From Candidatus Ornithospirochaeta stercoripullorum (GTDB taxonomy: Bacteria; Spirochaetota; Spirochaetia; Sphaerochaetales; Sphaerochaetaceae): a DNA stretch of 36,449 nucleotides. Below the pieces are notes generated by a model. It was not told where the DNA came from. It did no database searches and saw only the letters and a list, made by a program, of their open reading frames with translations. The DNA lies in assembly GCA_017694595.1 (NCBI GenBank), contig JADIMT010000070.1, positions 1-36,449 on the forward strand, written 5' to 3'. Each line of letters begins with the position of its first letter. Within the stretch, counting starts at the first letter, position 1. Positions 1-36,449 of this stretch are shown here, one piece after another. Position numbers and translations under genes: made by a program.

Positions 1-231
1 GTTCCAGATATAACGGAAGATATCGCCCTTGGCAAATATATTCTTATAGTTCTCCAGCGTAGGCGCTTCAGGAAGAGCAAAAGGCCTTGCAGAGAGCTCT
101 GTTGTCGGCTTTATGCTTGCCATGAATACCCAGAAAACTGGATAGAGCTGTATGACAAGAAAAGCTATGATTACGATTGCAAAGATTGCTTTGCGTATTT
201 TCTTGAGCATCGCATATTGTCTGTTTTCCAT
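1..231 (-). CDS. Carbohydrate ABC transporter permease, MalG-type (partial, 3' end outside window)
   Basis: The first 77 codons of an inner-membrane permease are visible, reading MENRQYAMLKK and continuing past the window edge. A single hydrophobic segment at about residues 15-36 is followed by FMASIKPTTEL and then an ENYKNIF motif. This is the usual N-terminal layout of MalG/UgpE-type sugar permeases: TM1, a periplasmic loop with (S)IKP, and a downstream ENY motif. The start lies 2 bases after the stop of the upstream permease, so the two are translationally coupled. It should pair with that permease to form the heterodimeric channel for the sugar captured by the binding protein. No ATPase is seen in this window; it may lie further along or be a shared MsmK-type subunit. 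The substrate is inferred from the neighbouring GH32 and fructokinase genes. Confidence 0.9.
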   Translation of the reverse strand, partial: MENRQYAMLKKIRKAIFAIVIIAFLVIQLYPVFWVFMASIKPTTELSARPFALPEAPTLENYKNIFAKGDIFRYIWN

Positions 232-233
232 AA

Positions 234-1112
234 TCAGTCCTTCTTTCTTCCAGAGATAAGGCGCAATATTATTACTGCGAGAATACTTTCAACGATGATG
301 AAAACCGCAATGGCACTGCCGTATCCGAACTTGTTGCTCGAGAAAGCCTGCTTGTACATATAAGTACTCATCAGCTCGCTTGAGTTTCCAGGACCACCAT
401 TAGTGAGCAAGAACGGTATATCGAAGCCCCTAAGCGCACCTGTAATACACATGGTAAGCGAAAGTATAATCACGGGCTTGATCATCGGAATCTTCACACG
501 CCAGAGTGTCTGCCATGCATTCGCTCCATCTATTTCAGCAGCTTCGCTGACCTCCGGATCGATTGAGATGAGAGCTGCATAGTAAATGACCATATACATA
601 CCTGTGAATCTCCATCCCTCTGGAATGGAAACTGCAACAAGCACTGTGTTCACATCAGCAAGCCAGCTGCGGATCAGACCATCCATGCCAAACGCGTCGA
701 GCACGATATTGAACAAGCCCATCGGCTCAGTTGCGTACATGCTTCTGAACATCTGCCCGATTGCAACTGTCGTGATGATACAAGGCACATAATAAAGAGT
801 CTTTACAAGTGAGACATTCTTATTCATGTATGTCAGCAGCACAGCAAAGAGCAATCCAATCAGCAGCTGCATGGCCACAACGATGACCAGGTATATGAGA
901 TTGTTGAAGAAGGATTCGTAAAAAACATGATCTGTGAACATCTTCGTGTAGTTTTCCAGACCAACGAATTCTTCCGGTCCAATACCTCCCCACTCTACAA
1001 AACCCAGACGCACTGAGTCCACAATCGGGTAAAAGACCGCAAAGAGATAAAACGCAATACCAGGAACAAGGAATACAAGATATGCTTTCTTATCTTTCAG
1101 AATGCCGCCCAT
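234..1112 (-). CDS. Carbohydrate ABC transporter permease, MalF/UgpA-type
   Basis: A 292-residue inner-membrane permease with about six hydrophobic segments, starting near residues 11-30 and ending near 265-285. The ABC permease EAA loop is clear at about 190-213 (EAAEIDGANAW, then a Gly-free basic stretch and P). This loop docks on the ATPase. The N-terminal YLVFLVPGIAFYLFAVFYPI and later ENY motif are typical of sugar permeases of the CUT1 class. A strong GGAGGAG ribosome site precedes the ATG. It follows the solute-binding protein gene by 50 bases containing a stem-loop, and overlaps closely with the next permease. It likely carries fructo-oligosaccharides or sucrose; that specificity comes from context only. 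Confidence 0.93.
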   Translation of the reverse strand: MGGILKDKKAYLVFLVPGIAFYLFAVFYPIVDSVRLGFVEWGGIGPEEFVGLENYTKMFTDHVFYESFFNNLIYLVIVVAMQLLIGLLFAVLLTYMNKNVSLVKTLYYVPCIITTVAIGQMFRSMYATEPMGLFNIVLDAFGMDGLIRSWLADVNTVLVAVSIPEGWRFTGMYMVIYYAALISIDPEVSEAAEIDGANAWQTLWRVKIPMIKPVIILSLTMCITGALRGFDIPFLLTNGGPGNSSELMSTYMYKQAFSSNKFGYGSAIAVFIIVESILAVIILRLISGRKKD

Positions 1113-1133
1113 TTTTCTCCTCCTTCTTCACAG

Positions 1134-1155
1134 CCGGAGCCCATAAGGGCCCCGG
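1134..1155 (-). other. Intercistronic stem-loop between binding protein and permease genes
   Basis: Directly after the stop of the solute-binding protein there is an inverted repeat with 9-base arms (CCGGAGCCC and GGGCCCCGG on the plus strand) around a 4-base loop ATAA. In the minus-strand RNA the single non-Watson-Crick pair is G-U, so the stem is fully paired. No U-run follows, so it is unlikely to be a full terminator. Its position fits an RNA-stabilising or attenuating element that gives the binding protein more expression than the permeases. Confidence 0.7.
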
Positions 1156-1162
1156 TAAAATA

Positions 1163-2434
1163 TCAGTTCACATAATCCTGTATGGAAGTATCAATAAGAT
1201 TGATGAATGTCTCCGCATCCATATCGCCAGATGCCAGCAAGAGGATATTGTCCTGGATAATCGTATTGGTGGATGGATCGAGATATGTATCCCATGGCTT
1301 CATGAAATTCGTTCCGAAAGCATCCATATCTGCAGCGATTCTCTTATACAGATCGGAGAACTCGACATCTTCAGGAAGTTCAGTCTTGATAGGTGTCATC
1401 TGCTGCTTTGAAGCGTAGAGCTTGCCATAGTTGTCGATGACATAGAGGATGAAATCCTTTGTTTTCTCATCGAATGTTTCTGCATTGAAAGCCAGTCCGA
1501 TACCGGAATTAGCGCAATACTCATTTGCTCCTGTCGTTGCATCATCTGTCATAGGCAGAAGGAAGTAATCAATTGTGCCATTCTCATAGCCTTCGAGCAT
1601 AGCTCTCTGCTCCCAGTCTCCAATATAGTACATAGCAGCCTTTCCATCGAGGAACATGCTCTGCGCTGTTGCATAATCTGTAGCAGCAAAGCCATCATTA
1701 AAGTACTGTCCTATTTCCTGTACGAACTCAATAGCTTCTCTTCCCAGCTCATCGCCCATGGAAGCCTTACCAGAACGGAGATCAAGGATATACTGGTTGC
1801 CCGTAGCTCTGAAAGGAATCATAGCCATATAGCGAAGTACCGGCCATCTGTCTACACCATCTACAGCGATAGGTGTGATTCCATTTTCGCTGAGCACTCT
1901 ACACACTTCAAGCCATTCATCCATTGTCTTTGGTACTTCAAGGCCATACTGTTCAAAAATTGCTTTGTTGTACCAGATCATCTCGATATGGTATTCAAGA
2001 GGAAGTGTATACATGGTTCCGTCTTCAAATTCCTGATAACGAAGAGCAACTTCCTGGAAATCATCGTAGCGATCATTATCAATCAGGAACTGCTTCACAT
2101 CGACAAGAAGACCAGCATCAACCAGTTCCTGGCAATATGGATCAGCATCGATATCAATGATATCAGGCATATTGCCACCAGCAATCAACGTCTTAAGACG
2201 CTGAAGATAAGAAGGCCTGTCCGCAGTTGTCTCAACCTCAAGCACCCATTTTCCACCATGCTCTTGGCTATACTGCTCTGCTATTTCCCTCATTGTAATA
2301 TCAATCTCACCACCAAGTGGTCTTGATGCGAACCAAGTAACGGTTGTCACATCATCTTCTTCAGAACTTCCACCAGCGAAAACCATGGAAACTGCCGTAA
2401 GCAAAACAACTGCAAAAAGCAATGCTTTCCTCAT
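1163..2434 (-). CDS. Extracellular sugar-binding protein (family 1 solute-binding protein)
   Basis: A 423-residue periplasmic binding protein of the MalE/UgpB class. Residues 1-20 form a Sec signal peptide ending VFA, followed by the polar GGSSEEDD; no lipobox Cys is present, so it is predicted to be soluble or held by its uncleaved helix, a pattern often seen in spirochaetes. The mature part begins TTVTWFASRPLGGEID and contains the typical GNMPDIIDID and YIGDWEQ segments. The ATG follows GGAGG and a run of A. The gene is 14 bases from the GH32 gene and 50 from the permease. Its ligand is inferred to be a fructan oligomer or sucrose, because GH32 and fructokinase are its partners. Confidence 0.92.
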   Translation of the reverse strand: MRKALLFAVVLLTAVSMVFAGGSSEEDDVTTVTWFASRPLGGEIDITMREIAEQYSQEHGGKWVLEVETTADRPSYLQRLKTLIAGGNMPDIIDIDADPYCQELVDAGLLVDVKQFLIDNDRYDDFQEVALRYQEFEDGTMYTLPLEYHIEMIWYNKAIFEQYGLEVPKTMDEWLEVCRVLSENGITPIAVDGVDRWPVLRYMAMIPFRATGNQYILDLRSGKASMGDELGREAIEFVQEIGQYFNDGFAATDYATAQSMFLDGKAAMYYIGDWEQRAMLEGYENGTIDYFLLPMTDDATTGANEYCANSGIGLAFNAETFDEKTKDFILYVIDNYGKLYASKQQMTPIKTELPEDVEFSDLYKRIAADMDAFGTNFMKPWDTYLDPSTNTIIQDNILLLASGDMDAETFINLIDTSIQDYVN

Positions 2435-2448
2435 TTTTTTTTCCTCCT

Positions 2449-3897
2449 TTACCTGTCCTTTCCAGAAAGTCTCAGGCGATAACTGTTCAAATGTATGGAT
2501 CCACCTACTGTATAAAGACCAGCAAGCCCAGAATAATGTCCGTAAACTCTTGTTGACATGACAAAAGAGTCATTTAGATAAACAATAAGAACATCATCAG
2601 AACGTATAAGCTTAATCTGAAAATGCTTCTGAGAGGGATCAAAATACCTCACTGTTTCAATAGCGAATGGTATATCCCCATCAATCTGCCACTGATAAAT
2701 GCCCTGCTCTTTTCTTGGCCATCTGTCAAGAGAGAGCGTGCCGTTTGACACTCTTATCTGATAGCCTTCCTCTAGCTTCTCATCGCTACCAATGAAAAGG
2801 CCGAACTCCCTGCATGATACATCAGCCTCGAGTTCAATCATGAACTCTTTTTCCTTTACTTCATGAAGCAGCGCGCCCATGCCCGGAGAATAAAGCGTAT
2901 CATCATCAAAGTTTCCATTGACAATCTTTGTTTCTACTTCAGCATGCTCTGAAAAGTATTCATCCAATGCATCGAGAATAGATACTTTAAGCTCTCCGCT
3001 TTTCTCATCTGCTGTGAGGCGATGCGCTATCATCGTGCCTCCCCATTCCCAAGGACCTTCATCACGCTCTCCCAGCTTTGTTGATATCCAGCCAAAAGCG
3101 ATGCGCTCATCCTCTGTTCCAGCTGTTTTGATTGCGTAATCAGAACGACAATCTAAAGAATCTTCATAAGGAATCACCCAAGGTCCCGAAAGTGTATCAG
3201 AGAATCTGTAATGCGTAAGGAATCTATCTGAGAACGTGGAGAATACAAGATACCATCTTCCCTTCATTCTGAAGACTTCTGGACACTCCATCGTGATATA
3301 CATTCCAGGCTCATAAAATGGCTCAGCATATTCCCATATCTTCAGATCCTTTGATTTACATAACCCGATACAGCCCCCTCTATGATAGCCACTGCCTTTG
3401 TGCCTCGCACATAAGAGCATCCAATAGAGGTTTTCTTCCTCATTGAAGAACACGAATGGATCACGCCAATCATATACTTCATATATCCTGTCATCTGCCA
3501 CAAGCCTGAAGTCCTTGTTTATCTCAAGCTTTTCAGGTGTCTCACCAGATGCCATCATCACGGACTGAACGGATTTACCGTTCACTCTATATTTCTCATT
3601 GAGATCATTGAATGCTGTAAAGAACGCATAGTATCTTCCATCTGTATGCTTAATGACAGAGCCAGTGTAATTATTCAGATAAGGAGTCGTCTCATCGCCG
3701 GTAGGAAGAATGCAACCTTTATCTTCATAGTTTAAACCATCGGATGTTTCTACAAGATACCAAGTAGTATCTTCTGCATATATGCCCGAATTTCTTTTTC
3801 TAGGGTCATGCAGATAATAAGCATAGTATCTTCCATTTTCATAGAAAGGAATCACATCGCCTACATATGCATCGGATGGCTTATAGGAAATACTCAT
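2449..3897 (-). CDS. Glycoside hydrolase family 32 (intracellular beta-fructosidase)
   Basis: A 482-residue GH32 enzyme that would hydrolyse terminal or internal beta-fructosyl bonds. The nucleophile Asp is in YVGDVIPFY (D14), which replaces the classic NDPNG form. The stabiliser RDP motif lies at 145-147 (DWRDPFVFF), and the acid/base Glu is in MECPEVF (204-206). A beta-propeller fills roughly 5-310 and a C-terminal beta-sandwich about 325-480. No signal peptide is present, so it acts in the cytoplasm on imported sugar. I chose the ATG at 3895-3897 because GGAGG precedes it by five bases; the longer frame from 3927 would pass through the operator. It is the first gene of the operon. Whether it prefers sucrose, inulin-type or levan-type oligomers cannot be told from sequence. 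Confidence 0.92.
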   Translation of the reverse strand: MSISYKPSDAYVGDVIPFYENGRYYAYYLHDPRKRNSGIYAEDTTWYLVETSDGLNYEDKGCILPTGDETTPYLNNYTGSVIKHTDGRYYAFFTAFNDLNEKYRVNGKSVQSVMMASGETPEKLEINKDFRLVADDRIYEVYDWRDPFVFFNEEENLYWMLLCARHKGSGYHRGGCIGLCKSKDLKIWEYAEPFYEPGMYITMECPEVFRMKGRWYLVFSTFSDRFLTHYRFSDTLSGPWVIPYEDSLDCRSDYAIKTAGTEDERIAFGWISTKLGERDEGPWEWGGTMIAHRLTADEKSGELKVSILDALDEYFSEHAEVETKIVNGNFDDDTLYSPGMGALLHEVKEKEFMIELEADVSCREFGLFIGSDEKLEEGYQIRVSNGTLSLDRWPRKEQGIYQWQIDGDIPFAIETVRYFDPSQKHFQIKLIRSDDVLIVYLNDSFVMSTRVYGHYSGLAGLYTVGGSIHLNSYRLRLSGKDR

Positions 3898-3913
3898 CTT
3901 GCCTCCTTTGTTT

Positions 3914-3929
3914 GTGTGCATTTGCACAC
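3914..3929. promoter_or_regulatory. Palindromic operator candidate (GTGTGCA-TT-TGCACAC)
   Basis: A perfect inverted repeat with 7-base arms and a 2-base centre sits in the leader of the GH32 operon, a few bases upstream of its ribosome site. Related copies lie at 3934-3942 (AAATGCACA), 4031-4046 (ATATGCA-AA-TGCACAC, 5 of 7 pairs) and 4068-4076 (TGTGCAAAT). Repetition of one palindromic core across a divergent intergenic region is typical of operators for the locally encoded LacI-family repressor. Confidence 0.65.
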
Positions 3930-3945
3930 TTTCAAATGCACATTC

Positions 3946-3974
3946 AGGGTAAATCCACTCTATTCATCTGTCAA
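3946..3974 (-). promoter_or_regulatory. Promoter of the GH32/ABC transporter operon
   Basis: Reading the minus strand, a perfect TTGACA -35 box (3969-3974) is followed after 17 bases by TACCCT (3946-3951), a weak -10 with 3 of 6 consensus bases. It directs transcription into GH32. The weak -10 and the palindromes just downstream suggest that it is a regulated promoter. Confidence 0.5.
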
Positions 3975-3995
3975 CAAAATCTTTGCAAAATCTTT

Positions 3996-4009
3996 TTGAA
4001 GCGCTTAAA
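3996..4009. promoter_or_regulatory. LacI-type operator candidate with central AAGCGCTT
   Basis: TTGAAGCGCTTAAA is an inverted repeat with 6 of 7 arm pairs and a central CpG. That is the general form of operators bound by LacI/PurR-family proteins (a half-site pair around central CG, minor groove entry by the hinge helix). It lies about 20 bases upstream of the -35 box of the GH32 promoter and about 95 bases before the regulator gene, so it could serve either direction. Confidence 0.5.
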
Positions 4010-4101
4010 CAGTGCATCGAGCAACTATTTATATGCAAATGCACACTAATGCTTGCAACTTTGCTTATGTGCAAATACAATCAGAAGAAAGGAGAATAGT
4101 A

Positions 4102-5139
4102 GTGAATTGCTCAATCAATGATATCGCTGCTTGCTTGGGATTATCGCGCAACACAGTCTCAAAAGCGCTAAACGGCAAACCTGGCGTTTCAGAAGAAACA
4201 AGGAAGAAGATAATAGAAACAGCTGTAGAGATGAAGTACAGGCAGTTTCTCTCAGCAGATGACCTGAAAGAAGAAACAAAACGAACAGGTTCAATCATCC
4301 TCCTCACAAAATCAACAGCACAGACAGGCTTCTGGCTTAATGTAATGGAAGGAATCAAGAGCGCAATCCATGGCACGGGATTCTCTCTTGCAATGGCTAT
4401 TGTGACCGATGACGAGATTGCCAGCTACCGCATTCCACCCATTCTTCAGCAAAGCGATGTCAGAGGCATCATATTAGTCGAAGTATGCAATGCGGAGATG
4501 TGCAGGAAGCTCCTGACTCTTAATATCCCAATAGTGACTGTCGATTACCCTCAGCACGCTGACGACTTAATGGATAAGCTTGATGTTGTAACGATGGAGA
4601 ACAAAAAGAATATCAGAACCTTGATAACCCGTCTTTACAGCAACGGCAAACGACGTTTTGCCTTTGCGGGCAATCTTATCTCTGAGAATACCAGCCAAGG
4701 CTTTGCTGATAGATACCAGGCTTTCTCTGATACACTCCGCGAATATGGGCTTAGAGAGATGAAGGACTGTTCACTGACAGAGATAGCCCAGGATAGCTTC
4801 ATGAATCTTTCCTCGCTTGTCTCTATGATAAAGAACTTCAAAGAGCTTCCTGAAGTCTATATATGTGGCAATGACTGGACAGCGATACAGATGATGCACG
4901 CGCTGCGAGAAGCTGGCGTGAGAATACCTGAGGATGTTGCTATCGCAGGCTTTGATGATATCGCAGAAGCAAGCGAGACATTGCCGTCGCTTACTACAAT
5001 CAGGACACCGAAGGAACTTCTTGGAGAAGAGACGATGCACTGCCTTCTTTCCAAGATCATGACCCCTTCACGCCCTTCACTTTACATAACAGCAGCAACT
5101 GAGCTGATCACAAGAGATTCTACAGGAGGTCTTAATTGA
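4102..5139 (+). CDS. LacI-family transcriptional regulator
   Basis: A 345-residue repressor-type protein. The N-terminal helix-turn-helix occupies about residues 4-24 (INDIAACLGLSRNTVSKALN), followed by the hinge region GKPGVSEETRKKI and a periplasmic-binding-protein-like sugar domain. That domain ends with the family signature DVAIAGFDDIAEA near 270-282. I start it at the GTG at 4102 because AAAGGAG precedes it; the upstream in-frame ATG at 4012 would add 30 residues before the HTH and overlap operator repeats. It is divergent from the GH32 operon and its stop overlaps the TTG start of the fructokinase gene. It probably represses both directions until a fructose-containing sugar is bound. 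Confidence 0.92.
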   Translation: MNCSINDIAACLGLSRNTVSKALNGKPGVSEETRKKIIETAVEMKYRQFLSADDLKEETKRTGSIILLTKSTAQTGFWLNVMEGIKSAIHGTGFSLAMAIVTDDEIASYRIPPILQQSDVRGIILVEVCNAEMCRKLLTLNIPIVTVDYPQHADDLMDKLDVVTMENKKNIRTLITRLYSNGKRRFAFAGNLISENTSQGFADRYQAFSDTLREYGLREMKDCSLTEIAQDSFMNLSSLVSMIKNFKELPEVYICGNDWTAIQMMHALREAGVRIPEDVAIAGFDDIAEASETLPSLTTIRTPKELLGEETMHCLLSKIMTPSRPSLYITAATELITRDSTGGLN

Positions 5140-6005
5140 AACTGCTTACATTTGGAGAAATACTCTTCGACAAATTCGGAGACACATACACATTGGGAGG
5201 TGCTCCGCTAAATACAGCAGCACATTTCAAGCAGCTGGGAGGAGATAGCGCGATCATCAGCGCTGTCGGCAATGATGAGCTGGGCAGAAAAGCCTTTGAA
5301 GAGATTGAGAAGCTTGGCATCGATGCATCCATGATTGACGTACTGGAAGATGTCCCTACGGGCATCGCTGCTGTCACACTGCATGGAAAGGATGCAACAT
5401 ATGAGTTCAGCTATCCATCAGCATGGGACAGAATCTGTGTTTATGACGATGATATCGAGGATATCGGAGATGACACAATCATCTATTTCGGAACACTGGC
5501 TCTGAGAAGCACAACCTCGTTCCTCGCTCTCGAGAAAATCCTTGGAGAGACAACTCCAAAAGAGATTTTCGTCGACGTGAATATCCGCAAGGATTTCTAT
5601 AGCGATGACTTAATCGCTTTCTGTCTTGATCACGCTACAATACTCAAGATCAATGAAGATGAAATAAACATTGTCGCAGATGCAATCGGACTAGATGATG
5701 CTGATGGCGACAGCCTTTATGCATGGCTGTGTGAAAACACTGCGATAGAGACACTGTTGCTGACAAGAGGAAAGCATGGTTCCGATCTCTACACAGAAGA
5801 ATGTAAAGTGCATGTGCCTTGCTCCGATGTGAAAGTCGTTGACACCGTAGGCGCTGGTGACAGCCTCTCTGCAGCTTACCTGTTCTTCAAATACAGCATG
5901 GAAATGGAAAATAAGGAAGCACTGCTGAAAGCAACAGCTGTCGCTGATTACGTTGTATCAAACAAAGGTGCGATTCCTCTTTACAGTGCAAAGATGTTTG
6001 TCTGA
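5136..6005 (+). CDS. PfkB-family fructokinase
   Basis: A 289-residue ribokinase-fold sugar kinase. It starts LLTFGEILFDKFG and has the sugar-binding GGAPLNTAAHFKQLGG at about 21-37. The ATP/anion-hole motif DTVGAGDSLSAAY at 235-247 includes the catalytic base D242. The pattern fits fructokinases that phosphorylate D-fructose to fructose 6-phosphate. The start is a TTG at 5136, five bases after AGGAGGT, and it overlaps the last bases of the regulator gene (TTGA), so translation is coupled. It completes the pathway that begins with uptake and GH32 cleavage. Other sugars of this fold, such as 2-keto-gluconate, are less likely given the neighbours. Confidence 0.88.
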   Translation: MKLLTFGEILFDKFGDTYTLGGAPLNTAAHFKQLGGDSAIISAVGNDELGRKAFEEIEKLGIDASMIDVLEDVPTGIAAVTLHGKDATYEFSYPSAWDRICVYDDDIEDIGDDTIIYFGTLALRSTTSFLALEKILGETTPKEIFVDVNIRKDFYSDDLIAFCLDHATILKINEDEINIVADAIGLDDADGDSLYAWLCENTAIETLLLTRGKHGSDLYTEECKVHVPCSDVKVVDTVGAGDSLSAAYLFFKYSMEMENKEALLKATAVADYVVSNKGAIPLYSAKMFV

Positions 6006-6059
6006 GATTATATTTGATTTGCCTCTGGATATGTATTACGATGCATTTCAGGAGGCATT

Positions 6060-6272
6060 ATGATCATCTCACTCAGATTGCCAGACGAAGATGCTGTCCT
6101 TTTCAGAAAGTATGCTGAACTGAACAACATGAATTTATCAGAAATGATAAGGCAGACTGTACTTGCACGCATCGAAGAGGATTTCGACCTCGAAACATAC
6201 AGGAAGGCACTGGAAGAGTTCAAACAGAATCCAGAGACTATACCACTGGAGGGAGAAAATGACCAAGCTTGA
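6060..6272 (+). CDS. Ribbon-helix-helix antitoxin (RelB/DUF6290-like)
   Basis: A 70-residue protein with an N-terminal beta strand (IISLRLPDED) and two helices ending near NLSEMIRQTVLARIE, which is the ribbon-helix-helix DNA-binding fold. The acidic C-terminal tail (YRKALEEFKQNPETIPL) resembles the toxin-wrapping tail of RelB/DUF6290 antitoxins. A good AGGAGG site precedes the ATG by about six bases. It overlaps the toxin gene by 14 bases. By family precedent, it neutralises the toxin and represses its own promoter. I see no clear promoter in the 54 bases after the fructokinase gene, so read-through from that operon is possible. Confidence 0.85.
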   Translation: MIISLRLPDEDAVLFRKYAELNNMNLSEMIRQTVLARIEEDFDLETYRKALEEFKQNPETIPLEGENDQA

Positions 6273-6555
6273 ACTCTCACAGCGGGCGACAAGAGAACTA
6301 AAAGAGATGGACAGCATCACGTCCGCATTAATTACAGGATGGCTGAGAAGGCATGTCGTTCCGCTCAAGGATCCAAAGAGCATCGGGGTCTCCCTGGGAG
6401 GAACAAAGCGATGGCAATACAGAATCGGAGATTACAGAGTACTTACAAGAATCACAGAGAAAAGAGCTATCGTTCTTGCTATCACACATGGGCATGAGCT
6501 TCCTTCTCAGAGCTCATGGATGCGCGCCAAGCCACCCATTGACGTCTCTCTATAA
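6259..6555 (+). CDS. RelE/ParE-family toxin
   Basis: A 98-residue toxin of the RelE superfamily, beginning MTKLELSQRATRELKEMD. The core GGTKRWQYRIGDYRVLTRI (47-65) matches the family beta-sheet with its conserved basic residues (K50, R51, R55, R60), and HGHE closes the fold. By family, it would be a ribosome-dependent mRNA interferase or a ParE-like gyrase poison; the basic residues favour the RelE type. The start ATG follows GGAGGGAGAAA inside the antitoxin gene. The last 49 bases lie antisense to the end of the serine dehydratase gene, giving a tail of about 18 residues past HGHE that is longer than usual. Confidence 0.83.
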   Translation: MTKLELSQRATRELKEMDSITSALITGWLRRHVVPLKDPKSIGVSLGGTKRWQYRIGDYRVLTRITEKRAIVLAITHGHELPSQSSWMRAKPPIDVSL

Positions 6556-7712
6556 AGAGATGGCAGTGCATGGCCAGTCTCCATCATGACCTCCACAACG
6601 TCATCGAAAGAGATCTTGTGTCTGCCATCGCCCATAATCGCAAACGTCGCGTGATCGATTGCTCTCATGCAAGCCATTGCGTTACGCTCTATGCATGGAA
6701 TCTGCACCAAGCCCATCAGAGGATCACAAGTAAGTCCCAGATGATGCTCAAGTCCCATTTCTGCAGCATATTCGACTTGTCTTATCGTACCACCTGTGAG
6801 CTGCGCAGCTGCAGCTCCTGCCATAGCACAAGCAACCCCCACCTCACCTTGGCATCCGACTTCTGCTCCTGATATAGATCCATTTGTTTTCACAATGTTT
6901 CCTACCATACCAGCAGTCAGCAATGCCCGCAGTATTCTTATCTCAGGCAGGTCATACTCCCTGTAAAGATGAAAAAGCACGCCGGGAAGCACTCCGCAGC
7001 TGCCACATGTTGGCGCCGTGACGATCTTACCCCCACCAGCATTCTCTTCAGAGACAGCCAAAGCATAAGCAAACGCATGAGCTGCATTTCCCATTGAACC
7101 TGTGAAATCTTTTGCTTTCGCATATGCCTGACAGGCTTTGCGCTGCAATCGTAATCCTCCGGGGAGGACTCCTTCAGCTTCAAGTCCTCTTTTTATAGCG
7201 TCCTTCATCACACTCCAGACTTCTGCCATATAGTCAAGGATATCCTCTCCTTCTGCTTCGATTGCTGTCTCCCAGATCTGATAGCCATTATCATCACAGT
7301 ATCTGAGAAGCCTAGCCATCGTGCCTACCTTCTCATCAGGATATACATGCTCGGAAAGCGCTTCCTCCTCTCCCTCTTTTATGATTTTACCGCCTCCGAC
7401 AGAGTAATATGTCTCGCTGGAGGCCCCGGGCTCCGTTTCTGTCAGCGTCAGCGCATTAGGATGGAAAGGTTTCGTCTCATCAGGAAACCAGAGTATATCA
7501 ACATCTATATCATGAGAGGCAAACACATCGCGGATTGCTTTATCTGTAAGATGTCCCTTGCCAGTTGCTGCCAGCGAACCATAAAGTCCAGCCTTTACTT
7601 TCCTAGCATTTGGATGCGATGCGATAAACCTCTCTGCTGCATAACGCGGACCCATTGTATGTGAAGATGAAGGCCCATAGCCGATACGATATAGCTCTCT
7701 AAGGGATTCCAT
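6507..7712 (-). CDS. sdaA: L-serine dehydratase (iron-sulphur, single chain)
   Basis: A 401-residue L-serine ammonia-lyase that converts L-serine to pyruvate and ammonia. The beta-domain signature GPSSSHTMGP is at 13-22. The alpha domain contains APTCGSCGVLPG (233-244) and three expected [4Fe-4S] ligands: C287 in GCQGEVG, C329 in TCDPLMG and C340 in IPCIERN. Both domains are joined in one chain, as in the Gram-negative type, but the enzyme is somewhat shorter than the E. coli form of about 454 residues. The ATG at 7712 is the only start before an in-frame stop, and no convincing ribosome site precedes it. It follows the lipoprotein gene by 20 bases. Confidence 0.92.
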   Translation of the reverse strand: MESLRELYRIGYGPSSSHTMGPRYAAERFIASHPNARKVKAGLYGSLAATGKGHLTDKAIRDVFASHDIDVDILWFPDETKPFHPNALTLTETEPGASSETYYSVGGGKIIKEGEEEALSEHVYPDEKVGTMARLLRYCDDNGYQIWETAIEAEGEDILDYMAEVWSVMKDAIKRGLEAEGVLPGGLRLQRKACQAYAKAKDFTGSMGNAAHAFAYALAVSEENAGGGKIVTAPTCGSCGVLPGVLFHLYREYDLPEIRILRALLTAGMVGNIVKTNGSISGAEVGCQGEVGVACAMAGAAAAQLTGGTIRQVEYAAEMGLEHHLGLTCDPLMGLVQIPCIERNAMACMRAIDHATFAIMGDGRHKISFDDVVEVMMETGHALPSLYRETSMGGLARIHEL

Positions 7713-7732
7713 GCCATAAGTCTATCATTTTT

Positions 7733-8446
7733 TCACCACACAGGCATAGCTGTAATCATCTGGGAATACTCACCATCCTCATCGACGATGACTGTCAAAA
7801 GCAGCTTCCTGTCTCTTTCCGCATAGCGGTAAACACCAGGATAGAGATAGAAGCCAATATTCTCTCCGCTTGAGAAAACTGTAAATGACGGGATATCAAA
7901 ACGCTCGGAAATCCAATAGCCTTCAGGAATCGATGAGAGTATGAATCGGCTTTTCTCATTCATCTTTATCCCATAAGAAAGCGTACCATTGAAAACATCT
8001 TCAAGAAATGCAGTCTCATCGATAGCTTGCAAATCCTCAGATTCATACAACACATCTTTCATACTCAGTCTGGAAACAGGTTCGCTTCGATACTCTGCAG
8101 CGCGAAGCAGCATGGAGGCAAATGGCCCATATTCAGGCAGAGCTTCCACGTCCGCATCATCGCCAGGCTCAAAGAAAGCACCAAGCGCACCAATCTCTCC
8201 AAGAGGCTCGAAGACAAATATCCTAAGACCACCTGCCCTGACAGGAACCCTCACGCTCTTTGTTCCTTTATCGATATGGCATTGTTTTATTTCATCACCA
8301 TTGAACCAGGAAAGTGTAAACCAGAACTCATTTGAGAATGCTTCCTCGAAAGGATGCTCATCAGGAATTGAAAGCTCTACATCAATCCAGTGCTCATAAC
8401 TGCACGAGGAAAGAAGGAGCATGGCAACAATTACAATAATCCTCAT
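7733..8446 (-). CDS. Lipoprotein of unknown function
   Basis: A 237-residue protein with an N-terminal lipobox: a hydrophobic stretch ending LLLSSC, with Cys15 as the predicted lipidated residue. The mature part (SYEHWIDVELSIPDEHPFEE) looks beta-rich, with repeated short strands, and contains no motif I recognise. It is probably exported and attached to a membrane. The start codon lies inside a perfect 16-base palindrome and has no clear ribosome site, while a better-placed ATG 16 bases upstream reads a different, short frame. It is in line with the DUF4416 gene upstream and the serine dehydratase gene downstream. Confidence 0.72.
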   Translation of the reverse strand: MRIIVIVAMLLLSSCSYEHWIDVELSIPDEHPFEEAFSNEFWFTLSWFNGDEIKQCHIDKGTKSVRVPVRAGGLRIFVFEPLGEIGALGAFFEPGDDADVEALPEYGPFASMLLRAAEYRSEPVSRLSMKDVLYESEDLQAIDETAFLEDVFNGTLSYGIKMNEKSRFILSSIPEGYWISERFDIPSFTVFSSGENIGFYLYPGVYRYAERDRKLLLTVIVDEDGEYSQMITAMPVW

Positions 8447-8462
8447 ATGAGGATATACGCAT
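8394..8462 (-). CDS. Possible 22-codon overlapping leader ORF
   Basis: An ATG at 8460-8462 overlaps the stop of the DUF4416 gene (TAATG) and is preceded by GAGGAAG at close distance. It opens a 22-residue frame (MRISSYEDYCNCCHAPSFLV, then QL) that runs through the lipoprotein start in another frame. The ribosome-site-like bases also encode the last residues of DUF4416 (RGR), so this may be coincidence. Confidence 0.25.
   Translation of the reverse strand: MRISSYEDYCNCCHAPSFLVQL
8439..8454. repeat. 16-base perfect palindrome over the lipoprotein start codon
   Basis: ATCCTCATATGAGGAT is self-complementary over all 16 bases. The lipoprotein ATG (8444-8446, minus strand) lies in its centre. In RNA it could form a 6-bp hairpin with an AUAU loop. 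Confidence 0.8.
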
Positions 8463-8995
8463 TATCTTCCTCTTTTTGTCAGACGTCTGAGAAGAAGATA
8501 GCGATTACGCAGCTCCACAAGCACTTTCTGAACTTCCTCGGAGCGGTAATCAGCATAAGTCCAAGGGAATGATTCGAATCCATGGCGATGGTAGATTAAA
8601 GTAACTTCAGCATACAGCGACTGTCCGATAGCTATTCTATGTGCCCTGTTCTTTGTCGTCGCAAGCACAACATTGCTCTCTGTAATCAGTCCTGGATCCA
8701 GATTGATGCTTCTCTTGCCCGATGGTGAATGTTCAAGCTCGATGCCATCAGTTACAGTCTTGGCATCAGCAAGCTTGTCAGGGGAAATCAAAGTATCGAA
8801 AGCGATGAAGAACCTCTCAATCTTCCCTCCCATCTCTTCGTTGTAATAATCTGTGAAATCAAAAGGAATGGGAGAAGAGATGAATGAGACAGGGCCGAAG
8901 CTCTTCTCTATCTTATCCTTGATATCATCAGGGAGTCCCTCTGTTGAAAGGACTCCCATGAAAAGCATCGCATCCTCGTAAGGCTTTGCGATCAT
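8462..8995 (-). CDS. DUF4416 family protein
   Basis: A 177-residue soluble protein beginning MIAKPYEDAMLFMGVLST. It contains IPFDFTDYYNEEMGGKIERFF, followed by a LDPGLITESNVVLATTK segment and HRIAIGQSLYAEVTLIYHRHGF. This pattern corresponds to DUF4416, a family of unknown function found in spirochaetes and some other bacteria. The conserved Asp, Tyr and His residues suggest a possible catalytic or metal site, but no activity is known to me. Its ATG overlaps the stop of the aromatic fusion gene by four bases (ATGA), so it is translationally coupled to it. Confidence 0.8.
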   Translation of the reverse strand: MIAKPYEDAMLFMGVLSTEGLPDDIKDKIEKSFGPVSFISSPIPFDFTDYYNEEMGGKIERFFIAFDTLISPDKLADAKTVTDGIELEHSPSGKRSINLDPGLITESNVVLATTKNRAHRIAIGQSLYAEVTLIYHRHGFESFPWTYADYRSEEVQKVLVELRNRYLLLRRLTKRGR

Positions 8996-10911
8996 CTGAT
9001 CACCGAGGTATAGATACCAAGCACACGGAAGGAGACAGCTTTCTTCTGTATCTCTTCAGAAAGCGCTTCGAATACTTTCAAATCTTCAGGCAATTGCAAT
9101 TCCACGAAGAAGAGATATTCCCAAGGCTTTCCTGGTATCGGGCGAGATTCAAGCTTTGTCATATTCACGCCTTTATCCGCAATCGTGCGCAAGACATCCA
9201 TCAGCGCACCTGGCTCATCGGAGACAGAGAAGGAAATAGCAGCTTTGTCAGGCTTTGACTGCGATCTGAAAAGCGCAGCGTTCTCTTCGCGAGCTAGGAT
9301 ATAGAATCTCGTGTAATTTGAAGCATCTGTCTCAATGCCCTGCCTAAGGATTTCCATACCATAGTAATGCGCGGCAGGAGCACCTGCGATAGCTGCGATA
9401 GATTTATCATTCATCCGAGCAATGTACTCTACAGCTCCGGCTGTATCAAAGAATGGCACACGCTCTACATCTGGCATCTCCTTGTCGAGGAATGCACGGC
9501 ACTGCTGCAATCCCTGTGGATGGGAATAGACTTTCTTTATATCCTCCATCTTCGCGCCCGGAACAACAATGAGATTATGCATTACTCTGACTTGCTGCTC
9601 ACCTACAACAGTAAGCTCAGGGTGCATAGCTAGCAAATCTAGGTTGTCATAGACAGTTCCTCCAAGCGTGTTCTCGACTGGCATTACTGCATACTTGGCT
9701 TTTCCTGAAGAGACTGCATCGAACGCATCTGCAAAACTATGGCAAGCAAGCATCACAGCATCCTCATCGAAGGATCTTCTTGCAGCCAGTTCAGAGAAAG
9801 CACCTCTGACCCCTTGGAAAGCTACCACTACGCCATTTGATGGTGCCACGCTCTCCTCTTCCTTGCTTTTCATGCTCTCAGGAAGGACACGAGGAATCTT
9901 CTCGAGACTCTTGCCGACAACTGGACAAAGCGCCTGGATATCGTGGACAAGCTTCTTGAACTGTGAAGGATAAAGAGACTGCGGACCATCGGAAAAAGCT
10001 TTCTCTGGACAGTTGTGGACCTCTACAATCACGCCGGATGCACCCGATGCGATAATAGCCAAGCTCATCGGAGCGACCATGTCCCTGATGCCTGTAGCAT
10101 GTGACGGATCCCCAATAACAGGCAGATGAGTGAGCTTCTGCACGACTGGAATAGCTGAGCAATCAAGCGTATTCCTAGTAGCTTTCTCGAATGTTCTGAT
10201 ACCACGCTCGCAAAGCACAACCTGATCAGTGCCGGAAGCCATCAGATACTCAGCAGCCATCAACCATTCTTCGATTGTCGCGGCAAGTCCTCTTTTCAGA
10301 AGAACTGGCATTCCTGTTTTTCCGACTTCTTTCAGAAGCTCGAAGTTCTGCATGTTCCTGGCTCCAATCTGGAACATATCAACATACTCAGCCATCATGC
10401 CGACATCGCCAGGGGAAACAACTTCCGATGTGATAGGCATATCAAAGGCATCGCCAGCTTTCCTAAGAATCTTCAGGCCCTCTTCGCCAAGACCTTGGAA
10501 CGCATACGGGCTAGTACGTGGCTTGAACGCACCTCCGCGAAGCATGACCGCACCAGCTTCCCTGACGCTCTCAGCAATAGTCATAACCTGATCATAGCTC
10601 TCAACAGCACATGGACCGGCAATGACGCATACACGGTTGCCACCTATTTTGACTTTGCCTACCTGGACAATCGTGTCTTCCTTCTTCATCTCTCTCGAAG
10701 CAAGCTTATAAGGCTTTGAAATAGGGACAACTGAACTAACTCCCGGCATAAGCTCGACTGTGCGGGGATCTATTGAGACCTTGCCGACAGCGCCGAGAAC
10801 TGTGTCCTGCTGTCCGACAATTTCCTTGACAATAAAACCCTTCTCGGAAAGGAAGGATCTTACTTTATCTTTTTCCTGGGGTGTAATACCCTGCTTAAGG
10901 ATGACAATCAT
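8992..10911 (-). CDS. Fused DAHP synthase - prephenate dehydratase with ACT domain
   Basis: A 639-residue two-enzyme protein for aromatic amino acids. Residues 1-70 form a ferredoxin-like N-terminal domain and about 85-335 a type I-beta DAHP synthase (GPCAVES at 99-105, KPRTSPYAFQG at 130-140, GDPSHATG at 267-274), which joins PEP and erythrose 4-phosphate. After a charged linker (345-360), prephenate dehydratase spans about 362-545 with the catalytic TRF at 534-536. An ACT domain follows from about 558 with the phenylalanine-site ESRP at 588-591. It thus carries the first step of the shikimate pathway and the last committed step to phenylpyruvate. I start at the ATG at 10911; a TTG 12 codons earlier is possible. 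Both TTGACC and a poor -10 precede the ATG, and no ribosome site is seen. Confidence 0.9.
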   Translation of the reverse strand: MIVILKQGITPQEKDKVRSFLSEKGFIVKEIVGQQDTVLGAVGKVSIDPRTVELMPGVSSVVPISKPYKLASREMKKEDTIVQVGKVKIGGNRVCVIAGPCAVESYDQVMTIAESVREAGAVMLRGGAFKPRTSPYAFQGLGEEGLKILRKAGDAFDMPITSEVVSPGDVGMMAEYVDMFQIGARNMQNFELLKEVGKTGMPVLLKRGLAATIEEWLMAAEYLMASGTDQVVLCERGIRTFEKATRNTLDCSAIPVVQKLTHLPVIGDPSHATGIRDMVAPMSLAIIASGASGVIVEVHNCPEKAFSDGPQSLYPSQFKKLVHDIQALCPVVGKSLEKIPRVLPESMKSKEEESVAPSNGVVVAFQGVRGAFSELAARRSFDEDAVMLACHSFADAFDAVSSGKAKYAVMPVENTLGGTVYDNLDLLAMHPELTVVGEQQVRVMHNLIVVPGAKMEDIKKVYSHPQGLQQCRAFLDKEMPDVERVPFFDTAGAVEYIARMNDKSIAAIAGAPAAHYYGMEILRQGIETDASNYTRFYILAREENAALFRSQSKPDKAAISFSVSDEPGALMDVLRTIADKGVNMTKLESRPIPGKPWEYLFFVELQLPEDLKVFEALSEEIQKKAVSFRVLGIYTSVIR

Positions 10912-10956
10912 ACGGAAAACGCTAACTTTTCCGGAGAGTTTGGTCAACGAATTGCC

Positions 10957-11622
10957 ATGCTGGATGAGAAATATATAGAGAATATCTTTGAATCATTTAC
11001 CCTAGCTCTAGCTAAAGCGGGAGCTCCATTGCCCTCCGTAAGCCAGATAGCAGAGAAAGACAACAATCCATATCGCGTACTTGTCTCTACGCTTATAAGC
11101 CTGAGAACGAAGGATGAAGTAACACTAGCTTCTTCTTTGCGTCTTTTTGCTATCGCGCCGGATCTGAAGTCGCTGTCAGAGCTCGATGAAGAGACGATTG
11201 CAGAGACTATAAAGCCTGCAGGCTTTTACAAAAGGAAGGCGGTACAGCTCAAGAATATAGCGAAGATCATCTTGCAAGAGCATGATGGCATTGTCCCTAA
11301 TGATATGGACACCCTCCTTTCCCTCCCTGGAGTCGGTATAAAGACAGCATCGCTGGTCCTGAATCTAGGCTATGGCATTGATGCCATTTGCGTGGATTGC
11401 CATGTACATGAAATCGTCAACAGGCTTGGATGGGTGAATACGAAAACACCTGAAGAAACAGAAAAAGAACTGAGAAAAATACTGCCCAAGCGTTTCTGGA
11501 TATCGCTCAATGAGCTTCTTGTACGCTACGGGCAGAAAATCTGCACTCCAGTATCTCCCTTCTGTTCACTCTGTCCTGAAAGCGGAAGATGCCCTAAGAA
11601 TGGTGTTCAGCGGATGCGCTGA
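10957..11622 (+). CDS. nth: Endonuclease III
   Basis: A 221-residue DNA glycosylase/AP lyase that removes oxidised pyrimidines. The helix-hairpin-helix LSLPGVGIKTASLVLN contains the catalytic Lys (K129), and VDCHVHEIVNRLGW supplies the catalytic Asp (D147). The C-terminal [4Fe-4S] motif is intact: C196-x6-C203-x2-C206-x5-C212. Length and motif order match the family. The ATG is only 45 bases from the divergent aromatic gene start, so the two promoters must overlap. A GGAGAG lies 18 bases upstream, farther than normal. The stop abuts the stop of the following convergent gene with no spacer. Confidence 0.95.
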   Translation: MLDEKYIENIFESFTLALAKAGAPLPSVSQIAEKDNNPYRVLVSTLISLRTKDEVTLASSLRLFAIAPDLKSLSELDEETIAETIKPAGFYKRKAVQLKNIAKIILQEHDGIVPNDMDTLLSLPGVGIKTASLVLNLGYGIDAICVDCHVHEIVNRLGWVNTKTPEETEKELRKILPKRFWISLNELLVRYGQKICTPVSPFCSLCPESGRCPKNGVQRMR

Positions 11623-12033
11623 TCACTTATTGCCTAGCTTGCGGACTGCAGGTGTTGCAACACGATAGATGCAATAGAGAATGAGCAGGTGATAAACAAA
11701 GCCTTCGAGCCATGTGAACCACTCATCTCCATCGAGATTGCTAAAGCCATAGACGAAGTCATCGAGAACGATGTAAATCACCCAAGCTACAAGAACGACA
11801 AGCGTAGAGATCTTCACAAAGGATCCTTTGATTCCACCGATGAACGAAGGAACGATGAGAAGAAGACCAGCTACAAGCAATACAACGCCGACGATGATGC
11901 GGAAAGCTTCATCGAGTTCGTCATACAGTGCGTTTCCACCGAAATCAGCAATACCCTCGATACCGATTATGACGAAAAGAATACCTACAAGTATCTTGAG
12001 GATGAAATCCCCATTAACCTTGCCTGTTGCCAT
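11623..12033 (-). CDS. Small integral membrane protein, unknown function
   Basis: A 136-residue protein with about four hydrophobic segments: roughly 10-28, 45-66, 74-92 and 112-130. Acidic residues occur between them (YDELDEAFR and DDFVYGFSNLDGDEW). No motif identifies a family. A GGAGGTGG site lies just before the ATG, supporting real translation. It is between two minus-strand genes and convergent with endonuclease III; its stop begins at the base directly after the nth stop. I cannot suggest a function beyond membrane location. Confidence 0.7.
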   Translation of the reverse strand: MATGKVNGDFILKILVGILFVIIGIEGIADFGGNALYDELDEAFRIIVGVVLLVAGLLLIVPSFIGGIKGSFVKISTLVVLVAWVIYIVLDDFVYGFSNLDGDEWFTWLEGFVYHLLILYCIYRVATPAVRKLGNK

Positions 12034-12102
12034 TTTCCACCTCCATAAGTGTTTATTAGCGCCTTTATTCTAACTTAAGAGGCAAGCTTGGTTAAGCCAT
12101 CT

Positions 12103-13452
12103 TCATGATTCAGCCGTACGTTTGTATATCACGATTGAAGCAAGCGCTGTCAGGAATTCCGCTACGGGGAATGAGTACCAGATACCATCAGGTCCCAATC
12201 CAAAGAGAATGGAAAGAAGATAAGCGACAGGTATAATAACAATGATGTAGCGGCAAAGCGATATCCAGAGGGAAGCCATACCCTTTCCAAGTCCTTCTAG
12301 AGCGCCTGAGGCAGTCACAGAGATGGCAGAGACGACAAAACCTATGCTGATGATCCTTATTGCCCTGGCTCCTATCTGGATTGTCTGCGGATTATCTGTG
12401 AAAAGCGCAACAAGCGACTGAGGAACAGCAAGGGAGAGAACAGTACCGAAGAGCATGATAAAAGCACACATGATGAGAACAGAAATGAATATCTTCCTGA
12501 CTCTTACATGCTCCCCCGCTCCTTTGTTATAACCGATGATAGGTCTCATGCCCTGCACAAAGCCACTTGCAGGCAGGTAGAGAAATGTCTGCAACTTATA
12601 ATAAATTCCAAGCACAAGCGTGTAAGTGTCAGAATATGCAGCAAGCATAGCGTTGAAGACTGAAACAAGCACAGAAGGCAGTGCAATATTAAGAGCAGCA
12701 GGTATTCCGATAGAATAGAGAGAACGTGCCATCTTCAATTCAGGTTTCATCAGCTTCATTCTGACTTTAACGCTCATCGGCCTGACGCGATATGTTACAA
12801 GATAAACAGAGAGCGCTATCAACTGTCCAAGACCTGTTGCGAACGCAGCTCCTTCGATGCCCCATTCAGGGAAGGGACCAATGCCAAATATGAACAGAGG
12901 ATCAAGGATGATATTCGCTATGCACCCTGAGGCAAGTGCAACCATCGATACCTTCATCCTCCCGACGGACTGAAAGATCTTCTCGAAAGTGATTCCTGGC
13001 AGATTAATCAGCGTGAAAGAGAAGACAACTGTCGAATAACGCACCCCCATCGAGACAATCTCCTCTGCTGAAGTGAAAGAAGAGAGGAACGAAGGCATTA
13101 TCGCGATGCAGATGACAGTAAGAATCAATGAATGCAACACGGAGAGAAAAAGCCCCTGAGAGGCAGCTTTATCGGCAGCTTTGCTGTTGCCAGCTCCTGT
13201 GTGGAACGCAATAACCGCATTAATACCTACTCCGAAGCCCACTGCTATGGAATGAACCAGGTTCTGGATGGGAAATACCAGAGAGAGCGCAGTCATTGCA
13301 TCTTCGCTGATTCTTGCGACGAAGAAGCTGTCCACGATGTTGTAAAGCGAGTTCACAAGCATCGAGAAAACCATCGGAAGCGACATAGAAAGAATGAGCG
13401 GTGTCACTTCCATTGTTCTCATAAAATCATTGTTGAATGTTTTCGTAGCCAT
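12103..13452 (-). CDS. MATE-family multidrug/sodium exporter
   Basis: A 449-residue inner-membrane transporter with about 12 hydrophobic helices in two similar halves. It begins with the family pattern PLILSMSLPMVFSMLVNSLYNIVDSFFVARIS, followed by FPIQNLVHSIAVGFGVGINAVIAFHTGAG. The second half has LPASGFVQGMRPIIGYNKGAG, the typical MATE repeat. By family it extrudes cationic drugs or metabolites in exchange for sodium ions or protons. Its leader carries two interlaced complementary segments next to the ATG (see the regulatory entry), and only a weak GGA precedes the start. Confidence 0.93.
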   Translation of the reverse strand: MATKTFNNDFMRTMEVTPLILSMSLPMVFSMLVNSLYNIVDSFFVARISEDAMTALSLVFPIQNLVHSIAVGFGVGINAVIAFHTGAGNSKAADKAASQGLFLSVLHSLILTVICIAIMPSFLSSFTSAEEIVSMGVRYSTVVFSFTLINLPGITFEKIFQSVGRMKVSMVALASGCIANIILDPLFIFGIGPFPEWGIEGAAFATGLGQLIALSVYLVTYRVRPMSVKVRMKLMKPELKMARSLYSIGIPAALNIALPSVLVSVFNAMLAAYSDTYTLVLGIYYKLQTFLYLPASGFVQGMRPIIGYNKGAGEHVRVRKIFISVLIMCAFIMLFGTVLSLAVPQSLVALFTDNPQTIQIGARAIRIISIGFVVSAISVTASGALEGLGKGMASLWISLCRYIIVIIPVAYLLSILFGLGPDGIWYSFPVAEFLTALASIVIYKRTAES

Positions 13453-13453
13453 T

Positions 13454-13508
13454 TTCAGATTCCATTAAGCGTGGCGAAAAGGTGATCTGAATCAGGAAAA
13501 ATCCACGC
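13454..13508 (-). promoter_or_regulatory. Interlaced stem segments in the MATE exporter leader (pseudoknot-like)
   Basis: In minus-strand RNA, GCGUGG (13508-13503) can pair with CCACGC (13474-13469), and UUCAGAU (13491-13485) with AUCUGAA (13460-13454). The 5' strand of the second stem is inside the loop of the first, and its 3' strand ends two bases before the AUG, next to the only ribosome-site-like GGA. This is the connectivity of an H-type pseudoknot with loops of about 11, 10 and 8 bases. A TTGACA (minus strand, 13550-13555) upstream could be the promoter -35; the -10 is not clear. Confidence 0.4.
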
Positions 13509-13568
13509 CCTGTTTTCGTGCCTTTTATATGAAACACATCTTTCTTTTCTGTCAATCCCTTTAATCTG

Positions 13569-13596
13569 TTGTCTTTTGCCCATGATTCGCTATATT
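13569..13596 (+). promoter_or_regulatory. Promoter of the FMN reductase-pth-EamA operon
   Basis: TTGTCT (13569-13574) and TATATT (13591-13596) are separated by 16 bases. Each differs only slightly from the sigma-70 type consensus. The ribosome site AAGGAGG and the start at 13615 follow closely, implying a very short leader. Confidence 0.5.
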
Positions 13597-13614
13597 TTTG
13601 CAAGGAGGTCGAAG

Positions 13615-14169
13615 ATGAAGAAAATCGTTTTTATTGTTGGTTCTCTCAGGGAAAAATCCTTCAACAGATCACTTGCCAGAGATGCAGAGGCTATTATAGG
13701 GAAGAGAGCTGAGATTACTTACCTCGACTACTCTTCAGTACCTTTGATGAATCAGGATATAGAATATCCAGCCCCTGATGCTGTGAAAGAAGCAAGAGAT
13801 GAGATTATGGCGGCAGATGGCATCTGGATTTTCTCTCCAGAATATAATTTCAATATCCCAGGAGGCTTGAAGAATCTGCTTGACTGGCTTTCGCGCCCGC
13901 TTGTGCAAGGCGATCCGGAAAGAATAAGCGCACTTACAGGCATGCCTGTCACATTCTCCGGAGTCGGAGGCAAAATGGCTGCATCCACAGCAAGGAAAAG
14001 ACTGGGAGAGTTTGCTCTCTTCATGAAAATGAAACACATGGAAGGCAATGAGACAGCAATAGCTCTCAGCGCTGAGGCTTTTGCTACTAATACGCTTTAC
14101 CTTACTAGCGATGATAAACGAAGACTTGAGAATCAAGCGGAAAGATTCCTTTCTTTCATAGGTACTTGA
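13615..14169 (+). CDS. NADPH-dependent FMN reductase-like flavoprotein
   Basis: A 184-residue flavodoxin-fold protein. IVGSLREKSFNRSLAR at the N-terminus is the FMN-phosphate-binding loop, and FSPEYNFNIPGGLKNLLDW at about 78-97 is the PEYN signature of the NADPH-dependent FMN reductase/azoreductase family. It would reduce FMN or quinones with NAD(P)H in the cytoplasm. I start at 13615 because AAGGAGG precedes this ATG; an upstream frame start would lie across the promoter. It is followed after one base by peptidyl-tRNA hydrolase, so the two are probably in one transcript. Confidence 0.87.
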   Translation: MKKIVFIVGSLREKSFNRSLARDAEAIIGKRAEITYLDYSSVPLMNQDIEYPAPDAVKEARDEIMAADGIWIFSPEYNFNIPGGLKNLLDWLSRPLVQGDPERISALTGMPVTFSGVGGKMAASTARKRLGEFALFMKMKHMEGNETAIALSAEAFATNTLYLTSDDKRRLENQAERFLSFIGT

Positions 14170-14170
14170 G

Positions 14171-14692
14171 ATGATCAAACTCGCCGTCTTTCTTGGCAAT
14201 CCGGGAAAAGAATACAAAGAAACCAGGCACAATGCAGGCTTCTTGCTTGCTGATCATTTTTATCCTTATACATCTTGGAAGGTGAAGTTTCATTCCATGT
14301 TTGCAGAGGAAGATGGCTTGAGAATCCTCAAGCCCATGACAATGATGAATCTCTCTGGCACTGCTGTCTCTGAAGCCTCTTCGTTTTACAAACTCAAAAG
14401 TGATGAGATAATCATCATACACGATGATCTTGAACTGCCGTTAGGCAAAGCAAGAATACAAAAGGGCGGAGGGCTTCAAGGCCACAACGGGCTGAGAAGC
14501 ATAAAAGAGAGAATAGGCTCTGATGCTTTCTATCGTCTAAGAATAGGAATCGGAAGACCAGTACATGGCGATGTGAGAGTCTACGTGACCTCTCCCTTCA
14601 AGCAAGATGAGAAAATCGCACTCTCACTGCTCTTTGACAAACTGAGTCCATCAATGCTCTCTCTTGGGAAGGAAGGAGAAATCACTACATGA
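14171..14692 (+). CDS. pth: Peptidyl-tRNA hydrolase
   Basis: A 173-residue enzyme that frees tRNA from prematurely released peptidyl-tRNA. The N-terminus LAVFLGNPGKEYKETRHNAG holds N10 and the catalytic H20. Further active-site residues are in MMNLSG (N60), HDDLELPLGK (D86) and GHNGLRS (N106). Length is near the short end for the family. The ATG follows the reductase stop by one base, and the stop overlaps the start of the EamA gene (ATGA), so all three are translationally linked. Confidence 0.95.
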   Translation: MIKLAVFLGNPGKEYKETRHNAGFLLADHFYPYTSWKVKFHSMFAEEDGLRILKPMTMMNLSGTAVSEASSFYKLKSDEIIIIHDDLELPLGKARIQKGGGLQGHNGLRSIKERIGSDAFYRLRIGIGRPVHGDVRVYVTSPFKQDEKIALSLLFDKLSPSMLSLGKEGEITT

Positions 14693-15537
14693 GGACTGGA
14701 TACATCGCGGTTCTGTTCACTGTTTCTATCTGGGGGCTTACCTTCGTTTCAACAAAAGTGCTCCTTGCCTCGCTGACACCTGTGGAGATTCTATTCATAC
14801 GCTTTTTGATAGGGGCACTTGTACTTTTCATCGTTTTTCCACATAGGCTGAAGACAAAAGGCTGGCAAGAAGAGAAATACTTTATCGCAGCAGGCTGCAC
14901 TGGTGTCTTTCTCTACTACTTCCTGGAAAACGTCTCGCTGCTCTGGACAACAGCATCAAATGCAGGTGTGATCGTCTCAACAGCACCTTTCTTCACAGCT
15001 CTATTCTCCTCTGAACGCAAGAGCAAATGGTTCTATCTGGGTTTTGCCGCAGCAATTGCCGGCATTGCTATGATGAGCGTGAGCTCAATTGAATTTTCCT
15101 CTGAAAGTCTGCTCGGAGATGCCCTTGCGCTAGGAGCTGCTACTGTATGGGGCATATATGCAGTGCTGACAAGAAAGATCGGAATGTTCGGCTACTCAGG
15201 TATCCAGACAGTACGCCGTTCTTTTCTCTATGGCCTCATCTTCATAGCGATTCCACTGCTCTTCTGGAATAACTTTGGAGAGAATCGTGATTTTCTCTCT
15301 CCTTCAATTTCACTTAATCTGGCATTTCTGGGAATAGCTGCCTCTGCGCTGTGTTTTGTGCTCTGGAGCGTGGCTGTCAGCAAGCTGGGAGCTGTCAAAA
15401 CGAGTGTTTTCATTTATCTTACACCTGTAATAACTGTAATTGCTTCCGCTTTCTTCTTGCAGGAAAGCATCACGCTGTTATCTGCATGCGGTACAGCCCT
15501 CACGCTTCTTGGCTTATTGTTATCATCATCGAAATAA
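14689..15537 (+). CDS. EamA-family (DMT superfamily) transporter
   Basis: A 282-residue inner-membrane protein with about ten hydrophobic helices arranged as two EamA repeats. It starts TGYIAVLFTVSIWGLTFVSTKVLL, the usual first helix of the family, and the second repeat begins near GDALALGAATVWGIYAVLTRK. The family exports amino acids, nucleobases or other metabolites; the substrate here is not predictable. The start overlaps the stop of pth. A following ATAAGC/GCTTAT repeat has no U-run, so the transcript end is not clear. Confidence 0.88.
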   Translation: MRTGYIAVLFTVSIWGLTFVSTKVLLASLTPVEILFIRFLIGALVLFIVFPHRLKTKGWQEEKYFIAAGCTGVFLYYFLENVSLLWTTASNAGVIVSTAPFFTALFSSERKSKWFYLGFAAAIAGIAMMSVSSIEFSSESLLGDALALGAATVWGIYAVLTRKIGMFGYSGIQTVRRSFLYGLIFIAIPLLFWNNFGENRDFLSPSISLNLAFLGIAASALCFVLWSVAVSKLGAVKTSVFIYLTPVITVIASAFFLQESITLLSACGTALTLLGLLLSSSK

Positions 15538-15564
15538 TAAGCTCTGTTTCCTTTTGATGGGCTT

Positions 15565-15619
15565 ATGGACTTTCACCATTTGCATCTTAAACATCAGACA
15601 ACAAACAGAAAAAGTCCAT
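15565..15619. repeat. 9-base inverted repeat in the leader of the GH13 gene
   Basis: ATGGACTTT (15565-15573) and AAAGTCCAT (15611-15619) are perfectly complementary around a 37-base A-rich loop. TTTAACGCTTAAA follows directly (15619-15631), a near-palindrome with 5 of 6 arm pairs. The stem lacks a proper U-run, so a terminator for the EamA operon is possible but weak; a leader structure is an alternative. Confidence 0.5.
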
Positions 15620-15686
15620 TTAACGCTTAAAAACAGGGTATTATATGTGTTAGGATAATCTATATACAAAAAAAGAGGGTATAAGG

Positions 15687-18600
15687 ATGGAAAAAAGGGA
15701 TTTGAGAATCCCCCTGCTCACAAGGGAGAGAATAAAGATAAGTGCACCGGTATTCCCTACCGATGAGAGTCTTGATCTTCTCTATAGAGAGGCTTCTCTG
15801 CTTGCCTATAGATATAATACGGAACTGAAGAAGACCGGAGCTGAGAGCGGATTCATCTCGCCCGGAAAGCTCCACGCATCAGCGGTGCTGCATCTGATTT
15901 ACCAGATTGTGCTAACTGCAAGGCTGAGTGATGGCCATAATGATTTCTTTACAAGGCGTATTGCAACAGTTGCCGCAAATGATGAGTTATCAGATGCTTT
16001 GACTTTCTATGCAAAGACATTCCCATCCCCGGCTCTTGAAGAGAAAAAGCCTGATTCAGCAAAAAGAATGACTGAGGATATGCGAGGTTTCTTCATCCAT
16101 CAGGTTTTGTTGCAGAACCCAGCACTCATGGCAGCTTCAAAGCCATTTGTCTCTCCAGATCAGATTGTGTATCCACCAGAGTGCAAAGCACTTTCGAGCA
16201 TCCTTTCGTCATTTGTGAAGGATGATTTGAGAAATGGCAAGCCAAACACTGATGATATCTTCACGATGCTTCAGCTTCCAGCAAGGCTCTATCCCAACTC
16301 GCTGGAAGATCAGATCAGATACATTCTCAGAGAATGGAGCGCATTCCTCCCCTCTGATTTAATCAGGCTGCTGCAGACTTCCCTCGATTACATACACGAG
16401 GAAGAGAAAGATAGGGGTGGCACAGGTGGAGGCGGCGGAGAGACGCATGTCATCGACTACTCTGAAAGCGAGCTGAATGAATATGAAGCATTCTCAGATG
16501 ACTCAAACTGGATGCCTCGTGTTGTCATGATGGCAAAATGCACGCTTGTCTGGCTTGATCAACTTTCAAAGCAGTATAAGAGAGATATCTCCAGGCTTGA
16601 TCAGATCCCAGATGAAGAGCTCGACCTGCTGCGTGACAGAGGCTTCACAGCGCTATGGCTTATAGGGCTATGGGAACGTTCCGATGCCTCAAAGCAGATC
16701 AAGAACCTCTGCGGAAACCCTGATGCAGAAGCTTCCGCGTATTCACTGAAAGATTATGAAATCTCGCATGTCATTGGTGGATGGCAAGCGTTGGACAACC
16801 TAAGAGAAAGATGCAAAAAGAGAGGCATACGCCTTGCTTCTGATATGGTTCCGAACCATACTGGAATCGATGGCAACTGGGTCTATGAGCATCCAGATTA
16901 CTTCATACAACAAGACTGGCCACCATATCCGTCATACACATACAACGGTCCTGATCTCTCAAACAACCCAGACTACGAAGTCAAGATTGAGGATCATTAC
17001 TACAACAGGACAGATGCGGCTGTAACATTCATGCTCAGAGACAAGAGGAACGGGCAGACGAGGTATATCTTCCACGGAAATGATGGAACTTCAATGCCTT
17101 GGAATGACACTGCACAGCTCGATTATCTGAATCCAACGACAAGGGAAGCTGTCATACAGAAAATCATCCATGTCGCGAAGAACTTCCCTATCATACGCTT
17201 CGATGCTGCTATGACACTGGCAAAGCGCCATATACAGCGTCTCTGGTATCCCAAGCCTGGGCATGGTGGAGATATCGCGGGAAGAGCACGCTATGCAATG
17301 AGCGATGAGGAGTTCAATCGCCGCATCCCTCAAGAATTCTGGAGAGAAGTTGTCGACAGAGTTGCTGTTGAAGCTCCTGATACATTGCTGTTAGCTGAAG
17401 CTTTCTGGATGATGGAAGGTTACTTCGTCAGAACGCTTGGCATGCACAGAGTCTACAACTCAGCATTCATGAACATGCTGAAGAACCAGGAAAACCAGAA
17501 GTACAGACTGGGCATCAAGAATACACTAGTCTTTGAACCTGAAATCCTAAAGCGCTATGTGAACTTCATGAACAATCCAGATGAAGAGACCGCTATCGCC
17601 CAATTCGGAGATGGAGACAAGTACTTTGCTGTCTGCACGCTTCTGGCAACGCTTCCTGGATTGCCAATGGTAGGACATGGACAGATTGAAGGCTATCATG
17701 AGAAATACGGCATGGAATACAAGAGAGCCTATTACAATGAGCAGCCTAATCTCTCGCTTGTCGGTGAACATTACCGCAGGATCTTCCCTCTTTTCAGACG
17801 AAGGTATCTCTTCTCAGGTGTAGACTATTTCCAGTTCTTCGATTGCTACAACCAGAACGGCGGCATTGAAGAATCAGTCTATGCATTCGTAAATGGTGTT
17901 GAAAGCGAGAAGACACTCATATTGGTTAATAATCAGTATGAACGCTGTGGAGGTACAATAAACACTTCAGTGCCGAAACTGAGGAAAGAAAAAGATGGAA
18001 GGACAACTGTCACAACAAAACTCGCTGATAGCCTTGGACTCTCCTTCGGCGGCCGCAACTATGCTCTCCTCGACTGCTTCTCAGATGGTCTGACATACAT
18101 AGTGCCATCCATCCAGCTGTATGATGAAGGCTTCTCGTTTGCTCTCAATGGTTATGAAGCGAAAGTCTACTGGAACATCAGACAAGTGGAAGATACAGAT
18201 GGAAGCTATGAAAGACTGTGGAGAATGTATGGAAGGAAAGGTATCAGGAACATCTCGAGAGCTGTTGCACTACTACGCCTTGAACCTCTATTCAAAGCTA
18301 TGGAGATGCTCAGATCAGAAGAGACGCTGAAGCATATTTCAGATCTTGTCGCCGGACGTTTGTCAAAACAGGGCGAAAGAGACCTTCTGCTCTCCATCGC
18401 AGAGTGTTACACAACGATTCCTGAAGTCTATAACACGCTTGAAGAACCTGCGAAAGGACAGATCAATGTGATTCCAGAGGAAGTAGAGCCAAAGCCGATG
18501 ATAAAGCTTGTAAGAACGCTTGCTTCGCTCTTTACAGGAAAGAAGAACAAGGCACTTCCTGCATGGGCTTCTGCTGACAATGCGCTTGCTTTGACGATTG

Positions 18601-19067
18601 CTTCTTCATTCGTGCTTCATCCTTTCATCTCATCTCTCAATATAAGAGGAGCAATGGAGGAGACAGACAGACTTTTGATTGATTCGTTCTTCGAATACGA
18701 GTTCAACGAACTTGGCTACAACGAGAACGAAAGAAGAGCTGTCACACATGCAGCTGCTATTCTGACAGCTGCAGGCAAAGCATGGCAGAAGGACAAGAGC
18801 CCTCTCGAGCTCTTCACTTCTGTTATAAACGACGAAGGCGTGCAGAATCTGACGCAGTGCAATGAGTATCAGGGAGAAATCTGGTACAACAAAGAACAGA
18901 TGCAACGTGCTATCCTGCTCTCCGCACTTTCTTTCGCGCTTGTACCGAAAGCAAAGGATTTCGATGTCGACGACTATATAAAGACGCTGATGGAGAAAGA
19001 GCAGCAGAGCGGCTACAAACTCCGCTTACTGCTCAAAGCAGAGGAAGAGGAGAAGACCGAAGAATAA
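15687..19067 (+). CDS. Large GH13-family (alpha-amylase-like) protein
   Basis: A 1126-residue cytoplasmic protein without a signal peptide. Residues 1-240 form a helical N-terminal domain I do not recognise, joined by a Gly-rich linker (RGGTGGGGGETH) to a GH13 catalytic barrel of about 260-700. Region I is SDMVPNHTG (D386, N390, H391), region II RFDAAMT with nucleophile D506, and region III LAEAFW with acid/base E571. Region IV is FMNNPDEE: the transition-state Asp (D632) is kept but the usual His is Pro631. A beta domain covers about 740-860 and a helical C-terminal part reaches the end. It probably acts on alpha-glucans, as hydrolase or transferase; the exact reaction is unknown. An AGAGGG site precedes the ATG. 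Confidence 0.88.
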   Translation: MEKRDLRIPLLTRERIKISAPVFPTDESLDLLYREASLLAYRYNTELKKTGAESGFISPGKLHASAVLHLIYQIVLTARLSDGHNDFFTRRIATVAANDELSDALTFYAKTFPSPALEEKKPDSAKRMTEDMRGFFIHQVLLQNPALMAASKPFVSPDQIVYPPECKALSSILSSFVKDDLRNGKPNTDDIFTMLQLPARLYPNSLEDQIRYILREWSAFLPSDLIRLLQTSLDYIHEEEKDRGGTGGGGGETHVIDYSESELNEYEAFSDDSNWMPRVVMMAKCTLVWLDQLSKQYKRDISRLDQIPDEELDLLRDRGFTALWLIGLWERSDASKQIKNLCGNPDAEASAYSLKDYEISHVIGGWQALDNLRERCKKRGIRLASDMVPNHTGIDGNWVYEHPDYFIQQDWPPYPSYTYNGPDLSNNPDYEVKIEDHYYNRTDAAVTFMLRDKRNGQTRYIFHGNDGTSMPWNDTAQLDYLNPTTREAVIQKIIHVAKNFPIIRFDAAMTLAKRHIQRLWYPKPGHGGDIAGRARYAMSDEEFNRRIPQEFWREVVDRVAVEAPDTLLLAEAFWMMEGYFVRTLGMHRVYNSAFMNMLKNQENQKYRLGIKNTLVFEPEILKRYVNFMNNPDEETAIAQFGDGDKYFAVCTLLATLPGLPMVGHGQIEGYHEKYGMEYKRAYYNEQPNLSLVGEHYRRIFPLFRRRYLFSGVDYFQFFDCYNQNGGIEESVYAFVNGVESEKTLILVNNQYERCGGTINTSVPKLRKEKDGRTTVTTKLADSLGLSFGGRNYALLDCFSDGLTYIVPSIQLYDEGFSFALNGYEAKVYWNIRQVEDTDGSYERLWRMYGRKGIRNISRAVALLRLEPLFKAMEMLRSEETLKHISDLVAGRLSKQGERDLLLSIAECYTTIPEVYNTLEEPAKGQINVIPEEVEPKPMIKLVRTLASLFTGKKNKALPAWASADNALALTIASSFVLHPFISSLNIRGAMEETDRLLIDSFFEYEFNELGYNENERRAVTHAAAILTAAGKAWQKDKSPLELFTSVINDEGVQNLTQCNEYQGEIWYNKEQMQRAILLSALSFALVPKAKDFDVDDYIKTLMEKEQQSGYKLRLLLKAEEEEKTEE

Positions 19068-19118
19068 ACTAAGGCAAGCAATGCTTTATATAACAAAGAA
19101 TTGCATTAAGTCATAACT

Positions 19119-19165
19119 ACAGCATCCCACACCTTCAAACATTGACTACAGGTGTGAGGTGCTGT
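19119..19165 (+). terminator. Rho-independent terminator after the GH13 gene
   Basis: ACAGCATCCCACACCT and AGGTGTGAGGTGCTGT form a 16-position stem with one G-U pair and one mismatch around a 15-base loop. A T-rich tail ATTCTTTTATCT follows. The hairpin is 52 bases after the GH13 stop and ends 12 bases before the next start codon. Confidence 0.85.
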
Positions 19166-19170
19166 ATTCT
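19142..19170 (+). promoter_or_regulatory. Promoter of the symporter gene, inside the terminator
   Basis: TTGACT (19142-19147) in the terminator loop is followed after 17 bases by TATTCT (19165-19170), which begins on the last base of the stem. A start point 6-8 bases downstream would fall at or just before the ATG at 19178, leaving almost no leader. Confidence 0.4.
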
Positions 19171-19177
19171 TTTATCT

Positions 19178-20425
19178 ATGAAAACGTGGATTACATATAT
19201 CGCCGCTCTACTGATGGGTTTAGCAACGGCGATGCTGTTCGGAACCTTCTCCCAGACGGCGGAGATTCTCTCTTCCGTCTCCACATATCTCATAAATCTT
19301 GGTGTTTTTATTGCAATCCCTATATTGTTTGTAACATTCGCCTCTGGAACAGCTTCACTCATGAAAGACAAGAGAGGCAGGAAAGTCGCTTTATCCTCTG
19401 TACTCTGGGCAGTTGTAACAACAGCACTCCTTTCAGGTTTGGCAGTGCTAATGTTCATGATCAAGCCTGTCAGCTTTCCTGTCACAAGCAGTGCAGGAAG
19501 CGCACCAGGAACGCTTATAAGCCACTCCAGTTACATGCTTGGAAGTGCTGCGAATGCGCTCTATCCTGTGAATGCGTTCTGGTCTGTGGTTTCTGCAACA
19601 CGTTTCATTGTCCCAGCTGTCATCATCGCATGGATTCTCGGTATCGCTATGAAGCCATCTGCTGATATCATCAGACCAGCATATACAGTGATGAACTCAT
19701 TCTCCGAAGTAATGTACAGGATATCGAGAACATATGCTGTATTCGGCTTTGTCATCGTCTATATCTCATCAGCTGCATTCTTTGCAACACTCTATGAGGA
19801 AAAGACAGTAATAGCCGCTCCTGGTTATGCTATATTAACTGCACTCGCTGTACTCGCAGCTGTCTTGCTTTTAATTCCATTCCTTTATGCTATCTTCACA
19901 GGCTTTAAAAAGAATCCTTACAAGATGATCTACCGCTCTCTTGCACCAGCTCTTCTCAGTTTTATGTCATCGAATACAATTGCTTCAATGCCTGTAGCAG
20001 AAGGCGTAGCAAGGCAGAACCTCGGAGTACAGAAGCGAATAGCTTCTACATCAGTACCGTTATTGACGATTATAGGGAAAGGTGGAAGCGCTATGGTATC
20101 TGCAATTGCGCTTCTCTCGCTTTTCCAGGCAACGACTGGAGAGCTGCCATCTGCGACAGTATCCGCTGCAGCGGCTGCAGTTGCTGCGCTGATTTCATTC
20201 ATCTCATCCTCGTCAGCGGGAACGGAAGCATTGGTTATAACAGCTGTTACGCTACAAGTGCTTGGCATTAACCTGTATGGCGCTGAAAACGCGCTTATAG
20301 CTTTCTCCCCTCTTATCTGCGGCGCAGGTGCTGCTGTTGATACAATCATCACATCACTTGGTTCTTCTATAGCTGCCTGCGCAATCGAGACTGATATCGA
20401 AGTACCTTATAAGGATACCGTCTGA
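19178..20425 (+). CDS. Dicarboxylate/amino acid:cation symporter (SDF family)
   Basis: A 415-residue inner-membrane symporter of the GltP/DctA type. About eight helices and re-entrant loops are visible; SAPGTLISHSSYML resembles the first serine-rich region. The signature LSFMSSNTIASMPVAEGVA (about 268-286) corresponds to the SSS(A)TLP-type hairpin HP1. The following STSVPLLTIIGKGGSAMVSAI carries the family TM7 position, and SSSAGTEALVITAVTLQVLG the HP2/TM8 region. By family it takes up acidic amino acids or C4-dicarboxylates with sodium ions or protons. I use the ATG at 19178; earlier in-frame TTG at 19142 lies inside the terminator. No ribosome site is visible. It overlaps the next gene (TGATG). 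Confidence 0.85.
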   Translation: MKTWITYIAALLMGLATAMLFGTFSQTAEILSSVSTYLINLGVFIAIPILFVTFASGTASLMKDKRGRKVALSSVLWAVVTTALLSGLAVLMFMIKPVSFPVTSSAGSAPGTLISHSSYMLGSAANALYPVNAFWSVVSATRFIVPAVIIAWILGIAMKPSADIIRPAYTVMNSFSEVMYRISRTYAVFGFVIVYISSAAFFATLYEEKTVIAAPGYAILTALAVLAAVLLLIPFLYAIFTGFKKNPYKMIYRSLAPALLSFMSSNTIASMPVAEGVARQNLGVQKRIASTSVPLLTIIGKGGSAMVSAIALLSLFQATTGELPSATVSAAAAAVAALISFISSSSAGTEALVITAVTLQVLGINLYGAENALIAFSPLICGAGAAVDTIITSLGSSIAACAIETDIEVPYKDTV

Positions 20426-21201
20426 TGGCAGAACGAAGGAAAAAGAAACAATTTTCTGGAGCTCTTGTACTTCAGTTCCTGATTTCTATTGTATATACAG
20501 CAATGCTTATCCATGTCACTGCTGTGCTTATTCAAAGCAGAACGGAAGGCTGGTTTATATATATCCTAATCTATCTACCACAGCTGGTGATCATAGTATC
20601 CTCTCTCGTCTTCCTTTTCATACTGCGTCTGCGACATCGTACGCACAGCGTAGACAGCACGTTGCTGCCATTGCTTTTCACGTTCATTGCGATTGAAGCG
20701 ACAATGATCATACCGCTTTATACGGAGCTTACAGGAATAACTATACTTGCACCAAATGCAGTCATAATCATTGAGCGTTTCGCGATGCTCGCTGCTGCTA
20801 TAGTCTTCGTATTCACAGCTGTTCAGTATTATGGAACCAACGCATCAAGACTGAAGCTGTATCTGACAATCTCCATCGGTGCTGCATTGTATCTTGCATT
20901 TTCAGCACCACTGAATACTGGTACAACAGATCTTGCTACGATGACTATCTTCTCGTCATCTTATGATGCACTTATTCTGGCAGCTTTAGTCTGCATCTAT
21001 TTAGTATCGATAATCACTTATATAGCAGCCGTAGTGAAAGACCGATCGACCCACAGCATCAGCCGTGCTTCAGCTTTCGTGTTAATGATGGTTGGTAATT
21101 TCTTCTCAATGAGCAATGAAGTAGTCCCTTCTGTCATCTCCGCTATAGTCTATGTGATTGGAATAGTGCTGCTAACGCTCTCAACGAAAAACACATTCTG
21201 A
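20425..21201 (+). CDS. Polytopic membrane protein, unknown function
   Basis: A 258-residue protein with about eight hydrophobic segments separated by short loops. The N-terminus is strongly basic (MAERRKKKQFSG), which places it in the cytoplasm. No family motif is evident. Its ATG overlaps the stop of the symporter gene (TGATG), so it is made together with the transporter and may support its assembly or act on the same substrate; that is inference from gene order only. Confidence 0.72.
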   Translation: MAERRKKKQFSGALVLQFLISIVYTAMLIHVTAVLIQSRTEGWFIYILIYLPQLVIIVSSLVFLFILRLRHRTHSVDSTLLPLLFTFIAIEATMIIPLYTELTGITILAPNAVIIIERFAMLAAAIVFVFTAVQYYGTNASRLKLYLTISIGAALYLAFSAPLNTGTTDLATMTIFSSSYDALILAALVCIYLVSIITYIAAVVKDRSTHSISRASAFVLMMVGNFFSMSNEVVPSVISAIVYVIGIVLLTLSTKNTF

Positions 21202-21236
21202 AAAATCAACTGGATTAATCTCAAGAACAGGCAAAG

Positions 21237-21270
21237 CATGGATTCTCGCTGTGATAAGCGAAAATCCATG
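21237..21270 (+). promoter_or_regulatory. Long hairpin just upstream of the aldo/keto reductase start
   Basis: CATGGATT-C-TCGCT, then the 6-base loop GTGATA, then AGCGA-A-AATCCATG gives 13 base pairs with one internal C/A mismatch. It lies 36 bases after the membrane protein stop and 13 before the ATG at 21284, directly before the AGAGTAAG ribosome site. No U-run follows, so it is either a weak terminator, an RNA structure limiting translation, or a DNA operator. Confidence 0.6.
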
Positions 21271-21283
21271 ATAGAGTAAGAAC

Positions 21284-22435
21284 ATGAATTACAGAGCACT
21301 TGGCAAAACGGACCTTATGGTCAGCGAAATAGGACTAGGCGGAGAATGGCTTGAAAAACACAGCACGGAAGAAGTTGCATCAATAATCGGATATTGCAAG
21401 GAAAAAGGCATAAACATCCTCGACTGCTGGATGTCAGAACCGAATGTGCGATCAAATATCGGCAGAGCCATCAAAGGCAGCAGGGAATATTGGATAATCC
21501 AAGGACATATCGGATCAACATGGCAAAATGGACAATATGTGAAAAGCAGGGATGTAAAGAAAGCGGAAAAAGCTTTCACTGATCTTCTCACACGCTTTGA
21601 GACAGATTACATAGACCTCGGAATGATTCATTTTGTCGATGAGGAGAAAGAATTCCATGAAATCATGAACGGAGAATTCTATGCTTATGCATCTTCTCTG
21701 AAACAGAAAGGAATCATCCGCCATATCGGCATGAGCACGCATAACCCAAAGGTTGCAAGGCTTGCTGCAGAGAGAAAAAGTATCGAGATGATACTTTTCA
21801 GCGTTAATCCAGCGTTTGACATGCTTCCAGCCTCAGAAGACCTGAATGTCTATTTTGAGGCAGAGACCTATGGTCAGAATATCGGCGGGATAAATCCGGA
21901 GAGAGCTGAGCTTTACAGAATCTGCGAGCAGAACGGTGTGGGAATCACGGTGATGAAGGGCTATGCGGGCGGAAGGCTTTTTGATGCAAAGACATCACCG
22001 TTTGGAGTGGCTCTGACCCCTGTACAGTGTCTGCATTACGCACTTACCCGTCCATCTGTTGCAAGTGTTCTCGTTGGTGTCGATTCCAAAGAGCACGTGG
22101 ATGCGGCAATTGCATATGAAAATGCCTCCGAAAACGAGAAGGATTATGCAACAACACTTGCAGGTGCGCCATATCATGCATACTCTGGCCAGTGTACATA
22201 TTGTGGCCACTGCACACCCTGCCATTCTGGTATCGATATTGCTATGGTGAACAAACTCTACGATCTTGCAACAATGCAAAGCGATGTTCCGGATACACTA
22301 CGTGCACACTACCAGCATCTATCAGCAAACGGAAAGGACTGCATAGGATGTGGTGGCTGCGAGTCACGTTGCCCGTTCGGAGTTCACGTCATAGAGAGGA
22401 TGAAACAGGCAGAGGCACTCTTCAGAAACACCTAA
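21284..22435 (+). CDS. Aldo/keto reductase-like protein with two [4Fe-4S] clusters
   Basis: A 383-residue protein with an AKR barrel of about 1-285 (YRALGKTDLMVSEIGLGGEW; LTRFETDYIDLGMIH) and a C-terminal ferredoxin-type domain. The latter has C304-x2-C307-x2-C310-x2-C313 and C353-x2-C356-x2-C359-x3-C363, sufficient for two clusters. In the AKR catalytic tetrad Asp (D47) and His (H116) remain, but the Tyr expected five residues after the Asp is absent (DCWMSEP), and the Lys position reads QGH (73-75). It is thus unlikely to be an ordinary NADPH aldo/keto reductase; electron transfer through the clusters is plausible. It ends near a pair of terminators. Confidence 0.85.
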   Translation: MNYRALGKTDLMVSEIGLGGEWLEKHSTEEVASIIGYCKEKGINILDCWMSEPNVRSNIGRAIKGSREYWIIQGHIGSTWQNGQYVKSRDVKKAEKAFTDLLTRFETDYIDLGMIHFVDEEKEFHEIMNGEFYAYASSLKQKGIIRHIGMSTHNPKVARLAAERKSIEMILFSVNPAFDMLPASEDLNVYFEAETYGQNIGGINPERAELYRICEQNGVGITVMKGYAGGRLFDAKTSPFGVALTPVQCLHYALTRPSVASVLVGVDSKEHVDAAIAYENASENEKDYATTLAGAPYHAYSGQCTYCGHCTPCHSGIDIAMVNKLYDLATMQSDVPDTLRAHYQHLSANGKDCIGCGGCESRCPFGVHVIERMKQAEALFRNT

Positions 22436-22457
22436 AACTCTGAATATAGGAAGAAGA

Positions 22458-22493
22458 AATGCCAGCACCTTTAATTCCAAGAAGGCTGGCATT
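22458..22493. terminator. Bidirectional terminator after the aldo/keto reductase gene
   Basis: AATGCCAGC and GCTGGCATT form a perfect 9-bp stem around an 18-base loop, with A-rich sequence before and TCTTTCTT after. It ends the plus-strand gene and could also work on the opposite strand. Confidence 0.85.
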
Positions 22494-22511
22494 CTTTCTT
22501 ACTGCAGTATC

Positions 22512-22548
22512 AAAGAAAAAAACCCAAGCAAGTCTCAGCAAGCTTGGG
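22512..22548 (-). terminator. Rho-independent terminator of gpmI
   Basis: On the minus strand CCCAAGC and GCTTGGG (22542-22548 and 22523-22529) pair around a 12-base loop and run into a T tract (complement of the A run at 22512-22522). It lies 10 bases past the gpmI stop. Confidence 0.9.
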
Positions 22549-22558
22549 GATCTCTAAC

Positions 22559-24208
22559 TCAGTTCATATCGACAATGCTCTTGTCATAATCCGCTGGTGG
22601 CTCATAGCCAAGAAGACTGATACAAGTTGCAGCAATTGATGAGATGCCCAGTCCTTCTTCAAGTGTCTTGGAATACTCGCCGTTATACTCTGGATCATAG
22701 ATGATGCATGGTACAGGGTTGAGAGAATGAGATGTCTTTGCTTTTGGCTCTCCGTTCTCTTTCGTCTTTACACCGCCCTTCTTGTCATGCTCATACATAT
22801 CATCAGCGTTGCCATGATCTGCTGTGACTACCATGATTCCACCTGCTTTCTCAATAGCTTCCTTGAGTCTGCCAATCTGCAGGTCCATACCTTCCATGGA
22901 GCAGACTACAGCTTCGAAGACGCCTGTGTGTCCTACCATATCGCCATTAGGGAAGTTAAGCTTGATGAAGTCCCACTTGCCACTCTCGATTTCAGCAATG
23001 ACACGGTCTGTAATCTCTGCACACTTCATCCATGGTCTCTGCTCAAAAGGAACCTTATCAGAAGGAATCTCAACATAATCTTCCAGATTGTCATCGAACT
23101 TGCCTGAGCGGTTTCCATTGAAGAAATAGGTAACATGTCCGAATTTCTGAGTCTCAGAAATAGAGAACTGCTTCACTCCAGAGGCACAGAGATACTCTGC
23201 CATAACACGGTCAATTGCAGGAGGAGATACGAGATATTGATGAGGAATATGGAGATCTCCATCGTATTCCATCATTCCTGCATACTCAACTTTAGGCCAT
23301 CTCTTTCTATCGAATTCCTTGAAATCAGGTTCATCGAAAGCGCGTGAAAGCTCAATAGCTCTGTCTCCTCTGAAGTTGTAGAGAATCACAGAATCGCCAT
23401 CTTCGATTGTTCCAACTGCTTTGCCTTCTTTTCCGATTACAAATGGAGGCAAATCCTGGTCGATTGCGCCCGTTTCCTTTCTGAGAGTCTCAATAGCCTC
23501 ATGAGCGGAAGCAAACATCCTGCCCTCTCCGAGAACATGTGTCTCCCAGCCACGCTTTACCATATCCCAGTCTGCATTGTAGCGGTCCATTGTAATGACC
23601 ATTCTTCCACCGCCGGAAGCAATCTGGGCATCGAATGAACCATCAGCTGAAAGAGATGCAAGATACTCTGCAAATGGATCGAAATAATCAAGCGCTGACA
23701 TCTCGCCTACATCTCTTCCATCAAGAAGTGCATGGACACGTACTTTCTTCACACCTTCTTTCTTTGCTTCTGCAACCATAGCTTTCAGATGATCAATGTG
23801 TGAATGAACATTGCCATCGGAAAGAAGGCCAATGAAATGAAGTGTGGAATTGTTTTCCTTCACATTAGCAATAAGCTTCTGCCATGTCGCTCCCTTGAAC
23901 ATATCACCAGAAGAAATAGCGTTGGAGACAAGCTTTGCGCCCTGTGCGAAGACCCTTCCACAGCCCATTGCGTTGTGACCGACTTCACTATTTCCCATAT
24001 CAGCATCTGAAGGAAGGCCAACAGCTGTTCCATGTGCCTTCAGCTTTGTCCATGGGCAAGATGCATAGAGGGCATCGAGATTTTTAGTCATTGAGGCTGC
24101 AACAGCATCCCCTTCTTTATACTTTCCGAAACCTACTCCGTCCATGATGACAAGCATCACTGGTCCACGGCGCTGGATCTTACCGTTCTTTTTAAGTGGT
24201 TCTACCAT
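22559..24208 (-). CDS. gpmI: 2,3-bisphosphoglycerate-independent phosphoglycerate mutase
   Basis: A 549-residue manganese-type phosphoglycerate mutase that interconverts 3- and 2-phosphoglycerate in glycolysis. PVMLVIMDGVGFG gives the metal Asp (D23), and MGNSEVGHNAMG has the phosphoserine S74. HALLDGRDVG and VTADHGNADDM supply further metal and substrate ligands. Length is somewhat above the usual 510 residues. The ATG at 24208 is chosen because GAGGAG lies six bases before it; the longer frame would overlap the upstream aminopeptidase gene. It follows that gene by 35 bases. Confidence 0.95.
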   Translation of the reverse strand: MVEPLKKNGKIQRRGPVMLVIMDGVGFGKYKEGDAVAASMTKNLDALYASCPWTKLKAHGTAVGLPSDADMGNSEVGHNAMGCGRVFAQGAKLVSNAISSGDMFKGATWQKLIANVKENNSTLHFIGLLSDGNVHSHIDHLKAMVAEAKKEGVKKVRVHALLDGRDVGEMSALDYFDPFAEYLASLSADGSFDAQIASGGGRMVITMDRYNADWDMVKRGWETHVLGEGRMFASAHEAIETLRKETGAIDQDLPPFVIGKEGKAVGTIEDGDSVILYNFRGDRAIELSRAFDEPDFKEFDRKRWPKVEYAGMMEYDGDLHIPHQYLVSPPAIDRVMAEYLCASGVKQFSISETQKFGHVTYFFNGNRSGKFDDNLEDYVEIPSDKVPFEQRPWMKCAEITDRVIAEIESGKWDFIKLNFPNGDMVGHTGVFEAVVCSMEGMDLQIGRLKEAIEKAGGIMVVTADHGNADDMYEHDKKGGVKTKENGEPKAKTSHSLNPVPCIIYDPEYNGEYSKTLEEGLGISSIAATCISLLGYEPPADYDKSIVDMN

Positions 24209-24243
24209 AAGACTCTCCTCTTTAATGATAATATCGAATTGGC

Positions 24244-26013
24244 TCAAAGCGGGGAAGTAGCAACCTCAAGCCACTTAAGCACATCTTTATCTACAAGCTC
24301 ATGGATAGCTTTGAAAATACTCTGATGGTATTCATCAATCTGCGCTATCTCTTCCATTGTCAGCAATGATTTGTCAATCAGTCTTTTCTCATAAGGCACA
24401 AGCGTCAGAACATCGAATGAGAAGAACTCGCCAAATTCCGTCTTGCTCTCTTCTTTCACAGCAATAAGATTCTCTATTCTGATGCCATAGCGATCCTCTT
24501 TATAAACACCAGGCTCATCAGAGACGACCATGCCCGGCATAAGCGGCACATCAATCAAAGCTGAAGAGATGCGCTGGGGTCCTTCATGGACATTAAGAAC
24601 ACAACCAACACCATGACCTGTACCATGGAAGAAAGATTCACCATGCTGCCAGAGATATTGCTTGGCAAGCACATCCAGCTGCACTCCACGCGTACCGCTG
24701 ATGAAATGCTGTCTCGAAAGTGCAAGATGACCTTTCAGGACCAGAGTGTAATCCCTTTTCTCCTCCTCTGTCGCCTCGTTTCCGAAGAGTAATGTTCTTG
24801 TTATATCAGTTGTACCAAACTCGAACTGTGAACCAGTATCGAGAACAAGAAGCCCATGCCCATCGATTTCAGATGATGTCTCTTCTGAAGCAGAATAATG
24901 GCACATGGCACCATGCTCCCTGTAACCTGCAATAGGATTGAATGATGGTCCGATATACCCAGGAATCTTCCTTCTCTCCTCTTCCAAGCGTTCAGCTATC
25001 TCAAGTTCTGTGTATCTGCCATTCCAGTCAAGGCGAGCAAGAAAAGAAACATAAGCGGCTGCATCGTAGATATGAGCAAGCTTCATACCTTTCATCTCTG
25101 CTTTGTTCTTCCTAGCTTTCATCTTGGTTGTTATATCCTGAGTGAGCAGATTCTTCTTACCTGAAAGTGCTTTATGGAAGATTTCGCTGACTCGTTCCGG
25201 GGAATAACAGCCAGCACCACGCGCAAGCTTAGGCAGAGATTCAACAGCATCTTCATATGGCTTTATATCAAAAACCTGTTTGACATCCTGCAGTATTTCC
25301 CTCTCTCCTTCAAAACGCTTCTTATCAACAAAAAGCACAACCTTTGTCAGTGAAATGAAAAGATAAGCTACAAATACTGGATTGCACGGAATATCATCAG
25401 CACGGAGATTCGTAACCCATGCGATATCATCAAGAGAGGAGATGAATATCCATCTCAACCCATTCTCTCTAAGATATCCTCTGATATCCTCAACTTTATC
25501 ATAACTGGTCCTTCCAGAGTTCTCTGCACTCATCTGCCAAATATGAGTTGATGGTATATCAGGACGCTTCTCCCACAGCGGAGATAACAAATCATCCATA
25601 GCTTTCAGCTCAATGCCTTTAGCGCTGAACTGCATTGAAAGCTTACTGAAAAGCTCAATGGAGATGCATTCAGCATCCACGCCTATTGAAGAACGAGCAG
25701 CTACATTCTCCTCTATCCATTGCCATGGATCCAGCGTTCCTTCAGTACCAGCTTTCATCAGCTGATACTCTGTACCAGCAAGTTCTTTCTCTGCCTGTAT
25801 GAAGTAGCGGCTATCAGTCCATAGCAAAGCTTTATCCAATGTAATTACCACAACGCCCGCAGAACCTGTAAAACCGGAGATGAATTCCCTCGTCCTCCAG
25901 CGTGGCGCTACATATTCACTCTGATGAGGATCTGTCCCTGTGACAATCCAGCCATCAAGCCCTCTTTCCTTTAGCTCTTCTCTCAGGCTTGTCAGCCTCT
26001 TCTCTATATCCAT
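24244..26013 (-). CDS. Xaa-Pro aminopeptidase (M24B)
   Basis: A 589-residue metallopeptidase that removes the N-terminal residue before proline. Two creatinase-like N-terminal domains fill about 1-310. The pita-bread catalytic domain carries the dinuclear metal ligands: two Asp in LDTGSQFEFGTTDITRT, His in HGTGHGVGCVLNVHEGP, and two Glu in VVSDEPGVY and GIRIENL. Length matches the three-domain type of the human XPNPEP1 form rather than the shorter E. coli PepP. The ATG at 26013 follows GGAGG by seven bases and overlaps the end of lgt by 59 bases, a long overlap that supports co-transcription. Confidence 0.93.
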   Translation of the reverse strand: MDIEKRLTSLREELKERGLDGWIVTGTDPHQSEYVAPRWRTREFISGFTGSAGVVVITLDKALLWTDSRYFIQAEKELAGTEYQLMKAGTEGTLDPWQWIEENVAARSSIGVDAECISIELFSKLSMQFSAKGIELKAMDDLLSPLWEKRPDIPSTHIWQMSAENSGRTSYDKVEDIRGYLRENGLRWIFISSLDDIAWVTNLRADDIPCNPVFVAYLFISLTKVVLFVDKKRFEGEREILQDVKQVFDIKPYEDAVESLPKLARGAGCYSPERVSEIFHKALSGKKNLLTQDITTKMKARKNKAEMKGMKLAHIYDAAAYVSFLARLDWNGRYTELEIAERLEEERRKIPGYIGPSFNPIAGYREHGAMCHYSASEETSSEIDGHGLLVLDTGSQFEFGTTDITRTLLFGNEATEEEKRDYTLVLKGHLALSRQHFISGTRGVQLDVLAKQYLWQHGESFFHGTGHGVGCVLNVHEGPQRISSALIDVPLMPGMVVSDEPGVYKEDRYGIRIENLIAVKEESKTEFGEFFSFDVLTLVPYEKRLIDKSLLTMEEIAQIDEYHQSIFKAIHELVDKDVLKWLEVATSPL

Positions 26014-26965
26014 TTCTGTACCTCCAAAGAAGAATTGCAAGCAGGATGGCTCCAGATGCAAACATGATGAAGCAGAATACCTGGCCTTTTGAAATATTCA
26101 GGAACGACTGGAAAAGCGCGATGTTATCGCTTTCTTTTCCCAATGCTATGACATAGCCTATATCCGCATCCGGCTGCCTGCAATATTCGATCACAAAGCG
26201 GAAGAAGCCATATCCCATCAAATAGAAAGCAAAGACTGTCCCATCGGGAAGCTTCTTTTTCAGCTTCCATGGCCTGATGATAAACCATAGAATCAGGAAC
26301 AAAATCACACCTTCGAACAATGCCTCATAAAGCTGTGAAGGATGACGTGGCAGATTGATTATGCTGCCCGGTGTATAAGCCATGCCAATACGATCCGCAA
26401 TCTCTTTTACCCACTCATGTTCTGTGGAAAAGCCAGGAGCTGTAGGGAATACCATCCCCCATGGAACTGCAGTGACCCTCCCGTAGAGTTCCGCATTGAT
26501 GAAATTACCAAGACGGCCAAACGTATAGCCTAAAGGAATACCTGCCACGACTGTATCGGTTATCCTCAGAAGCTTCTTCTTGTAAAAATGGCAGAAGATG
26601 ATTCCTCCGATAAGCGCTCCTACAACACCTCCATGATAACTCATGCCTGGAAGACCTACGAACTGTCCATTCCTGAAAGGCCAGAAAATCATCCAAGGAT
26701 GTGTAAGATAATACCAGCCATCGCTATAGAAGAAGACAGAAAAGAGCCTGGCGAAAACAAGCAACAGCAAAATACCATAGAAGAAGAATGTCTGACTCTC
26801 ATCGCTAGTCATTCTCAGATAATCATCATGCTTGCACTGATATCTGAATAATGCATAAGCTATCGCGAATGCGACAAGGTACATCACTGCATACCATCGT
26901 ATAGGCAAGCCATTTATCACATATGGCGTTATCCACTCAGGGTAATTAACAAAGAGTGCTATCAT
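25955..26965 (-). CDS. lgt: Prolipoprotein diacylglyceryl transferase
   Basis: A 336-residue inner-membrane enzyme that adds diacylglycerol to the lipobox Cys of prolipoproteins. Seven hydrophobic segments are seen. The signature GRLGNFINAELYGR is at 150-163, and the essential His lies in MSYHGGVVG (H111). The C-terminal tail is long, basic and charged (DKPERRAKGKRA). No ribosome site precedes the ATG. It is the first gene of a minus-strand series with the aminopeptidase and gpmI and would process the lipoprotein encoded at 7733-8446. Confidence 0.94.
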   Translation of the reverse strand: MIALFVNYPEWITPYVINGLPIRWYAVMYLVAFAIAYALFRYQCKHDDYLRMTSDESQTFFFYGILLLLVFARLFSVFFYSDGWYYLTHPWMIFWPFRNGQFVGLPGMSYHGGVVGALIGGIIFCHFYKKKLLRITDTVVAGIPLGYTFGRLGNFINAELYGRVTAVPWGMVFPTAPGFSTEHEWVKEIADRIGMAYTPGSIINLPRHPSQLYEALFEGVILFLILWFIIRPWKLKKKLPDGTVFAFYLMGYGFFRFVIEYCRQPDADIGYVIALGKESDNIALFQSFLNISKGQVFCFIMFASGAILLAILLWRYRNGYREEADKPERRAKGKRA

Positions 26966-27025
26966 GGCTCAAGTGTACAATATGATTAACAAAAGATTCC
27001 ACCATATGCATCAATGGCGCCAGCG

Positions 27026-27034
27026 TGTTATTAT
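27026..27034 (+). promoter_or_regulatory. Extended -10 promoter of the S41 protease gene
   Basis: TG-T-TATTAT fits an extended -10 element (TGn plus a 5-of-6 hexamer). Only 7 bases separate it from the ATG at 27042, so transcription would start at or next to the A of the start codon. No clear -35 is seen, as is usual for extended -10 promoters. Confidence 0.45.
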
Positions 27035-27041
27035 TTCCAAT

Positions 27042-28487
27042 ATGAAAAAAACTGTAGCTGTATTCATCCTTTTCTCTGCGCTTTTTGCAATCAACGCTGC
27101 GGGAATGTCCGAATACACACCAATGATTACTGTTCAGCCTTCGAATTTGCAGGCTGAAGAGACAAAAGCACAAGCCAGGAGCATTTCCCAGATTCTCTAC
27201 TCGCTTGGAAATCTCTATTCATATCTCGACAATAATTTTCTCTATGACATAGATACTGAATCAATAGAGACAGGTCTCATAACCGCCATGATCGACTCTC
27301 TCGGAGATCAGTACTCATACTACATCCCTCCAGAAAGCGCATTGGACTTTGAAGAAAACACAGAAGGCGAATATGTAGGCATTGGAACATATCTCACAAA
27401 AATGAATCCAGCACATGCAGATCCAGATGATCCTGAAAGCTGGATGGTTATTATAGCCTCACCCTTTCCAGGTGGCCCTGCAGATCGTGCTGGCTTAAGA
27501 CCTCGGGATATGATCAGTGCTATAAATGGTGAAAATGTTGCATCAATGACAGCAACAGAAGCCTCAGATATGATGAAGGGACATATAGGAGATGATATAA
27601 CACTGACAGTTCATAGAGGCTCGGCGGTCTTTGACATCACACTCCAGCCAGAAGTCGTCACTACACCTTCAACGGTTTCAGGCATGCTGACTGATGATAT
27701 AGGATATATTGCTATCTATACATTCTCCCTTACAACAGGAACATCTTTCATCAACGATATCGAAAAGCTTCTCTCAGCAGGCGCAGAAAAGTTGATTATA
27801 GATTTGAGAAACAATGGCGGAGGAACTGTACAGAGCGCACTGGAAATAGCAGATCTCTTCCTATCAAGCGGAGAGATGCTGGAGACAAAATACAAGCCAG
27901 CCTCAGGACGATCAGAGACAATCATATATGCAGACCAGGATATTCTTATTCCTGAAGATATCCCTCTTCTCTTGATCGTCAATGGCGGAACGGCCTCCTC
28001 CAGCGAAATCCTTACAGGTGCGCTTAAAGACAACGGCAGGGCGATCGTACTTGGCAGCCAGACATTCGGCAAAGGAATCTCACAGGAGATAAGACCTTAT
28101 AGAGGCGGCTTCATACAAATCACAACAGGCCATTTCTACACGCCTTCAGGCAATGACATACATGAAGTAGGCATCACACCTGATATCCTCGTAGAGGAAC
28201 CAGAATACACAGATGAGGAAATGGAAGCATTCGAAGCTTTCATGGAAGAAGACAGATTCTCTTCCTACATAGAGGAATATCCAGAATACACAAAGGAGAA
28301 TATAGAGAATTTCGCAAAGGAAAATAACTCTAGCGGAGTTCCTGAAGACCTTTTGCGGATACTCATACGAAATGAATATCTCTATACGATGGATTACGAT
28401 GAAAGACCTGTTGCAGATATCTGGTTCGATCCATATATAACAGCAGCACTGGAGGATATGGATGAGAGTATTCCTTCTGAAACATGA
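27042..28487 (+). CDS. S41-family C-terminal processing protease
   Basis: A 481-residue exported serine protease of the CtpA/Prc family. Residues 1-21 form a signal peptide (MKKTVAVFILFSALFAINAA). A PDZ domain follows the N-terminal helices, visible as ASPFPGGPADRAGLRPRDMI, and the S41 domain has NGGTASSSEILTGAL (314-328) with the serine cluster and QTFGKG with the catalytic Lys (K344). It would trim the C-termini of periplasmic or membrane proteins. The ATG at 27042 is chosen over an in-frame upstream ATG at 26964 because the signal peptide begins there. It overlaps rsmE by 26 bases. Confidence 0.92.
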   Translation: MKKTVAVFILFSALFAINAAGMSEYTPMITVQPSNLQAEETKAQARSISQILYSLGNLYSYLDNNFLYDIDTESIETGLITAMIDSLGDQYSYYIPPESALDFEENTEGEYVGIGTYLTKMNPAHADPDDPESWMVIIASPFPGGPADRAGLRPRDMISAINGENVASMTATEASDMMKGHIGDDITLTVHRGSAVFDITLQPEVVTTPSTVSGMLTDDIGYIAIYTFSLTTGTSFINDIEKLLSAGAEKLIIDLRNNGGGTVQSALEIADLFLSSGEMLETKYKPASGRSETIIYADQDILIPEDIPLLLIVNGGTASSSEILTGALKDNGRAIVLGSQTFGKGISQEIRPYRGGFIQITTGHFYTPSGNDIHEVGITPDILVEEPEYTDEEMEAFEAFMEEDRFSSYIEEYPEYTKENIENFAKENNSSGVPEDLLRILIRNEYLYTMDYDERPVADIWFDPYITAALEDMDESIPSET

Positions 28488-29196
28488 AAGCAAAGATGGA
28501 ATATACCATCTGACAACAAAAGAGAAAAACTATCTCTTCAGAGTACTGAGACTTAATGTAAACGATATCTTCACTGCGAAAGATAGCAAGGAACAGTACT
28601 ACAAAGCATTTCTCTTTGATGAAAACAGCATTACACTTGAGAAAACAGAGAAACCAGAAGAGACGCTGCTCGATTCTCTCTCTTCTTACAGAGGCCCATT
28701 CGTGCCGCTTACTGTTTTCATATCTGTATTGAAAGGCAAAAAGAACGAGATACAGGTACGAGCCCTGACAGAGATAGGCGTATCAAGAATTGTCCTGATG
28801 AATACATCATTCACGCAATCACCTTTATCACAACATGAAATAGAGAGATTGAAAGCAATAATTGCCGAAGCTGTTCAGCAATCAGGTAGCAAGGAGCCCG
28901 AACTTGAAGGGCCTGTTGATTTCACTTCAGCGCTTTCACTGGCAGACAATCTAACATTGATACTTCACCAAAGCTCTCTCGAGAAAACAAAAACACTGTC
29001 AGAAGCATTATCAGATGCTGATATAAACACAAGAATATCAGTAATGATAGGACCTGAAGGAGGTTTTTCAGATGATGAATGCGATAAAGCACTCTCAAAA
29101 GGAGCCATCCCAGTCCTGCTTAATACAAACATACTCAGAGCTGAAACAGCTGCAATCTACACAGCATCAGCGGTACAAGCATTGCTGCAGAACTGA
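28462..29196 (+). CDS. rsmE: 16S rRNA (uracil-1498-N3) methyltransferase
   Basis: A 244-residue SPOUT-class enzyme that methylates N3 of U1498 in 16S rRNA. The N-terminal PUA-like domain starts MRVFLLKHESKDGIYHLT. The knotted C-terminal domain has ISVMIGPEGGFSDDEC and ILRAETAAIYTASAV, the SAM-binding motifs of the family. GGAGGA precedes the ATG within the end of the protease gene. It is the last gene with the composition of the chromosome before the AT-rich island. Confidence 0.95.
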   Translation: MRVFLLKHESKDGIYHLTTKEKNYLFRVLRLNVNDIFTAKDSKEQYYKAFLFDENSITLEKTEKPEETLLDSLSSYRGPFVPLTVFISVLKGKKNEIQVRALTEIGVSRIVLMNTSFTQSPLSQHEIERLKAIIAEAVQQSGSKEPELEGPVDFTSALSLADNLTLILHQSSLEKTKTLSEALSDADINTRISVMIGPEGGFSDDECDKALSKGAIPVLLNTNILRAETAAIYTASAVQALLQN

Positions 29197-29284
29197 AGTC
29201 TATTACATCTAATTCTAAAGATTATAGAGCAATGAAAATTCCTACCGCCTTTCCATTGTTTCAAGTACGAATTTAACTGAAGTC
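29191..29284. repeat. Direct repeat AACTGAAGTC at the edge of the AT-rich island
   Basis: The ten bases AACTGAAGTC occur at 29191-29200, covering the rsmE stop, and again at 29275-29284. A shared ATTGCTG lies close to each copy. They enclose about 74 bases that hold no gene. This could be the trace of an insertion event, or chance. Confidence 0.45.
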
Positions 29285-29324
29285 CTAAACTGTATTGCTG
29301 AATCCCTGTTATATTATTTTTACG

Positions 29325-29339
29325 TACCATATAATGGTA
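29325..29339. promoter_or_regulatory. Inverted repeat over a TATAAT box upstream of the defence operon
   Basis: TACCAT-ATA-ATGGTA is a perfect 6-3-6 inverted repeat that contains a consensus TATAAT (29330-29335). No good -35 lies upstream. An operator overlapping the -10 box would permit tight control of the four-gene operon. Confidence 0.45.
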
Positions 29340-29387
29340 ATGGTTCCACATAATTATACAACACTGTGGGGGAAAAGGATTGGGTAT

Positions 29388-30875
29388 ATGGGTTATATTC
29401 CAGCTGAGATTAATGTCTCAAACTTCATTGAATCATACCGCAATATAGGTTATTCAATTGAGACCGCTATATCAGATATTATTGACAATAGCATAGCTGC
29501 AAAAGCCTCAGAGATACAAATCAACATGATTCTTCATGACGAAAAAACATGTAGTCCCAGAATTATGATTCTCGATAACGGGTTTGGCATGGATAATGAG
29601 GAATTGATTCAAGCAATGCATTTAGCTTGTCATTCCCCGTTAGAAAAACGAAATCCTGAAGATCTAGGGCGTTTTGGACTTGGTTTGAAATCAGCTTCTT
29701 TCTCCCAATGCAAATTACTCACTGTTATATCACGCAAAAAAGGCTGTATCACTTGTGCAAAAGCCTGGGACATAGATCACGTGCGTAACTACGGAAAACT
29801 TGAAATCGAGGACTGCCCTGTTTCTGAATATGAAGATTTGTTACCCTATGAAACCGGCACAGTAGTAATTTGGGATCGTATCGATAGAGTCAATTTGAGT
29901 CCAAAAGATTCTGAACAGAAAAATAAAGAACATTGGAATCTAATAAGAAATAAAATTTATAATCACATCGCAATTACATATGGAGCTTTCAAAGAAAACA
30001 TCTCTTTCTTCTTCAACGGTAATCAAATCAGACTCTGGGATCCATTTTGCTTAGACAAAGAAGAAACAATACTTCTAGCTGATGAATATATTGCTATCGG
30101 AAACGACCGGATTCGTGTTCGTCCATATATTCTTCCTTTGGGTATCGATGAAACGGAAGGTTCTCAAAGAGAACTTGGTAAAACACTTAACGACATGCAA
30201 GGGTTTTATATTTACCGCAATAATCGACTTATACTCTATGGTACATGGCTTGGCCTTCCAAAACTCAGTAACAAAGAAGCTTATAGATTAGCAAGAATAA
30301 AAATAGATATTGGAAACTCCATGGATGAACTCTGGCAGATTGATATCAAGAAAGAGAATGCGGTTTGCCCTCCTTCTATTACAGACAGGCTTTTATCTTA
30401 TGCAAATAAGGCAAGGCAAGAGTCTAGTAACAAATTCAGAAAGAGAGGGAAAACATTACAACGCAAATCAAATTCTCAATATGAACCGTCATATCTTTGG
30501 ACATACGGAATAAACAAGGATAAGAAGCCCTACTTTGAGATCAACAGAAAAAATCCTGTTATAAAAGGATTTATTGATACACTTGACTCTAAGCAACATG
30601 AGAACTTTTTATTCCTACTGAAATGTTTTGAAAACTATTTACCTATAATGAGTATTCTAGAACAAGAAACTCTGTCTGATGAAAAATATTTTACAAATGA
30701 AGCTTCTGATATTTCTGATAAAGAAATCAAGTTATTGTTTACTGAAACTATCAATCAAGAAATCAAAAATGGCGTAAATCGTAATAAAGCATTGCAAAAA
30801 TGTTTACAAACCGAACCATTCTCGCAGTATCCGCATTTATTTATAGATGAGTACAAGGAGGCTTTCCCATCATGA
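29388..30875 (+). CDS. MORC/MutL-like GHKL ATPase
   Basis: A 495-residue protein whose first 200 residues form a GHKL ATP-binding fold. The N-box is DIIDNSIAA (30-38), the G1 box ILDNGFGMD (61-69) and the G2 box GRFGLGLKSASFS (94-106). The residue expected to be the catalytic Glu is Asp30. An S5/transducer-like region follows, ending with KENAVCPPS; the C-terminal 130 residues are unfamiliar. ATPases of this MORC-like group are known from genomic surveys beside Z1 helicases and nucleases in restriction-like loci. The ATG at 29388 follows AAGGA by eight bases; the longer frame from 29295 crosses the promoter region. Its stop overlaps the helicase start (ATGA). Confidence 0.87.
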   Translation: MGYIPAEINVSNFIESYRNIGYSIETAISDIIDNSIAAKASEIQINMILHDEKTCSPRIMILDNGFGMDNEELIQAMHLACHSPLEKRNPEDLGRFGLGLKSASFSQCKLLTVISRKKGCITCAKAWDIDHVRNYGKLEIEDCPVSEYEDLLPYETGTVVIWDRIDRVNLSPKDSEQKNKEHWNLIRNKIYNHIAITYGAFKENISFFFNGNQIRLWDPFCLDKEETILLADEYIAIGNDRIRVRPYILPLGIDETEGSQRELGKTLNDMQGFYIYRNNRLILYGTWLGLPKLSNKEAYRLARIKIDIGNSMDELWQIDIKKENAVCPPSITDRLLSYANKARQESSNKFRKRGKTLQRKSNSQYEPSYLWTYGINKDKKPYFEINRKNPVIKGFIDTLDSKQHENFLFLLKCFENYLPIMSILEQETLSDEKYFTNEASDISDKEIKLLFTETINQEIKNGVNRNKALQKCLQTEPFSQYPHLFIDEYKEAFPS

Positions 30876-33802
30876 TAGATGATAAGAATAGAAAATTAGT
30901 TGAAAAATGTTTTATTGATGCTCTTTCTGAACTTAAAGAGCTCGAACAGGCTAGCAATGAACCATTATCTGATGAAATAGTAGAGGCTTGTATACGATAT
31001 AAAATTGCATGTCTGCTAAAAACTCTTAATCAGGAAGATAAGGATAATGCTTACCAAACAATAAGACATAATATTGATAAAGAATTAACACAAACTAGAA
31101 CCAATATCACATTTTTGTCTGACGCTACAGGTCATGAAGCATGGCTGACACATGAACGAATTAATACTATCAAATGGGAACATTGGCATGCTTATAGAAA
31201 CTACCTCATTGAGGAGCATGCTAAAGAGGATCAGATTATAAGCCTTCAAGAAACAACATTTAAGATCCTAGCTAAACTGGAAGATCCTGAACGCCCTGCT
31301 CCTTGGGATACCAGAGGACTTGTTGTAGGTGATGTGCAAGCAGGTAAAACATCAAACTATATTGGATTACTTGCAAAAGCTATCGATGCTGGTTACAAAT
31401 TCATTATTATTTTGGCAGGCATGACAAGTGATCTTAGACTCCAAACACAAAAAAGAATCGATGCGGGGCTCTTGGGACGAAGTACAGCAACGCAAGGTGA
31501 ACATGGAATCATTAAAGGCAAAGGATTCCCTGGAAAAATAATTATTCCAATGACAATGGCAAGTGTAAAAGGAGATTTCAATAAAGGTGCATCATCAAGT
31601 TTCCAACCAATTTCTGAAGATAACTGTTATTTATATGTTGTAAAAAAGAACGTAAGCGTCCTTAGAAATCTTTATAAAGATTTACAAAGTAAAGTTGAGA
31701 ATGGTCATAAGATTTCACAACCACTCATTATGATTGATGATGAAGCAGACAATGCTTCTCTAAATGGAAAAATGGTTGAGTATGACCTTTTTACAAACAA
31801 ACCAGTTGATCAAGATGAAATAAATCCCACAGCTATAAATAGATTCATCAGAGCAATCCTTTGCTGCTTCTCTAGAAGTGCATATATTGGGTATACAGCG
31901 ACTCCTTTTGCTAACTTATTTGGTGTTCCTGATATAGAGAAAGAACTTTCTTTCTATGATGCTCATTTAAAACAAGAAGTTAAGATTGGAGAAGATTTAT
32001 TTCCAAGAAGTTTTGTATCATATTTAAAATCCCCCGCTAGTTATTATGGGCCTGAACGCATATTCGGATTTTCTTATGATGACGAAAAGAGAATACCAGT
32101 AGTAGTTAACATAAACGAAAAATTTCCAAATGATCTTACTTACATAGATAAAAATGGAAAAGAAACAAAACAACCTTTCTCTGTAAAATACACAACCAAA
32201 GGGAAAAAACTCATACCAAACAAGCTTAAACCACTTAAAGAAATGCCTGAATCAATGAAATATTCTATTCGGGCTTTCATTCTTGCCTCTATTGTCAGAA
32301 GAAAAAGAAAAGGCTTTGACGATATTGTACATAATACAATGCTAATCCACATTGATAGATATACTGCAGTGCATGGGAAACTAAAAGAATGGGTCAATGA
32401 TTATATTGATGAAATGAAGACTCTGTTTGATACAGGCGAACCTGCAGAACATTCTGAATTTATGAATGATATGAAAGATATCTGGGAAAAAGAATTTAAA
32501 GCGAAAGAACAAGCTTTTTTATCTATGGTAGATGATCCTGACATAGTACCATATGAATGGGATAATATATCCGACACAATCCCTATCATATTAAGAGAAA
32601 TTTCTTGTGTCATCGTAAATGGAACAAAAGAAGGACAAAATCTTGATTATGACAATGCAAAGAACAGTTTGACTGTAATTGCAATTGGTGGTGACAAACT
32701 TGCTAGAGGTTTAACTCTTGAAGGCTTAACTACAAGTTATTTCTTACGGTCATCAAAATTATTCGATTCTCTTTCTCAAATGGGCCGTTGGTTTGGTTAT
32801 CGTAATGGATATATTGATGTCTGCAGAATATATGCAAATTCTCAAATTCTATCTTTCTTCGAAGAAGTTGCGGAGTCTTCTTATGATTTAAAACAACAGT
32901 TTGAAGAGCTAAGAACAAAAGAAAATATGACGCCTAGAAAGTTCGGATTTCGAGTTAGAACAAGACCTTCTTCTGCCATGGAAATTACTGCAAAATCAAA
33001 GTCTCCTAACAAACATAATTTAAAATACTCCTTTTCAGATTGTGCCGTACCTACAGCTTATGTACCTAACGATCCCGAATATAATGAAAAGAATTATAAA
33101 GTATTTACATCATTTATTGAAAAGATGGGCTCTCCGTCAGGGTATGGAAGGAATGTACAAACTGAAAGCAGAAATAAAAAGTCAGTCAGATGGGAGAAAG
33201 TTAATCTCAATCTAATTATAGAAGAGTTTCTGAAAAAAGTTTATGTCGATGAAGCAAACTTCAAATTCTCCGCTAGTGGAATAGAAGATTATATTCATCG
33301 TATGAATAAAAAAGGAGAATTACAAAACTGGACAGTTGCGCTTATTTCTGGTGATGGAAAAGAGACCGAGCTGAATCCCTATATAAAAATTCGTCAATCA
33401 CAAAGAAAAATCGAAATGGCAAGAACAACCTGCTATGAGTTAGATAGAAGAAGACTACCTACAGGTAATGACGAGTCTTTTGATTTAACTATTGAACAGT
33501 TTAACAAGGCTCTTATGGAAACAAATAAACTACGAAAACAAAACGGAAAAAACGAAACAAATACACCAGCTCCACATGAGATTAGAAAAATTAGAGGTGC
33601 CGATAGATGTTTATTGTTATTATATTTGCTTGAAATAGAAACTGTTAATAAAGAGAAAATCTATGGCATCCCAGGGTTTATGATCAGTTTTCCTGAATCA
33701 AATGACCCTGATGCAGATGCAGAATATTTAATGAATAATGTGTATGCAAAAAATTTAAAAATTGATGAAGCAAATGGTAATGCGGAGGAAGAGGATGATT
33801 AA
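30872..33802 (+). CDS. Z1-domain superfamily II helicase/ATPase
   Basis: A 976-residue helicase-like protein. Walker A is GDVQAGKTSN (153-162), Walker B is MIDDEADNAS with the acidic core 289-293, motif III reads YTATPFANL, motif V is IGGDKLARGLTLEG and motif VI is SQMGRWFGYR (635-644). The last part, with the conserved GRWFGYR, belongs to the Z1 domain known from MORC-associated restriction systems. An N-terminal helical region of 150 residues and a C-terminal 330 residues have no match I can name. AGGAGG precedes the ATG by about ten bases. It is expected to translocate or remodel DNA in concert with the ATPase and nuclease. The codon use is AT-rich. Confidence 0.9.
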   Translation: MIDDKNRKLVEKCFIDALSELKELEQASNEPLSDEIVEACIRYKIACLLKTLNQEDKDNAYQTIRHNIDKELTQTRTNITFLSDATGHEAWLTHERINTIKWEHWHAYRNYLIEEHAKEDQIISLQETTFKILAKLEDPERPAPWDTRGLVVGDVQAGKTSNYIGLLAKAIDAGYKFIIILAGMTSDLRLQTQKRIDAGLLGRSTATQGEHGIIKGKGFPGKIIIPMTMASVKGDFNKGASSSFQPISEDNCYLYVVKKNVSVLRNLYKDLQSKVENGHKISQPLIMIDDEADNASLNGKMVEYDLFTNKPVDQDEINPTAINRFIRAILCCFSRSAYIGYTATPFANLFGVPDIEKELSFYDAHLKQEVKIGEDLFPRSFVSYLKSPASYYGPERIFGFSYDDEKRIPVVVNINEKFPNDLTYIDKNGKETKQPFSVKYTTKGKKLIPNKLKPLKEMPESMKYSIRAFILASIVRRKRKGFDDIVHNTMLIHIDRYTAVHGKLKEWVNDYIDEMKTLFDTGEPAEHSEFMNDMKDIWEKEFKAKEQAFLSMVDDPDIVPYEWDNISDTIPIILREISCVIVNGTKEGQNLDYDNAKNSLTVIAIGGDKLARGLTLEGLTTSYFLRSSKLFDSLSQMGRWFGYRNGYIDVCRIYANSQILSFFEEVAESSYDLKQQFEELRTKENMTPRKFGFRVRTRPSSAMEITAKSKSPNKHNLKYSFSDCAVPTAYVPNDPEYNEKNYKVFTSFIEKMGSPSGYGRNVQTESRNKKSVRWEKVNLNLIIEEFLKKVYVDEANFKFSASGIEDYIHRMNKKGELQNWTVALISGDGKETELNPYIKIRQSQRKIEMARTTCYELDRRRLPTGNDESFDLTIEQFNKALMETNKLRKQNGKNETNTPAPHEIRKIRGADRCLLLLYLLEIETVNKEKIYGIPGFMISFPESNDPDADAEYLMNNVYAKNLKIDEANGNAEEEDD

Positions 33803-34772
33803 CATTATCAATCTGTTTAAAATGCTAGAAGATGAATATCCTTCGTCTCATGATGATTATACTCGTAAAATTGATACTCCAGATCAATTACCAATTTATG
33901 CTGGAATATCTGCTGAAAAGAAATCTTTTATTAGTATTAAGATGGATACAAACTTAATTGCTATATCAACTGATATTGTTAGTTGTTCAGGATATGACGT
34001 AAGAAAATATAAAATCAATGAAACAGAATTCGATTTTCGCCTTATAATTTGCGATTTACAAAATAAATCCATTTTCTATACTGTGATTCAAGACTTAGTA
34101 GATTCTGTCTCTTTTATTGGCTCTTCAGTAGAAATACTTATCAATCGACTAAGAAGATGGAATATCTTTTTCAAACATAGTCCGTCAGGTGTCTTATCAA
34201 AGAAAAATCAAATTGGTCTATTTGGTGAACTTTGTTTCATAAAAGATAATATCGCTCGTAGCAATGGATTAATTATCAATTGTTGGAATGGACCGAAAGG
34301 AGAATCAAAGGACTTCATGTTTGATTCCTTTGCCGTTGAAGTTAAGACTTCCTCTCAAGAAGATCATCAAACCATTCGAATATCAAACGAAAATCAATTA
34401 GATAAAGCAGGTTTGAAGGAATTATATTTGATTTTCAATATTGTAAATGAAGACCAAATGGATGGCTCAACATTACCAGAGTTTATTAAAGAGATAAAAG
34501 TGCTACTTAAGAAACATCATATAATGATTGAGAAATTCGAAGAGTTATTATTTGGCATAGGATATGACGATAGATTTTCAGAATTGTATACAGAAAGGTT
34601 TATTCGTTCAGCAAGCTGGATCTTTAACGTAAATGATGATTTCCCAAAAATCATACCAGCTGATTTGGCAAAAGGTATTAGTAATGTTTCATACTCTGTT
34701 GACTTTTCTATATGTAAGAATTTTGATGGGAGAAATATCCTCGAAAATAGTCTAGGTGGGTATTTTAAATGA
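33795..34772 (+). CDS. PD-(D/E)XK nuclease-like protein (DUF4420-like)
   Basis: A 325-residue protein with a nuclease core at about 139-186: Glu145 in GLFGELCF, Asp173 in SKDFMF, and the ExK pair E182-V-K184 in AVEVKTSS. This is the arrangement of PD-(D/E)XK proteins annotated as DUF4420. The N-terminal 130 residues are beta-rich, and the C-terminal 130 helical. The ATG at 33795 follows GGAGG and overlaps the helicase stop by eight bases; the longer frame at 33762 lies inside the helicase gene. It is the most likely DNA-cutting component of the operon. Confidence 0.85.
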   Translation: MINIINLFKMLEDEYPSSHDDYTRKIDTPDQLPIYAGISAEKKSFISIKMDTNLIAISTDIVSCSGYDVRKYKINETEFDFRLIICDLQNKSIFYTVIQDLVDSVSFIGSSVEILINRLRRWNIFFKHSPSGVLSKKNQIGLFGELCFIKDNIARSNGLIINCWNGPKGESKDFMFDSFAVEVKTSSQEDHQTIRISNENQLDKAGLKELYLIFNIVNEDQMDGSTLPEFIKEIKVLLKKHHIMIEKFEELLFGIGYDDRFSELYTERFIRSASWIFNVNDDFPKIIPADLAKGISNVSYSVDFSICKNFDGRNILENSLGGYFK

Positions 34773-36449
34773 GTAGAACATTAGACTTTTATTATGAACT
34801 CATGAATGGAATTGAATATGAGTTAGAGGCATCAACTGATAACGGTGCTACAAAAGAACTTTTGTTTACTAGTAAAGTCATTGAAACATTAAGCGACGGA
34901 AATAACCCTTTATTAAATGGTATAGATGGAGATGTTTTTAGATACGCACCAACCGCTTTTTCTTATCATATAAACGGATATAGAATCAATGATGATGAAA
35001 AATCGATTACTGTGTATGTTACAGATTTCGTTGACTCGCAAAATCTAGTATTCCGTAATCAGAGAGAAGTCGAAAGCTGCATGAAAGGTGTCCAGGAATT
35101 TATGAAGCTGTGTATTACAGATTCGAAAAATATTTTAAATCAAACTATGGACTATCCGATATACGAATTTGTATATCAAATATCTCACAATTATCAAGAT
35201 TACAATGAAATCAATTATGTTTACATCACAAATGCATCTGTCAGAGAAATCAAATTGCCTTCTTTCTTGTTCAATCATCATAAAGTAAACATCATATTGA
35301 TAGATTTGGAACGATACAGACGATTTTGTGACGGCAAAAAAATTTTGAGTATAGATGCAGATTTGAACATATTAGAATCACCTATCCCTTTCGTATCTTT
35401 TTGTGGCATAAATAATGATTATGACACTTATTGTCTCTTGTTTCCTGGAAAAGTATTATTCAATTTCTTTGATGCGTACCATTATCAACTACTCAATAGT
35501 AATGTTAGAACTTACCTACAACTAAAAGGTTCCGTAAACCAAGGAATAATGGAAACCATAAAGAATGAACCAGAAAATTTTCTTGCATATAATAATGGAA
35601 TCTCTGCCGTAGCAACGTCTGTAGAAATTGATAATGGATGTTTGGTTAAAGTATGCGATTTTCAAATAGTCAATGGTGGACAAACTTCAGCGTCTATTTA
35701 TAATGCTGTATTAAAAGGCTATTCCGTCGAGAAAATCCGAGTTCAAGTGAAGCTAACAGTCATAAAGAACATGACAAAAAGAAACGAGATCATTAAATGT
35801 ATATCTCGTTATGCAAATACACAGAATGCAATTAAATTCTCGGATTTTTCTTCCAATGATAAATATAATAAAACATTATCTGACTTATCAAGAAGTGTAT
35901 GTGCACCACAAATTGACTCACGCTTGCCAAAAAAATGGTATTACGAAAATGTAGCAGGAGCATACAATATAGAAAAAAGTGATGCTGGTGCTACTTTTGA
36001 AAAGGAATATCCCAAATCACAGATGTTTACAAAAACAGATATGGCTGCATATGAATTGTCATATCAAGGATTTCCTGCTGAAGCATGTAAAGGATCACAA
36101 GATGCATATAAAATTTTTGTTCAGAACTTAGAATATCTTGATACCCCCACTATCTCTGATTTTCAACATTTGATAGCAAAGAAAATACTATTTGATTCAA
36201 CACTGAAAATCATAAACGAATTGGGAGGCCAAGGAAAGAAAGCAATGGCTTGTTATGTTGTTGCCTACATGTCGACTGTTGTTTGTGATAATAAACTCAA
36301 TCTTGATGCGATATGGAGAAAACAAGAAATCAGCGAAGATCTTGAATCAGATCTAAGAGCACTAGTCTACCAAATATGTCCATCTCTAAGGAAAGAAGCT
36401 GCTGAAATTGGAAGAAATGTTGATATGTATTGCAGAATGAAACTAACAT
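34769..36449 (+). CDS. AIPR-family protein (partial, 3' end outside window)
   Basis: 560 codons are visible without a stop, beginning MSRTLDFYYELMNGIEYELE. The AIPR signature is plain: NVRTYLQLKGSVNQGI at 245-260, then ENFLAYNNGIS (269-279) and FQIVNGGQTSAS (298-309). AIPR proteins are linked to abortive infection against phage, and some lie beside restriction genes. Its ATG overlaps the stop of the nuclease gene (ATGA) with a weak AGGTGGG upstream, so it is coupled to the operon. Genes after it are not visible. Confidence 0.9.
   Translation, partial: MSRTLDFYYELMNGIEYELEASTDNGATKELLFTSKVIETLSDGNNPLLNGIDGDVFRYAPTAFSYHINGYRINDDEKSITVYVTDFVDSQNLVFRNQREVESCMKGVQEFMKLCITDSKNILNQTMDYPIYEFVYQISHNYQDYNEINYVYITNASVREIKLPSFLFNHHKVNIILIDLERYRRFCDGKKILSIDADLNILESPIPFVSFCGINNDYDTYCLLFPGKVLFNFFDAYHYQLLNSNVRTYLQLKGSVNQGIMETIKNEPENFLAYNNGISAVATSVEIDNGCLVKVCDFQIVNGGQTSASIYNAVLKGYSVEKIRVQVKLTVIKNMTKRNEIIKCISRYANTQNAIKFSDFSSNDKYNKTLSDLSRSVCAPQIDSRLPKKWYYENVAGAYNIEKSDAGATFEKEYPKSQMFTKTDMAAYELSYQGFPAEACKGSQDAYKIFVQNLEYLDTPTISDFQHLIAKKILFDSTLKIINELGGQGKKAMACYVVAYMSTVVCDNKLNLDAIWRKQEISEDLESDLRALVYQICPSLRKEAAEIGRNVDMYCRMKLT

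Follow-up and report, generated by a model that had tools for sequence, protein, structure and literature searches.

A divergent spirochaete operon of the MORC-Z1-DUF4420-AIPR kind, probably a restriction-modification-like anti-phage system, inserted behind rsmE

Gene sets that combine a MORC ATPase with a helicase, a nuclease, and their neighbors have been described under several names. Iyer, Abhiman and Aravind (2008) were the first to report this kind of gene set, placing it in the third class of their MORC-SFII helicase operons, and read it as a restriction operon in which methylases are frequent but not universal (PMC2292703). The same authors proposed ATP-driven looping for MORC. Miller et al. 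(2022) described the gene set as a putative defense system in which a cytosine methyltransferase is a core gene (PMC9523054), and the MzaABCDE anti-phage system is credited to Gao et al. (2020), as cited in PMC9523054. The closest precedent from biochemistry is CglI/NgoAVII, where protection comes from a C5-methyltransferase and a separate nuclease is powered by an ATPase that carries a Z1 domain (PMC4267653). They provide a case in which a Z1 protein supplies the ATP-driven motor in restriction (PMC4267653).

Here, we analyzed a stretch of 36,449 bases (the window), which is the entire contig C44 of the draft genome G000 (113 contigs, 83% complete). Reading of the open frames at positions 29388-36449 revealed four forward ORFs with consecutive overlaps of exactly 4, 8, and 4 bases, as the first-pass annotation had claimed. 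The operon and its left flank are laid out as follows.

28462..29196, + strand: rsmE (16S rRNA methyltransferase), the last core gene 5' of the island, marking its left junction
29197..29387, + strand: leader between rsmE and mzaB, 191 bases, without a methyltransferase gene
29388..30875, + strand: MzaB-like MORC/MutL-type GHKL ATPase, 495 aa (PADLOC MzaB, 2.5e-66; HATPase_c_3, 3.7e-32)
30872..33802, + strand: MzaC-like Z1 SF2 helicase/translocase, 976 aa (PADLOC MzaC, 4.4e-151; Z1, 5.2e-70)
33795..34772, + strand: MzaD-like DUF4420 PD-(D/E)XK nuclease, 325 aa (PADLOC MzaD, 1e-21; DUF4420, 3.5e-63)
34769..36449, + strand: MzaE-like AIPR protein, cut at the contig end (PADLOC MzaE, 7.6e-51; AIPR, 6e-69; AIPR_N)

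All of the Pfam matches listed, AIPR_N included, exceed the curated cut-offs, and together with PADLOC they agree with the component identities first assigned (MORC-like ATPase, Z1, DUF4420 nuclease, and AIPR). On the sequence evidence given below, we consider it highly probable that this operon, one of the MORC-Z1-DUF4420-AIPR kind, encodes a restriction-modification-like anti-phage system, sitting on an island behind rsmE, with its methyltransferase just past the contig end.

The likeness to MzaABCDE lies in the B, C, D, and E genes, which are adjacent, stand in the same order, and each match the corresponding PADLOC Mza model. The differences are that the window has no MzaA, that the scores fall below the cut-offs, and that the Z1 protein lies outside the MzaA-bearing clade. 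NCBIfam bit scores for MzaB, MzaC, MzaD, and MzaE were 267, 580, 129, and 245, all well below the equivalog cut-offs of 850, 1500, 420, and 1050, respectively. No sigma profile matched in the window. In relatives that have the sigma-70-type factor MzaA, it is found immediately upstream of mzaB (PADLOC confirmed the copy in L058); in the window, rsmE is immediately 5' of mzaB. A tree of 112 Z1 proteins placed all MzaA-bearing operons within one clade of 34 rows, mostly proteobacterial. The window lay outside this clade and paired with locus L056 (support 100). The pair belongs to a separate group, which includes many MzaA-less family members and viral contigs; its deeper placement is unsure because both are long branches. 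The top identity to any homologue found was 43% for Z1, among the tree members, and 52% for MORC. Because MzaA is absent and the scores are below the equivalog cut-offs, we refuse the strict Mza label. The operon is Mza-like, or "Type II" in the terms of Miller et al. (2022), and is a further example of an already known system type, of which it is a divergent spirochaete representative.

With the Type II operons (PMC9523054), the window shares Z1, a PD-(D/E)XK DUF protein (printed there as DUF4220 and taken here as DUF4420), AIPR, and an associated MORC. It also shares with them the low similarity to MzaBCDE and the lack of MzaA, which is mostly absent in Type II, but their core cytosine methyltransferase is out of view here, the contig ending in AIPR. 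Like the third class defined by Iyer et al. (PMC2292703), the operon has MORC, an SFII helicase, an E-D-ExK RE-fold protein, and AIPR, which is named there as a common neighbor; no difference is evident in the visible part of the operon. The segment D632SLSQMGRWFG642 of MzaC fits the motif DThhQXuRhFG of Iyer et al., with S replacing T at position 633 and S also at the second h. CglI and NgoAVII (PMC4267653) combine a C5-methyltransferase, an ATP-dependent Z1-domain motor, and a separate nuclease. Their nuclease, however, is of the PLD type with a B3 domain and not DUF4420, and they have neither MORC nor AIPR; by Pfam, no PLD or B3 domain was found in the operon of the window, which has DUF4420 instead. 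The tie to MORC/MutL-like restriction-type operons with Z1 helicases, drawn in the first-pass annotation, is borne out.

Catalytic motifs were read from alignments of the window with 13 to 15 family relatives. In MzaB, D33 N34, D63xG65xG67, G94xxG97xG99xK101, and K321 K322 were invariant, and the top matches of its profile among solved structures were MORC2, MORC4, and MutL. In MzaC, the Walker A motif G153..G158K159T160, D289DEAD, and Q636MGRWFGYR were invariant or nearly so. Among solved structures, a profile search retrieved no relative of the Z1 protein. Its predicted model (mean pLDDT of 77) contains an SF2 motor core, with a Foldseek E value of 7.7e-07 to Mtr4 and VIA Z scores of about 15 to RIG-I and FANCM. 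Residues E145, D173, and E182-x-K184 of MzaD were invariant in 16/16 aligned sequences. As judged from these alignments, the catalytic motifs of MzaB, MzaC, and MzaD are intact.

The fourth frame had been listed as one of four genes, but it is incomplete because the contig ends inside it. The frame spans 559-560 aa with no stop codon before 36449, out of an estimated full length of about 600-710 aa, and AIPR proteins of relatives are mostly 590-780 aa. N275 N276 G277, N302 G303, and Q305 T306 were invariant in the alignment. The predicted model was confident (mean pLDDT of 88). Foldseek gave no significant match to it, an absence that proves nothing, and no solved structure was retrieved as a relative in a profile search. 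With VIA-align, residues 1-190 matched the PD-(D/E)XK proteins AF1548 (Z of 8.9 over 111 residues, 3.3 A) and FokI (Z of 8.0), as well as MspJI, HamA, EndoMS, and Shedu (Z of 5-7), while residues 213-354 matched ParB-N (Z of 7.0 over 97 residues, 3.1 A), PadC (6.4), and sulfiredoxin (4.8). The predicted structure is suggestive of a new two-domain reading of AIPR, with a PD-(D/E)XK-like domain followed by a ParB/Srx-like domain in which N302 G303 and Q305 T306 are located; this fold is a lead only, since VIA-align Z scores below 8 may reflect a mere common arrangement. We considered and rejected an active nuclease in the N-terminal domain: position 81 is D in 69% of relatives, and the residue two positions later is F in 79% instead of K. 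Because the lysine of (D/E)XK is not conserved, this domain is unlikely to be a nuclease. The resemblance between NGGQT and DGQQR raised homology to GmrSD_N/DUF262 as another candidate, and it was dismissed because a profile comparison gave a probability of 0.2%, leaving the link without sequence support. An N-terminal HEPN domain was predicted earlier for AIPR (PMC3506569); unlike that prediction, the N terminus of our predicted structure is not all-helical. AIPR is a constant partner and, on the basis of the model, possibly serves as a nucleotide-binding sensor or a DNA-binding subunit.

Other AIPR arrangements were seen in passing. L098:13784-18285 and L111:12586-17123 carry a tandem AIPR pair 3' of MzaD (about 603 and 883-932 aa), both members being strong matches to the MzaE profile. 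The genome of the window has a second, distinct AIPR gene on contig C73 (L004:3426-8137; 602 aa; AbiU/MzaE models), directly 3' of a 964-aa helicase that matches the PADLOC methyl-directed Type IV restriction model (2e-211); these form a separate two-gene defense unit. The same genome also holds a GmrSD_N (Type IV restriction) gene (G000:C39:5589-6329; L235).

A search of Z1 neighborhoods for the four-gene set, as proposed in the first-pass annotation, counted 97 loci in which B, C, D, and E are kept as a set. The census covered 80 loci on GTDB contigs, 23 on viral contigs, and 19 in family genomes, typed with profiles, and it is biased to classical loci because it was seeded with Z1 loci bearing the conserved motifs. 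Full sets were present in 70 GTDB, 14 viral, and 13 family loci, from Bacteria, Archaea, and viral contigs; 96 of these loci are distinct, family locus L056 being the same as GTDB locus L097. A C5-methyltransferase was located within 6 kb in 68/70 GTDB, 14/14 viral, and 13/13 family loci, or 94/96 distinct loci. Both loci without one are cut by the contig, 310 bases upstream in L117 and 180 bases downstream in L148. In 41 loci, the 2.5 kb upstream lacked a methyltransferase and the downstream sequence extended for 5 kb or more; the gene was downstream in 36/41 of them and 2.5-5.4 kb upstream in 5/41. In L056, the locus of the nearest relative, from the same genus, a C5-methyltransferase (PF00145) lies 24 bases upstream of mzaB.

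We then compared the distance matrices of the proteins. Across 86 loci, pairwise correlations among B, C, D, and E were 0.85-0.94, against 0.13 for the best of 300 label shuffles. Those between the methyltransferase and the operon proteins were 0.44-0.51, against 0.15 at most in shuffles. These correlations speak for joint inheritance and not for contact, as the shared ancestry of whole operons inflates them. Read this way, the data support B-C-D-E as a putative joint machine, and they indicate that the methyltransferase is co-inherited with the operon but apparently exchanged or moved more often. The overlapping frames had been taken to imply a single, stoichiometrically coupled complex. A single functional unit is upheld by the 97 loci and the correlations of 0.85-0.94; stoichiometric coupling does not follow from the overlaps, whose sizes are ordinary in these operons.

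Several loci of the census carry further genes. A related protein of 543-551 aa lies immediately 5' of MzaB in L067:5892-7523, L070:7744-9375, and L066:12377-14032. In L067 it follows an HTH-fused C5-methyltransferase and is matched by PADLOC Type II REase models as well as, marginally and just below the Pfam cut-off, by the FokI cleavage domain, suggesting that the three loci may represent a variant with an additional nuclease. Actinobacterial loci (L125:4645-5949, L126:4609-5913, L130:18218-19582, L147:20617-22383, and L169:4627-5937) have a second MORC-like gene of 434-588 aa that adjoins the C5-methyltransferase, apart from the main operon, and is possibly a paraMORC partner. In the related genome of L058, a Schlafen group 3 helicase gene is found a few genes downstream of the Mza-type operon (L058:15292-17247). 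Z1 relatives occur on 23 viral contigs from IMG/VR (L177-L199), many with a full Mza-like operon and a C5-methyltransferase; this presence indicates that the Mza-like unit is carried by (pro)phages or is caught at prophage borders.

The operon differs in composition from the DNA before it, with 33.4% GC versus 45.1% upstream, where the lowest 7-kb stretch has 44.2%. GC3 is 0.23-0.30 in the operon genes versus 0.43 +/- 0.04 in host genes. In the leader (29197-29387), a consensus scan found no terminator-like site and, for the + strand, no promoter-like site, and an Rfam search found no family. The gene rsmE is present in 48/48 same-genus genomes. In the 14 relatives read with a continuing contig, its 3' neighbor is a LacI-type regulator, followed in most of them by a kinase-like gene, a MATE-type transporter, rubrerythrin, a Fur-type regulator, Jag, and YidC (names read from the sequences and not from a domain search). 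The window has the Mza-like operon immediately 3' of rsmE, in place of the regulator and the conserved block. A Z1 match of any kind was found in 17/139 family genomes and, counting the query, in 5 genomes of the same genus. In G034, the closest relative and the genome of L056, the operon copy is on contig C12 and rsmE on C3. The position directly after rsmE, the patchy occurrence, and the other location in G034 show that the operon is an island inserted at a conserved site and acquired horizontally, with its left junction in view. This agrees with the transfer first suggested from composition. The opposite case, conservation of the operon at the same site in all relatives, was not found, as relatives carry the regulator and the conserved block there.

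What follows the contig end could be approached from the rest of the assembly. None of its other contigs contains a match to the last 200 bases, and none carries the missing end of AIPR. The rsmE-downstream genes of relatives (LacI-type regulator, kinase-like protein, and YidC) have no clear orthologue in the assembly, where only LacI-family paralogues at 36% were found. As a control, a YidC query recovered YidC in three relatives, so a search of this kind does work. Because these genes are lacking, the stretch past the contig end is probably missing from the assembly. No C5-methyltransferase was found in the window, which includes 29 kb upstream of the operon, or in the assembled genome, whose 83% completeness makes this absence weak evidence. 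With none in 29 kb upstream, and given the positions in the census, the gene is expected downstream and most likely lies just past the contig end; its position would then differ within the genus, given the upstream copy in L056. The combination of DUF4420 and AIPR without a methyltransferase, highlighted in the first-pass annotation, can most likely be put down to the position of the contig end.

Could the system instead work without a methyltransferase? Such an effector would tell phage DNA apart by its ends, its replication state, or phage-borne modification and cause abortive infection via AIPR. The lack of the gene from the upstream 29 kb and from the assembly fits this idea, and AIPR/AbiU relatives take their name from abortive infection. 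We regard it as very unlikely, since a C5-methyltransferase adjoins the operon in 94/96 distinct relatives and in every relative whose flanks are complete, the same-genus L056 has it 24 bases from mzaB, and the contig ends inside AIPR with the rsmE-downstream block unassembled. It appears extremely unlikely that the window carries a genuine variant of the family that does without a methyltransferase, recognizes self by another cue, and uses AIPR as a nucleotide-switched sensor of the ParB/Srx type. The island, as a mobile one, could also hold a decayed or inactive remnant maintained by hitch-hiking, as its AT richness and patchiness (17/139 family genomes with any Z1 match) might suggest. However, its frames are long and open, its overlaps tight, and its catalytic residues intact despite 38-52% identity to the nearest relative, a divergence at which drift would have broken frames and residues, and decay has very little probability.

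Eukaryotic MORC proteins act on methylated or silenced chromatin, which counts in favor of a Type IV-like, methylation-dependent complex that attacks modified DNA, the methyltransferase of relatives being a regulator or an unrelated neighbor. The ParB/Srx-like predicted structure of AIPR also favors it, this fold having been proposed for the modification-dependent GmrS (PMC4619093). Yet an active C5-methyltransferase beside a methyl-dependent nuclease would result in host self-attack, and the methyltransferase is found with the operon and has co-evolved with it, making this explanation improbable. A housekeeping DNA-repair complex of a MutL-like ATPase, helicase, and nuclease would account for the resemblance of the GHKL, helicase, and PD-(D/E)XK subunits to mismatch-repair parts (PMC2292703). 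We give it almost no credence: universal syntenic conservation in the genus is contradicted by the patchy distribution (5 same-genus genomes with a Z1 match, query included) and by the different chromosomal sites (after rsmE in the window, on a contig without rsmE in G034), and both the methyltransferase neighbor and the occurrence on viral contigs point away from repair.

Under the restriction-modification-like reading that we favor, a C5-cytosine methyltransferase encoded past the contig end would mark host DNA, as its presence in relatives suggests, and incoming DNA without the mark would be bound. The Z1 SF2 motor may then translocate along the unmarked DNA, driven by ATP, following the CglI precedent. 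The MORC ATPase could act as an ATP-gated clamp, looping or holding the DNA and bringing the complex together, by analogy with MORC/MutL and CglI. Cleavage would fall to the DUF4420 PD-(D/E)XK subunit, as predicted from its intact E-D-ExK site.

These data indicate that a C5-methyltransferase belongs with MORC-Z1-DUF4420-AIPR operons with almost no exceptions. This link speaks for Mza-like systems being of the restriction-modification type and not methylation-independent abortive systems. The fold lead for AIPR offers a testable idea on the role of this protein, and the operon adds a divergent spirochaete example (Z1 identity of at most 43% in the tree) to a widespread and biochemically little-tested restriction family.
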